Source: a virus. From it: 45,362 bases of DNA. This document shows, piece by piece, positions 1-45,362 of this stretch; within the stretch, counting starts at the first letter, position 1, and each line of letters begins with the position of its first letter. The stretch spans positions 1 to 45,362 of IMG/VR virus record IMGVR_UViG_3300031576_000097; one strand, written 5' to 3'. Under the pieces are notes generated by a model. That model did not search any database. It saw only the letters and a program-made list of their open reading frames with translations, and was not told the DNA's origin. The position numbers and the translations under genes are program-made.

Positions 1-127
1 TAATTTCGGTTTAAATAGTCTAGTTCTAAACTCTGATATAGCAGCTTTAATAGGACGACCTGTTTGATTTGAATGTCTTTCTGCTAATCTACGGAGAAGC
101 TCTTCTTTCTCTTCTGGAGAAATTCTA
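1..127. repeat. Terminal direct repeat, left copy (circle join)
   Basis: The first 127 bases are identical to the last 127 (45236-45362). A terminal overlap of exactly 127 is the usual footprint of an assembler closing a circular molecule with a k-mer of 127, so I read it as an assembly overlap of a circular or circularly permuted genome of 45235 bp rather than a biological terminal repeat. A gene runs through it without interruption. Confidence 0.95.
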
Positions 128-162
128 GGATCTTGTAATCTTCTTAATATTGGATCAGGCAT
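1..162 (-). CDS. Small hypothetical protein spanning the circle join (N-terminal 54 codons)
   Basis: An ATG at 162 opens a leftward frame (MPDPILRRLQDPRISPEEKE...) that reaches base 1 open and continues at 45235 to a stop at 45182, giving 71 residues on the circle. The N-terminal half is Glu/Arg-rich and probably helical; the protein ends LDSEDGN. It lies between the 111-aa virion-like gene and an 85-aa gene, with 8-nt and 2-nt gaps, inside the late leftward operon between the two terminase halves. I recognise no family. A small terminase subunit or head-completion role is possible from position only. Confidence 0.75.
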   Translation of the reverse strand, partial: MPDPILRRLQDPRISPEEKEELLRRLAERHSNQTGRPIKAAISEFRTRLFKPKL

Positions 163-170
163 AACTTCTC

Positions 171-506
171 CTAAATCTTATCTATTATTATATAAAACAC
201 ACTACCAGAATCAAGAACATTAGATGAAGTTATTATAAAACTTGTTCCTGCTGTAATCGTTGAAACTCTAAGAAAACCATGATTAGCTCCACCAGGTTGA
301 TGTGTAAGTAGAATTCTACTATTAACTGTAACTGCTGTTGTACTTACAGTAACTGTTCCAAGAACTAAAGTTGCTAAACCAATAGTCCCATTAGAGCCTT
401 CTACAAACTTTAATTTTTTACCTTTCACTAAAAAACGTACGTCTTCAATTAGATTACGAAAAGCATAAGCCATATCTTTAATATCTATAATTGATTGTTT
501 AACCAT
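171..506 (-). CDS. Virion-like protein with beta-rich C-terminal domain
   Basis: About 111 residues. The ATG at 506 is preferred over a TTG at 521, because GAGGAT lies at a proper distance before the ATG. The N-terminal third is helical (DIKDMAYAFRNLIEDVRFLV). The C-terminal part, with TVTVSTTAVTVNSRILLTH and ITAGTSFIITSSN, resembles a beta domain common in phage virion and tail-spike-associated proteins, where it follows a short helical stem. The start overlaps the end of the upstream gene by 8 bases. A minor virion or decoration protein is likely; the exact role is unknown. Confidence 0.7.
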   Translation of the reverse strand: MVKQSIIDIKDMAYAFRNLIEDVRFLVKGKKLKFVEGSNGTIGLATLVLGTVTVSTTAVTVNSRILLTHQPGGANHGFLRVSTITAGTSFIITSSNVLDSGSVFYIIIDKI

Positions 507-1023
507 TTGATTTATCCTCAATTAATATAGTTGGCTTTTCTGGTTCCAATGATTGCCTAATTAATTTGATTAATTCTCCTGCATTGGAAGAAGCTATTAA
601 TCCTTTAGCATCACCTTTTTGAAACATACCAATCATAGTACTGGTATCTTTAGTTTGAACTAAACCAGCCATTTGTCCTATTAATCTTCCGTATTCTCTA
701 TGTGAATATCTATCACCAGCTTCATATGATTCATACATACCTTTTATCATGTGATTTAAAACATCTGCTTGAAGACTTTGGGTAGCTGACTCAACTCCAC
801 CTATCACAGCATAGCACATAACTAAATCTGCTAATCTACCTGCATAATCTATACCTGTATTTAATTCTTCTGCTACATTTTGGGTAATCTCATCCCAATG
901 ATCTTTTGTATTATATTTATATTTCTTTAAAATCTTTAAAATAATGTCATGCCCAACTTGATTCTGTTCCCTTGCAACCAAAGCTTCTAATTTTTTATCT
1001 TTATATTTAACAATCTTTGCCAT
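499..1023 (-). CDS. Hypothetical late protein, 174 aa
   Basis: Helix-rich protein of 174 residues beginning MAKIVKYKDKKLEALVAREQ. It has no cysteine pairs, signal peptide or enzyme motif that I recognise. It is coupled to the upstream gene by an overlapping TAATG at 1023 and overlaps the next start by 8 bases, so it belongs to the late operon lying between the two terminase halves. A head or packaging role is inferred from position only. Confidence 0.7.
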   Translation of the reverse strand: MAKIVKYKDKKLEALVAREQNQVGHDIILKILKKYKYNTKDHWDEITQNVAEELNTGIDYAGRLADLVMCYAVIGGVESATQSLQADVLNHMIKGMYESYEAGDRYSHREYGRLIGQMAGLVQTKDTSTMIGMFQKGDAKGLIASSNAGELIKLIRQSLEPEKPTILIEDKSNG

Positions 1024-1298
1024 TATTGTTGAAAATCCTTCTTACGTTTTTGAAGTGTATTTTCAATCATATCTAGTAAAGCAAATAATTTGTGACTAGG
1101 AATTAAATCAAAATCTTTTTCCATATCAGCTTTTAACATATCGGATTCTGTATCTGGTCCATCTGAACTAGAAAATTTTCTAGGGTCTCTTATTCTATTT
1201 CTTAATCCTGAAATTCTTTCTAAAGGTGAGAACAATCTATCAAATTCATATGGTTCTTCTTTGTTACTTGCTCCACCTAATATTAAACTTATTGGCAT
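1023..1298 (-). CDS. Hypothetical late protein, 91 aa
   Basis: A 91-residue charged protein. The middle is polar (SSSDGPDTESD) and the C-terminus looks helical and amphipathic (LFALLDMIENTLQKRKKDFQQ). It sits 9 bases after the 134-aa gene and its stop shares bases with the next ATG. I recognise no family. Short charged proteins in this place are often head-assembly chaperones or adaptors, but nothing in the sequence proves that. Confidence 0.65.
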   Translation of the reverse strand: MPISLILGGASNKEEPYEFDRLFSPLERISGLRNRIRDPRKFSSSDGPDTESDMLKADMEKDFDLIPSHKLFALLDMIENTLQKRKKDFQQ

Positions 1299-1306
1299 GT
1301 AGCTTC

Positions 1307-1711
1307 CTATTCGGTTACGGCTACATCGTAAGCCATTCTTACTTTTCCTGTAAAACTAAATGTTCCTGATAATGTAGCTAATACTCTAACAAATCTTCCT
1401 GGTATAGTCCTGGCTGCACCTGATATAGAATCACCATTATTTAATGTAGATTCAGATACATAAGATGGAACAGTTGTTCCGCTATTAATAGTAGCAAAAG
1501 TATGCAAAGTTTCCCAATAAGCAGCTGTGGCATGTAAAGTACTATCTACATTTGTAGTTTGTATAGTTATTGTTTGATTTCCTGCTCCAGATACTACAGT
1601 ATATTCTGATGAAAAGATAGGATTTCTTCTACCTTCCATTGAAATTGCATCGCCTGTAAAGGTTGTAGCTTGCGCTGAAAACTCTTTAAGTATCGTAGTT
1701 CTGTCAGACAT
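1307..1711 (-). CDS. Putative virion surface protein, beta-rich, 134 aa
   Basis: This 134-residue protein is rich in Thr, Ser, Gly and Ala with short alternating hydrophobic stretches (TVVSGAGNQTITIQTT; FVRVLATLSGTFSFTGKVRMAY), which suggests an all-beta fold. It closely follows two other small Thr/Gly-rich genes (1721-1945 and 1975-2460), forming a cassette of likely decoration or head-fibre proteins. No catalytic motif is seen. The start ATG at 1711 has GGAGG just upstream. Confidence 0.65.
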   Translation of the reverse strand: MSDRTTILKEFSAQATTFTGDAISMEGRRNPIFSSEYTVVSGAGNQTITIQTTNVDSTLHATAAYWETLHTFATINSGTTVPSYVSESTLNNGDSISGAARTIPGRFVRVLATLSGTFSFTGKVRMAYDVAVTE

Positions 1712-1720
1712 CTAGCCTCC

Positions 1721-1945
1721 TTATGAGACAGTAATGTCGTCAGCAACTCGTCCTGTAGAAGTAAGTGCATTACTTACAAATACTTTTACAGCGAAAATTG
1801 TACCATTAGTACTTTCTACTTGTGCTTGTAATATGATATGATCTGGTGAAGCTTTAGCGGCATCTAATCCGTCTGTATCTGATCCACCTATCAATCCTAT
1901 TACGTTTACCTTAGTCGGTGCTAATTTATTTGCTGTTGCGGCCAT
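1721..1945 (-). CDS. Putative small virion protein, 74 aa
   Basis: A 74-residue protein, MAATANKLAPTKVNVIG..., with low charge and many Ala, Thr, Ser and Val; the C-terminal half looks like beta strands (IFAVKVFVSNALTST). GAGGAGAATATT precedes the ATG. It lies between two other beta-rich small genes. I recognise no named family; a decoration protein is the most likely reading from context. Confidence 0.6.
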   Translation of the reverse strand: MAATANKLAPTKVNVIGLIGGSDTDGLDAAKASPDHIILQAQVESTNGTIFAVKVFVSNALTSTGRVADDITVS

Positions 1946-1974
1946 TAATATTCTCCTCTATTTATTATATTAGA

Positions 1975-2460
1975 CTAAGCAGGATCTTTTTCTGCTGCAT
2001 AAACTGTTAAAGAAATTACTCCTGCTGCACCAGTACCTGTATGTTGAGTAGTTCTAACTTTAATAAGAGAACCACCAGACACATCAGTTAAATTAATTGC
2101 TAAGTCAGTCGTTTTTGAGACACCTTTAGCTGTTACTGCATCAATATTTTTAGTTATTGTAGTAGTTGCTGCAGCACCAGTTGAAGTACCTTCTGCCCAT
2201 TGTTCTATAATTAAAGTAGAAACTGAACCTCCTGTACCATCTGCAATCGCTGTAGTTTCTCTATAAACTGCTTTAGTTACTGTGTACTCATTTTGAAGTG
2301 GTACAACAAAATCCTGTCTATCTAAGGTTGCATCTGTGATAGTTATATTTGAAAATTGTGCTACCGGAAATTCATTACCATGAGCTACTAAAAGATCTTC
2401 TCTTGCGGCAGATGTTCCACCAATCATAGATTTTTTATTCTCACCTATTCTTACTGTCAT
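1975..2460 (-). CDS. Putative virion decoration or fibre protein, 161 aa
   Basis: This 161-residue protein is Thr/Ala/Gly-rich with repeated strand-like segments (FSNITITDATLDRQDF; STLIIEQWAEGTSTGAAATTTITK; VISLTVYAAEKDPA). That composition is typical of phage head-decoration and tail-associated beta proteins. It is the first of three such genes after the small basic protein at 2463-2636, whose stop is two bases from this ATG. No receptor-binding or catalytic motif is visible. Confidence 0.65.
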   Translation of the reverse strand: MTVRIGENKKSMIGGTSAAREDLLVAHGNEFPVAQFSNITITDATLDRQDFVVPLQNEYTVTKAVYRETTAIADGTGGSVSTLIIEQWAEGTSTGAAATTTITKNIDAVTAKGVSKTTDLAINLTDVSGGSLIKVRTTQHTGTGAAGVISLTVYAAEKDPA

Positions 2461-2462
2461 AA

Positions 2463-2636
2463 TTATTCTCCTCTTGCTTTAGAGCGGACAACCGCTTCTA
2501 CTATTTTAGCTCTTTTTGCTTTGGAATATTTAGATAAGTTAATGTTACCTATTTTTCCTTTTCTTTTAGCAGATGAGAACAGTTCTTTTCTGTTCTTTTG
2601 CATGGTCTTTTTTGACTTTCCTGCTAAAAGTGGCAT
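2463..2636 (-). CDS. Small basic protein, 57 aa
   Basis: A strongly basic 57-residue protein beginning MPLLAGKSKKTMQKNRKELF and containing many Lys/Arg and few acidic residues. The opening resembles short MPL-type basic proteins found beside structural genes in many marine phages (from memory, function unknown). A -10-like TATACT ends at 2645 on this strand, only about 9 bases before the ATG, so the mRNA leader would be almost absent. It opens the virion-like cassette and is divergent from the rightward gene at 2691. Confidence 0.7.
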   Translation of the reverse strand: MPLLAGKSKKTMQKNRKELFSSAKRKGKIGNINLSKYSKAKRAKIVEAVVRSKARGE

Positions 2637-2644
2637 ACATTATT

Positions 2645-2672
2645 AGTATATGGTTAAAAATCTTAATATAAT
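2645..2672. promoter_or_regulatory. Divergent -10 elements between 2636 and 2691
   Basis: Minus strand: TATACT at 2650-2645 serves the basic-protein gene at 2636. Plus strand: TATAAT at 2667-2672 is followed by AAAGG and the ATG at 2691. Upstream boxes are poorer than in the phage promoter family described elsewhere in this annotation (TAAGAT and GGTTAA at N9), so these are weaker calls. Confidence 0.45.
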
Positions 2673-2690
2673 CAAAATTGAAAGGTATAT

Positions 2691-3167
2691 ATGGGACGTA
2701 TCGGCAATTTAATCGGCAGTGAATATACAAATTCTAGAGGATTGGTGTATATTAAGATCAGAAATGGCAGATTATGGCGGCAATGTTGGATACCTAAACA
2801 AAGGTTCCTAGTTCAGGGTATACTAGGAAGAGAACTTCTACCAGAAGAACGAGTTTTACGTGTTAGAGGCAATAAGAACCAATTCGATTTATGGATGTTC
2901 CAATTAATAAATTACAAAACTGGAGAGATTTTAAGATTTATAGGAGATGAAGGTGAATTTTATATAAAAAAAGTAAGTAAAATATGGTCTAACCAATATG
3001 ATAAGTGTCTGAAATGCCTAAAATGTCAATTCAAGTACGTATCAAGAGGTCTATGTTCACGTTGTTACAGAAAAGAGATGCAGACTTTTAAAAAAGAACT
3101 ACTTTCTAAGCGCAGTTCTAAGACCTTCCCACATGACCATGAAATCATTAAGTCTAGGAGTACTTAA
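2691..3167 (+). CDS. Degenerate HNH-like protein with C-terminal zinc ribbon
   Basis: 158 residues, the only rightward gene in this late region. Residues about 36-72 follow the layout of HNH_3 homing endonucleases: a strand, then LVQGILGRELLPEERVL, then RGNKNQ. The family's catalytic histidines (usually HR... and VHHxDGN) are replaced by KQR and VLRVRGN, so it should not cut like a normal HNH enzyme. C106, C109 or C112, C122 and C125 form a zinc ribbon. It is convergent with the terminase ATPase gene and overlaps its 3' end by 69 bases. A degraded or repurposed mobile endonuclease is the best reading. Confidence 0.65.
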   Translation: MGRIGNLIGSEYTNSRGLVYIKIRNGRLWRQCWIPKQRFLVQGILGRELLPEERVLRVRGNKNQFDLWMFQLINYKTGEILRFIGDEGEFYIKKVSKIWSNQYDKCLKCLKCQFKYVSRGLCSRCYRKEMQTFKKELLSKRSSKTFPHDHEIIKSRST

Positions 3168-3761
3168 TACTACAACTTGTCCACCACCTTTTATAGTAAA
3201 ACCTAAAGATTTCCAAGTATCTAGTATATAATCTGTTGAAGAAGTTTCATCCCAAATAATTAAAGAAGCTGTTTTTCCTCTAAGTTGATCTGGACCTGAA
3301 GCTACACCTTTTATAAAACCACCCATTTCTTCACATTCAATAATATTAAATTTTTTAGTAAGTTTTGGTAAATAAGGTTTAAACTCTGTTGGTATATTTT
3401 CATACATAAACCATACTCGTTCTACTAATAAATCATTTGCTTCTTCAGCTTTTCTTGATACTATATAGATACCTACATTTGGAAAGAATAAAAGTTTCCA
3501 TAATGCAAAAGCACAAGCTATCCAAGTAGCCATCATCCTTCTAGATTTGTTTATAATTAAAACTCTGTTTTCTAAAATAAGTTGAACAGTTATCTGTAAA
3601 TATTCTTCAGATACTGGCATTGGTCTAATAGCTTGAAACCCTAGATTACCTCTAGCTTCATCTACCGTTAAAACACAATCCTTAAAGAAATATATAGGAT
3701 TCTGAATCCACTCTTTAAGTTTTGATATCTTGTCCTTCTCTAGTTGTGATAATTTTGTCAT
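3099..3761 (-). CDS. Terminase large subunit, ATPase half (split gene)
   Basis: 220 residues holding only the packaging-motor ATPase domain. Walker A is NKSRRMMATW (about 71-80), the adapted P-loop common in TerL; Walker B is LIIWDE (167-172); the coupling motif is LSTP (199-202). The protein stops just after it (WEGLRTALRK). The usual RNase H-like nuclease domain is absent here but is encoded separately at 43972-44922; the two add up to about 536 residues, a normal TerL length. The ATPase half powers DNA translocation through the portal. Its 3' end overlaps the opposite-strand HNH-like gene. Confidence 0.88.
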   Translation of the reverse strand: MTKLSQLEKDKISKLKEWIQNPIYFFKDCVLTVDEARGNLGFQAIRPMPVSEEYLQITVQLILENRVLIINKSRRMMATWIACAFALWKLLFFPNVGIYIVSRKAEEANDLLVERVWFMYENIPTEFKPYLPKLTKKFNIIECEEMGGFIKGVASGPDQLRGKTASLIIWDETSSTDYILDTWKSLGFTIKGGGQVVVLSTPRLNDFMVMWEGLRTALRK

Positions 3762-3861
3762 TATTTAACTTTCTTAAAGTAAAAATAGTAATTCCATCCT
3801 TAATAGTTTTTTCAGCTTTGGATAAATCAAAGTTAAATACAGAAATATCTTTATCTTCCAT
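3715..3861 (-). CDS. Small hypothetical protein overlapping terminase start, 48 aa
   Basis: An ATG at 3861 opens 48 codons (MEDKDISVFNFDLSK...), overlapping the protease stop by 11 bases and the terminase ATPase start by 47 in a different frame. It fills an otherwise empty 89-base gap and may couple translation of the terminase, which lacks a clear Shine-Dalgarno site of its own. The protein is charged and matches nothing I know. It could be a chance frame. Confidence 0.4.
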   Translation of the reverse strand: MEDKDISVFNFDLSKAEKTIKDGITIFTLRKLNNDKIITTREGQDIKT

Positions 3862-4609
3862 ATGATATATATTTTATGTTAGGATTTACTTGTCCAGGAA
3901 GATTATTAACAAATCTATCTATATCATAACAAGATATACAAAAACCTAAATAACCACCGCCCCTTGGTGCAGAACTTCCAAAACTAACTATTCCTAGTAC
4001 TTCACCTTTAGTATTTAATAAAGGTCCTCCACTATTGCCACCTATAATATCAGTATCAGTTTGTATAGCATTAAATACAATAAATCCTGGACCTTTTAAA
4101 TTTTTTCTTATAGCTGAAATTACTCCAGTTGTTATACTCCAACTAAGTCCTAAAGGATGTCCAATTAATATAACCTTTTCACCAATCTTTACTTTACTTA
4201 GATTCGCTAAAGCTAGAACAATATATTCTGGATCTGGTGAATTAGTATCTGCTTTAGTTGTAAGTTCAAGTAGGGCTAAATCTCTTCCCTCATCTATATT
4301 AATTATTTTGCAATTAAAGATAGAACCATTATAAAAAGTAATTGAGATTATATCCTTTTGAAATACAACATGGGCAGCAGTTATTATTTGAATCTTATCT
4401 TCTTGTGTTACTTTATATACAAATCCTGATCCCAATCCTGCTATTAAGCCAGTTTCTGTCATCTTTAAGGTATTTACATATACTACACCTTTTTTACATT
4501 TGTTATATAGCCTTGGTACAGAATCTGTTACTTCAGATGTTACTTCTGAAAAGTCACAACTAGATCCCATTACCGCTAAAGCAAGTATACCAATTAGTAG
4601 TTTCTTCAT
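3851..4609 (-). CDS. Secreted trypsin/HtrA-like serine protease
   Basis: 252 residues. An N-terminal signal (MKKLLIGILALAVMG) ends in SSC, with Cys18 as a likely lipoprotein or secretion cleavage site. The trypsin-fold catalytic triad is complete: H80 in ITAAHVV, D110 in EGRDLALLEL and S193 in GGNSGGPLL, with LGSGFV before the first strand as in DegP/HtrA. No PDZ domain follows, so it is shorter than DegP. A signal peptide argues against a prohead protease and for action in the host envelope. It is the first leftward gene after the 0.66-kb non-coding region, just upstream of terminase. Confidence 0.85.
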   Translation of the reverse strand: MKKLLIGILALAVMGSSCDFSEVTSEVTDSVPRLYNKCKKGVVYVNTLKMTETGLIAGLGSGFVYKVTQEDKIQIITAAHVVFQKDIISITFYNGSIFNCKIINIDEGRDLALLELTTKADTNSPDPEYIVLALANLSKVKIGEKVILIGHPLGLSWSITTGVISAIRKNLKGPGFIVFNAIQTDTDIIGGNSGGPLLNTKGEVLGIVSFGSSAPRGGGYLGFCISCYDIDRFVNNLPGQVNPNIKYISYGR

Positions 4610-4831
4610 AGTTATTCCTCTTTAATAAAATCTAAGAACTTGTGCCATATTGTTAAGATGAAGTTTATCATAAGTATTATTATACGGTAGCTTTCGTGGA
4701 ACAGAGTTGCAAGGTATATTATAGAAGCTTTAGCAGAAAAATATAAAATTTTTTTTAATAGTACTATACTTTTCTAACAATCCTTTCTTGCACACATATG
4801 TTGTCGCATATAGTTCTTATAAATCCACAAC

Positions 4832-4852
4832 CCCGTCTGGGTGTCGGACGGG
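4832..4852. other. GC-rich hairpin
   Basis: CCCGTC (4832-4837) pairs with GACGGG (4847-4852) across a 9-base loop. It stands out in AT-rich DNA and lies 13 bases before the first CGCTAAAGC copy. No T-run follows, so it is not a plain terminator. Confidence 0.5.
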
Positions 4853-4864
4853 TGTAGGGTATAT

Positions 4865-5188
4865 CGCTAAAGCATACTACTACTCGGTAAACCTACCTAG
4901 CTTTAGCGTCTTCACTAAGCCTTGAAAAAACTGATACTGATATCATAATCCGCTAAAGCACACTATTATTTCCATATATCAGCAACACATACGAGGTCAT
5001 ATACTACTATCTTACTTGGTATCGTTGACTGTAGGCTCTGCTAGAGGCCTTAAAATCTTAATAATCATGGGTATATAAGGCTTTAGCGTTAGCTGATTAT
5101 GATGTCTGAATCAGTTTTAGACCGCTAAAGCAACATTTTAAGCCGAATGCCTTGGGGTATATGGCTTTAGCGGGTTTAGGCTTTAGCG
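4865..5188. repeat. Cluster of seven CGCTAAAGC repeats
   Basis: Exact 9-mer copies: plus orientation at 4865, 4951 and 5123; reverse (GCTTTAGCG) at 4900, 5080, 5164 and 5180. Those at 4950 and 5122 extend to the 11-mer CCGCTAAAGCA. In a roughly one-third GC genome such a 9-mer should occur by chance less than once in the whole molecule. The core GCT-AA-AGC is a short inverted repeat, as expected for a dimeric DNA-binding protein. Confidence 0.85.
4900..5131. repeat. Large imperfect palindrome flanked by CGCTAAAGC
   Basis: The left arm (4900-4959) and the reverse complement of the right arm (5080-5131) share the same order: GCTTTAGCG, TC, AAAACTGAT, a 20-base block (4931-4950 versus 5095-5114, 17 of 20 matching) and CGCTAAAGC. 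About 120 bases separate the arms and contain a further imperfect hairpin near 5031-5052. Such symmetry could form a cruciform or a long RNA stem. Confidence 0.75.
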
Positions 5189-5208
5189 TATATATCTTAT
5201 TACCAATT

Positions 5209-5237
5209 AAAAAAACCTGAAGGGTTTAATCTTCAGG
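5209..5237 (-). terminator. Rho-independent terminator, leftward
   Basis: Read leftward: CCTGAAG, 8-base loop, CTTCAGG, then seven T. It lies just after the stop of the 39-aa gene. A T-rich stretch also follows on the other strand, so it may work both ways and insulate the non-coding repeat region. Confidence 0.85.
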
Positions 5238-5274
5238 CTCTTTTATTTACCGGCTATTATGTTATTTTATCCGG

Positions 5275-5394
5275 TTAGTATCCTACATTTTTAATTCTAT
5301 CAAGTTCCTTATGCAAGTCTTTAAAAGCTTTAGCATCTTGTAAATTATGAAAATTTGCAATTATTTGTAAATTATGATCGTGTATTATAAACAT
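5275..5394 (-). CDS. Small protein, 39 aa, own promoter and terminator
   Basis: ATG at 5394, MFIIHDHNLQIIANFHNLQDAK..., ending KNVGY. GAGGT precedes the start, a phage-type promoter lies at 5419-5439, and a strong terminator follows, so this is a complete monocistronic unit despite its size. The peptide is mixed-charge and helical, and carries one GCTAAAGC in its coding DNA. Function unknown. Confidence 0.75.
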   Translation of the reverse strand: MFIIHDHNLQIIANFHNLQDAKAFKDLHKELDRIKNVGY

Positions 5395-5418
5395 GTTTGT
5401 TACCTCACTTTCAATATT

Positions 5419-5439
5419 AGTATACTATAATTAAGTTAA
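5419..5439 (-). promoter_or_regulatory. Phage-type promoter (TTAACT-N9-TATACT)
   Basis: Leftward TTAACT (5439-5434), 9-base spacer ending in G, TATACT (5424-5419). Drives the 39-aa gene with a leader of about 18 bases. Confidence 0.8.
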
Positions 5440-5521
5440 GATAAGATTAGTAATTATGTAGTATTAACCCTGTTTAATTAAATTAAGTTATGTGTATACT
5501 TATAGTAAGAGGATTAAATAT

Positions 5522-5614
5522 ATGCTTAAAAAACTTAAAGATTGGTTTACATTAAGATTTAACAATATGATTAAGCATTGGCTTGTTTTATATAGATACA
5601 GAAATTATAAATAA
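5522..5614 (+). CDS. Small basic peptide, 30 aa
   Basis: ATG at 5522 after AGAGGA; MLKKLKDWFTLRFNNMIKHW..., ending RYRNYK. It is Lys/Arg- and aromatic-rich and amphipathic, so membrane or RNA contact is possible. TATACT lies about 30 bases upstream, although its upstream box is poor. It is convergent with the two small membrane-peptide genes that follow. Confidence 0.5.
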   Translation: MLKKLKDWFTLRFNNMIKHWLVLYRYRNYK

Positions 5615-5619
5615 TCAAA

Positions 5620-5685
5620 CTAATCATTCCACAGCTTAATATAAAATAACATCATTATTCCTAATATTATTATTACTTCAATCAC
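5620..5685 (-). CDS. Possible 21-aa hydrophobic peptide
   Basis: A GTG at 5685 overlaps the stop of the upstream 49-aa membrane protein gene (TAGTG). The peptide is almost one transmembrane segment (IEVIIILGIMMLFYI) followed by KLWND. Small membrane peptides in tandem occur in phage superinfection or lysis modules. It is short enough to be chance. Confidence 0.35.
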   Translation of the reverse strand: MIEVIIILGIMMLFYIKLWND

Positions 5686-5834
5686 TAATCTATTACCAAT
5701 ACATTGCCTTGACTTACTGCTTTATTAATCACTTCTAGTTTATGATGTTCATAATCTGCTTGTAAATCCATTACATAGACTAATGAAGCTATTAAACTTA
5801 CTATACAAATAGTTATTGCTATTGTTTCTTTCAT
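5685..5834 (-). CDS. Small membrane protein, 49 aa
   Basis: ATG at 5834 with GAGGTG upstream, one base after the stop of the 95-aa gene. Residues 4-22 form a transmembrane segment (TIAITICIVSLIASLVYVM), followed by a polar tail (DLQADYEHHKLEVINKAV...). It would be a single-pass inner-membrane protein with the tail on one face. Function unknown. Confidence 0.65.
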   Translation of the reverse strand: MKETIAITICIVSLIASLVYVMDLQADYEHHKLEVINKAVSQGNVLVID

Positions 5835-5835
5835 G

Positions 5836-6123
5836 TTATTGCACCTCTTCATTGTTTAAATCTACTAACTTATAAATGCCATCTTTTATCTTCTTCTTAG
5901 TTGTTTTGGTATCTTCTCCTAAGAATTGATTTCGATACTTACTCGTTGTTATGCTATAATTCCAAGAATCTTGGTCTAAATATACAACTCTATCACCATT
6001 TTCAAATGTTGTCTTAACAATAATAGTCTTATAACTTTGAAAATATGTAGCATTTGGCGTGTTAATAATAAATTGATTTGGTATATCATTACCTTTATTA
6101 CTTGTTATATTACTTACTTTCAT
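5836..6123 (-). CDS. DUF8033-like phage protein, 95 aa
   Basis: About 95 residues from ATG 6123 (a TTG at 6141 is less likely). The core reads FQSYKTIIVKTTF...VVYLDQDSWNYSITTSKYRNQFLGE, which I recognise as the conserved block of a small phage protein family (DUF8033, named from memory). Its function is unknown; it is typical of accessory regions of diverse phages. It is in operon with the 44-aa gene before it and the 49-aa membrane protein after it. Confidence 0.75.
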   Translation of the reverse strand: MKVSNITSNKGNDIPNQFIINTPNATYFQSYKTIIVKTTFENGDRVVYLDQDSWNYSITTSKYRNQFLGEDTKTTKKKIKDGIYKLVDLNNEEVQ

Positions 6124-6127
6124 TATT

Positions 6128-6262
6128 TTATTTATCCTCAATCCCTAGTTTTTCCATTAGCGCATCTAGTTTTTTAATATACTCTTCAGTATCTGAAGTA
6201 CCAATGATGTTGCTAATATCCTTATCTTTATCAACTAGTATTTTTGTTATATCTTCTTCCAT
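6128..6262 (-). CDS. Small acidic protein, 44 aa
   Basis: ATG at 6262: MEEDITKILVDKDKDISNIIG..., ending EKLGIEDK. AAGGAT lies upstream. It is acidic and probably helical, with no recognised family. It sits 24 bases after the 67-aa gene and 4 bases before the DUF8033-like ATG. Confidence 0.6.
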   Translation of the reverse strand: MEEDITKILVDKDKDISNIIGTSDTEEYIKKLDALMEKLGIEDK

Positions 6263-6286
6263 TTTTATTAATCCTTAACAATACTT

Positions 6287-6490
6287 TTAAACCTTAAAAT
6301 CTATATACTCTGGCCTATTCCCTGTTAATGTTTCTCTTAATATTACATCAAACATATTCCTGTCTTGAAAGTATAAGTAGTCGCCGTAAGCCCTAGTCTT
6401 TTGATGATATATATTGTTTCTATATTTCTTACTATTAATATAGTAAGTATTTAGATAGTTTCTGAAAGCTTTTTTTATACCTCTTTTCAC
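6287..6490 (-). CDS. Small basic protein, 67 aa, near-leaderless
   Basis: GTG start at 6490; MKRGIKKAFRNYLNTYYINSKKYRNN... is rich in Lys, Arg, Tyr and Asn. The phage-type promoter at 6500-6520 would start RNA at about 6493, leaving a leader of only about 3 bases and no Shine-Dalgarno site. A small nucleic-acid-binding protein is possible from charge alone. Confidence 0.6.
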   Translation of the reverse strand: MKRGIKKAFRNYLNTYYINSKKYRNNIYHQKTRAYGDYLYFQDRNMFDVILRETLTGNRPEYIDFKV

Positions 6491-6499
6491 TACAATACA

Positions 6500-6520
6500 A
6501 TTATACTACTCTTTAGTTAA
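6500..6520 (-). promoter_or_regulatory. Phage-type promoter (TTAACT-N9-TATAAT)
   Basis: Leftward TTAACT (6520-6515), spacer AAAGAGTAG, TATAAT (6505-6500). Fits the family exactly and drives the 6490 to 5620 gene group. Confidence 0.82.
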
Positions 6521-6549
6521 GAAAACAATAAAACAAGGATTAATTAAAA

Positions 6550-6714
6550 TTAATCTTCTCTAGTAATACACTTATAATAACATTTATTATAACAAACTTG
6601 TTGATACTCATAATATTCACCACTACACCAATCTATACAAAAATCTATACAATTAGCTTTATTAAATAATATTATAGAAAATGAAAAAAGATAGCTAATT
6701 ATGAGATATTTCAT
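6550..6714 (-). CDS. Secreted cysteine-rich miniprotein, 54 aa
   Basis: The ATG at 6714 overlaps the upstream stop (ATGA). Residues 1-20 form a signal peptide (MKYLIISYLFSFSIILFNKA). The rest holds six cysteines at 22, 26, 30, 41, 45 and 49, a symmetric C-x3-C-x3-C, x10, C-x3-C-x3-C pattern that suggests two helices pinned by disulfides. Export to the periplasm would allow those bonds to form. I know of no family with this exact pattern in phages. An envelope-targeted inhibitor or exclusion factor is conceivable, but that is inference. Confidence 0.65.
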   Translation of the reverse strand: MKYLIISYLFSFSIILFNKANCIDFCIDWCSGEYYEYQQVCYNKCYYKCITRED

Positions 6715-7100
6715 AGTTTTACATACCGCTTACAATATGCTTTCATAAAAGATTCATTATATTCCCTTAAAGAAATTATAGGATTACTTGAATAAGCTTC
6801 TAGCATGTCTTCAATAATCCATTCAATTGTTTTAAATTGGATAACATTCTTAGCCTTAAGGATATTCGGCATAGCATATATAACTCTTTTTAGCATTATA
6901 CCAACTTCTAAGTGGGATTCTATTGAAGCATCAATAATATCATATAAAGAAATGTGAGGATTATCAGCTAACAAATTATTAATAGCTTTTATATGCAGCT
7001 CATATGTTAATCTAATTTCTTCATGTTCTTCCAGATTATTTAAAGGAAATTCAGGTTTTATATTAAATATCTTCTTTAAGAAATTGATTAATTTCTGCAT
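6711..7100 (-). CDS. Hypothetical protein, 129 aa
   Basis: 129 residues. The first 14 form an amphipathic basic helix (MQKLINFLKKIFNIK), which could bind membrane. The rest is helical, with several LL/II pairs and no motif I recognise. The start overlaps the 82-aa gene by 38 bases and the stop overlaps the Cys-rich gene start. It lies in the sigma-factor operon, so it is probably an early/middle accessory gene. Confidence 0.65.
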   Translation of the reverse strand: MQKLINFLKKIFNIKPEFPLNNLEEHEEIRLTYELHIKAINNLLADNPHISLYDIIDASIESHLEVGIMLKRVIYAMPNILKAKNVIQFKTIEWIIEDMLEAYSSNPIISLREYNESFMKAYCKRYVKL

Positions 7101-7311
7101 TTAATACCTCCACTTTATATTTGCCATATTTATAAAAACTTTTTTTAACTTCTTCATTAGCTTTGATTATATTAGCCACATGAAGTGTCATTAAACATGT
7201 CCTAGCAGCCTCAATTCCTCGTAATTTGGCACAATTAGATATATGATGTTTTGCAATTAACTCATTTGTATAATACTTAAGAACCTTGCACACTTTACAT
7301 TCATTTTTCAT
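7063..7311 (-). CDS. Hypothetical protein with N-terminal cysteine pairs, 82 aa
   Basis: 82 residues, MKNECKVCKVLKYYTNELIAKHHISNCAKLRG.... Cys5, Cys8, His22/23 and Cys27 could bind one zinc ion (CxxC...H...C). The remainder is helical. The ATG overlaps the stop of the sigma factor gene (ATGA), so the two are translationally coupled; a role as a partner or regulator of the sigma factor is possible but untested. Confidence 0.65.
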   Translation of the reverse strand: MKNECKVCKVLKYYTNELIAKHHISNCAKLRGIEAARTCLMTLHVANIIKANEEVKKSFYKYGKYKVEVLNAEINQFLKEDI

Positions 7312-8159
7312 AGCACATCACCTATTAACTTCTTAATATCAGGATTATTTAATTTATTTTTAGCTCTTACAAATATTTGTCTAGTTCGTTCTTCAGTTAT
7401 AGATAAATTACTAGCAAGATTCTCAAGTTTAGGCTTATCTTCAAAATAACCAAACATGTATTTAATAACATAGACTTCATGAGGCTCCAAATAATTAATT
7501 AATATACTATCTAAATTATCAGATAAATCCTTATTATCTATATGCTCTTGCAGATTAAAACTATCTTTAAGGGTTTCCTTTATTGTTATATCTTCATCAG
7601 TATCGTTTACTTTTTCATTAATAGATATTGAACCTTGCACAGATCTTATAGCTGATTTTAATTTATCTACAGATACATATAAAGCCGATGCTATCTCTTC
7701 ATCCGTTACTTCTCGACACGCAAGATTTTCAAGTTCACTTCTAATTATTAATGCTTTATTAGCTAATACAGCATGAGCAAATGGAACTTTATAAGTACCA
7801 GACTGTTCTGTTACAGCAATACCAATTAATTTTCTTATCCAATTATAAGCATATGTACTAAATTGCATACCTTTTTTAATATTAAACTTCTCAACAGCTA
7901 TTTTAATTCCTAAAGCACCCTCTTGACATAAATCTTCTAAACCTACACCACGGCCTACATAATTTTTAGCTATGCTTACAACTAATTTCATATTATGTTT
8001 AACAAGACTATTAAGAACTTCTTTTTCACCCTTTTGATACTTTTTAATTAAACAAACAATTTCATCTTGACTTAATATTTCATGATCAGCTATTGATTTT
8101 AAGTAATCCTTAACTTCAGGTTTTTTAAGTTCTTGTTTTAATGCTTCGTAGTTTCTCAT
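7308..8159 (-). CDS. Phage RNA polymerase sigma-70-family factor
   Basis: 283 residues. Region 2 spans about 48-118 (LVKHNMKLVVSIAKNYVGRG, EDLCQEGALGIKIAVEKF, FSTYAYNWIRKLI), matching the core-binding and -10-melting helices of RpoD. Region 3 is about 145-185. Region 4 is about 218-275, with the helix-turn-helix ITEERTRQIFVRAKNKL. Region 1.1 is lacking, as in alternative sigmas. It would redirect host RNA polymerase to phage promoters; the TTAAC-N9-TATA(A/C)T sites here are the obvious candidates. It is coupled to the 56-aa gene before it and the 82-aa gene after it. Confidence 0.9.
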   Translation of the reverse strand: MRNYEALKQELKKPEVKDYLKSIADHEILSQDEIVCLIKKYQKGEKEVLNSLVKHNMKLVVSIAKNYVGRGVGLEDLCQEGALGIKIAVEKFNIKKGMQFSTYAYNWIRKLIGIAVTEQSGTYKVPFAHAVLANKALIIRSELENLACREVTDEEIASALYVSVDKLKSAIRSVQGSISINEKVNDTDEDITIKETLKDSFNLQEHIDNKDLSDNLDSILINYLEPHEVYVIKYMFGYFEDKPKLENLASNLSITEERTRQIFVRAKNKLNNPDIKKLIGDVL

Positions 8160-8326
8160 TTAAACCTCTTTTCTATTCCTAAGACATCAGTTTCTAAAAA
8201 ATCTTGAGCAATGAATCTTTCAATAAATTCTTGTCCATCTATTTCTTTTCCGTTTACACTAGTTTTTACAACATCTTTAAAATTTTGCATTATTAATTTA
8301 TATCTGGCTAATTCTATTTCATTCAT
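8156..8326 (-). CDS. Small protein coupled to the sigma factor, 56 aa
   Basis: ATG at 8326, MNEIELARYKLIMQNFKDVVK..., with AAAGG upstream. The stop shares bases with the sigma factor ATG. A phage-type promoter variant lies at 8349-8369. The protein is charged and helical with no known family. Its position directly ahead of the sigma gene would suit an anti-sigma or co-factor, but there is no sequence proof. Confidence 0.65.
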   Translation of the reverse strand: MNEIELARYKLIMQNFKDVVKTSVNGKEIDGQEFIERFIAQDFLETDVLGIEKRFK

Positions 8327-8348
8327 TTGTTTTTACCTTTCACTTATA

Positions 8349-8369
8349 ACTATACCACACTATAATTAA
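8349..8369 (-). promoter_or_regulatory. Phage-type promoter variant (TTAATT-N9-TATAGT)
   Basis: Leftward TTAATT (8369-8364), spacer ATAGTGTGG, TATAGT (8354-8349). Same spacing and GG before the -10 as the other sites. It would let the sigma gene be transcribed from a promoter of its own class. Confidence 0.65.
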
Positions 8370-8393
8370 AAGAAAGCTAAGAAATTACAAATC

Positions 8394-8564
8394 TTAACAA
8401 AGTTTAGGATGAACACTAGCTTCTATATGTAAATGACAGTTATAACAAGATAATACATTAACATCATCTAATATCATTTTTCTATAACATAGAAGACATA
8501 AACCTTTTTTATGTAAAATTAGCTTATTAATAAAATATCTTAATGATTTTGTAATCTTTTCCAA
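8394..8564 (-). CDS. Small zinc-ribbon protein, 56 aa
   Basis: A TTG start at 8564 (TAGGG upstream) opens 56 codons overlapping the previous gene by 25 bases. Four cysteines, C23-LL-C26 and C40-YN-C43, form a clear zinc knuckle pair; the N-terminus is basic (EKITKSLRYFINKLI). A nucleic-acid- or protein-binding zinc ribbon is likely. The weak start codon is the main doubt. Confidence 0.6.
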   Translation of the reverse strand: MEKITKSLRYFINKLILHKKGLCLLCYRKMILDDVNVLSCYNCHLHIEASVHPKLC

Positions 8565-8716
8565 TTTACAGCCCTACCATAATTAATTGCCTCTTTCAAA
8601 AAATCTAACTTATTATCTTCTAAGTATTTATCTATAAACTCAGCTTTTTTGTCATCAATAGTGAGTTTAAAATTAGTGTCAGATATTTTTTTAATTTGTG
8701 TTTCAGTAATCCGCAT
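8540..8716 (-). CDS. Hypothetical protein, 58 aa
   Basis: ATG at 8716 after a strong GAGGAGGATG; MRITETQIKKISDTNFKLTID..., ending RLQNH. It is charged and helical, without a recognised family. It belongs to the leftward accessory operon ahead of the sigma gene. Confidence 0.65.
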   Translation of the reverse strand: MRITETQIKKISDTNFKLTIDDKKAEFIDKYLEDNKLDFLKEAINYGRAVNWKRLQNH

Positions 8717-8772
8717 GAATCATCCTCCTCATCTGAATCAAATCCTACTTCCCCAAATCCCACAAGTTTCAT
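8632..8772 (-). CDS. Possible 46-aa protein, heavily overlapped
   Basis: The ATG at 8772 overlaps the stop of the preceding gene (TAATG), giving MKLVGFGEVGFDSDEEDDSCG... and a hydrophobic C-terminal half (YLTLILNSLL). It overlaps the 58-aa gene by 85 bases in another frame. Its acidic run DEEDD lies over the strong Shine-Dalgarno of that gene, so it may be a leader frame that couples translation, or chance. Confidence 0.3.
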   Translation of the reverse strand: MKLVGFGEVGFDSDEEDDSCGLLKHKLKKYLTLILNSLLMTKKLSL

Positions 8773-8924
8773 TAATCACGCTCCAATACACCCTCTTTTT
8801 GAAGATGCCTTATTAACTTTACTTGTATTTCTCTACATGAATTACCATTAACAAATCTTGCTTCATATTCCGTATGAAACAATATACACCATTTACATTC
8901 TGAATCTGTTAATTGTCCTAAATA
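8772..8924 (-). CDS. Hypothetical protein, about 50 aa
   Basis: A GTG at 8924 has GGAGG five bases upstream, which I prefer to an ATG at 9035 that would overlap the previous gene by 92 bases. The product (VYLGQLTDSECKWCILFHTEYEA...) has C-x2-C and ends in a basic amphipathic helix. Unknown function. If the longer form is real it has a Lys/Arg-rich N-terminus and 87 residues. Confidence 0.55.
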   Translation of the reverse strand, partial: YLGQLTDSECKWCILFHTEYEARFVNGNSCREIQVKLIRHLQKEGVLERD

Positions 8925-8943
8925 CACAAGTGCCTCCAATATA

Positions 8944-9465
8944 TCACAATACTGTCCGCTTAGTTCTTTTTGCTTTTGGCTTAGAACCGAATACTTTCTT
9001 AGCACTCTCTTTTTTTTGTTTTCGTTCTCTCTCATCTTTTTCTATGAGACTAATTATATCACGAAAGCTAACTTTTTCATCTTTTGACATGAGTTCTTGA
9101 AAGTTATATAAATAGTTCCTAATTCCTTTCATAGTAGGTTTACCTTTAAGTTCTGAACAAGGTTGCTCTTCTCCTGTATACAACCAATATAATCTTATCA
9201 AAATCTCGCAAATATGATATCGTATATCAGCATCCTCAAGAGTTCCTAATGTTCTGTAATAATTGTATGCCTTGTTAATCCTCAACGAGAGGGGGCTACG
9301 AGGCTCAGGAGCAGCCGAAATTAGTCCGTGAGACCATATATCGCTAAAGCTCTTTTTTGTAAGCTCTAAAATACTTATTGGATTTGGATATGGCATTATT
9401 GGTTTACCATTGGCTCTAGCTTTATGCCAAGATTCTATTGCTGCTTCTGTTTCTTTATTTTCCAT
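8944..9465 (-). CDS. Hypothetical protein with basic tail, 173 aa
   Basis: 173 residues; the N-terminal part is Pro-rich (PIMPYPNPIS), the middle helical (DIRYHICEILIRLYWLYTG) and the last 30 residues very basic (KKVFGSKPKAKRTKRTVL), as in nucleic-acid-binding proteins. The start overlaps the preceding gene by 11 bases. A CGCTAAAGC copy at 9342 lies inside it and encodes Phe-Ser. No family recognised. Confidence 0.65.
   Translation of the reverse strand: MENKETEAAIESWHKARANGKPIMPYPNPISILELTKKSFSDIWSHGLISAAPEPRSPLSLRINKAYNYYRTLGTLEDADIRYHICEILIRLYWLYTGEEQPCSELKGKPTMKGIRNYLYNFQELMSKDEKVSFRDIISLIEKDERERKQKKESAKKVFGSKPKAKRTKRTVL
9342..9350. repeat. CGCTAAAGC copy inside a gene
   Basis: Exact 9-mer preceded by ATATAT, as in the 4.9-kb cluster. 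On the coding strand it is read in a frame giving Ser-Phe-Ser. Confidence 0.6.
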
Positions 9466-9655
9466 CGATAAAGCTCACAGTTTTATCCGGAACCAATGAT
9501 TTTTTAGGGTCTTGAGTATAAACATCATTAGGTATACATTCGCTAAAGCAATCTAAAATAAGTTCACGAGCTTTAGCATTAGCTTGTTTTAAACTACTAG
9601 CTTCAATAACCCATTTCTGAGGTGTCAGTTTTATTTGTTCAGTGAAATATCTCAC
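9455..9655 (-). CDS. Hypothetical protein, 66 aa, possibly leaderless GTG start
   Basis: The frame extends up to an ATG at 9706, but a near-perfect phage promoter (9662-9682) lies inside that extension and would start RNA at about 9655, exactly at an in-frame GTG. I therefore call VRYFTEQIKLTPQKWVIEASS... as the product, translated without a leader. It has a beta-alpha look (WVIEASSLKQANAKARELIL), as in small host-takeover proteins. A CGCTAAAGC copy lies at 9541. If the promoter is inactive the protein has 83 residues. Confidence 0.55.
   Translation of the reverse strand: MRYFTEQIKLTPQKWVIEASSLKQANAKARELILDCFSECIPNDVYTQDPKKSLVPDKTVSFIDGK
9541..9549. repeat. CGCTAAAGC copy inside a gene
   Basis: Exact 9-mer, followed by A; read on the coding strand as Cys-Phe-Ser, a third reading different from the Ala-Lys-Ala and Pro-Leu-Lys readings elsewhere. 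Confidence 0.6.
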
Positions 9656-9661
9656 ACTACT

Positions 9662-9682
9662 AGTATACCTGATTTTGGTTAA
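9662..9682 (-). promoter_or_regulatory. Phage-type promoter (TTAACC-N9-TATACT)
   Basis: Leftward TTAACC (9682-9677), spacer AAAATCAGG, TATACT (9667-9662). It starts the leftward accessory operon 9655 to 8394. Confidence 0.82.
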
Positions 9683-9969
9683 GGTTATGCTAAAGCTGAT
9701 ATGCATGTCAGTTTTGAAGCAGGTATATAAGGATATACTACCAATAAGCTAAGGGTATTAGCTAAGTAGCTACTACAGTATCCTGTAGCTAAGTAAGAAA
9801 TACAGTAGAAGCTATTTAGCACCTGTATATAGCAACTAGCATCGGGGCTACTATGTGGTTATGCCAGTTACCATAACCTTTCGGCATATCATACTAATAT
9901 ATAGTATACCTAGTTTTTAGCAACTTAATTATTAAGATTTGAAAAGTATCAACAATAGTTGTTTTAGTG
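9683..9969. promoter_or_regulatory. Divergent early control region
   Basis: No gene is seen in the roughly 450 bases between 9655 and 10108. This part holds a GCTAAAGC (9689), two AGCTAAGTA direct repeats (about 9760 and 9787), a CTACAG-TATC-CTGTAG inverted repeat (9773-9788), a perfect 7-bp hairpin GGTTATG/CATAACC (9857-9878) that competes with a TATGCC/GGCATA pairing (9860-9888), and a leftward promoter-like site at 9903-9923. It looks like an operator-rich switch between the leftward and rightward operons. Confidence 0.65.
9903..9923 (-). promoter_or_regulatory. Promoter variant (TTGCTA-N9-TATACT)
   Basis: Leftward TATACT (9908-9903) with spacer AAAACTAGG, nearly the spacer of the 9662 site, but the upstream box is TTGCTA. 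A second, upstream start for the leftward operon is possible. Confidence 0.45.
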
Positions 9970-9980
9970 TGCTTTAGCGG
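9970..9980. repeat. 11-mer CCGCTAAAGCA (reverse) upstream of the early promoter
   Basis: TGCTTTAGCGG abuts TTAACC and lies about 39-49 bases before the predicted start at 10019, where an activator or repressor would bind. Confidence 0.7.
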
Positions 9981-10012
9981 TTAACCATTTCACAATCTTA
10001 ATCTAGTATAAT
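9981..10012 (+). promoter_or_regulatory. Rightward early promoter
   Basis: Perfect TATAAT at 10007-10012 preceded by G; TTAACC at 9981-9986 and ACAATC at the N9 position. The predicted start, 7 bases on, is 10019, the first base of the tRNA-like RNA. Confidence 0.75.
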
Positions 10013-10018
10013 AAAAGT

Positions 10019-10095
10019 GGGCATGAATGGATTTGACTAAGATAAATCTGCATGTCAGACTTCTTAGGAACTGAGTTCGATTCTCAGCATGTCCA
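10019..10095 (+). ncRNA. tmRNA-like RNA: tRNA-like domain only, no tag frame
   Basis: 77 bases. The acceptor stem GGGCATG/CATGTCC pairs over 7 bp with a G-U at the third pair and a following A: the alanine identity signals of tRNA-Ala and tmRNA. The T arm is CTGAG-TTCGATT-CTCAG (10071-10087). There is no normal D or anticodon arm. Instead, GGATTTGAC (10029-10037) matches the tmRNA D-loop segment (GGATTCGAC), and a CTAAGA/TCTTAG stem (about 10037-10067) is capped by TCTG-CATGT-CAGA, recalling the tmRNA GCATG(C/T)C element. The tag-encoding part and pseudoknots are missing. CCA is not encoded. It starts at the predicted +1 and leads into the early operon. Confidence 0.65.
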
Positions 10096-10107
10096 TAGGA
10101 ATAAAAT

Positions 10108-10398
10108 ATGACAGACGAAAAGAAGATTTCTGAGTTAGAGCAAATAATTCTTTATGCAAGAGAAGATGGTACTTATAACTGGGAAGTAAAATTAAAACAG
10201 TGTGTTAAAAAACAAATAGAAACAGCAAAGCGTGAAGTTGCACAAAAGATTTTAGATGAGATAGTAATGGAATTAAAACCTAGAAGTAGTGCAATTATAG
10301 CAGGAATAAAACAGAAAACTTTGTATAGTTATGATGGTCAATGGATAGATAATTTGATAGAAGAACTCCGCCAAAAATACATTGGAGAAAAGAGATGA
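10108..10398 (+). CDS. Early protein, 96 aa, LRQKY(I/L)GEK family
   Basis: First gene of the rightward operon, 12 bases after the tRNA-like RNA, with AGGA upstream of the ATG. 96 residues: a charged N-terminus (MTDEKKISELEQ), a helix ETAKREVAQKILDEIV and a C-terminal motif ELRQKYIGEKR. The same N-terminal words, helix and tail recur in 12189-12680, and the tail in 11157-11294, so these are paralogues. Function unknown. Overlaps the next ATG (ATGA). Confidence 0.7.
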   Translation: MTDEKKISELEQIILYAREDGTYNWEVKLKQCVKKQIETAKREVAQKILDEIVMELKPRSSAIIAGIKQKTLYSYDGQWIDNLIEELRQKYIGEKR

Positions 10399-10688
10399 AT
10401 ACAAAGCGAGAATTAATTTTGATGGAATTACATAGAAGTCATTATATGCGAAATATAGCTACACAAATAAGAGCTAATTTAGTAGGTACATTCGCTAATG
10501 ACTATAACCAGACTTTTGCAAAAGCTACAGAAGGGGCTGGAGAACTTGCAATAGAACAATTTCCTATATTTTCTCATCTGATAGATATGTGGGTATCATT
10601 ATTAATTCATTGTGTATCAGATGCGTTTTTAGATGAAATATTAAACGCCATAGATAAAGTTGAAAAATTAAAAAAGGAAACGCCGTGA
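10395..10688 (+). CDS. Early hypothetical protein, 97 aa
   Basis: 97 residues, mainly helical (MNTKRELILMELHRSHYMRNIATQIRA at the start; FLDEILNAIDKVEKLKKE at the end). Its ATG overlaps the previous stop and its stop overlaps the next GTG, so three genes are coupled. It loosely resembles 12680-12994 in size and place, next to a LRQKYLG-family gene, suggesting a duplicated gene pair. No family known. Confidence 0.65.
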   Translation: MNTKRELILMELHRSHYMRNIATQIRANLVGTFANDYNQTFAKATEGAGELAIEQFPIFSHLIDMWVSLLIHCVSDAFLDEILNAIDKVEKLKKETP

Positions 10689-10900
10689 ACGAAAGGAAAA
10701 AGAAGAATGTTTTTATACTTTACGACCTTGTATTTATGCAAGTGTTTGAGAAGTATGAAGATGCTTTACACAAGAAAAAAGATATTAAAAATATTACTGA
10801 TAGTTTAAAAGATTATTTGAAATGGAAAGTCCCGCCTGTATCAATAGATTTTTTTCTATCAGAAGGGACGGCAAGAATCAGACAGAGGGATTTAAAATGA
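10685..10900 (+). CDS. Early hypothetical protein, 71 aa
   Basis: GTG start at 10685, overlapping the previous TGA. A basic 71-residue protein (MNERKKKNVFILYDLVFMQVFEKYED...) with a helical centre and an Arg-rich end. Unknown; the coupled start makes it credible. Confidence 0.6.
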   Translation: MNERKKKNVFILYDLVFMQVFEKYEDALHKKKDIKNITDSLKDYLKWKVPPVSIDFFLSEGTARIRQRDLK

Positions 10901-10945
10901 CCGAATCTTTGGGAGGGATGGGATGAAAAAAAAGGAACAGAACAA

Positions 10946-11164
10946 ATGAGTGGTAAAAAGATAATAATTTCAACTCCTATCAAAGCACAAGATAAAGTAT
11001 TTAAAAAGCCTGAGTTTCCTTTTGCAGTTATATATGATGAGTTTTGTAGCTATGAAGATAAAAAACTATGTATAGAAGTATTCAAAAAGAATCTGGCTCA
11101 CTATGAAAAACATGGGTTTTATTATACATACCAAGATACTTTTAAGGAGATGTTTAATGACTAG
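10946..11164 (+). CDS. Early hypothetical protein, 72 aa
   Basis: 72 residues, MSGKKIIISTPIKAQDKVF.... AGGA lies just before the ATG, in a 45-base gap after the previous gene. Mixed charge, aromatic-rich end (YYTYQDTFKEMFND). Overlaps the next ATG by 8 bases. No family recognised. Confidence 0.6.
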   Translation: MSGKKIIISTPIKAQDKVFKKPEFPFAVIYDEFCSYEDKKLCIEVFKKNLAHYEKHGFYYTYQDTFKEMFND

Positions 11165-11294
11165 TGAATGTTGCAAAAAAACAGCAGAAGACATTTTAAA
11201 AGAAGTAACTAATTACTGTAATAATCAGTTTAAGCCACATCTTTTTCTGTTCTTAGCAGAACTCCGCAAACGCTTTTTAGGGGAAAAGAGATGA
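11157..11294 (+). CDS. Early protein, 45 aa, LRxxxLGEK family
   Basis: ATG at 11157 after AAGGAG. 45 residues: MTSECCKKTAEDILKEV... and a tail ELRKRFLGEKR that matches the ends of the proteins at 10108 and 12189. It seems a shortened member of that family, keeping the (A)E-IL helix and tail. Its stop overlaps the next start. Confidence 0.6.
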   Translation: MTSECCKKTAEDILKEVTNYCNNQFKPHLFLFLAELRKRFLGEKR

Positions 11295-11476
11295 GTGAAA
11301 TTGGATACAAATATCTTGAAAGCAAACAAGGCTTTAAAAGGTGTTTAAAATGTGGGGATGAATTATGCAATTTCTACAAATGGAACGAAGGAAAAGATTA
11401 TTTTAGATGTCAATGGTGTGATTTTGAAATAGATGTAGAAAGATTTAAAACTAATTTGGAGAAGAAATGGCTTTAA
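11291..11476 (+). CDS. Small zinc-ribbon protein, 61 aa
   Basis: 61 residues with CLKCGDELC (C18, C21) and CQWC (C40, C43), a classical four-cysteine zinc ribbon, followed by an acidic/basic helix. It resembles ribbons that bind nucleic acid or polymerase subunits. The start overlaps the previous stop (ATGA) and the stop lies inside the next gene. Confidence 0.7.
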   Translation: MSEIGYKYLESKQGFKRCLKCGDELCNFYKWNEGKDYFRCQWCDFEIDVERFKTNLEKKWL

Positions 11477-11643
11477 AATTTATAAAACAAAGAGATTGGA
11501 GACAAGGACCATTAGCTATTGAAGTAAAATTCCCAGACGGTTATAACTGTATTGAAAATGTTAATTCTGATGGTTTTATGCAGATTGTAATAGAAAGACC
11601 ACCAGAAAAAAGACCAGATGGGAGATTTGAATGGATTTATTAG
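11467..11643 (+). CDS. Early hypothetical protein, 58 aa
   Basis: ATG at 11467 with GGAGAAG upstream; 58 residues (MALKFIKQRDWRQGPLAIEVK..., VNSDGFMQIVIERPPEKRPDG), predicted mostly beta. It overlaps the zinc-ribbon gene by 10 bases and the next by 13. Unknown. Confidence 0.6.
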   Translation: MALKFIKQRDWRQGPLAIEVKFPDGYNCIENVNSDGFMQIVIERPPEKRPDGRFEWIY

Positions 11644-11768
11644 AAAGAAGAGAATACATACCGTTAAATTTAGGTATCGTGTCTGGTATGACTGCTTACT
11701 ACAATTATCTATGTAATTACGATAAAGAAACACAGAGAATGAGAGAAATAACATGGCAGATGATTTAA
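11631..11768 (+). CDS. Early hypothetical protein, 45 aa
   Basis: ATG at 11631 after GGGAGA; MDLLERREYIPLNLGIVSGMT..., 45 residues, Tyr-rich. It overlaps the genes on both sides by 13-16 bases. Unknown; plausible because it bridges the gap tightly. Confidence 0.5.
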   Translation: MDLLERREYIPLNLGIVSGMTAYYNYLCNYDKETQRMREITWQMI

Positions 11769-12019
11769 TTATTGATGAGATTGCTAAAATAGGCCCACAG
11801 GCACTTATTAATACAGTAGCTACTTTACAAGCACAACATACAGCATTAATGTTACCAATAATATTTCCTGATAAACTAAAACCGCTAAAGCAAAGACAAG
11901 AATGGACTGGTCACGAGACATACCCTGGCATGGGTCTTATGAAATATCTTGATGCTCATTCTCCTGGTGGTTTTGATGCAATATTCCCCAGTGGTAGAAG
12001 AAAGGTGAGCTTTTCATGA
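11753..12019 (+). CDS. Early hypothetical protein, 88 aa
   Basis: 88 residues: an N-terminal helical part (MADDLIIDEIAKIGPQALINTVATLQAQH) and a Gly/Pro-rich C-terminal part (HSPGGFDAIFPSGRRK). An 11-mer CCGCTAAAGCA at 11882 lies inside, read as Pro-Leu-Lys. No family recognised. The stop overlaps the next ATG. Confidence 0.6.
   Translation: MADDLIIDEIAKIGPQALINTVATLQAQHTALMLPIIFPDKLKPLKQRQEWTGHETYPGMGLMKYLDAHSPGGFDAIFPSGRRKVSFS
11882..11892. repeat. 11-mer CCGCTAAAGCA inside a gene
   Basis: Exact copy, same strand as transcription, read as Pro-Leu-Lys. Confidence 0.65.
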
Positions 12020-12156
12020 AAGACCTTTTTATTATTATAGTACTTATTATAGGTTTAAATGAGCTAAATAATCGTTTTGTTGAGGTTAACAAGACGTTGG
12101 AAAAAATGACAACAGAAATACATGACCATAAAGTTCAAGTGAGGTTTGGGAGGTAA
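12016..12156 (+). CDS. Small membrane protein, 46 aa
   Basis: ATG at 12016 overlaps the previous TGA. Residues 4-14 are strongly hydrophobic (LFIIIVLIIGL), followed by a polar helical tail (NELNNRFVEVNKTLEKMTTEIHD). A short single-pass or signal-anchored protein; role unknown. Confidence 0.6.
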   Translation: MKDLFIIIVLIIGLNELNNRFVEVNKTLEKMTTEIHDHKVQVRFGR

Positions 12157-12188
12157 TACATGCCAGACGATAGGGAGAACCAAAACCA

Positions 12189-12680
12189 ATGACAGATGAA
12201 AAGAAGATTGAGGAAATGAAAAGCACAGAACATGATTTTATGTTGATTATGATTGATGTTTTAAAAACAGCTTCATTGATTAAGCAGATTTTTTGCCAGA
12301 ATGAAGCTACTTTAAAAACTCTTGAATTGGATATCAGTCAGGACAAGATGAGCAAGCATCAAAATACTTTTAAAGAGAAATTAAAAGACCTAATAAAAAC
12401 AGCAAAGCGTGATTGTGCAAAAGAGATTTTGGATAGCTTTAATAATTATCCTTTAATTAATGATAGCCTTTACAGAAGTCGTTGCCCAGAAATTGCAGAT
12501 ATATCTGCAACAAGGGAGTATCAACGAGGGTATTCTATTGCTTCTGAAAGAATTATACAAGGAATCAAAATCTGGCAAGAAGACCTACGTCAAAAATACT
12601 TAGGGGATGAGAAAAAAGTTAATTTATTTACTCATGAAGGTATAGAAAATGAATTAATAGATACTGGAGGCGAAGGATAA
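12189..12680 (+). CDS. Early protein, 163 aa, LRQKYLG family
   Basis: 163 residues starting MTDEKKIEEMK, with an internal KTAKRDCAKEILDSF helix and, near residue 140, DLRQKYLGDEKK. It is the longest member of the family shared with 10108 and 11157; a segment between the helix and the tail is expanded. It is preceded by a ten-codon frame (12160-12192) whose TGA overlaps its ATG, which may act as a translational coupler. Confidence 0.65.
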   Translation: MTDEKKIEEMKSTEHDFMLIMIDVLKTASLIKQIFCQNEATLKTLELDISQDKMSKHQNTFKEKLKDLIKTAKRDCAKEILDSFNNYPLINDSLYRSRCPEIADISATREYQRGYSIASERIIQGIKIWQEDLRQKYLGDEKKVNLFTHEGIENELIDTGGEG

Positions 12681-12994
12681 TGAGCGGACAATTTGAAGAA
12701 TATTTAAGAAATATAATCATGAACAACGCTCAAGCAGTTAGAGGATATAGCCTGTCTACTGTAGAAATACAAGAACAATTACGTGAGGGTTTAATAGAAC
12801 ATAGTGCTGATTGTGAGCAGTTATCTTGGTCAGCTAGAAATCAGATAGCTAGTCAGTTAATTCCAGTATTAAAGAAGTTTATTTTAGAGACGTTCGATAG
12901 GTATAGGTCAGGAAGTTTACAAGATGGATTTTGTTGGGATGATTTAATGCCAATAAAAGATAATTTTATAAATCATATAAGGAGGATAACATGA
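12680..12994 (+). CDS. Early hypothetical protein, 104 aa
   Basis: 104 helical residues (MSGQFEEYLRNIIMNNAQAV..., LIPVLKKFILETFDRY). It follows a LRQKYLG-family gene just as 10395 does. The ATG overlaps the previous stop (TAATG). Unknown function. Confidence 0.62.
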   Translation: MSGQFEEYLRNIIMNNAQAVRGYSLSTVEIQEQLREGLIEHSADCEQLSWSARNQIASQLIPVLKKFILETFDRYRSGSLQDGFCWDDLMPIKDNFINHIRRIT

Positions 12995-13209
12995 CATTGA
13001 TATATACATCAGAAGAAAAAGCAAAAGATAGTGTTTCATTACAACACTTAGATGAAATACTTGAAGAGAGGGACAAGAGAAATGAATCACTAATAAGTAA
13101 ATTATTTGGTCTATATTATAGTGGGCCTGATACTTTAATTGATGCTCTTGCCAAAGTGGCCGTTATTGTAGCATGTATTAGCATTGTGAGAACATTTGGT
13201 ATGAACTAA
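12991..13209 (+). CDS. Tail-anchored membrane protein, 72 aa
   Basis: 72 residues: a charged helical N-terminal part (HLDEILEERDKRNESL) and a C-terminal transmembrane segment (ALAKVAVIVACISIVRTF). AGGAGG precedes the ATG. It is coupled to the next gene, a phospholipase A2-like protein (TAATG at 13207-13211), so the pair may act at the same membrane. Confidence 0.65.
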   Translation: MTLIYTSEEKAKDSVSLQHLDEILEERDKRNESLISKLFGLYYSGPDTLIDALAKVAVIVACISIVRTFGMN

Positions 13210-13589
13210 TGACAAGGTTAAGCTTTTATAAGGATTTAACTAAAGACCAAAGAGCTATTTACGGTAATGGTTGTGGTCCAGGCTTGGCTAACTTAGATAA
13301 GATAATTCCAGAGTTTAGGTGGCAACATGCATGTAGGAGACATGACTTTAATTATGATAGAGGTGGTACTGAAGAAGATAGAAGAGAATCCGATAACCAA
13401 TTTAAAGTGCAGATGCTAAATAGTATAAAAGGTTTAAGTATTTTACAAAAGATTTATTATACTCCTATAATTTATACTTACTATTATGCAGTTAGAATTG
13501 GTGGGTACTTTGCATTTTCAAGAGGTCATTACAAAAATTTACCAGAGTTGATAAAATTTGCTAATAAGAAATATGGGATAAAACTATGA
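13209..13589 (+). CDS. Phospholipase A2-like protein, 126 aa
   Basis: 126 residues. YGNGCGPG (18-25) resembles the calcium-binding loop of phospholipase A2, and CRRHDFNYD (42-50) gives the HD-x2-Y arrangement (H45, D46, Y49); D57/D62 in DRRESD could serve as the second Asp of the dyad. Members hydrolyse the sn-2 ester of phospholipids. No signal peptide is seen, so it would act from the cytoplasm unless carried by a partner; the C-terminal half has hydrophobic aromatic stretches (IYYTPIIYTYYYAV). It directly follows the small membrane protein. Confidence 0.65.
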   Translation: MTRLSFYKDLTKDQRAIYGNGCGPGLANLDKIIPEFRWQHACRRHDFNYDRGGTEEDRRESDNQFKVQMLNSIKGLSILQKIYYTPIIYTYYYAVRIGGYFAFSRGHYKNLPELIKFANKKYGIKL

Positions 13590-13738
13590 CAGAAGAAGAA
13601 CGTATAGCTAGTGTTATCAACCAGGTTTATGTTGATTGTGCTATAATGGGTGCAAAAAGTGCTAGACATTGGGAATGGCATGCTAATGAAATTATAAAAG
13701 GATTATTACAAGATGTCAGAAGAAAAACGATACGCTAA
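13586..13738 (+). CDS. Early hypothetical protein, 50 aa
   Basis: ATG at 13586 overlaps the previous TGA. MTEEERIASVINQVYVDCAIMG..., helical, ending VRRKTIR. Overlaps the next gene by 26 bases. Unknown. Confidence 0.55.
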   Translation: MTEEERIASVINQVYVDCAIMGAKSARHWEWHANEIIKGLLQDVRRKTIR

Positions 13739-14000
13739 ATACGAAGGCCTGAGTAAAGCTGAATCTAAGGAATATATTGACTTGATGCAAATGGAGACTA
13801 TGACCCCTGGTCAGGTTAACAGATTAAAGAAACTTCATGAGAAATCTGAACGAACCGCTAATACTAGATTAGAAAGGGCTAAAAAGAAAGACTTAATCAT
13901 TACACCTCATGATCCAGAATTTCAACATTGGGCTAAATTTAATGAATTAGACCTTAAAAAACCTAGTAACCCAAATGATCAAAGGCCTTATAAGCTATGA
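13713..14000 (+). CDS. Early hypothetical protein, 95 aa
   Basis: 95 highly charged residues with a helical core (EYIDLMQMETMTPGQVNRLKKLHEKSERTANTRLERAKKK) and a polar tail. It may be a coiled-coil or nucleic-acid contact protein. No family recognised. The stop overlaps the next ATG. Confidence 0.62.
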   Translation: MSEEKRYAKYEGLSKAESKEYIDLMQMETMTPGQVNRLKKLHEKSERTANTRLERAKKKDLIITPHDPEFQHWAKFNELDLKKPSNPNDQRPYKL

Positions 14001-14176
14001 TAAGAGATGAAGTACAAGTTTTAAATGATTTTATGTCTTGTATATGTGTACCTTCTATGGGCAAAGTTATAGTAATAGGGGAAGCTCAAGCGTACAAGAA
14101 TTACCTGCCTTTAATGCAAATATTATTCAAATATAGAAGTAAGTTAGAAAAGAAAGTAACCTTTACTGGTTCTTAA
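13997..14176 (+). CDS. Early hypothetical protein, 59 aa
   Basis: 59 residues, MIRDEVQVLNDFMSCICVPSMGKVIVIG..., probably alpha/beta. The stop codon lies within the TTAACC box of the promoter at 14173-14193, so this ends one transcription segment. Confidence 0.6.
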   Translation: MIRDEVQVLNDFMSCICVPSMGKVIVIGEAQAYKNYLPLMQILFKYRSKLEKKVTFTGS

Positions 14177-14193
14177 CCTTAACTTAGTATACT
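14173..14193 (+). promoter_or_regulatory. Phage-type promoter (TTAACC-N9-TATACT)
   Basis: TTAACC (14173-14178), spacer TTAACTTAG, TATACT (14188-14193). The predicted start at about 14200 leaves a 7-base leader before the ATG at 14207. Confidence 0.85.
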
Positions 14194-14206
14194 ATAAATA
14201 GAGACT

Positions 14207-14467
14207 ATGATATTACCGAAAAGAAAATTACATGAAACGTTAAAGCAAATTTCAGATGCAGTAAAGGGTTATAAAGATTTAAATGATTGGAGAGTTGGTC
14301 AATTCGTTTCTAATATTGCGTATGGAGAAGACCCTTTTCATTTGTCAGATGATGTTCTGTTAAAAAGAATAAAGGATTATTATGAAAGATATAAAACTAA
14401 ACGAAGAAGAACAGATAAAACTGTTATTTCAAAAAATAAGGTTATTAGAAGAAGAGTTAGAAGTTAA
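14207..14467 (+). CDS. Hypothetical basic protein, 86 aa
   Basis: 86 residues, helical in the first 60 (LHETLKQISDAVKGYKDLNDW...) and very basic at the end (RYKTKRRRTDKTVI..., ending RRRVRS). It has almost no leader and no Shine-Dalgarno site. A DNA- or RNA-binding tail is likely. Its last third overlaps a coiled-coil frame at 14382. Confidence 0.6.
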   Translation: MILPKRKLHETLKQISDAVKGYKDLNDWRVGQFVSNIAYGEDPFHLSDDVLLKRIKDYYERYKTKRRRTDKTVISKNKVIRRRVRS

Positions 14468-14516
14468 AAACCAAGCTATTTTTAACTTGCATAGGGGGAT
14501 TGATGAAAGAAAATAG
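14382..14516 (+). CDS. Coiled-coil peptide, 44 aa, overlapping
   Basis: ATG at 14382 with AAGGA upstream; MKDIKLNEEEQIKLLFQKIR... has a regular heptad-like helix. It overlaps the 86-aa gene by 86 bases and the next by 14. Both frames look protein-like here, so one may be a by-product. Confidence 0.45.
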   Translation: MKDIKLNEEEQIKLLFQKIRLLEEELEVKNQAIFNLHRGIDERK

Positions 14517-15042
14517 AAGAGAATATGATGGTAAAAGTTCTACATATGAATCTGACTGGATAACAGAGATGTCTGTATACATGCCAAGAATGGCAGAAAT
14601 AAATAATGATTTTATGTTTGGATTGTGGAGTAATGAAAAGGAGAGTGTTATGGGAAAATTGTTTAGACAAGGTGATGTGTTACTTGAGTTAGTAAGCAAA
14701 AATATTAAGGATATTAAAACAGCCTTAGATGAAGGTAGAATTAACTTACCAAAAGTATTAGCTTACGGTGAAAAAACTGGGCATATGCACAAAATCGTAG
14801 AAAAAATTGCTGAGGATGAATATATCCAAGCAGATGATAAAAAGGCTAGAGTTATTTATAAGAATGGAACTTTATTTATTGAAGTTTTTGAAGATCATAA
14901 CTTAGTACTTGGTCATGTTAAAGAAAAAGAAGGTGTGTTAAGGAAGGCTGAACATGGTGATATCAAACTTAATAAAGGGATTTACAAAGTTCATCAACAA
15001 AGGGAATATGATGAAAAAGAAATCCGTAGAGTTGCTGACTAG
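14503..15042 (+). CDS. Conserved phage protein (GExTGHxH type), 179 aa
   Basis: 179 residues from ATG 14503 (GGGGG upstream). From about residue 50: FRQGDVLLELV, then YGEKTGHMHKIVEK, a variable part, and HGDIKLNKGIYKVHQQREYDEKEIRRVAD. This set of words marks a small protein found in very many phages, always uncharacterised. The first 50 residues are an extra N-terminal segment; an internal ATG before GKLFRQGD could give the common short form. Confidence 0.7.
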   Translation: MKENRREYDGKSSTYESDWITEMSVYMPRMAEINNDFMFGLWSNEKESVMGKLFRQGDVLLELVSKNIKDIKTALDEGRINLPKVLAYGEKTGHMHKIVEKIAEDEYIQADDKKARVIYKNGTLFIEVFEDHNLVLGHVKEKEGVLRKAEHGDIKLNKGIYKVHQQREYDEKEIRRVAD

Positions 15043-15235
15043 GAAGGAATATGTTCCTTGGAACATACCTTATCCTGAAAAAATAATAGGTGGCTATTAT
15101 TACATTACTAGATACGACAATATTAACCAGTTACCAAATATTATTAACGAAATTGGTACTAGATTAGTAAAGTTAGAAAATGGTGAGAGTAAACAAGTAA
15201 ATGCTATTAAATGGATAGACGAGAATATAAAGTAG
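15008..15235 (+). CDS. Hypothetical protein, 75 aa
   Basis: ATG at 15008 after AAAGGGA; MMKKKSVELLTRKEYVPWNIPYPEK..., 75 residues. It overlaps the previous gene by 35 bases and the next by 25. An alpha/beta make-up with a conserved-looking aromatic start. Unknown. Confidence 0.58.
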   Translation: MMKKKSVELLTRKEYVPWNIPYPEKIIGGYYYITRYDNINQLPNIINEIGTRLVKLENGESKQVNAIKWIDENIK

Positions 15236-15369
15236 AAGAAGTCTATATAAGCGGAGGGTTTTACAACTTCATAGCAAATTATCAAAATGAAATGGTAATA
15301 AGGAAAATAAAATGGAATCAAGAAGAGAATGGGAATCAAAAGAAAGATTCGTTAACTATAAAACGTTAA
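15211..15369 (+). CDS. Hypothetical protein, 52 aa
   Basis: ATG at 15211; MDRREYKVEEVYISGGFYNFIANYQNEMVIRKIKW..., strand-rich, 52 residues. Overlaps its neighbours on both sides. Unknown. Confidence 0.5.
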   Translation: MDRREYKVEEVYISGGFYNFIANYQNEMVIRKIKWNQEENGNQKKDSLTIKR

Positions 15370-15488
15370 AACCTATTAAAGATCTAAACCAATTAACAAT
15401 TAGTGGTCTTGGAGAGTTAAGATCCCGTGGTGCATTTGACTGGGATTCTAATGCTACAAGTAAAGGAGATATAACATGGCAAAGCTAA
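15312..15488 (+). CDS. Hypothetical protein, 58 aa
   Basis: ATG at 15312 with AAGGA upstream; MESRREWESKERFVNYKTLKPIKDLNQL..., 58 residues, ending KGDITWQS. Overlaps the previous frame by 58 bases and the next by 13. Unknown. Confidence 0.52.
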   Translation: MESRREWESKERFVNYKTLKPIKDLNQLTISGLGELRSRGAFDWDSNATSKGDITWQS

Positions 15489-16135
15489 CAATAAATGTAG
15501 AAATGTTAAGTAAAATCGTGTCTCAAAGAGATCAAGTAACTTTTACAGCTGGTTTTATTCAAGGTACAAATAGATGGGTAGGTTTAACTCAGACTAAAGA
15601 GGGTGATATAAACCTATATGTTATTCATGAAGTCAATAAAGACACTCCATGGAACACGCTTAAGCCTACTCTGCTGCCAGTGGAGGAAGTTAAAAGGCAT
15701 TTAATTGATAATACATTTGAGAAATACATGTTTTTAAAAGTTCTACCAGAACTTAATGGTTTTGATGTAGCATTTCAACCTACATTCTTTCAAATGGCTA
15801 ACAATGTTAATGAAAAATTAGAAGGTTTTTCAGACTTTAATGTAAATTATGTACTATTTGAAAAAAACCAAGAAGTGAAATCTAGATTACTTAGGAAGTT
15901 TGGTTATGAAAGATTCTTATTAGAAGGTAAAATGGAGAAGCTACATACTGATGGTAAAGAAAACTTATATAAAAGTGGTGGTGATATTGTTTTACTGCAA
16001 TTCTTTGATCCAGCTAAAAACGAAATCGGTTTTATAAGAGTACCTCCAAACGTTAAAACAGTTAAAGAAGCTGCCGCATGGACGTTTAACATGAATGAAA
16101 AAGATTATGTAGCCAATTTAAAACAGGAAACATAA
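15476..16135 (+). CDS. Hypothetical protein with DUF6745-like end, 219 aa
   Basis: 219 residues with AGGAG before the ATG. The C-terminal part (GDIVLLQFFDPAKNEIGFIRVPPNVKTVKEAAAWTFNM) resembles the end of a domain seen in bacterial DUF6745-type proteins, where a strand pair is followed by RVPP..(T)..EA.AWTF. The N-terminal half is unlike anything I recall. It begins the region where proteins become larger and better known. The stop overlaps the next ATG. Confidence 0.62.
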   Translation: MAKLTINVEMLSKIVSQRDQVTFTAGFIQGTNRWVGLTQTKEGDINLYVIHEVNKDTPWNTLKPTLLPVEEVKRHLIDNTFEKYMFLKVLPELNGFDVAFQPTFFQMANNVNEKLEGFSDFNVNYVLFEKNQEVKSRLLRKFGYERFLLEGKMEKLHTDGKENLYKSGGDIVLLQFFDPAKNEIGFIRVPPNVKTVKEAAAWTFNMNEKDYVANLKQET

Positions 16136-16482
16136 TGACACCAGAAAAAAGCGGATTGATAACACAAGGTTTAATGAATGAGGTTATTAGAATATCTCAA
16201 AGTAAAGGTCGTGCATATGCTGGGACGAAAGACTCCTTAGTAAACTTTAAGCGAAACGCTGAAGCACTTGGTCTTACTAAATACCAAGTCTGGGGAGTCT
16301 ACGCTGGGAAGCATTATGATTCAATTATGAATTGTATAAAAGCTAATCCAGAATTTCCAGAAGAGCTAACGGAAGGATTGGAAGGTAGAATATTAGACTT
16401 AATAACCTATTTAACTATCTTACAATGTTTAATACAGGAAGATGAAGAAGCAATACAAACAATCCTTGAAGAAGTATCCTGA
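16135..16482 (+). CDS. DUF1599 / Nmad1-like phage protein, 115 aa
   Basis: 115 residues. The words GRAYAGTKDSLVNFKRNAEALGL, VWGVYAGKH and EGRILDLITYL match a phage family known as DUF1599, or nucleotide-modification associated domain 1. Its role is not settled; it is linked by context to nucleotide metabolism or modified DNA. The protein is all-helical, in keeping with a MazG-like fold. It overlaps the zinc-ribbon gene that follows by 41 bases. Confidence 0.75.
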   Translation: MTPEKSGLITQGLMNEVIRISQSKGRAYAGTKDSLVNFKRNAEALGLTKYQVWGVYAGKHYDSIMNCIKANPEFPEELTEGLEGRILDLITYLTILQCLIQEDEEAIQTILEEVS

Positions 16483-16681
16483 TAAAGTGTGTCCTAAGTG
16501 TGGCATTAAAGCCATGCGACAAAACAACTTTTCAATAGGGCCTATGGCTAACACAGTTATGGAAGGTATTTGTGATGTATGTGGTAAAATTACAAGAGTA
16601 AGTACACCAGGGGACTACAAACACCCTACATTTAAAGGACATGAACCTAGTATAAAAGTCGGAATACATTTTTGGGATTAA
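16442..16681 (+). CDS. Zinc-ribbon protein, 79 aa
   Basis: ATG at 16442 with AGGA upstream. CPKC (C17, C20) and CDVC (C44, C47) make a zinc ribbon; the tail has GDYKHPTFKGHEPSI. No enzyme motif. A small regulator or nucleic-acid-binding protein is likely. Confidence 0.65.
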   Translation: MKKQYKQSLKKYPDKVCPKCGIKAMRQNNFSIGPMANTVMEGICDVCGKITRVSTPGDYKHPTFKGHEPSIKVGIHFWD

Positions 16682-16690
16682 GGAGAACAT

Positions 16691-16948
16691 ATGACATTTG
16701 AATTAATAATTGAAAAAGTTGATAATGGTTTCCTATGTTATAATAGAAACACTACTGAAGAAGGTGGACAAGTTAAGTTTGTAATAAAGGAAAGAAATGA
16801 TATAACAGAGAATGATGATGTAGAAGCTACACAAGAACTACTTTATTCTATTGTAGAATACTTTGGTATCGGTGGTTCTAAGCATGATGCTAGAAGAATA
16901 TCTATTGGTATAGAACCTGGTGATAAATATCTAGGAACAAAAGTTTAG
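16691..16948 (+). CDS. Hypothetical protein, 85 aa
   Basis: 85 acidic residues: strands at the start (FELIIEKVDNGFLCYNRN) and a helix EATQELLYSIVEYFGIG. The pattern resembles small phage proteins of unknown role found next to metabolic genes. GGAG precedes the ATG. The next gene begins directly after its stop. Confidence 0.6.
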   Translation: MTFELIIEKVDNGFLCYNRNTTEEGGQVKFVIKERNDITENDDVEATQELLYSIVEYFGIGGSKHDARRISIGIEPGDKYLGTKV

Positions 16949-17512
16949 ATGCCAAATGTTTTTGTTACTTCAGATACCCATTTTGGGCATAAGAACATAT
17001 GTCGTGGTACTACAGTTTGGACAGGGGATAGTTATAATCGAACAAGAGATTTTAAAGATTTTGTAGAGATGAATGAGACTTTATTCATGAATATAAATAT
17101 GATGATTAAAGAAGATGATATTCTTTATCATATAGGAGATTTTGCTTTTGGTAATAACAGCAACATTGTTAATGCTAGAAAAAGAATTAAATGTAAAGAT
17201 ATACGATTAATATTAGGTAATCATGATTGGAAGATAAATAAAAATCCTGAATTATTAAAATTATTTGTTAATCCTACTAAAAAATATATACATTTAGCAG
17301 GTAGTTTTCTTAAAGATAGACCTGTAATAATGATTCATAAACCAAATGGGCATACTGTAAATAATTATCCGGGAGAACTTATATTGCATGGACATAGTCA
17401 TAAAACTATAAATTTAATTGATGGTAATAAATTTGATATAGGTTGCGATGGTAATAATTTAAGGCCTTATCACATAGAAGAAGTTTTGAAACGGTTAATA
17501 AAGGTACAATGA
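16949..17512 (+). CDS. Calcineurin-like metallophosphoesterase, 187 aa
   Basis: All five metal-binding blocks are present: D9-T-H11 (SDTHFGH), G63-D64 (YHIGDFAFG), G90-NHD (LILGNHDW), H130 (MIHKPN) and HGHSH (147-151). The length is that of small phage and bacterial phosphoesterases acting on nucleotides, RNA caps or 2',3'-cyclic phosphates; the substrate cannot be told from sequence. Its neighbour is an HD-type ppGpp hydrolase with its own promoter. Confidence 0.9.
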   Translation: MPNVFVTSDTHFGHKNICRGTTVWTGDSYNRTRDFKDFVEMNETLFMNINMMIKEDDILYHIGDFAFGNNSNIVNARKRIKCKDIRLILGNHDWKINKNPELLKLFVNPTKKYIHLAGSFLKDRPVIMIHKPNGHTVNNYPGELILHGHSHKTINLIDGNKFDIGCDGNNLRPYHIEEVLKRLIKVQ

Positions 17513-17525
17513 TGTTATAGTTTTC

Positions 17526-17546
17526 TTAACCTTTAGTTGGTATACT
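17526..17546 (+). promoter_or_regulatory. Phage-type promoter (TTAACC-N9-TATACT)
   Basis: TTAACC (17526-17531), spacer TTTAGTTGG, TATACT (17541-17546). The predicted start at about 17553 leaves a leader of only about 6 bases for the gene at 17559. Confidence 0.85.
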
Positions 17547-17558
17547 AAGAATGTAGGT

Positions 17559-18044
17559 ATGAGAAACAAGGATGAGAAGAAGTATAAGACGCTAGAGAAA
17601 GCGATAAGGTTGTCTATACAGTTACATAAGGGTCAATTGGATATGGCACATGAACCATACTTTTTGCACCCCCTAAGAGTAATGCAGAGAGTAGCACCAG
17701 ATATAGAAGCTATGACAGTCGCTATACTGCATGATGTGGAGGACGTTAAAGATGGGATTAGGAAAGTTAAAAGAGCTAGATTACCACGACATATTTTTAA
17801 AGCAATATCTTTACTTGCATTCGATTACAACAAGGCAGGCACACCATACACCACCTACATTAAAAGAGTACAGTGCAATAGATTGGCCACCAGGGTCAAG
17901 GTCGCTGATTTGCAGGATAATCTCAATAGCAGAAGGCTCTTATTTATCAGAGCAGCAGTTGCACGACTTGGGAGAAATTATAATAAATGGTTAAAAGAAC
18001 ACAGAAAAGCATTAAAATTTCTGAAGAAATTAAACAAGCATTAA
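17559..18044 (+). CDS. RSH/MESH1-type HD hydrolase (ppGpp hydrolase-like)
   Basis: 161 residues, only the hydrolase domain. HKGQ (23-26), EPYFLHPLRV (32-41), LLHD-like ILHDVED (57-62) and RVKVADLQDN (112-121) correspond to the HD metal and ribose contacts of SpoT and MESH1. There is no synthetase, TGS or ACT domain. Such enzymes remove the 3'-diphosphate of (p)ppGpp, relieving the stringent response; other nucleotides such as ppApp or NADPH are possible substrates. It has its own near-leaderless promoter. The loop after HDVED is long and basic, which is unusual. Confidence 0.8.
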   Translation: MRNKDEKKYKTLEKAIRLSIQLHKGQLDMAHEPYFLHPLRVMQRVAPDIEAMTVAILHDVEDVKDGIRKVKRARLPRHIFKAISLLAFDYNKAGTPYTTYIKRVQCNRLATRVKVADLQDNLNSRRLLFIRAAVARLGRNYNKWLKEHRKALKFLKKLNKH

Positions 18045-18313
18045 TATCTGCTCAAAGACATTTGTTCATAGAACATTGTGAGTGGGATAATGCTATGGAT
18101 GAGAAGATGAAAATGAGAAGAAGAGCTACTTTGGAACAATTAGAAGGAGTGTTAAATAAATATTGGGGAGGAAAACAAGATAAAATGAGTGAAATAAATT
18201 GGAAATTTGTAGCTGAATACCTATTAATACAACGTAATATTGAATGTAAAAGCGAATATAAATATGAATGGGATATGAAAGAAGTACTAAAGAGACTAGA
18301 TTTAAATGAATAA
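17987..18313 (+). CDS. Hypothetical protein, 108 aa
   Basis: 108 mostly helical residues (ISEEIKQALISAQRHLFIEH..., MRRRATLEQLEGVLNKYW). The start overlaps the hydrolase gene by 58 bases, with GGAGAA upstream. The stop overlaps the primase-helicase start. It could be a helicase partner, but this is only positional. Confidence 0.6.
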   Translation: MVKRTQKSIKISEEIKQALISAQRHLFIEHCEWDNAMDEKMKMRRRATLEQLEGVLNKYWGGKQDKMSEINWKFVAEYLLIQRNIECKSEYKYEWDMKEVLKRLDLNE

Positions 18314-19781
18314 ACTAGAAACCGCTAAAGCATATATAAATCTAGGTCTTAGTGTTATACCATTAAAACCTAATACTAAAGTACCAGCAGTAATATGGAG
18401 AGACTATAGCAAACGTTATGCTACTGAAGATGAATTAAATAAATGGTTTGGGAATGGTGTTGATAATAATATAGGAGTTGTTACAGGAAGTTTATCTGAC
18501 CTATTGGTAATTGATAGGGATGAAAAATTCTTAACACTAGCTAATGAATCTAATGTTCAGGTTAATACACCTAGAGGTATACATGATTGGTTTAAATATA
18601 AAGAAGGTTATGGAAACTCTGTAGGTGTTAATGGGCAAAAGATAGACATAAGAGGGGAAGGTGGTTATGTAGTAGTCCCTCCTTCTGTTGTAAACAATGA
18701 AAGATATTATTTTGCTGATAAAAAAGATTTGATACAAGAGAGGGTAGTGATGCCTGATTTTTCCTTTGCAGTTGTCAAGGAATCCTTTACACCTGTTACA
18801 GTTGAACATACTACAGAAGGTTCCCGCAATCAAACTACTACTAGATATGTGGGTAAGCTATTACAACAAACTCCTACTAAAGATTGGGATACATATGCTT
18901 GGAATACATTAGTAGCTTACAATAATACTTATAATGAACCGCCATTAGAAGAAGAAGAACTTAAAAATATATTTAATTCAATAGCTAACAGAGAAGAAGA
19001 TAGTAGAGAAGAAGAACCTGAGACTACTAAGATATTTAATCCTACATCAATTAGTGTAATATACAAGACGAATATTCCTAATCCTGGATATTTGGTTGAT
19101 AGGTTAGTAACACAAGAAGGTATAACAATAATAGCTGGGACTCCAGGTTCATTTAAGACTTGGTTATTGTTTGATATAGCTAAGTGTGTGGCAGATGAAA
19201 CTTCAAGTTTTTTAGACAAATACACTACTAAACACGGAGGAGTCCTTATAATAGACAAGGAGAATGGTCTTAGACGCATCAAGAGAAGACTTTTTTTGCT
19301 TGGTGTTCTGGACTACCATAATATCTTTATTGAAACAAATCCGTCATTTTATATTAATGAAACTACAATATACCAAATTCGTGACTTTTGTTTAGCAAAT
19401 AGTATTGCTTTGGTAACTTTAGATTCCTTAAGAAGAGTATTTAGTGGAGATGAGAACAGTTCAAAAGAAATTAATCGTTTCTTAAACTGCCTCAAAGTAC
19501 TAAAAGAAGCGGGTATAAGTGTTGTTTTAATACATCATTATAATAAACCGGCTCCTGGTATGAAGCAAAGTATGAGAGGTAGTAGTGACTTAGAGGCTGG
19601 AGTAGATAGTGTTATAGAAGTTAAAAGAACAGGAATAAAAACGGTATTGCTAAATCAAACTAGGGATCAAGATGCTGAGGGATTTCTTAACCTAAGTTTA
19701 ACAGCTGTATCAGACCCAGATAACTTTGAGTTTAAAGAAGAAGTCCACATAATAGATAATCCAAATAGAGGTAGTTTCTAA
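18306..19781 (+). CDS. Primase-helicase: prim-pol plus RepA-like ATPase
   Basis: 491 residues. Residues 1-150 form a bifunctional primase-polymerase domain: LGLSVIPLKPNTKVP, the catalytic D70-R-D72 in LVIDRD, H93 and DIRGEGGYVVVPPS. A PriCT-like linker (GSRNQTTTRYVGKLL, about 172-186) follows. Residues 265-480 are a RecA-fold helicase: Walker A GTPGSFKT (278-285), Walker B LIIDKE and LIHHYNK. It would prime and unwind at the phage origin. As no DNA polymerase gene is seen, elongation probably uses the host enzyme or the prim-pol itself. The 11-mer at 18322 lies in its start. Confidence 0.88.
   Translation: MNKLETAKAYINLGLSVIPLKPNTKVPAVIWRDYSKRYATEDELNKWFGNGVDNNIGVVTGSLSDLLVIDRDEKFLTLANESNVQVNTPRGIHDWFKYKEGYGNSVGVNGQKIDIRGEGGYVVVPPSVVNNERYYFADKKDLIQERVVMPDFSFAVVKESFTPVTVEHTTEGSRNQTTTRYVGKLLQQTPTKDWDTYAWNTLVAYNNTYNEPPLEEEELKNIFNSIANREEDSREEEPETTKIFNPTSISVIYKTNIPNPGYLVDRLVTQEGITIIAGTPGSFKTWLLFDIAKCVADETSSFLDKYTTKHGGVLIIDKENGLRRIKRRLFLLGVLDYHNIFIETNPSFYINETTIYQIRDFCLANSIALVTLDSLRRVFSGDENSSKEINRFLNCLKVLKEAGISVVLIHHYNKPAPGMKQSMRGSSDLEAGVDSVIEVKRTGIKTVLLNQTRDQDAEGFLNLSLTAVSDPDNFEFKEEVHIIDNPNRGSF
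18322..18332. repeat. 11-mer CCGCTAAAGCA at the primase gene start
   Basis: Exact copy 16 bases after the ATG, read as Thr-Ala-Lys-Ala. Confidence 0.6.
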
Positions 19782-19981
19782 TGGAAGAAGATGAACAATA
19801 TCAAGAATTTAGTAGAGAATTAGCTCATATTATGGATGGGTTAGCTGATAAAGGTATCATAATTAGAACTAGAACAGAAGAAGGAGAAGAAGCATGGCAA
19901 TTAAAAGACGAAAAAAAAGAAGAGTTCAATCAACTGTGGCTGAAATTGAAGGAGCAATTGGTGAAGAAGTACATAACTTAG
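19781..19981 (+). CDS. Small acidic protein, 66 aa
   Basis: 66 residues, very rich in Glu (MEEDEQYQEFSRELAHIMDG..., TRTEEGEEAWQLKDEKKEEF). The ATG overlaps the primase stop. Small acidic proteins beside replication enzymes can be DNA mimics or partner modulators; nothing more can be read. It overlaps the next gene by 88 bases. Confidence 0.6.
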   Translation: MEEDEQYQEFSRELAHIMDGLADKGIIIRTRTEEGEEAWQLKDEKKEEFNQLWLKLKEQLVKKYIT

Positions 19982-20127
19982 TTAACAGAGGATTAATAAG
20001 TTTAAATTTTTCTCATTGGGGTATTGTACAGACAGAAACACCTGTTTATGAGGTTTCTATAACCAATAGAGGAAGACATATATTAGGCAAAAAGGTTAAA
20101 AACTTCCCAGATTCCCTAATTAATTAA
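19894..20127 (+). CDS. Small basic protein, possible winged helix, 77 aa
   Basis: 77 residues with a basic start (MAIKRRKKRRVQSTVAEIEG), a helix, and GLISLNFSHWGI...VYEVSITNRGRHIL, which fits a winged-helix wing and last strand. The ATG follows GGAGAAG. Despite the 88-base overlap with the acidic gene, both look protein-like; the opposite charges suggest that they could bind each other. Confidence 0.58.
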   Translation: MAIKRRKKRRVQSTVAEIEGAIGEEVHNLVNRGLISLNFSHWGIVQTETPVYEVSITNRGRHILGKKVKNFPDSLIN

Positions 20128-20130
20128 TCC

Positions 20131-20151
20131 TTAATGATGATCTGGTATACT
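20131..20151 (+). promoter_or_regulatory. Phage-type promoter (TTAATG-N9-TATACT)
   Basis: TTAATG (20131-20136), spacer ATGATCTGG, TATACT (20146-20151). Start about 20158; AGAGGA then leads to the ATG at 20170. It drives the recombination/nuclease genes. Confidence 0.8.
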
Positions 20152-20169
20152 AAATATAGAGGAAAAAAT

Positions 20170-20646
20170 ATGCCAAAAAGACAAAGACAATTTACACAAC
20201 AAACAGGACCAAGTGCATCTAATGAAAGTTTAAATGGAATAACAGCAGACTTTAAAGTATCAGATCTTAAAGTTGATGTTAGTAAATTTGAACCTGATAA
20301 GAAAGTATTAATATTTAATTTTATTTCTACAGAGGAAATAAATGGTGGTGGTTTTGGAAGGATAAGATTCTTTACCACATCATCTTACATACCACCTCTA
20401 GATTTTGAACCTAAATCATGGGTTGGTTCTAAACTTCAAAGACTGTTAGAATTCTCAGGAAGAGAACAAGAAGTTAGAGAAATTCTAGGAGATTTTGACA
20501 TACATGAAGAAGAAGATGCCCAACGTTTATTTAATATGTTATCTGATGCAGTATTGTCAATTACTGTAGCTTTAAATCCAAAAGGATATCCTACAGTTAA
20601 GAGAATAAATGTTAGAACACAAGCACCAAGTAGAGGAGCATTTTAG
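20170..20646 (+). CDS. Hypothetical replication/recombination protein, 158 aa
   Basis: ATG at 20170 is fixed by the promoter and AGAGGA. 158 residues: a polar N-terminus (MPKRQRQFTQQTGPSASNES), then strands (KVLIFNFISTEEINGGGFGRIRFFTTSSYI) and an acidic helical part (FDIHEEEDAQRLFNML). Its place just before a RecB-like nuclease suggests a single-strand-binding or annealing protein, but I see no diagnostic motif. Confidence 0.6.
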   Translation: MPKRQRQFTQQTGPSASNESLNGITADFKVSDLKVDVSKFEPDKKVLIFNFISTEEINGGGFGRIRFFTTSSYIPPLDFEPKSWVGSKLQRLLEFSGREQEVREILGDFDIHEEEDAQRLFNMLSDAVLSITVALNPKGYPTVKRINVRTQAPSRGAF

Positions 20647-20813
20647 TGAAGAGGGAACTAAAAAATAGTGATATAGTAATGGGAGCAGTAGCTACTACTA
20701 ATCTCAACCAAAATAGATTAGTTAGATCCTTGTCTATAAGAGTAAAGAATGTTATAGAAGAACTAGACACCATAGTAGCTCTGCTCGACTTACTGTCACG
20801 AAAGAGGAAATAA
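20646..20813 (+). CDS. Small hypothetical protein, 55 aa
   Basis: The GTG start overlaps the previous TAG and the stop overlaps the next ATG (TAATG), so it is tightly coupled. MKRELKNSDIVMGAVATTNLNQ..., with a C-terminal helix ending LLSRKRK. Unknown. Confidence 0.6.
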   Translation: MKRELKNSDIVMGAVATTNLNQNRLVRSLSIRVKNVIEELDTIVALLDLLSRKRK

Positions 20814-21409
20814 TGTCAAAGAAGTTAAATAGTTATATCATAGAAGGACAAGTTGTCCCAGGGGTAACAACTATTACAGGTGTTATTGCTAAAAATGGCC
20901 TCTTTTTTTGGTATGGGAAATTTGGAACTGCTGAGTGTGAACGTATAAAGGAAGAGTCAAGTAGATTTGGTAGTGCTGTACATGAAATAATAGAAGCTAG
21001 TCTTAGTGGACAAGAACCTGCATTAGGTGCAGTTCAAGCTCAAATAATGAACAATTTTAAAGTAGCTTTCAAAGGTTACAAGACTATTGCTAATGAAGTT
21101 ATCATAAAGAACAAGGAACATATGTATGGAGGAACAGCAGATTGTGTAGCTGAGAAAGATGGTAAGTTGATACTAATAGATTGGAAAACAAGCAAAGACA
21201 TATATCCTGAAAACTATCTACAGTTAGCTGCATATAAAGAAGGACTAAAAAATAATTATGAAGGCACTTCTTACAAAATTGATAAGTGCCAGATATTTCA
21301 TTTAAATAAAGAATCTAACTCTTGGCAAGTGTTAGAGTGTGAAACTAATGGTCAATTTGAATATTTCTTGGCCGCTAGGAAACTATATGAATGGACAAAG
21401 AAGAAATAA
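20813..21409 (+). CDS. RecB/Cas4-like PD-(D/E)XK nuclease, 198 aa
   Basis: 198 residues. FGSAVHEIIEASL (H57), E95, YGGTADCVA (D110), LIDWKTSKDIY (D123, K125) and the QLAAY motif (137-141) are the RecB-type nuclease signature. It probably acts as the phage 5'-3' exonuclease in recombination or as an end-processing enzyme. The N-terminal VVPGVTTITGVI is common in phage members. Coupled to the HNH gene by TAATG. Confidence 0.85.
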   Translation: MSKKLNSYIIEGQVVPGVTTITGVIAKNGLFFWYGKFGTAECERIKEESSRFGSAVHEIIEASLSGQEPALGAVQAQIMNNFKVAFKGYKTIANEVIIKNKEHMYGGTADCVAEKDGKLILIDWKTSKDIYPENYLQLAAYKEGLKNNYEGTSYKIDKCQIFHLNKESNSWQVLECETNGQFEYFLAARKLYEWTKKK

Positions 21410-21921
21410 TGAAGACAATGGTTTGCATAACATGTGGCAAGAGAAAATCCTTAGATTACTTCTATAAAAGATCTGATGCTTGGTATCAGGGAGAGTGCAA
21501 AAGATGTTGGATTAAAAGAACAACACAGTGGATTAAGGAAAACCCAGAGAAAAGACGGTTGTCTAGGCAAAGATATTTCTCAAAGAAGCATAGTACCTTA
21601 GAGGGTAGATATGCTGGATGGAAGTCTGCTGTAGAGAAAAAAAGAACTAAGACCCAATGGGAAGTAGATCTTATTTTCATTAAATATTTATATAAAAAAC
21701 AAAATGGGAGATGTTTCTATTCAGGTAAGGACTTAACAATGGAAGCTAGATCAGAATATGTAATATCGCTAGATCGAATAGATTCATCTAAAGGATACTT
21801 AAAGAATAATGTAGTTCTTTGCTGTGCGGATATTAATTTCATGAAGAACTGTTTAGATAAACAGCGATTTATTAATCTTTGTAATTATGTTAGTTGGTTA
21901 CACCCTATTAAAAAGGAGTAA
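21409..21921 (+). CDS. HNH endonuclease with N-terminal zinc ribbon, 170 aa
   Basis: Start at ATG 21409, sharing bases with the previous stop. C6-x2-C9 and C30-x2-C33 form a zinc ribbon (ITCGKRKSLDYFYKR); the C-terminal part (RCFYSGKDL; SLDRIDSSKGYLKNNVVLCC; DINFMK) is an HNH fold of the LDRID...GY...N type, where an Asp takes the usual first His place. Likely a free-standing homing or recombination nuclease. It separates the RecB-like nuclease from the resolvase. Confidence 0.78.
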   Translation: MKTMVCITCGKRKSLDYFYKRSDAWYQGECKRCWIKRTTQWIKENPEKRRLSRQRYFSKKHSTLEGRYAGWKSAVEKKRTKTQWEVDLIFIKYLYKKQNGRCFYSGKDLTMEARSEYVISLDRIDSSKGYLKNNVVLCCADINFMKNCLDKQRFINLCNYVSWLHPIKKE

Positions 21922-21923
21922 AA

Positions 21924-22112
21924 GTGAAAAAGAAAGAAATAAAAGAAAGAATAGAAGAATTAGATGCCAACATAAAAAGTTATTTAGATATTATGCAAAA
22001 GGCAATAGTTGAAGAGGACTTTCACTTAGTATCAGATAGTGCAAATGATATTAGGGAATTTGTAAGAGAAAAGGAAACATTAGGATTATTTCTAAAGAAG
22101 CCAGCACAATGA
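21924..22112 (+). CDS. Small helical protein, 62 aa
   Basis: GTG start at 21924 with AAGGAG upstream. A coiled-coil-like 62-residue protein (KKEIKERIEELDANIKSYLDIMQ...). The stop overlaps the next ATG. Unknown. Confidence 0.58.
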   Translation: MKKKEIKERIEELDANIKSYLDIMQKAIVEEDFHLVSDSANDIREFVREKETLGLFLKKPAQ

Positions 22113-22351
22113 CACCAGAAGAATTTAAAAAGTACTTAGAGGATTTAAAAGAAGCAGAAGGTTTATTAGTTATATCCGAATCTAGTATAGATACAGCATT
22201 AGAAATGAATCCCGAACAGCCAGAGCATCTAAAAAAACAGAAATTTGATTTACTGTTTCAAAGAGCTAAAATAAATCATCATAAAGAAGTAGCAGAAAAA
22301 TTGAGGTTAAAACATGCCAAACAAGAACTACCAAAGGGGCCGAGCATATGA
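22109..22351 (+). CDS. Small helical protein, 80 aa
   Basis: 80 residues beginning MTPEEFKKYLEDLKEAEGLL; helical and charged, with a basic end. It resembles short phage proteins that precede a resolvase gene. Overlaps the resolvase by 38 bases. Confidence 0.6.
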   Translation: MTPEEFKKYLEDLKEAEGLLVISESSIDTALEMNPEQPEHLKKQKFDLLFQRAKINHHKEVAEKLRLKHAKQELPKGPSI

Positions 22352-22625
22352 ATATAAAGAAAAGAAAATTTGGGAAGAAATGGGTTACTTTGTCATTAGA
22401 TCAGCAGGAAGCCACAGCCTTTTTGATCTGGTTGCTTTCCCTATTACTAAGCGAGGTTCGATTGCCTTCATCCAAGTTAAATCGGGAAGACATTCACCAA
22501 CTATTGAAAGTAACAAAAAGATTAGACAAATATACGAGGCCCTATATCAACTCGGAGGTAAGACGTGTTTTATCTGGTATAAAAAATTAAAAGGGAAAAG
22601 AAAAGTAGAGAGGATAACAATATGA
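22314..22625 (+). CDS. Hjc-like Holliday junction resolvase, 103 aa
   Basis: 103 residues with the archaeal-type resolvase signature: RGRAYEYKE (E13), GYFVIRSAGSHSLFDLVA (S33, D38) and FIQVKSG (Q54, K56), the PD-(D/E)XK core of Hjc and VRR-NUC enzymes. It would resolve four-way junctions or branched replication intermediates before packaging. The length is typical of Hjc. The genome also has an endonuclease VII-like gene, so two different junction-nuclease types are present. Confidence 0.85.
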   Translation: MPNKNYQRGRAYEYKEKKIWEEMGYFVIRSAGSHSLFDLVAFPITKRGSIAFIQVKSGRHSPTIESNKKIRQIYEALYQLGGKTCFIWYKKLKGKRKVERITI

Positions 22626-22948
22626 CATTAGAAAATTATAGAATAACGATTAATTCACTGGTAGATGGTATATGTGGAACAGCCGCTAAAGCTGTTGAGG
22701 CTTTAAATCAGCATCAAGTTGAGTTTATACAAATTAGAGAATTACTAGCTACTGATAAGATTGAAGAGTTAAAAAGGTTTTTACTTATAGATGAATATAA
22801 GATTGCTAAAGCAAAGGCTGAAGCTGAGGCTAAGAAACCTAATAGTGAAAAAATAACTAAGGGTTTTAAAAAGAGTAAAAAAGAATTAGTTGCGGCAACC
22901 CAAACTAATGAGTCTATCCCTAACAATAAGAAACAAAGTACCCGTTAA
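22622..22948 (+). CDS. Hypothetical protein with Ala/Lys-rich tail, 108 aa
   Basis: Last gene of the rightward operon. A helical N-terminal part (AAKAVEALNQHQVEFIQIRELL), then a Lys/Ala/Glu-rich linker (AKAKAEAEAKK) and a polar end. The 9-mer at 22684 is read as Ala-Lys-Ala. It overlaps the opposite-strand gene 22886-23143 by 63 bases at the convergent junction. Confidence 0.62.
   Translation: MTLENYRITINSLVDGICGTAAKAVEALNQHQVEFIQIRELLATDKIEELKRFLLIDEYKIAKAKAEAEAKKPNSEKITKGFKKSKKELVAATQTNESIPNNKKQSTR
22684..22692. repeat. CGCTAAAGC copy inside a gene
   Basis: Exact 9-mer with a leading C; here the Ala-Lys-Ala reading alone could explain it. Confidence 0.45.
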
Positions 22949-23143
22949 AGGTGCCCTATAATACTGCTCATAGATCTCAGACATTACAGTTAATGCTGTA
23001 CTTAGAGGCATTTTTTTTAAATGCTTTTTGGTAATATTAATAGTAATCATATAGTCATCAAGACCATTTAACAATCTGTTAACCAGTTCATACTTCCCAA
23101 GTCTTTTAGTTCTAAGAGAGGTATTCTTTTTTTGCTTTAGCAT
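22886..23143 (-). CDS. Hypothetical lysis-region protein, 85 aa
   Basis: 85 basic residues (MLKQKKNTSLRTKRLGKYELV..., LTVMSEIYEQYYRAPLTGTLFLIV). No transmembrane segment or lipobox. Its ATG overlaps the holin-like stop. It is the last leftward late gene and is convergent with the early operon. Unknown. Confidence 0.6.
   Translation of the reverse strand: MLKQKKNTSLRTKRLGKYELVNRLLNGLDDYMITINITKKHLKKMPLSTALTVMSEIYEQYYRAPLTGTLFLIVRDRLISLGCRN
23008..23029 (+). terminator. Possible rightward terminator
   Basis: GCATTT/AAATGC stem followed by TTTTT, about 60 bases after the last rightward stop. The stem is AT-rich and lies within the opposite-strand gene, so it is a weak call. Confidence 0.35.
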
Positions 23144-23385
23144 TATCTTAGAAGTTCTTTTAAGGCTTTAGCTACTTTACCAAATATTCCAAACTTATCT
23201 AGAATACCAATTACGCCTAAAACATATGGTGCTAAATCAAAACCAGTTGGTGCAATTATACCATATTGTGCTAATATTGGTGCTAAGAACATACTTAAAA
23301 GGGCAAGATTTGTTTTCTTTCCTTTTAGAGATACCCAAGAATCAGTTAATATTTTCAAAACACCATCAGTTAATTTTTTTATCAT
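23143..23385 (-). CDS. Holin-like membrane protein, 80 aa
   Basis: 80 residues with hydrophobic segments at about 27-48 (LALLSMFLAPILAQYGIIAP) and 51-66 (LAPYVLGVIGIL), a basic, amphipathic end (KVAKALKELLR), and charged residues at both termini. This size and layout, next to an M15 peptidase, is typical of small phage holins that let the endolysin cross the membrane. No family-specific motif is visible. Confidence 0.65.
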   Translation of the reverse strand: MIKKLTDGVLKILTDSWVSLKGKKTNLALLSMFLAPILAQYGIIAPTGFDLAPYVLGVIGILDKFGIFGKVAKALKELLR

Positions 23386-23824
23386 CTATTTTCTCCTCTT
23401 TCTTTTCTATTACAAATGTTGGTTCAAGTTTTTTTCCTTGAACTGATATATGTATACAACCTTTATCTTTATTTAAATAAACTTCTCCCAATGTATCATG
23501 TAAAGATCTAATAGCCAAGTAGCATTGTTCTAATTCAGCATTAAGGGGACGTATATCTACTGCACAAAACATATAATCTGCTTCAGATCTCCAAATATGA
23601 TTACTATTTGCTGCCCCACCTATACTTTTATTATGCTCAGGTGATCTATAACCACTAGATACTGCTAACAATATTTCTCTTTTAAATTTATACATCAATA
23701 TAGCTCTAATTGTTTGAATTACACCCATTAGAAAATAAGTATAAGGAATTTTATCAGTAGGAACAAATTCTGATTCTTTTCTATACATCTCTTGAGCAGT
23801 AAAATTTCTAGATCTTAATACCAT
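23366..23824 (-). CDS. Endolysin: M15-type L-Ala-D-Glu/D-Ala peptidase
   Basis: 152 residues. SSGYRSPEHNKSIGG (56-70), SNH (H76), the AVDIRP segment (D90) and GCIHISV (H125) match the zinc-binding layout of phage M15 peptidases, which cut peptidoglycan cross-bridges. There is no signal peptide, so it needs a holin; the next gene overlaps it by 20 bases and looks like one. The C-terminal 25 residues are charged. Confidence 0.82.
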   Translation of the reverse strand: MVLRSRNFTAQEMYRKESEFVPTDKIPYTYFLMGVIQTIRAILMYKFKREILLAVSSGYRSPEHNKSIGGAANSNHIWRSEADYMFCAVDIRPLNAELEQCYLAIRSLHDTLGEVYLNKDKGCIHISVQGKKLEPTFVIEKKEEKIDDKKIN

Positions 23825-23847
23825 AATTGTAAAGTAATTGTAAGGTG

Positions 23848-24021
23848 TTATTTTCGTATTAATTGTAAGGCTTGAGTTAGTTTTTCTATAGTATCCACAG
23901 CCTTAAGAGCTAACAGTACATGTAATTTTTGTGTTTCCCCAACTGGTATATTAACGTTATTAAAGAGAGTTAAAAGTTTCTCTTTTAACATATCTTGATG
24001 ATCTTCATTAAATAGTGTCAT
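23848..24021 (-). CDS. Small lysis-region protein, 57 aa
   Basis: ATG at 24021 has AGGAGG in front, so it is preferred to an upstream ATG. 57 helical residues, MTLFNEDHQDMLKEKLLTLFNNV.... A promoter-like sequence lies at 24038. Unknown. Confidence 0.65.
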   Translation of the reverse strand: MTLFNEDHQDMLKEKLLTLFNNVNIPVGETQKLHVLLALKAVDTIEKLTQALQLIRK

Positions 24022-24037
24022 AAAACCTCCTAATATT

Positions 24038-24043
24038 ATTATA
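24038..24043 (-). promoter_or_regulatory. Extended -10 promoter before the lysis genes
   Basis: Leftward TATAAT with CAGG just upstream, as at the 9662 site; the N9 box is GATGTA and a TTAACC sits further up (about 24067-24072). It may give extra transcription of the lysis cassette. Confidence 0.4.
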
Positions 24044-24067
24044 CCTGACATTTACATCATTTTTAGG

Positions 24068-24250
24068 TTAAGGAATAAGAAACTTAAATAAACATGAAAT
24101 AATTGTAGAAATGACTACAGCTACAGTTGTAACTTGTATTTTCCATTTGGTTAAATTGTCTACTTTATCATTAAGTTTGTCCACCTTGGATTCTAGAGTA
24201 CTAAATCTGTCTCTAACCATGTCTGCAAAAATTTCATCTTGTGGACTCAT
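24068..24250 (-). CDS. XhlA-like membrane-anchored protein, about 60 aa
   Basis: From ATG 24250 (or 24259): MSPQDEIFADMVRDRF, a coiled coil (LESKVDKLNDKVDNLTKW), and a C-terminal transmembrane segment (VTTVAVVISTIISCLFKFLI). This is the layout of XhlA/haemolysin-type lysis helpers that work with holins. There is no good Shine-Dalgarno site, so the exact start is uncertain. Confidence 0.68.
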   Translation of the reverse strand: MSPQDEIFADMVRDRFSTLESKVDKLNDKVDNLTKWKIQVTTVAVVISTIISCLFKFLIP

Positions 24251-24268
24251 ATTAAACATTATATTACT

Positions 24269-24430
24269 TTAAGATGCTATTAATCTTTTTAAGTAAACGA
24301 TTATATTAGTACCTTCTACGACTATACTTATTAATTCCCAACCTAAAGTTCCTTGATTATTCAGAGCAACTTGCCTTTCTGCTACTGTTTTGTTTGTTGG
24401 TACTGAAACTACTTTATATTCATATCTCAT
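24269..24430 (-). CDS. DUF4177-like small protein, 53 aa
   Basis: ATG at 24430 overlaps the previous stop (ATGA). MRYEYKVVSVPTNK..., LNNQGTLGWELISIVVEG, and a final strand ending in LKR match the DUF4177 pattern (YEYK, GWEL, KR), a small beta-alpha-beta protein of unknown role common in phages and bacteria. Confidence 0.72.
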   Translation of the reverse strand: MRYEYKVVSVPTNKTVAERQVALNNQGTLGWELISIVVEGTNIIVYLKRLIAS

Positions 24431-24711
24431 ATTGGATTACTCCTTAGTAAATTTAACTCATAGCTATTGTTTCCTTCTATATATTTTATATCAGCCCATG
24501 TTCTAGTTACACCATCAATTAGGTTTTTAAAACCTGAATAATCTTTTTCAATCTTAAAGGTAGTCTCTGCCAAAATAATACTATTAATTTTAAGTGTACT
24601 ACCTTTGTAATTATTTACAAAGTCATCTCTATCTATATCATTGGTAACTGAGATACCACTTACGATAGAACCATCTTTAAATAATGTTGTTGTATATAAG
24701 TAATTTGCCAT
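24427..24711 (-). CDS. Hypothetical late protein, 94 aa
   Basis: 94 residues, alternating strands (NYLYTTTLFKDGSIVSGISV; TLKINSIILAETTFKIEK). Probably a small tail- or fibre-associated protein from its place next to beta-rich virion genes. No family known. Confidence 0.62.
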   Translation of the reverse strand: MANYLYTTTLFKDGSIVSGISVTNDIDRDDFVNNYKGSTLKINSIILAETTFKIEKDYSGFKNLIDGVTRTWADIKYIEGNNSYELNLLRSNPI

Positions 24712-24713
24712 AA

Positions 24714-25646
24714 TTAATCCTCACTCCAATAAGTTGTGACACACGTATCTACATTAGTAGCACCATTGTCCATAGTTATTAAAATATTTTCTCCTGCTTC
24801 TATAATGAATCCGAGATTATGCTCATTAGTTGGTGTACCGCCTAAGAAACTTTGAGCAACTAAAAGTGTGCCTCTTGCAGATATTGTCGGAGAACGAAAA
24901 GCACTTGCAATGGAAACCGAGCCACTTTTCCTTATATTAGAAATTGTTAAAGCTGTACCATTAGCAGTGATAGTCGGGTCTCTGTATATTCTATACACAG
25001 AAGGAGGAGCATTGTTAAAATCTACTCCCAAATCAAACTTTTTTATCTTTAGTATTTTATTAGACCCGGAAGGGTTTTTAAGAAGAAGATAGTCTGTTTC
25101 ATTTGAAGTTGTAAAATTAATAAAGTTAGTAGTTGTGACATAAGCATTACCGGACTCGACTCTAGCTTGCCATAAATCAGAAGTCTTTGTTTCTCCTAAA
25201 GAGGTTATAGAAGGGACATAAGCTACTGATTCAGTAACCGTAAGTTTGAATGAAGTCTGTGCTACTGTACCGTTTGTGTATTGGATTCTCCAAAATCTAG
25301 AGCGTATCGAAGAGGTAAGTAAAACAAGAGTACTATTCATAACAGATATTTGGTTTGCGGTTTTGGTTAAATTACTGTCAGTTGTATCATCGGTTGTCTG
25401 TATTTTAAAACCATCGATAGCTGATACTTTGTCTGTAAAAACTTTAGCGAAAAGCAAGAGACCGCCTGTTTGACTTGTGTCAAACCAACTAGAGGTATAA
25501 ACTCCGCTTACACCTAGATTAGTAGTTGTTAGTATTTGCCCAACTTTACGAGGAATACATCTAGCTGTAAAGCCTTGTTCAGTACCAGTCGTGTTAAACG
25601 CTGTGACTATATCTACTTCACTATTTCCACTTGCTCCTATTGGCAT
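24714..25646 (-). CDS. Putative virion/tail protein, beta-rich, 310 aa
   Basis: 310 residues with low charge, rich in Thr, Ser, Asn and Val. Two repeated layouts are seen: an N-terminal strand domain (to about 135) and a second one with DLWQARVESGNAYVTTTNFINFTTS and GFIIEAGENILITMDNG, as in phage receptor-binding or appendage proteins. It has no pyocin knob, chaperone or glycosidase motif. The ATG follows the previous stop by overlap (TAATG-like). Confidence 0.62.
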   Translation of the reverse strand: MPIGASGNSEVDIVTAFNTTGTEQGFTARCIPRKVGQILTTTNLGVSGVYTSSWFDTSQTGGLLLFAKVFTDKVSAIDGFKIQTTDDTTDSNLTKTANQISVMNSTLVLLTSSIRSRFWRIQYTNGTVAQTSFKLTVTESVAYVPSITSLGETKTSDLWQARVESGNAYVTTTNFINFTTSNETDYLLLKNPSGSNKILKIKKFDLGVDFNNAPPSVYRIYRDPTITANGTALTISNIRKSGSVSIASAFRSPTISARGTLLVAQSFLGGTPTNEHNLGFIIEAGENILITMDNGATNVDTCVTTYWSED

Positions 25647-25984
25647 TATGTAAACTCCTGAATTGCTAAATTAGCAGTTGCACTTGTTGTAATTGCATTA
25701 ATAGCTTGAGTTGTATAAGTATACTCATCCATTGTCCATACCCCATTGGGGGCTAAGATAATTCCAGAACCGTTAACTGCTGTTGCTCCTAATCCTAATG
25801 AGACTGTTTTGGTAGTAGAAGTATTGGTTAGCACTAAACCTTTTCTACTTGCGTTAGCTGCAACTGCTGCTGACGATACACTAGAAACTGTTACAAATGT
25901 TGGACTAGAACCAGTTAAAGCATTTTTAGTATTAACTGTCCAGATTCCTGATTGAATAGATGGTCCTGTACTAGATATTTTCAT
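25646..25984 (-). CDS. Putative virion protein, 112 aa
   Basis: ATG 25984 overlaps the upstream stop (TAATG) and is preferred to an ATG at 26038. 112 residues with RKGLVLTNTSTTKTVSLGLG and IILAPNGVWTMDEY, a jelly-like beta pattern seen in small phage decoration or neck proteins. It belongs with the similar genes at 25986 and 27033. Confidence 0.65.
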   Translation of the reverse strand: MKISSTGPSIQSGIWTVNTKNALTGSSPTFVTVSSVSSAAVAANASRKGLVLTNTSTTKTVSLGLGATAVNGSGIILAPNGVWTMDEYTYTTQAINAITTSATANLAIQEFT

Positions 25985-25985
25985 A

Positions 25986-26336
25986 TTATGTTGCCCACAA
26001 CTGACCTGTCCATGTAAGATAATCTCCGATTGTACCACCTTGTATTAATATCTCATCAACTTGTTCTTTAGTTTCTAAAATACAGGCTTCACCTGGATTC
26101 AATTCAAAACCAAAAGTTGAGATATTATCATTTATTGCAGCGTAATCTATTCTTGCTAAAAAAATAGAACTTGTATTGGTTCTATTAGCTTTAATCAACA
26201 ATTCTTGTCTACCTAATAGTTGACCTTTAGCTACTCCTTGTGTAGAAATAGCTTTAGCTTGATTAATAGTAGCTACAGTATGTTTACCACCAGATGTTTT
26301 TTGTGGAGCATATGGTGTGGCTGAAAATTCTGCCAT
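25986..26336 (-). CDS. Putative virion protein, 116 aa
   Basis: 116 residues. The C-terminal part (SIFLARIDYAAINDNISTFGFELNPGEACILE) repeats the 'FELxPGE' turn found in the neighbour at 27033 (FELRPGEVV), so the two are probably related virion proteins. The N-terminus is Gln/Lys/Thr-rich. Confidence 0.63.
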   Translation of the reverse strand: MAEFSATPYAPQKTSGGKHTVATINQAKAISTQGVAKGQLLGRQELLIKANRTNTSSIFLARIDYAAINDNISTFGFELNPGEACILETKEQVDEILIQGGTIGDYLTWTGQLWAT

Positions 26337-26345
26337 AATCTTTCC

Positions 26346-27023
26346 TTAATGTTGACCTAGTATTTGTACAACAATATTAGTTGCCCCACCTAATACCAAT
26401 CCAGCAACTCTACTTCTAAATCTAGTTGCAGGAGATAAACTTGCTCCGCTAAATATTGTTACACCATCTCCAGTTACGTTAGTATGAGTAAGAATTGTAG
26501 TAAAAGTTACTCCATCTAATGAAGCCTCTAATCTTACATCCCAAGTAGTAGCTGTTGCTCCTGTTCCAGTAACTTGAAGTGCATAACTTTGAGAAGCTGA
26601 TGAAGGTGTAACAGTTACTCCGCTTCCAGTTGCTATAAATGTATCTGATCTTGTTGAATGAGCAACATTAGCGGTAACCCCAGATATTGTTGAATCAAAG
26701 TTTTCAATTAATACTTTCCCGGCTGAATCCAATTTTAAAAATCTAGCAAGACTAGATGAATCCAAACCTCCTGATAAAACAGGACCACCACCAGCACTAG
26801 CGTCTCCTGCATTTGTTGCTCCTACTACTCTAGGAAAACCACCGCTAGTTACTTCCACACGAGTAACAACACCACCAGAAGTACCTGCTATAACAAAAGG
26901 ATTATCTGGAGTTGCTCCAACTGGTTTAGTACCTTGTACTTCTTGAGCTGAAGCATCTAAAGGAGTAGTTCCTATATCAACTTTACTACCACCACCACCG
27001 GCTCCTACCATTAGTATAAACAT
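26346..27023 (-). CDS. Putative virion protein, 225 aa
   Basis: 225 residues. A Gly-rich start (MFILMVGAGGGGSK), a low-complexity Gly/Ala part, then a beta domain (SYALQVTGTGATATTWDVRLEASLDGVTF; RFRSRVAGLVLGGATNIVVQILG) that resembles a domain often found at the end of phage tail or head-fibre proteins. AGGAGG precedes ATG 27023. It shares the opening MFIL with two other late genes. Confidence 0.65.
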   Translation of the reverse strand: MFILMVGAGGGGSKVDIGTTPLDASAQEVQGTKPVGATPDNPFVIAGTSGGVVTRVEVTSGGFPRVVGATNAGDASAGGGPVLSGGLDSSSLARFLKLDSAGKVLIENFDSTISGVTANVAHSTRSDTFIATGSGVTVTPSSASQSYALQVTGTGATATTWDVRLEASLDGVTFTTILTHTNVTGDGVTIFSGASLSPATRFRSRVAGLVLGGATNIVVQILGQH

Positions 27024-27032
27024 ATTTCCTCC

Positions 27033-27356
27033 TTATCTACCTTCATGCGCTACATAAATAAAACATACTATATTTCCATTAGTTGAAGTATCTAAAGCTA
27101 TTTCATTCAAATTACTTCTAAGTTCGCTAGTTACTACTTCACCTGGTCTTAATTCAAAACCAGTAGTTTGATAATTAGCACCAGCTACTCCATTAGGTTT
27201 AACCCATACACTCCCTACATTTGTACTAAGTGCTTTTATTGTTACTTCATCAGCTATAGTATTAGCCGATAATAAAACTGATGTTCCAGCAGTGGTTATA
27301 GTTTTTTGACCGGCATCTTTTAAAGCTGGTACAGCTGGTGATATTTTCATTGCCAT
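27033..27356 (-). CDS. Putative virion protein, 107 aa
   Basis: 107 residues, beta-rich (QKTITTAGTSVLLSANTI; VTIKALSTNVGSVWVKPNG; GFELRPGEVV). It resembles the gene at 25986 around the 'FEL.PGE' turn, suggesting duplication. GGAGAG lies before the ATG. About 88 bases separate it from the fibre gene; only an uncertain 19-codon frame lies there. Confidence 0.65.
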   Translation of the reverse strand: MAMKISPAVPALKDAGQKTITTAGTSVLLSANTIADEVTIKALSTNVGSVWVKPNGVAGANYQTTGFELRPGEVVTSELRSNLNEIALDTSTNGNIVCFIYVAHEGR

Positions 27357-27444
27357 AATTTCTCTCCTTTATCTATTGTATTATTAATTATTACCATTCT
27401 CCTTTAATTCTTTCAATTTCTTTTTACCTTCTTTTTTAGACATT

Positions 27445-29130
27445 TTAAAAGATCGCATATTTAGTATTTAAATAGTTTCGTATCCTTACTCTTTCACTGG
27501 AACTTAAATCTTTATTATAAAGGATAATTTCAGCTATATCACCATTAAAGAAAGCAAGTGCATCTGTATCCATCCCTATATTAAGCGTTTCAACCATACT
27601 TGCCATTGTTCCACTTGCAACTGAAGTTTCAGCAGCATTGTTTAATTGACTATAGTGATTTGTAGAGTCTTTTCTTAATGTAAAAATATAATTTGTTGCT
27701 GTTGCTATTGTAGTTGCTAAGTTTTTGCCAGCCCCATCATTTATATAATGATTTGCAGATGGAGCGGATCTAAGAAATAAACCCCAAATCTCACCAGAAT
27801 CAGAAAAAATAGCTACATTATCAGGGATAGTTGCATTATTAGTACTGATAGCAGCAGCATTAAAAACAATAAACATAGTATAAGCTGTGCTAGTAATAAA
27901 ATTAGATTTTGCTGTTGCATTAGTTAATCTATCATCAGTCCCATCGAATCTTACAACTGGTTTACTATTTATAATACTTGTTTTATATATTGGTTTCCTA
28001 GCTGCTGTAGCTTGAGTAAAATCATATTTACTGCCACTAGAATCTGACCAGGTTGTAACTGATGCACCATCAGTTAATCCAGTAATATCATCTGCATCTA
28101 ACCATAATGTCAAACCGTCTATATATAATGGATTAAAAGTTAAATTACTGGTAGAATCTGCATAAGTTTTATTAACTAATTGATTTCCAGTAATTGGAAC
28201 AACAGAAGATTCCGGTAAAGTAGTGAATGTAAGAATACCAGATTTACTTTGAGAACCAGTAGTTCTTATTACTTCATCTTGTCTTACTGTATCTGAAGCA
28301 AGAACACTAGTTCCTATATTTCTTAATCTATTTGTACCAAAATCTAAAAGTCTAGTACCTGTAACTGTAAAATCAGCAGTTAATGTAGTATTTAAAGGTA
28401 AAGTATTAGTAGTAAAAGTATCAAATGTAGCACCATTTCCACGCTTTAGTAAAGGAGCAGTTGAAGTAGATATATCAGCCCATAATTGACCAGCAGTAGC
28501 GGCAGGGGCTCCAGCAGATTGTACTATCCCCATATTGCCAAATACCTGCAAATCTACATAAGTTTTATTAGTAAAATCAGGACCAGAACCTGGAACTACT
28601 GTAGATTGGGGTAAAACATTAAATGTTAATATACCAGATGCTTTAGTTTGGTTTCCTGTGGTAAGTAAAGTTTGATCAAAACGAACAGCATCTGTAGCTG
28701 TAGTTCCAGCTGCAATTTGTACTCTAACTGGAGTTGTTCCTGAATCAATAGTAAATTTAAATACATCATCTGCTGCTACCCATCTTAATTCAGCATCAGT
28801 ACCAGATGTAGAACCTCTGTTTATACGAATACCAGCATCAACTTCAGCTGTGGTTAGATCAGAATTTATAATTAAAAATTCATCTGTGATACCTGTGCTA
28901 ATACCATCTGTAAATGTTTTAACGCCAGCTACTGTTTGATTGCCTGTTAATTTTACATTACTAGCATCTTCAGCTATAGTTTCTGTAATTAATGTGTTTA
29001 GAGTTGTTAAATAAGAAGCAAAGTTGCTGTTAATTAAACGAGCATCTATTGTCTCTCTTGCTCTGGAGTTTGGTGAATTATGGAATGTAACAAGTTGGCT
29101 TGAACTTAGTGTAGTAACAGTAAAAGACAT
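27445..29130 (-). CDS. Tail fibre with C-terminal LamG-like lectin domain
   Basis: 561 residues. After an N-terminal helical part come trimeric-fibre repeats: LTGNQTVAGVKTFTDG, TTGNQTKASGILTFNVLP, TTGSQSKSGILTFTTLP, each followed by VVPG/VVPI and a TYVD/TYAD word. From about residue 340 there is a concanavalin/LamG fold: LTLWLDADDITGL, SDSSGSKYDFTQ, KPVVRFDGTDDRL, and a final FFNGDIAEIILYN...NYLNTKYAIF. Such domains bind sugars, so this is the likely host-recognition fibre. Confidence 0.82.
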   Translation of the reverse strand: MSFTVTTLSSSQLVTFHNSPNSRARETIDARLINSNFASYLTTLNTLITETIAEDASNVKLTGNQTVAGVKTFTDGISTGITDEFLIINSDLTTAEVDAGIRINRGSTSGTDAELRWVAADDVFKFTIDSGTTPVRVQIAAGTTATDAVRFDQTLLTTGNQTKASGILTFNVLPQSTVVPGSGPDFTNKTYVDLQVFGNMGIVQSAGAPAATAGQLWADISTSTAPLLKRGNGATFDTFTTNTLPLNTTLTADFTVTGTRLLDFGTNRLRNIGTSVLASDTVRQDEVIRTTGSQSKSGILTFTTLPESSVVPITGNQLVNKTYADSTSNLTFNPLYIDGLTLWLDADDITGLTDGASVTTWSDSSGSKYDFTQATAARKPIYKTSIINSKPVVRFDGTDDRLTNATAKSNFITSTAYTMFIVFNAAAISTNNATIPDNVAIFSDSGEIWGLFLRSAPSANHYINDGAGKNLATTIATATNYIFTLRKDSTNHYSQLNNAAETSVASGTMASMVETLNIGMDTDALAFFNGDIAEIILYNKDLSSSERVRIRNYLNTKYAIF

Positions 29131-29132
29131 CT

Positions 29133-29414
29133 TTAGCTACCTCCTAATAAATATTCTATTGCTCGTTTTAACATAATAGGATCATCATTAAATTGCCCAA
29201 TGCCAGTGTTACATCTATAACATAATAAGCCTCTAACTTTCTTAGTTTTATGGCAATGATCCACAATTAAATCTCTCGTAGGCTTCTTATGACATATTTT
29301 ACATGTATTCCTCTGGTTTTTGAGTAGTTGTGAAAGTTTTTCTAGAGTCAATCCATTCTTAACCTTATTCTTCTCATAATAAGCTTTTTGTTGAATTTTA
29401 TACTTTTCTTTCAT
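29133..29414 (-). CDS. Recombination endonuclease VII-like, 93 aa
   Basis: 93 residues: C38-x2-C41, VDHCHKTKKVRGLLCYRCNTGIG (D52, H53, C65, C68) and a last helix LKRAIEYLLGG. This is the complete Endonuclease_7 zinc/His-Me finger. Family members resolve branched DNA or act as homing nucleases. Its place between the fibre and the largest virion gene, away from replication genes, favours a mobile free-standing nuclease. Confidence 0.85.
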   Translation of the reverse strand: MKEKYKIQQKAYYEKNKVKNGLTLEKLSQLLKNQRNTCKICHKKPTRDLIVDHCHKTKKVRGLLCYRCNTGIGQFNDDPIMLKRAIEYLLGGS

Positions 29415-29415
29415 A

Positions 29416-32400
29416 TTATTGACTAAATCCTCTTTCTATTCTATTAACACGTTCTTCTTGATTAGACTTAGCCTTTTCTCCTGGGCCCTTAGGTTCTAGC
29501 CTGTTTTTTAAAGCCCTTTCGATATCCTTGTCACTCAAATATTTTCTCAAGACTTTTAAAGCTTCTTGTCCTTGTTTTCTATATTTAGCATCCCTAGCTC
29601 CTAAAGCTACAGAATCTAATAGTTCTGGTTGAACATTTTCTCTAATTTGATCTAAAACTTCTTCTTTTGAAGAATTACTAGCTAATCCTAATTTTTTAAT
29701 AGTTTCTTTACTCGGCACAAATCCTTTAGAAAACATTTGAGCAGCTTCTTTACTTAAACTGGGTTTTTGTATTCTAGCAACATCTTCAGGTAAAGGAGCA
29801 AATTGTCTTTTAATTTCTTCCACAGGACCTGTTGGTAATGGTTGACCTAGTAAAGTTTTTCTACCAGATTGTGCGTTTTGAATACCTTGTATAGCTTCAA
29901 ATATTTGACCTGTTCCTAATTGAACAGCTTTATCGCCTATTTGTTTTGCCGGTAAAACTGGCAATAACCTAGCTATTTTTCCTACTGCTTTTGTAGTAGT
30001 CTTCATTCTTTCTTCTTCAAATATTTGTTGTTTCTTTTCAGGAGCTAATAATTTTTCTTCCTTAGTTAAAGGAACATCTTTAGCAGGTTTTCCAGAAACT
30101 ACTTCAGAACCAATTGATATCAAGTCTGCAATACCTTTAACAGCACCACCGAAAGCTGCAGCAACTGGAGCTTTTGATAAAGTAAATTCAGCCATTTGTG
30201 TAGGATCTAAAAGACCAACTGATTCAGATAAATCTAATCCTAATTTTGCTGGTAAATTAAACTCATCTAAAAATTCTACTTTGTCAGATATTTGATTATA
30301 AAAATCTGGAGCATTTTCTCTTATAATCCAAGCCAGTCCAGAAGGAATCATTACAGAAGCTCCTGCTTTTCCTGCAAGCAAAGTTTTAACTCCCAAGTAA
30401 TTAGCAAACTTCATTATAGCTTGTGCTTTCATCATAGGATCTCTTGAACCAATTTCTAGAGCCCAAGTACCAAGTAATCCAGCTTCTCTTATAGGATAAT
30501 TTAAAAAAGTTAAAAAGGTAGAACTAAATTGATTGTTTTCAAAAGCTGCTCTATTCACTTGTCTAAATGCTCCAGAAAATTGTGTTTTTTCAATCATTTC
30601 CTGAGCAGCCATTAATAGATCGTTTTCATCTGCTCTTGTCATTTTAGAACTAAGAGTTTGTAGAAGATTCTTAGAACCACCTACTTTTTTAACCATGCCT
30701 GCTATGGCGGCTATAGTTTGATTGCTAGCTTCAACGTTACTAAATAAATCAAAGTTTTTTATGAATCTAACACTAGAATCATTTTGAGCTAAACTAGAAA
30801 TTCTTTTAGTTGCATTACCAGCTATGCCACCTATATCATTAAATATTTCATATGCTGCAAATAATTGATCGTCTATATTTAGTTGGGATATGATCCTTCT
30901 TACTGCAGGATTTTTTATAAGTGTATAAGAATCTATTAAAGTACCATAACCTACTTCTGGAAGAAGGGTTTGTAATGGTTGTGTTGCATTTAAAAGCGAA
31001 GAACTAAAATTAAATTTTAAGGAATTTTCAACGAAATTTCTTCTGACTGAATCAAACATTCCTAGTCCATTTACTCTTGTTAAAGATTGTTTAAGATTAT
31101 TTAAAGCTGCTCTAGCTCTAAAATTATTAGTTACATTAGCAACTCCAATTGCAGCATCTATATCCTTTTCAGAATTTTTAAGTATAGCCCTCTTAACTCC
31201 AGCTGAGTAAGCTTTAATTGCAGTTAAAATATCTGTACTCATTATTTCAGATCCTGCACTTCTTTCATGTTTAAAAAATGGATCTCCTAGTCTAAATTGT
31301 TGTTGAATTATCTTCCAACCACCTGGATCTTTTTCACCTATATGTGGAAAATAGGCTGTAAGTAAATCATCTTCTTTTAAACCACCTTTTCTTGCACCTT
31401 CTCTAAAATAGCGAGCCACTAATCTTGTTTTAGCTAAAAGTTCTTTATCCCCAGAATGTTTAAACCATATTGGATTATTTGATTGACCTTTTAAAATATC
31501 TTCAATAGGAACATTGTCTGCAATCTCCGCAATTTTAGGCATATCAGAAGCTGTTAATCCTCTTTTTTCTAAAGCTTTTAAAATAGGGGCCTCTATTTCA
31601 GTTATGAATCTATTACCTTCAATTATTGCATGTTTAACAGCATTTGCTGTTCTACTAAAACCAACTCTATCTAAAACTACAAATGGTCTTATAAAAACAC
31701 TTTCTAATCTAGCAAAGTTTTTTTGTAAATAACCACCCCAACTTTTTAGATTTTGATTGATCATCTCTTTACTAAATAATGCTTCAGGATCTAAAAATCC
31801 ACCCTCATCTCTTAAAAATTCTCTAATACCGACAGATCTTTGTGAACCAGTTTTTGCTGGACTTAATGAAGGTTTTAATGTATCTACCTTTGGTTCTAAA
31901 CCTGGCTTTGATTCTATATCAGCTTTTTTATTAAAATCATCCGCTAAAGCACTAGTTTCTGCTTCATTAATTCGTTTAGGTTTAAAAGCTATTGGTAAGT
32001 CTTCTTTAGCAACTTTAAACTGTTCTTCAGTAATTCTACCCTTCTCCATTAATTCTCTAAGTTGCTTTGTGCCTTGTTGTGCAGTTATTTTGTTATTAGA
32101 AATGTTATCAATAACATTTTGTACATAAGTATTTGAACTACCACCACTTATAGTTGGAGGAACTAGCCTTGTAACTACTCCTGTTCTTCCTATTGATTCA
32201 TATACTTGATCAAAATCATCCTTATATGATATACCGATTTCATCGGCTAAATCTTTTAAATGTGGTTTTAATTCTACAGCATTATCACCCCAATCAACTC
32301 TATTTAATTCTTCTTTTCCAGCCCATTCATCTAACTCAGTTATTTTTGCGTTTTCTAATGCTTCTTGTTCTGTATCTATTTTCTCTGTAACTCCAGGTTT

Positions 32401-33237
32401 TCTTCTACCTGCTTGAACTATATCTTTTCTAGCTCTCATTAAACCAGCTATTGATTTAGCACCTAAAAATAATGTTCCTCCGGCTATTCCACCAACAAAC
32501 ATATCTTTAGCTAATTTATCTACATCTAAATCTGCACCTTTTCTTAATTGTTCTGCAGTTTCAGTTACACCTACAAATGTCGCAGCTTGTCCAGCTAATC
32601 TTCCAAAGGCTTCTTTTTTTCCAATTCCTTTTGGTAATGTTTTAGTTGGATCAACAATGTTTACAATCTGCCTTCTTAATTTTTCTAATCCTTTAGGTGC
32701 AGCTTGTCCAAATCCTGCTCTGGTTGTTAAAGCCTTAGAACCACCTATAATAGTTCTAATTCCACCTGCTCCTGGTATAGGAGTAAGTAACGTACCACCA
32801 ATAGCACCAGCTACTGCAGCACCAGGTTCAGCTTCAATTTCTTCTGGAGTTGTAATTGCTTCTTTTATTCTGGTACCAAATGCTTGCCTTTTTTGAGGTT
32901 TACCAGTAATAGCTGCAGCACCAATATCAATAGCAGCTTCTGGAAACGCTAAAGCAGCTTCAGCTGCAGAACCAGCGGCTACTCTTGCCATACGATAAGC
33001 AGCATCTCCCATAGATTCTTTTCTAGGAGCAAACTTTTTATTAACTGCTGCTCGGACAGCATCTATATCTGAATTTACTTGATCTTTGTCTGCACCAGGT
33101 CTAGCTAATAAAGGTTTTATCTGGTCTTCAAAGAAGTCATTCACACGATTAGTTTGATCGCTCTCACTTCTTTTTAAGAAGCCTAAACTTTCATACTCAT
33201 TTTTAAAATCACTAATTAGTTTTTTAATATCGCTCAT
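29416..33237 (-). CDS. Giant internal virion / DNA-ejection protein, 1273 aa
   Basis: 1273 residues, the largest gene. It lies where T7 gp16 lies, after gp14/15-like genes. Hydrophobic Ala/Gly stretches at about 84-110 (AARVAAGSAAEAALAFPEAA), 142-165 and 245-265 could insert in the host membrane during ejection; the rest is helical. Segments near 880-960 (FNYPIREAGLLGTWALEIG...) resemble parts of large polyvalent/ejection proteins. I see no lysozyme or transglycosylase motif. Lys/Glu-rich tail. Confidence 0.7.
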   Translation of the reverse strand: MSDIKKLISDFKNEYESLGFLKRSESDQTNRVNDFFEDQIKPLLARPGADKDQVNSDIDAVRAAVNKKFAPRKESMGDAAYRMARVAAGSAAEAALAFPEAAIDIGAAAITGKPQKRQAFGTRIKEAITTPEEIEAEPGAAVAGAIGGTLLTPIPGAGGIRTIIGGSKALTTRAGFGQAAPKGLEKLRRQIVNIVDPTKTLPKGIGKKEAFGRLAGQAATFVGVTETAEQLRKGADLDVDKLAKDMFVGGIAGGTLFLGAKSIAGLMRARKDIVQAGRRKPGVTEKIDTEQEALENAKITELDEWAGKEELNRVDWGDNAVELKPHLKDLADEIGISYKDDFDQVYESIGRTGVVTRLVPPTISGGSSNTYVQNVIDNISNNKITAQQGTKQLRELMEKGRITEEQFKVAKEDLPIAFKPKRINEAETSALADDFNKKADIESKPGLEPKVDTLKPSLSPAKTGSQRSVGIREFLRDEGGFLDPEALFSKEMINQNLKSWGGYLQKNFARLESVFIRPFVVLDRVGFSRTANAVKHAIIEGNRFITEIEAPILKALEKRGLTASDMPKIAEIADNVPIEDILKGQSNNPIWFKHSGDKELLAKTRLVARYFREGARKGGLKEDDLLTAYFPHIGEKDPGGWKIIQQQFRLGDPFFKHERSAGSEIMSTDILTAIKAYSAGVKRAILKNSEKDIDAAIGVANVTNNFRARAALNNLKQSLTRVNGLGMFDSVRRNFVENSLKFNFSSSLLNATQPLQTLLPEVGYGTLIDSYTLIKNPAVRRIISQLNIDDQLFAAYEIFNDIGGIAGNATKRISSLAQNDSSVRFIKNFDLFSNVEASNQTIAAIAGMVKKVGGSKNLLQTLSSKMTRADENDLLMAAQEMIEKTQFSGAFRQVNRAAFENNQFSSTFLTFLNYPIREAGLLGTWALEIGSRDPMMKAQAIMKFANYLGVKTLLAGKAGASVMIPSGLAWIIRENAPDFYNQISDKVEFLDEFNLPAKLGLDLSESVGLLDPTQMAEFTLSKAPVAAAFGGAVKGIADLISIGSEVVSGKPAKDVPLTKEEKLLAPEKKQQIFEEERMKTTTKAVGKIARLLPVLPAKQIGDKAVQLGTGQIFEAIQGIQNAQSGRKTLLGQPLPTGPVEEIKRQFAPLPEDVARIQKPSLSKEAAQMFSKGFVPSKETIKKLGLASNSSKEEVLDQIRENVQPELLDSVALGARDAKYRKQGQEALKVLRKYLSDKDIERALKNRLEPKGPGEKAKSNQEERVNRIERGFSQ
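31941..31951. repeat. 11-mer CCGCTAAAGCA inside a late gene
   Basis: Exact copy on the non-coding strand; read on the coding strand as Ser-Ala-Leu-Ala-Asp. Confidence 0.55.
32947..32955. repeat. CGCTAAAGC copy inside a late gene
   Basis: Exact 9-mer; coding strand reads Ala-Leu-Ala. A codon-driven match is possible here. Confidence 0.4.
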
Positions 33238-33239
33238 GG

Positions 33240-34130
33240 CTAATTAAATCCTAATAATCTAGAAAATCCCCCTTTAGTTTGTGCTTGTGGAACTGCACTA
33301 AAATTTTGTGCTGGTGTAAATGGTTCTTCTTCTGTTTCTTCATCCTCATTTAATGCATCTATAATGGCTTGAGCATTAGAACTTCCACCTACTCCAACTG
33401 ATCCTGTTATAACATTTAAAATATCCTTATCAATCTTAGTTAAATTTCCTTTTCTTATAGATCTTTTTAAAGATTCTACAAGAGTTGGACTTACATTTCG
33501 TTTCTTTGCTTCAGCGTCTAGTGCTGCATCAAATCCCATAAAAATAGCTTCATTTTTCATTATTTGTTCTTCCATTTGTATTAATTTTTGATTATGTTCT
33601 TGAGTCCCTATTATCTGAGAACTTTTTAATTTAGCTGCTTCTATTTTTAGTTCAGAGTTTGTTTTAGCTGCATTTAAAGCTAAAGCTGAATGTAAATCAA
33701 ATTCTTGCTGTTCTTGAGTTTGTATTCCCTTAGCACGTAATTCCATTTCTTTTAGTTTAAATTCATTTTTAGATTTTAAATTTTCTATAGCTTCATCATG
33801 TCCATATTTTCTAGACATTTCTGCTAAATCTTGTTTTTCTTTAATAAGCATTTCAATAGCTTCATTTGGATCTTTTATTAAACCAAATAAAGGGTTTTGT
33901 GTTTCTAAAAATTTCCTTTGTTTTTCTTCTATTTCTCTATCTAATCGTTCTTGTCTTAAATTTTTTTTAATATTTCTACCAGTTTGGAAACCACTTATAG
34001 CTCCTTGTAAAGCTTGTCCTAAAGGATTAGGTCTTACTACAAGTCCTCTTCCTAATGCTTGAAAGCCACCTCCTCCAAAACCTCCGAAGCCTCCAAAACT
34101 ACTACTATCTTGTATTTGAAGTATAAACAT
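33240..34130 (-). CDS. Internal virion protein with coiled coil, 296 aa
   Basis: 296 residues: a Gly/Phe-rich start (SSFGGFGGFGGGGFQALGRG), then a long charged helix region (about 55-200: ERLDREIEEKQRKFLETQ...) likely to be coiled coil, and an acidic linker (EDEETEEEP) near the end. Position and make-up match T7-type internal core proteins (gp14/gp15 place). Starts with MFIL like two other late genes. Confidence 0.65.
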   Translation of the reverse strand: MFILQIQDSSSFGGFGGFGGGGFQALGRGLVVRPNPLGQALQGAISGFQTGRNIKKNLRQERLDREIEEKQRKFLETQNPLFGLIKDPNEAIEMLIKEKQDLAEMSRKYGHDEAIENLKSKNEFKLKEMELRAKGIQTQEQQEFDLHSALALNAAKTNSELKIEAAKLKSSQIIGTQEHNQKLIQMEEQIMKNEAIFMGFDAALDAEAKKRNVSPTLVESLKRSIRKGNLTKIDKDILNVITGSVGVGGSSNAQAIIDALNEDEETEEEPFTPAQNFSAVPQAQTKGGFSRLLGFN

Positions 34131-34131
34131 A

Positions 34132-36060
34132 TTATCCCGGTAAGAAAGCTCCTAATGCAGTTCCAGCTGCTTGACCAAGAAATCCTGCTATTCCAGAATC
34201 CATAACTGTAGTTGTATTGTTCATAATTGATTCAAATAATTTTAATCTTTCTTCTCTGCTTCTTCCAGGAATATCTGTAGCCATGAAATAAGCTAATTTC
34301 ATACCTTCCAACTTATCTCTAAAAGAAGTAGGAGGAGCAAATGTTCCAAGAGGTGGAAATTGTATTTCTGGAATATTAGTTGGGAATGATGGTCCTTGGA
34401 TACCAGTCAGTCCTGCTAATTCTCTAGATCTTTGTTGTGATTGTTGTTCTCGTATTTGCAAATCCATTTGGTCAGTTCTATCTAGTAAATCATCAGTACC
34501 TTGTTGATAAGTTCTTAATGCAGTTTCTTCTAAAACATGTGAAGCTAATGAAGTAGATGCAAACCCGGAATTTCTAAGTTCATTCATTCTAGATCTTAAA
34601 TTTTGTCCTAGAGTTCTGTTCAATTCTCTAAAACCTCTGTCTATAAAACCTTGCAAAGCACCTTCTCTTTTAGAAATAGCATCTGGACTTTCTTGTCTAA
34701 AACCTTCTATAGAAGATCGTAATTCATTCTGTGCTTTAGTAAATGTTTGAAACTGCTCTATTTGTGATTTTAGTAATGGTTCAGTTAATGAGTTTAATAC
34801 ATTCTGAACAAATTGATTTCGTTCTTGTACTGATCCCATTCCAGTTCCTATAGCAGTTGAAGGATCACCTATACCAGCTGGGCCAGTATCTATAGGAGGT
34901 TGAGTTCCACTAACTGGAGGCGGTGGAAGTGTACCAGGTGTTCCAGGAGTTGGAGGACCAAATCCAGGTTCGCCAGGTTGAACTCCTAATGCTCCTGTGT
35001 CTGTTCCAGTAGTAATTGCACCACCAGCACCCTCTTCTCCTGGGAAAGTAGGTTTAAATGACCCAGGACTTCCCATAAATTTAACTATCCATTTTCCATC
35101 TTTACTTTGAAGTATTGCTTCAAATGGTGAACCACTTTCTTTTAATTTTTGTTGTATCTTTGCTAATTCTGCTGTAGCTGCAATTTTACCTTCTGGACCT
35201 TTTCCAAAACCACCTAAAAATCCAAAATCTTGTGGTCTACCTTTTTTACCAGGTTTAATTCTCTTTGTATTATATTCAGGAAATAATTTTTCAAAACCTA
35301 ATTCTGTACCAAATCTTCCACCAGTATTTTTACGTGAAAAATCGGAAGGAAACTGTGGTAGATTACCAAATGGAGATTCAACAGGAACAGAAAATGGAGG
35401 TTGACCTGCTCGAACATCTTTAGTTTGTTGGCCTATTATATCTGTAGGAGGTGATATTACTTCTGATCTAAAAGTTTTCTCTAAACCAGGAGTGGCACCA
35501 GGACCGCCAGGTTGAGCAGCACCTGTAAATTGCTGAGATGCATCAGGAACACCTTGATTTGGTTGTCTAAGTGCTTCAGCAAATGAGGGATTTTGTGCTA
35601 AAGCAGGTAAATCATTAATAGGTATAAATTGCGTTTTGCCTCCAAAAAATACAGGTATAGTTCCAGGTGGTCCTTGAGGTGAAGGAGGAGTTACTTGTTG
35701 TCCCCCAGATACTTGACCACCACCAGCAGTAATTAAACCACTTCTTCCAGTGGAAGGTTGAGATGTAAATTGTCCTGTAGAACCTAATGATTTTTTTTCT
35801 GCTAAAAGATTTGAAAGACTTTGTTTGTTGCTTACTATGTTAGCTAAACCACCACCTGATTGTATTAATTCTTGTAATTTTTGTTGATTAGGAGTTACAG
35901 ATTGAGCAAATGAACCTTTTGCTTGAGGCATAGGTAAATTTACCCTAGTCATAGCAAGTCTCTCTGGGTTAAATGCACTAGGTATTGGAGGAGGTGGCGG
36001 TAACGTGGGAGGTGCTATGTTTTGTGTTGCTGGACGATTTGCCTTGTTTGGTTTTGCCAT
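34132..36060 (-). CDS. Pro/Gly-rich internal virion protein, 642 aa
   Basis: 642 residues. Residues 1-420 are disordered and rich in Pro, Gly, Gln and Ser (PPTLPPPPPIP; GGQVSGGQQVTPPSPQGPPG). About 430-560 is helical (SLTEPLLKSQIEQFQTFTKAQNELRSSIE...), and the end is hydrophobic (GIAGFLGQAAGTALGAFLPG), suiting a membrane-active ejection protein. The first 83 bases overlap the preceding gene in another frame. Confidence 0.65.
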   Translation of the reverse strand: MAKPNKANRPATQNIAPPTLPPPPPIPSAFNPERLAMTRVNLPMPQAKGSFAQSVTPNQQKLQELIQSGGGLANIVSNKQSLSNLLAEKKSLGSTGQFTSQPSTGRSGLITAGGGQVSGGQQVTPPSPQGPPGTIPVFFGGKTQFIPINDLPALAQNPSFAEALRQPNQGVPDASQQFTGAAQPGGPGATPGLEKTFRSEVISPPTDIIGQQTKDVRAGQPPFSVPVESPFGNLPQFPSDFSRKNTGGRFGTELGFEKLFPEYNTKRIKPGKKGRPQDFGFLGGFGKGPEGKIAATAELAKIQQKLKESGSPFEAILQSKDGKWIVKFMGSPGSFKPTFPGEEGAGGAITTGTDTGALGVQPGEPGFGPPTPGTPGTLPPPPVSGTQPPIDTGPAGIGDPSTAIGTGMGSVQERNQFVQNVLNSLTEPLLKSQIEQFQTFTKAQNELRSSIEGFRQESPDAISKREGALQGFIDRGFRELNRTLGQNLRSRMNELRNSGFASTSLASHVLEETALRTYQQGTDDLLDRTDQMDLQIREQQSQQRSRELAGLTGIQGPSFPTNIPEIQFPPLGTFAPPTSFRDKLEGMKLAYFMATDIPGRSREERLKLFESIMNNTTTVMDSGIAGFLGQAAGTALGAFLPG

Positions 36061-36412
36061 TTGTATTGAAGTCTTTCCCTATTGCAAAAGATTCTAGCTC
36101 CATTTGGAAGTAATTTTGCAATTCTGATACATATTCTACTACTGCTTTCTCATCATAAGGTATACAGTAATATATAACTTTCAGTTTTGACTTTTGAGGG
36201 TTTCCATCATCAATAAGTTTAATGTGTTGGGATATATCTTTAGTTACTATTAAAATACTGTTTTCCACTATATAAGCAAATTTATTCTGAAGTATCTCTA
36301 CTAGCCATTTATGTGAGTTTTCTACATTTAATAATCCTTGTAAAAAATCAGTATCCTTGCTAATTAACTCTGCTACAAGACCCCAATCCTTTTGTTCTAC
36401 TTTCCTAATCAT
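35978..36412 (-). CDS. gp13-like protein with GNAT-like start, 144 aa
   Basis: 144 residues. It opens MIRKVEQKDWGLVAELI, the helix typical of GNAT acetyltransferases, and includes FAYIVENSILIVTKD, though the acetyl-CoA loop is not clear. In T7-like gene order a gp13-type gene stands here, after the nozzle gene. The last 28 residues (Ser/Thr/Asn-rich) are encoded over the start of the next gene in another frame. Confidence 0.6.
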   Translation of the reverse strand: MIRKVEQKDWGLVAELISKDTDFLQGLLNVENSHKWLVEILQNKFAYIVENSILIVTKDISQHIKLIDDGNPQKSKLKVIYYCIPYDEKAVVEYVSELQNYFQMELESFAIGKDFNTNGKTKQGKSSSNTKHSTSHVTATSSNT

Positions 36413-36421
36413 TGTTTCTTC

Positions 36422-38092
36422 TTAAGCCCCTTGTCCGAGTATTTCATACGATATATTAATCTCAAATATTTCTAAATCACTAGTAGTATTACCACTTTCA
36501 ATAACTCTAATTTTTAAACTTTTTCCTACTGTTGTACCAGAAACTACTTGAATAACTTCATTAGTTGATAAAGAAGCAGAACTTGTAAATGCCCCTAAAT
36601 CACCACCCTCATCATCAAAAGAAGATGTACCAAATTCTTCATCTAAAGTAAGTGGTAAAAAGATTTGAGTTAATCCAGTTTCTCCACTACTCCATGCATG
36701 AGATATCAATAAAGTGGTATCTACATCACATTTATACTTTATATGATAATCTTTTATTTTCTTATTATTTCTAGGTACATTAAAATCTATTGGTCTAAAA
36801 TCATATATTGCCTGAATCTCTGTAGGAACATCATTACCATCAACAAAATAAGTAGGGCCTGAATTAGCCTTAAATATTTTATCATAATTAGCTACATATA
36901 CATCATTATGAGGAGGTATAGTAATTAAAGAATCTAACCTAGTTTCAATACCAAAATTCTCTAAAACACTCCAAGGATTAGCAGCTGGATTAACAGCATA
37001 GTTTAACTTCCACAATTTATCTCTATATCTATGAGTTTTTAATTTAGGAGTAGCTAAATATAATACACCTTCTGCTGGATTATTAATCATTTTAGCCCTA
37101 GTCATACCACCTGTTCCTATTTGATCTAAATCTTTTTGTATTGGATAACTTAACCCACCTGGTCTTACAGTACCAAAATTGTCTGCTAATTTTAAATTAT
37201 ACAAACCATGTTTTGAATAAAAGTATATATCTGATTTATCTTGTTGCCAAACTAGATGATGACTTAAACAACCTATTTGGCTATTAATAAGTTCTATTCT
37301 AAAAGGATCGTCTAAACCAGGTAATCCTACATTTCTACCCGTCATCCTATATGTTTGAGTAGCTGTAAATATCATCAAAGCATCTGAAGTTGTAATTAAA
37401 GCTGTTATATCTCCAGTACAACCTTTTAATTCATAAGCATCTGCTATATCATTAGGAACATCTACTCCTATATTAGTTTGCCACGCATCTAAACGTCCTG
37501 CTTGAGATACATAAATAATTCTAGGATTTTTAGAATCTCCAGATAAAAATGCTCTATCTTGATAAACAGCACCAAATTTAGGATTTCCTATAAGTGTTGG
37601 TCGATTACCTTGAACATATGGATCTTCAATCATACTAGTAGCTGAAGAAAATACTGGAGGCCATTCTGAAACATTACTTAAAATAGTACCTGTAAAGAAT
37701 ATTGGGATATTAGAACCATCTAGTATTAAGGCTTGAGAACCATATTGTACAATAAATGGATCTCCATCACTAAAAAAAGAAGGTGATGTTGCACTAGTTC
37801 GTGGTATTGATGAGTATGACCTGCTAAATAAATCTACTTCATATATTTCTGGAAATGCATATGCTAAAACTCTAGTCCTATTAGATCCAGATTCTAAATA
37901 TGGTAGTAATCCTTGAATAGGAAAGGGTAATTTAACAATTTCTTCAAACCCTCTGGATTTCTGTAAACCTCCTCCAAGAGCTAATTCCCAATTTTGGTTA
38001 AAAGGAGATTCATTAAGTTGTAAAGCTTCCTCGCCAACTCTTGTATTGAGTCCACCATCTACTTTAACTAATTTAAAAACTTGAAGGGCCAT
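36422..38092 (-). CDS. Tail tubular / nozzle protein (T7 gp12-like), 556 aa
   Basis: 556 residues. It opens VDGGLNTRVGEEALQLNESPFNQNWEL..GGGLQKSRGFE, the characteristic start of podovirus tail nozzle proteins, and has repeated beta-propeller-like blades (GNPKFGAVYQDRAFLSG; DALMIFTATQTYRMTGRN). It follows the gp11-like adaptor, as in T7. It would form the distal tail tube carrying the fibres. Confidence 0.82.
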   Translation of the reverse strand: MALQVFKLVKVDGGLNTRVGEEALQLNESPFNQNWELALGGGLQKSRGFEEIVKLPFPIQGLLPYLESGSNRTRVLAYAFPEIYEVDLFSRSYSSIPRTSATSPSFFSDGDPFIVQYGSQALILDGSNIPIFFTGTILSNVSEWPPVFSSATSMIEDPYVQGNRPTLIGNPKFGAVYQDRAFLSGDSKNPRIIYVSQAGRLDAWQTNIGVDVPNDIADAYELKGCTGDITALITTSDALMIFTATQTYRMTGRNVGLPGLDDPFRIELINSQIGCLSHHLVWQQDKSDIYFYSKHGLYNLKLADNFGTVRPGGLSYPIQKDLDQIGTGGMTRAKMINNPAEGVLYLATPKLKTHRYRDKLWKLNYAVNPAANPWSVLENFGIETRLDSLITIPPHNDVYVANYDKIFKANSGPTYFVDGNDVPTEIQAIYDFRPIDFNVPRNNKKIKDYHIKYKCDVDTTLLISHAWSSGETGLTQIFLPLTLDEEFGTSSFDDEGGDLGAFTSSASLSTNEVIQVVSGTTVGKSLKIRVIESGNTTSDLEIFEINISYEILGQGA

Positions 38093-38101
38093 TAATACTC
38101 C

Positions 38102-38824
38102 CTACATATGAAAATCTAAAGAACTTTGACCCGATATTTTTAATCTTCTTAATGCTTGATTTTCTGCTAATTTGTTACTTATCATAATCTGTCTTAACAT
38201 ACTTTGCTTATTTCTAGGATCTTCTGCCATAAAATAGAATTCCTTCCAATCAGGATCATTTATCATTTTTAAAAATCTCCATAATCCGCATATAATAAGT
38301 AACTCTCTCATAGCATCATCTATATTTAAAGTAGTGCTAATAGTGCTAATTGCAGCCCATCTTTGAGGTAATCCTTGAGCATGAAAAGTGAGAGTATAAC
38401 TTCCATCAGATATAGGATGTATTCTTAAACCATTATCTAATATATACCATCTAGCAGGTTCACCTGTTGCAACTGGATCTACACTAGGCAATATATTTCT
38501 AGTAAATGCTTCAAATGTGGTTCTAGCTAACACTTTTCTAACTATAGTAGTACCTTTTGTAAGCATTACCATTTGTATATAGTGTGGATTAACGGTAGAA
38601 GGAAGTGTTAATACTTCATCATTTAAAACAATAGCAAGAGTTGTAAGTGGCTCGTTAAAACCATAATTTCTAGAAGCTATTGTTATGGCTTCTACACCTC
38701 TTTGTAAAGCTCTATAAACTTTATTTCCATGAGTATCATCTATACCAATTTGAGCATTACTAGTTACTGAATAACCTGCTTGAGTTAATATCTCATTTAC
38801 CACATCTAAAGCGTTTACAGTCAT
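38102..38824 (-). CDS. Head-tail adaptor / tail tubular protein A (gp11-like), 240 aa
   Basis: 240 residues: an N-terminal helical part (NALDVVNEILTQAGY, KVYRALQRGVEAITIASRNYGFN), a central beta part (LTLPSTVNPHYIQMVML) and a C-terminal helix bundle (AMRELLIICGLWRFLKM). This is the pattern of T7 gp11 and P22 gp4 adaptors. It lies directly before the nozzle gene, which starts after a 9-base gap. Confidence 0.82.
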   Translation of the reverse strand: MTVNALDVVNEILTQAGYSVTSNAQIGIDDTHGNKVYRALQRGVEAITIASRNYGFNEPLTTLAIVLNDEVLTLPSTVNPHYIQMVMLTKGTTIVRKVLARTTFEAFTRNILPSVDPVATGEPARWYILDNGLRIHPISDGSYTLTFHAQGLPQRWAAISTISTTLNIDDAMRELLIICGLWRFLKMINDPDWKEFYFMAEDPRNKQSMLRQIMISNKLAENQALRRLKISGQSSLDFHM

Positions 38825-38826
38825 AG

Positions 38827-39396
38827 CTAACTCTTAACCTTTTTTCTTATTACTTTCTTTGGATCAGCTTTAGTTAGAAGTTGAGTTTTTAATGCATCAT
38901 TTTCTTCTATTAAAGTATCTATTATTTTTTGTTCAAATTTAGATGCAGTAGGTACGAATTCAACTGAAGCATTTCTAGCAATTCTTTCTTGAGCCATCTT
39001 TCTTAGATCTGGATTTTTAATCTTATTTATATCTAAGAGATGCTGAAGCACTTTATCTGGCAATACCCATTGTAAGGTTAATTCTGGATTAGTTAAATAT
39101 ATATCTTCTCCAGATTCAATATATATAATTTCTGGTAATCTTTGGTAAGTTTTTAAAAACCAATCCCAAGTAGTCTCATCATAACTTTCTATATCAACTC
39201 TCCAAAGAACTTGATCTGTTTCAAATTCTTTTCTAGCTGGACTATAAGCCCCTTTATATAAAACTCTAGGTGTTATTGGATTACTTGGATCATAATTAAA
39301 TAGATAACCTCTGGCTAATTCTATTGGTTTTCCGTCTGGACCTGGTGAAAACTTAAGTCCACCTTTTTCTGTAACAAATGGCATTAATATAAACAT
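38827..39396 (-). CDS. Hypothetical head-tail region protein, 189 aa
   Basis: 189 residues, MFILMPFVTEKGGLKFSPGPDG..., beta-rich at first and with a Lys-rich helical end (ENDALKTQLLTKADPKKVIRKKVKS). GGAGATG precedes the first ATG. Proteins of this kind lie between capsid and adaptor in several podovirus groups; role unknown. Confidence 0.65.
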   Translation of the reverse strand: MFILMPFVTEKGGLKFSPGPDGKPIELARGYLFNYDPSNPITPRVLYKGAYSPARKEFETDQVLWRVDIESYDETTWDWFLKTYQRLPEIIYIESGEDIYLTNPELTLQWVLPDKVLQHLLDINKIKNPDLRKMAQERIARNASVEFVPTASKFEQKIIDTLIEENDALKTQLLTKADPKKVIRKKVKS

Positions 39397-39411
39397 AGCA
39401 TCTCCTTCTAT

Positions 39412-39463
39412 TAAATAAAAAAGGAGTTGTAATGAACTCTATTAAAAGCTGTATTAAACTCCT
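39412..39463 (-). terminator. Leftward terminator or attenuator after the capsid gene
   Basis: Leftward AGGAGTT (39463-39457) pairs with AACTCCT (39428-39422), followed by a T-run. An inner GAGTT/AACTC pairing competes. The loop is long, so partial termination that keeps capsid mRNA in excess is likely. Confidence 0.6.
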
Positions 39464-39494
39464 CATATTACTTATTATATTAAATCAACTACTA

Positions 39495-40712
39495 TTAAGT
39501 AGCTAGACCAGTTCTTTCACCGCAAATGAAACCATTACCGATTTTATTTAACCATGTAGTAGCATAAATTGCAGTAGTTTGATCACCACTAACGTTTTCT
39601 TCTTGTGGTTCTACGAATCTTTGTACCTTTAATTGATATGTGCCTTTATTAGAAGGTATATAAAAGATGTCATCATCTTGTACACCTTGGGAAGGCATGA
39701 TTCTAAGTCTAATACCACTAACATTGAATACGTCTATGCCGGTTCCAAATTCTTTTGACTTAAGATCCATTTGTACTCTGTAAGGAAATACAATTTGACT
39801 AATTTTATCTGCTTGGGTCAAGGAACAAAACAACAAAGCTTGTCCTTCATTAAAAGCCTGATCATCTAAATCACTAAATGCACCTCTATCTCTTAGACTT
39901 CTAATGTCTGATTGAAGTGTAAGTTCAGATATTGGGGCACTTGCTGATGCGTTTGTAATACCAGAATCTTGTCCTATAAAGAAACTTACTCCACCTGTGT
40001 GGGTTTTTCCACCAGCTGCAGTAAATGTTAAAGATGAACTTGTTTGAGCAGCTCCGCCTTCTTCATTTCTTCGTCCATAGAACCAAGATGTTTCAAGAAC
40101 TCTTTTTGATGCTTTAGCTAATAAGCTAAGTTGATGTTTGAAAGAAGCTTCATTTACTGTTGAGAAAGATGGTTGTCTTCCTTGAGAAAGTAAATTAGCT
40201 ATTGGAATTTCAAGTTGATAATTTTCTACGAAATTATGTTGCCTTGATGCTAATTGAGTATCATCACGTCCTAATTTTGCAGCACCACTAGCATTAGTTG
40301 GGAATATGAAAATCTTTGAATTATCCGCATGTGTTGTAGTTGCTGATCCTCTTTTTCCTCTTGCTATGCTTAATGATGTTGAACTAAGAACATTTAAAAC
40401 TCTTAGGAATTCTGCATCTATTAAAAGATCAGTGTAACCTGCAAAATAAAGAACTGAGGCTCCGCCAACTCCACCATCAACTGTGATGGTTTCTACTGTA
40501 TCAGCAGCTGGAGTAGTGCTAATAGCACCATTCAACTGATCTGTCATTGTAGTGAGATTTTGTTTAAGCCAAACTTCTTTTGATGCTAAGATACGTGCAT
40601 CTTCTCTAAATTCTCTAAGTGCTGGTGAAGCATACGAACCTGTCGTATTAACTTTGCTATCTAAACCAGATATAAGAGAACTTAATCTATCGTGTGTTAA
40701 AATATTTGCCAT
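39495..40712 (-). CDS. Major capsid protein, 405 aa
   Basis: 405 residues following a scaffold-like gene and ending before a terminator, with a strong AGGAGGAAAT start. The segment ADTVETITVD...LLIDAEFLRVLNVLSSTSLSIARGKRGS and the helix QLSLLAKASKRVLETSWFYGR resemble the SU10/DUF5309-type HK97-fold capsid. Its size fits a capsid for about 45 kb. Family naming is from memory; the MCP role is well supported by position. Confidence 0.85.
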   Translation of the reverse strand: MANILTHDRLSSLISGLDSKVNTTGSYASPALREFREDARILASKEVWLKQNLTTMTDQLNGAISTTPAADTVETITVDGGVGGASVLYFAGYTDLLIDAEFLRVLNVLSSTSLSIARGKRGSATTTHADNSKIFIFPTNASGAAKLGRDDTQLASRQHNFVENYQLEIPIANLLSQGRQPSFSTVNEASFKHQLSLLAKASKRVLETSWFYGRRNEEGGAAQTSSSLTFTAAGGKTHTGGVSFFIGQDSGITNASASAPISELTLQSDIRSLRDRGAFSDLDDQAFNEGQALLFCSLTQADKISQIVFPYRVQMDLKSKEFGTGIDVFNVSGIRLRIMPSQGVQDDDIFYIPSNKGTYQLKVQRFVEPQEENVSGDQTTAIYATTWLNKIGNGFICGERTGLAT

Positions 40713-40798
40713 ATGATTTCCTCCTATTTGTGAAATCTATGACTAATTATACTTCGGTAAAGGAGTTAAATTGTTCTTAAAATGGTAAACCTTTCAGT
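40677..40798 (-). promoter_or_regulatory. Candidate capsid-gene promoter region
   Basis: In the 86-base gap before the capsid gene, leftward TATAAT (40752-40747) is preceded by G and by TTAACT at a 12-base rather than 9-base distance, followed by GGAGGAAAT at the start. It may be a late variant of the phage promoter. Confidence 0.4.
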
Positions 40799-41557
40799 TT
40801 ACTTATGTCCTAATACTCGTTTTCTAGTTTCTCTATCCATCTTGGATATTAGTTGGGTTTTTATTAATAAAGCCTCATCTCCATCAATTTCACCCTTTTC
40901 TAATCTTTTTACTAAATTATCTATTTCAGATTGCTTAAGTCCTACAGAAACCTGTTCATTTATAAAAGATGGGGATTTTATTTTCTTAGGAATGTTTGAG
41001 ACTTTCTTTTGAAGTTTTTCAGTTTCTTCTTCTACTTCTTCCATAGCTTCTTCAAGAGCTTCTTCCGCTTCTTCAGAATTTTCAAATTTAAATACAGACT
41101 TCATTACACTATTAACATTCTTATGAATAGTAGCCCAATCCTCATCTGTAAGCTCATCTCTTTTTTCAGCTTGAGCTTTTAATGCTTGAAATTCTGCATA
41201 TTGTGTAGCAAGTGCATTAAAAACTGTATCAGTTCCTTCATTCCACTCAACATCATTATTTTCTGCTAACTTTTTGTTATATTCAGTTAAAGAATCAAAT
41301 TCTGTTTTACCACGTTCTCTAGCAGTTTCAATTTTTTCTTTTTGTGTTTGTCTTTGATCAGCCTTATTTAAAAGTTCGTCACCAAACTTTTCTAAATCTC
41401 CTACTGAAGGAACTCTAAGTTTTTCTTTAGCAACTTTTAATTCAGGAGTTTCTTCCTTGAATTTAGAATCAATCTTAGTCTCCAAGGATTTTAAAACTGC
41501 ATGCACATCCTCTATTGGAACATATTTAGCCTGTTCGTTTGTTTCACTATCTGCCAT
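40799..41557 (-). CDS. Scaffold protein, 252 aa
   Basis: 252 very charged, helical residues with a Glu-rich run (EEAEEALEEAMEEVEEETEKLQ) and a basic end (DRETRKRVLGHK). It sits directly before the capsid gene and after the portal, the usual place and composition of podovirus scaffolds. Confidence 0.82.
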   Translation of the reverse strand: MADSETNEQAKYVPIEDVHAVLKSLETKIDSKFKEETPELKVAKEKLRVPSVGDLEKFGDELLNKADQRQTQKEKIETARERGKTEFDSLTEYNKKLAENNDVEWNEGTDTVFNALATQYAEFQALKAQAEKRDELTDEDWATIHKNVNSVMKSVFKFENSEEAEEALEEAMEEVEEETEKLQKKVSNIPKKIKSPSFINEQVSVGLKQSEIDNLVKRLEKGEIDGDEALLIKTQLISKMDRETRKRVLGHK

Positions 41558-41558
41558 G

Positions 41559-41891
41559 TTATTCTCTCCTTACATTATCCATAATATCACTAAACAAATT
41601 TCTATAAATATCTGCCCTAAGTATATCATACTTTGCTCTACCATCTAAATCCGCTGTAAATAATGGAGCCGGTATAGTAAAAGGTAAAATCTCATTTTCT
41701 AGAAACCATTTAAAATCTACATTTTTTATAAGAGAACTTAAAATAGATTTTTTCTTAGCAGTATATTCTTCTTTTAAAAGTCCCTGAGCTTCTTTTCTTT
41801 TTTTAGCTAATATAGCCCTATCTGTAGCTGCTTGTTGAAATTGAGAATCTGCTACATTTGTAAGAAAATCTACTATTTCTTGTTTTTCCAT
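41559..41891 (-). CDS. Hypothetical head-region protein, 110 aa
   Basis: 110 residues, helical start (MEKQEIVDFLTNVADSQFQQAATDRAILAKKRKEAQGLL) and more hydrophobic middle (FKWFLENEILPFTIPAPLF). It lies between portal and scaffold with gaps of 15 and 1 bases. A head-assembly role is probable from context only. Confidence 0.65.
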   Translation of the reverse strand: MEKQEIVDFLTNVADSQFQQAATDRAILAKKRKEAQGLLKEEYTAKKKSILSSLIKNVDFKWFLENEILPFTIPAPLFTADLDGRAKYDILRADIYRNLFSDIMDNVRRE

Positions 41892-41906
41892 ATATCTATT
41901 ATTATA

Positions 41907-43955
41907 TTAAGCTTGAGGCGGAACTTGTGGAGGCGTAACCGCTCCTTGTGGAAGTTGTGTATTAGGTGAAGCGACTTGACCTCCAGCGGCAGCAATGGCT
42001 GCCATTGGATTCTCTTGAGCAGTTTTATTTAAAGGTTTAAATAATTTACTTATTGGTAGATTATATACTTTATCAAATAGCATTAATACCTGATCACCAT
42101 CTAAAGGTTTTCCCGTTTTTTGTTCTAATCCTAATGTAGGTACCAATTGTAACAATTCCAATAAGTCCTCTTTTAATTCTCTCTTTGTAGCTTCTGCAGT
42201 ATTACCTTCAATAATAACATTAGCTTCTGTAAATTTTGATATAATTAGAGAATAAATGAAAGCAGGACTGTTTATACTTTGTATTTCTAAAGCTTTTTCT
42301 GGATCTAATTGATACAATTCCTTAATTTTAGTATCTATCTTTTCTTCAATTTTAGAGTAAATTAAGAAATTTTTAAACATTCTAGAGTTAGCTCTAATAT
42401 ATTGCCATTTTTTAAGTTCATCTAAAGTAGCTCCAGTTTCTTTTTCTTCTTCTTTTAATGAATAAATTAAATTCTCAACTTCAGCTTCAATATAAGTTTG
42501 TGATAATAAGGTATGCTTAAAAACAAATGGTTGCATTAAATTATCATTTTGGTGTTCAATTATATAATCTATAGGAACATCTCCAGCTTGTTTTTCTTGT
42601 TCAACTTCAAATGCTGTCTTTCTAACTGAGGTTGTCCTAGCTCCTAAATTAACTTCAGTTATACCACCACCTTTTTGAACTTGTTGTTCTATAAAACCCA
42701 TTAAGGCTATATAAGCATTTAAATCTGATTTAATATCCATTTGTTCTACATCATCTTTAGTTCTTATAGACCATATAGCTCTTGGATACCAATTAAAACT
42801 ATCAGCTGTCATAGTACCGTCATCAATAACTTTTAATGGCGGAAATGTAGCTACGAGCAAGGCTTGCATTGCTGTCGAGGTAGCTAGATTCGCCATAGCT
42901 TGATATGGAAGATTTTGTAAGATCTTCGATTGGTAATATACAGTTCCAGCTGGTGTTGGTCCAAATGTTGCAAATAGAATAGGATTTTGTTCTCTCGAAT
43001 CCAATTCTATAGCCCGTAAAATTGTACATATTCTTTCTTTCTTTTCATTTTGACCTTCTGCCACTGTGACTAGAATATTCTTAAAATATAAATCTGTATT
43101 TTCTTTTGATATCCAGTAGGGTATAAAAAATGTACTTAAACTAATCATTCCGTAATCAGTTTCTGTGTTTTCATACGTATTTTCTTGTGAATGATAAGAT
43201 ACTGGATCATCAGTAAGAGCCATTGACATTTTTAATTCGTCTACAATTTCTTTATCTAAACTAGGATTATCTAGTAAATCTGTTATTGGTACTTGATAAT
43301 TAATTACTAACTTAGATTTGTTAATATCTTCCTTAGCGGAATGTATAGCCATATCTCTAACATTTATGACATGAGCATCAACTAATCCTAAATCTTCAGA
43401 GTATTCTAAATACATACAAGTATTACCAAATATTACAGATTGTAACTGAGCCTTAGTTATTTTGCTTGCTGCTTTAATCCTATTATAAGTAGCCATCAAA
43501 TAATCTTTCCAAGAAGCTTCTAATACAGGTACTAATTCGGGATAATTAGCTGAAAGTTTTTCATGCCAATCAAATTTAATACTAAAGAACTCTCTATTTC
43601 GAGGAATTGTTGATCTACGTAAATGCCCTGTCCACCCTTGGGCTTGCCTGGAAGATAATGGTAAATAGAATTTCATTTCTACATCTGTTGTATCCGTTGA
43701 TTCAGATATCAATTGATCTATATTTATAGCATTGGTTATACTTGTTTCTGGTGTACCAGCATTACCAGATGCTGTATATAATTTACTTAAATTAAGAAAC
43801 CGCTGAAGCACAGCTGCCTCTGCTTTTTCCCAATCTCTATGTAATTGAGCCTTTTCTCCAAAAGAAACTGTTTTTAAGTGTAATAGAAACTTTTTGAATT
43901 CTTCAATAGATTCAGGATTATTTTTAGTTATTTCCAATACATCCAAATTCTTCAT
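41907..43955 (-). CDS. Portal protein, 682 aa
   Basis: ATG at 43955 (AAGG upstream) is better than an in-frame ATG at 44069 inside the nuclease gene. 682 residues, with the long helical and wing make-up of podovirus portals (RIKAASKITKAQLQSVIFGNTCMYLEY; EVNLGARTTSVRKTAFEVEQEKQAGD) and a Pro/Gln-rich tail. It follows the terminase nuclease gene and precedes scaffold and capsid, the standard order. Confidence 0.82.
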   Translation of the reverse strand: MKNLDVLEITKNNPESIEEFKKFLLHLKTVSFGEKAQLHRDWEKAEAAVLQRFLNLSKLYTASGNAGTPETSITNAINIDQLISESTDTTDVEMKFYLPLSSRQAQGWTGHLRRSTIPRNREFFSIKFDWHEKLSANYPELVPVLEASWKDYLMATYNRIKAASKITKAQLQSVIFGNTCMYLEYSEDLGLVDAHVINVRDMAIHSAKEDINKSKLVINYQVPITDLLDNPSLDKEIVDELKMSMALTDDPVSYHSQENTYENTETDYGMISLSTFFIPYWISKENTDLYFKNILVTVAEGQNEKKERICTILRAIELDSREQNPILFATFGPTPAGTVYYQSKILQNLPYQAMANLATSTAMQALLVATFPPLKVIDDGTMTADSFNWYPRAIWSIRTKDDVEQMDIKSDLNAYIALMGFIEQQVQKGGGITEVNLGARTTSVRKTAFEVEQEKQAGDVPIDYIIEHQNDNLMQPFVFKHTLLSQTYIEAEVENLIYSLKEEEKETGATLDELKKWQYIRANSRMFKNFLIYSKIEEKIDTKIKELYQLDPEKALEIQSINSPAFIYSLIISKFTEANVIIEGNTAEATKRELKEDLLELLQLVPTLGLEQKTGKPLDGDQVLMLFDKVYNLPISKLFKPLNKTAQENPMAAIAAAGGQVASPNTQLPQGAVTPPQVPPQA

Positions 43956-43971
43956 ACTTACCTTTATTATA

Positions 43972-44922
43972 TTACATTGGAATAGACATTCCGCCCCTTC
44001 TTCCTTTAACCTTTTTTTCATTAATTCCGTCAAATTTATAGAAATATACAAATAATGGTCTAACTGCATCGCTTACATGATCGTTCCAATTATCTTTAAT
44101 AAATCCTGAAGTTATAACTGGTTGACCATCTATAGAAATTTCTCTTCTCCTATAACCTCCTCCAAACATTTCATTCAAATCTCTATCATCTGGATTTGTA
44201 GTTACTAATGGTAAACCTTTAATTACAGATTTTCCTAATATTCTATTTATTAAATCTACTCCATCGTGTACATGATGCCATTTATAAAATGGCACAAATC
44301 CCTTAATCCTCATTAATTCAAATGGACTAGCTTGACCAGATTTAGTAAATCCGGCTCCGTTTGCTTGTAATCCTTCTTGAGTCATACACCATTTAATCTT
44401 TGAATGTGGAAATTCTCTTTGAGCATATTTGTAAATTGCATCTAAGAATATATCTAAATCTTGATCTTTTCCTCTTACTGTATGGTGAAGGTGGAGGAAG
44501 GTATGACCTTGTTTATCTTCTGCTTGAGCGATGATAGCACAAGGGTGATGAAAACCAAAATCAATAGATATATATACAGGAACACCCATAAGATAACCAG
44601 GATAGTGTTTAGTATGAAAATCAGGATCGAAGTTAAAATAAGCAGCAAGTTTTTGAGTAGCAGCATAAGGATTATTCTCCATTTCTTCTTGCCATATTGG
44701 GTTATCTTTACCACCCATTGTTTCGGCAAGCCAATCAAAATATTGTTGAACTGAAGCTATTGGATTAAGTTTTTGCCTTCTTCTTTCTTCATTAACAACA
44801 TCTAAATCTATACTTTCTTCTGTTTGGGCACGATAATTTAAAGTAAGGCAGGTATACCCATCAGAGTTTTGATGTATATGTACACCTTCCATTATTTTAG
44901 TTTTAGGTGGATCTTTTCTCAT
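43972..44922 (-). CDS. Terminase large subunit, nuclease half (split gene)
   Basis: The ATG at 44922 shares bases with the upstream stop (TAATG). 316 residues. Residues 11-60 continue what follows the coupling motif in a normal TerL (GVHIHQNSDGYTCLTLNYRAQTEE). Then comes the RNase H-like nuclease: VYISIDFGFHHPC (D121) and DHVSDAVRPLF (D281/D285). The usual second Asp (as in C-DPAG) is replaced by T-QEG near 181-184. No Walker motifs are present; those are in the separate gene at 3099-3761. It cuts concatemeric DNA during packaging. Confidence 0.85.
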   Translation of the reverse strand: MRKDPPKTKIMEGVHIHQNSDGYTCLTLNYRAQTEESIDLDVVNEERRRQKLNPIASVQQYFDWLAETMGGKDNPIWQEEMENNPYAATQKLAAYFNFDPDFHTKHYPGYLMGVPVYISIDFGFHHPCAIIAQAEDKQGHTFLHLHHTVRGKDQDLDIFLDAIYKYAQREFPHSKIKWCMTQEGLQANGAGFTKSGQASPFELMRIKGFVPFYKWHHVHDGVDLINRILGKSVIKGLPLVTTNPDDRDLNEMFGGGYRRREISIDGQPVITSGFIKDNWNDHVSDAVRPLFVYFYKFDGINEKKVKGRRGGMSIPM

Positions 44923-45179
44923 TATTTTAACCACTCATCTTTCAATTCTTCAGAGTCTTCTTTGTAGTATTTTTTGTAATAGCTATTGGAAATTCTTGTC
45001 TTATGTTTTTTAGCGTCTTTCCTCAAATCATTGATTCTGCTCTTATGACTAAAATCAGTTTCATCTGGATTACGTTCTGCTTCTATCTCATGAGGATAAT
45101 TTTCCTTTAAATATGTATACTTTAGTTTTTTACCAAAAGAGGCTCTTTTAAAACTGTTAATAGATTCATAATTAGCCAT
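44922..45179 (-). CDS. Hypothetical protein before the terminase nuclease, 85 aa
   Basis: 85 very charged, basic residues (MANYESINSFKRASFGKKLK..., DLRKDAKKHKTRISNSYYKKYYKEDSEEL). It is coupled to the nuclease gene by TAATG, so the two proteins are made together; a DNA-binding helper of packaging is possible. Its size is smaller than most small terminase subunits. Confidence 0.65.
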   Translation of the reverse strand: MANYESINSFKRASFGKKLKYTYLKENYPHEIEAERNPDETDFSHKSRINDLRKDAKKHKTRISNSYYKKYYKEDSEELKDEWLK

Positions 45180-45181
45180 TT

Positions 45182-45362
45182 TTAATTTCCATCTTCACTA
45201 TCTAATATCTTTAATATTCTACTAGGTCCTAATATTAATTTCGGTTTAAATAGTCTAGTTCTAAACTCTGATATAGCAGCTTTAATAGGACGACCTGTTT
45301 GATTTGAATGTCTTTCTGCTAATCTACGGAGAAGCTCTTCTTTCTCTTCTGGAGAAATTCTA
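45182..45362 (-). CDS. Small hypothetical protein, C-terminal part plus repeated segment
   Basis: This is the other end of the 71-residue gene that starts at 162. Bases 45182-45235 encode its last 17 residues and the stop; 45236-45362 repeat bases 1-127. On the circle there is one intact gene. Confidence 0.75.
   Translation of the reverse strand, partial: RISPEEKEELLRRLAERHSNQTGRPIKAAISEFRTRLFKPKLILGPSRILKILDSEDGN
45236..45362. repeat. Terminal direct repeat, right copy
   Basis: Exact duplicate of 1-127, marking circular closure. Confidence 0.95.

Follow-up and report, generated by a model that had tools for sequence, protein, structure and literature searches.

The locus at 10019-10095 of a phage DNA raises the question of what a virus may do with a tmRNA which has kept its tRNA-like domain (TLD) and lost its message. 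The window, i.e. the whole stretch of 45,362 nucleotides analysed here (IMG/VR record IMGVR_UViG_3300031576_000097), contains at this place, on the plus strand, a 77-nt RNA gene that consists of the TLD of tmRNA only and does not encode the CCA end. Its sequence reads GGGCATG-AAT-GGATTTGA-CTAAGA-TAAA-TCTG-CATGT-CAGA-CT-TCTTAG-GAA-CTGAG-TTCGATT-CTCAG-CATGTCC-A. A preliminary description of this DNA had proposed a tmRNA of this reduced kind, and all the features it named are found in the sequence and in the fold of 10019-10095 (Table 1). The acceptor stem has 7 bp with the G3-U70 pair and the discriminator A73, and the RNA shares the other hallmarks of the tmRNA family (RF00023) as well: the D motif GGATTYGAC occurs as GGATTTGAC (10029-10037) while a D stem is absent, the T loop conforms to TTCRANT, and a P2 stem is present. 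The pairing of CTAAGA with TCTTAG, which the preliminary description did not mention, gives a closed P2 with the GCATG hairpin inside, and the two P2 strands are separated by 19 bases only. A CATG, CACG or CAAG loop like that of the inner hairpin is seen in many relatives. The minimum-energy fold is composed of the acceptor, an open D region, the hairpin-closed P2 and the T arm, exactly as in the TLD of tmRNA; the mRNA-like domain (resume codon, tag ORF and stop) and the pseudoknots are missing both from the RF00023 match and from the fold. In other words, this is a phage tmRNA reduced to its TLD, in which a short P2-closing hairpin replaces the pseudoknots and the tag frame.

Table 1. Features of the TLD-only RNA and its immediate surroundings in the window
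Feature	Position	Strand	Evidence
TATAAT, a -10-like hexamer whose spacing would put +1 at G10019	10007-10012	+	sequence; offset peak among copies
Acceptor stem, 5' strand GGGCATG	10019-10025	+	sequence, fold; acceptor covariation in relatives
D region AATGGATTTGA, single-stranded	10026-10036	+	sequence, RF00023 match, fold
P2 stem, 5' strand CTAAGA	10037-10042	+	fold; P2 covariation in relatives
Inner hairpin TCTG-CATGT-CAGA (GCATGTC hairpin), closing P2	10047-10059	+	fold
P2 stem, 3' strand TCTTAG	10062-10067	+	fold; P2 covariation in relatives
GGAA ahead of the T stem	10067-10070	+	sequence
T arm CTGAG-TTCGATT-CTCAG	10071-10087	+	fold; T-stem covariation in relatives
Acceptor stem, 3' strand CATGTCC (contains U70), followed by discriminator A73 (10095)	10088-10095 (stem 10088-10094)	+	acceptor covariation in relatives
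Shine-Dalgarno-like AGGA and spacer, beginning one base past A73	10097-10107	+	sequence; AGGAATAAAATATG identical in sister phage
ORF of 96 aa without a family match, the first in the rightward transcript	10108-10398	+	protein family scan

The Rfam tmRNA model, suggested as a check in the preliminary description, matches the locus end to end (10019-10098, model positions 1-374, 44.7 bits, E 2e-16); 17 bases stand where the model has about 310 positions. The match thus covers all but the message part, and together with the fold it bears out the idea of a tmRNA TLD that lacks this part. The score falls 2.3 bits short of the gathering score of RF00023 (47 bits), and neither a default Rfam gathering run nor ARAGORN reported 10019-10095 in the window. 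A BLAST search of the RNA against a phage collection gave short local matches only, several of them to tRNA genes, and none over most of its length. The class model R1, which has the window among its building sequences, scores the RNA at 63.9 bits. In 40 Markov simulations of the window a comparable acceptor and T arm appeared 0.025 times per window, and never together with the D motif. The folding energy is unremarkable on its own (z -1.9); the case for this RNA rests on homology and covariation, not on folding energy. A tRNA-Ala is contradicted by the absence of a D stem and of an anticodon stem-loop with an alanine anticodon (ARAGORN, fold). A permuted or two-piece tmRNA was rejected, as the acceptor strands stand in the normal order.

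Relatives were collected by pattern scans of IMG/VR for the tmRNA D motif closely before a T arm and by one scan of bacterial and archaeal genomes; a copy was accepted when at least 6 of 7 acceptor pairs and all 5 T-stem pairs were formed. True and chance pattern matches separate cleanly. The matches listed comprise at least 89 distinct RNAs at 141 loci (a few loci overlap, so that contigs are slightly overcounted), with lengths of 69-91 nt and a mode of 79. Spacings up to 120 were scanned and yielded only two longer credible forms (122 and 137 nt), so that the class is a discrete one. Each of the 23 viral records searched with RF00023 gave one match at a strict cut-off, above the gathering score in 21. 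Unclear candidates, among them L003, L004 and L006, failed the acceptor test and were discarded. ARAGORN reports almost none of the class, and its 343-nt tmRNA calls in three contigs (L019, L023 and L070) look spurious, as there is a complete mini-tmRNA inside each span.

Of close relatives of the window phage only one contig was found, and covariation was drawn from the wider class instead. The compensatory changes to which the preliminary description had looked in related phages are strong in acceptor pairs 4-7, the T stem and P2. Among 30 sequences 95.3% of the P2 and T-stem cells are paired, as compared to 58.6% after shuffling and 38-54% when the strands are slid; these stems contain 140 two-sided changes, and a P2 pair can take as many as six standard types while breaks are few. 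In the acceptor and T stem of 31 sequences the paired fraction is 99.7%, versus 74.2% for the control. Since the search patterns already contained the D motif and the T loop, the conservation of these two is not independent evidence. The acceptor has a different status: the first wide scan left it unconstrained and showed G3-U70 in every true copy, and later scans fixed U70 but not G3. Among the matches listed G3-U70 is present in all 89 distinct copies, about 30 of which come from the acceptor-blind pattern. G1-C72, G2-C71 and G3-U70 are invariant whereas pairs 4-7 vary freely with compensation. G3-U70 and A73 are alanine identity elements, and an invariant G3-U70 next to freely varying pairs points to selection for alanylation rather than for shape alone. 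Anatomy, homology, class covariation and the invariance of the charging signals are established, and the earlier idea of a chargeable but non-tagging RNA is probably correct, judging by the conserved identity elements and compensated stems.

The gene contexts of the class are diverse. Three Streptomyces phages, LuckySocke, GiJojo and pSt2308, carry copies of 57-61 bits that are unannotated or lie under a hypothetical ORF; these copies sit in a tRNA array, with tRNA-Val on one side and tRNA-Ser on the other, and the same flanking tRNAs are found in two uncultured contigs (L008 and L041). Other copies adjoin terminase, major head protein, exonuclease, endolysin, HNH, replication or integrase genes. 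In Streptomyces lycii (L101) a mini-tmRNA at 4824-4901 lies beside an integrase gene (5167-6783), probably in a prophage. A viral contig (L053) has a Pistol ribozyme (10682-10769, 62.2 bits) about 2 kb from its mini-tmRNA. No constant neighbour gene was found across the contexts examined, which makes it probable that the RNA works in trans and has a host factor as its target. The phage Riptide has a diverged mini copy with G3-U70 at 83298 and, in addition, a full tmRNA, tag frame included, at 94862-95130. TLD-only tmRNAs are also present in Poribacteria, where they score 64-70 bits in about 10 of the 79 genomes sampled (1501-1586 in both L141 and L144; also L084, L086, L093, L095, L099, L106, L112 and L116), and a full tmRNA is located elsewhere in 6 of 8 genomes with the mini form. 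In L141 and L144 the mini-tmRNA is found at the end of a decarboxylase-like ORF.

The preliminary description had further placed the transcription start at the first base of the RNA. This is upheld in part: the TATAAT hexamer is ideally spaced for a start at G10019, and a -35 consensus was not found upstream of it. Among 40 upstream-distinct copies the -10-like hexamers peak at exactly the offset seen in the window (5 copies, about 1 elsewhere), which is modest evidence for a promoter; the window phage is a low-GC one (32%). A sigma-70-like factor with regions 2 and 3 is encoded on the minus strand at 7308-8159 and may set early or late promoter use, the mini-tmRNA promoter included. The divergent intergenic region at 9730-9880 contains AGCTA-rich repeated words, noted by eye only, that are similar in a sister phage. 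No terminator was found between the RNA and the next gene, and among 40 copies a single one has a standalone terminator on its 3' side. The sister phage (IMGVR_UViG_3300031576_000096), whose portal protein is 84% identical to that of the window phage, has the same downstream gene preceded by the same AGGAATAAAATATG. Its upstream RNA is a weak match to R1 (27.9 bits, E 1e-5): P2 can still pair (CAAACG/CGTTTG), but G3-U70 and the T loop are lost and the TLD fold is gone. This copy has clearly decayed; the mini-tmRNA is therefore dispensable in the sister lineage, which counts against an essential function there.

The preliminary description had thought of a decoy, a charging sensor or a removable mRNA leader as possible roles. 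In the window phage the RNA might serve mainly as a structured leader at the 5' end of the early mRNA, either removed by tRNA-type 3' processing ahead of the Shine-Dalgarno sequence or protecting the transcript. The -10-like box that puts +1 at the first base, the AGGA one base past A73 and the lack of a detected terminator before the next gene would suit such a role; on the other hand, alanine identity, T loop and tmRNA D motif would be superfluous in a leader, and in the sister phage the fold has gone while the gene and its Shine-Dalgarno sequence have stayed. Most relatives do not head an operon, and since the class is also found within arrays of tRNA genes and next to many unrelated genes, a removable mRNA leader cannot be its general role; we regard a leader function as unlikely even for the window phage. 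That the RNA descends from a captured host tmRNA and is now in decay, or that it was left behind by an integration at a host tmRNA gene, seems to us very unlikely. The decayed copy of the sister phage would agree with it, and tmRNA genes are often used for prophage integration (PMC10865867), but every element is intact in the window copy, no integrase was found among the window proteins tested (part of the ORFs was scanned), and the relatives show strong covariation within a narrow size range. An attachment site would moreover bring the 3' part of a tmRNA only; as the 5' half is present too, we reject this origin.

It is instructive to compare the RNA with known systems. Reportedly, a TLD-only tmRNA of mycobacteriophage DS6A (tmID 11587) was listed by Mao et al. 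in 2009. The tmRNA of this phage has been described as 'TLD only' (PMC4131195, PMC11915505), and by this description (PMC4131195) the two are alike: both are phage-encoded and contain little beyond the TLD of tmRNA and no message part. They differ in that the window copy, carried by a phage of low GC content, stands where transcription is predicted to start, and in that the class now counts dozens of sequences. With full-length tmRNAs (RF00023; in phages, for instance, those of Sushi23, Riptide, Melnitz and Bxz1) the RNA has in common the acceptor with G3-U70 and A73, the T arm, the stemless D region and P2, but it lacks the pseudoknots, the resume codon and the tag frame and measures 77 nt as opposed to roughly 230-400. 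The tag-less organelle tmRNAs, i.e. those of jakobid mitochondria and the approximately 65-bp plastid forms of Mallomonadaceae, have likewise lost the message part and kept the tRNA-like part, yet they are not phage-borne in hosts that have a full tmRNA. The likeness to tRNA-Ala is confined to the alanine identity given by G3-U70 and A73 and to the T arm, since the D stem and the anticodon arm are missing and the D motif is that of tmRNA.

The best explanation, to which we give about an even chance, is that the TLD-only RNA is alanylated, bound by SmpB and EF-Tu and admitted to stalled ribosomes, where it competes with the host tmRNA and adds no tag. We infer that the RNA would be transcribed early from its own first base, processed at the 3' end and provided with CCA, and then charged by the host AlaRS via G3-U70 and A73. 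SmpB and EF-Tu would bind the alanylated form. Stalled ribosomes would receive it in their empty A site instead of the host tmRNA, SmpB would be taken up as well, and during infection both trans-translation and the tagging by ssrA would be blocked or redirected. To our knowledge the known tmRNA partners, S1 excepted, all bind the TLD. An alanyl-TLD with SmpB and EF-Tu has been crystallised on a stalled ribosome without a message part (PMC3968760), and in E. coli the endogenous tmRNA is inhibited by the DS6A form (PMC11915505). Another TLD-only molecule of this sort is strongly inhibitory whether chargeable or not, perhaps by titration of SmpB (PMC4131195). As this published inhibition is independent of charging, a decoy alone leaves the invariant G3-U70 unexplained; in a simple SmpB sponge such invariance would be unexpected. 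A pure blocker is also a strained assumption for Riptide and six Poribacteria genomes since their own trans-translation would suffer. The invariant charging signals and the coexistence with full tmRNA are better accommodated by a charged RNA that goes into the ribosome and there either blocks it or rescues it without a tag.

The latter possibility is the main rival. Alanyl-mini-tmRNA with SmpB and EF-Tu would take over the nascent peptide at stalled ribosomes, and the complex would be dismantled tag-free; ribosomes would then be recycled, phage proteins spared, and mRNA-cleaving toxins would find no message part. We consider this reading of the window RNA rather doubtful. The invariance of the charging signals speaks for it, as do the full tmRNAs of Riptide and Poribacteria, next to which blocking would be self-defeating, and the mitochondrial tmRNAs that have no tag frame are believed to help with incomplete mRNAs even so (PMC11915505). 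Against this, the release of a peptidyl-TLD without a resume codon has no known step, and the sole functional data, those on DS6A, show inhibition. The corresponding statement about the class, i.e. that alanyl-charged, SmpB-dependent, tag-free rescue RNAs are widespread and are kept by phages beside or instead of a full tmRNA, and by some Poribacteria too, we put forward tentatively, as a minority possibility. A dedicated alanyl donor to some non-ribosomal enzyme of phage or host is in our opinion highly improbable: the predicted charging and the lack of an anticodon arm would suit it, but no amino-acid transferase was identified nearby and a D region of the SmpB type would be needless. Taken together, the RNAs form a large, almost unnoticed phage family of stripped-down tmRNAs, which probably interferes with host ribosome rescue or reroutes it.

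The kind of RNA is already known from DS6A, the only phage TLD-only example in the literature searched, where it figures as a curiosity, and the window copy is an addition to this kind. The open-licence literature searched does not mention how broad the class is, that its charging signals do not vary, that a copy can stand at a predicted start site, that it occurs together with full tmRNA or that Poribacteria have such a form, though earlier reports are possible. The class escapes standard annotation, as ARAGORN is nearly blind to it and the window copy lies just below the Rfam threshold. At least 89 distinct copies with invariant charging signals make phage manipulation of trans-translation a general question, and the cultured Streptomyces phages, which grow on standard hosts, make the class directly testable.

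A few other genes of the window deserve mention. A 220-aa N-terminal domain of the terminase large subunit is encoded at 3099-3761 (minus strand), and the product of 43972-44934 (minus strand) reads like the nuclease half of a terminase, with no family match; possibly the terminase is split, with its halves several small genes apart if the contig is circular. A trypsin-like protease is encoded at 3851-4609 (minus strand) and a weakly phospholipase A2-like protein at 13209-13589 (plus strand). In the early region, the plus-strand gene at 17559-18044 specifies an HD-type metal-dependent phosphohydrolase that reads like a (p)ppGpp hydrolase.
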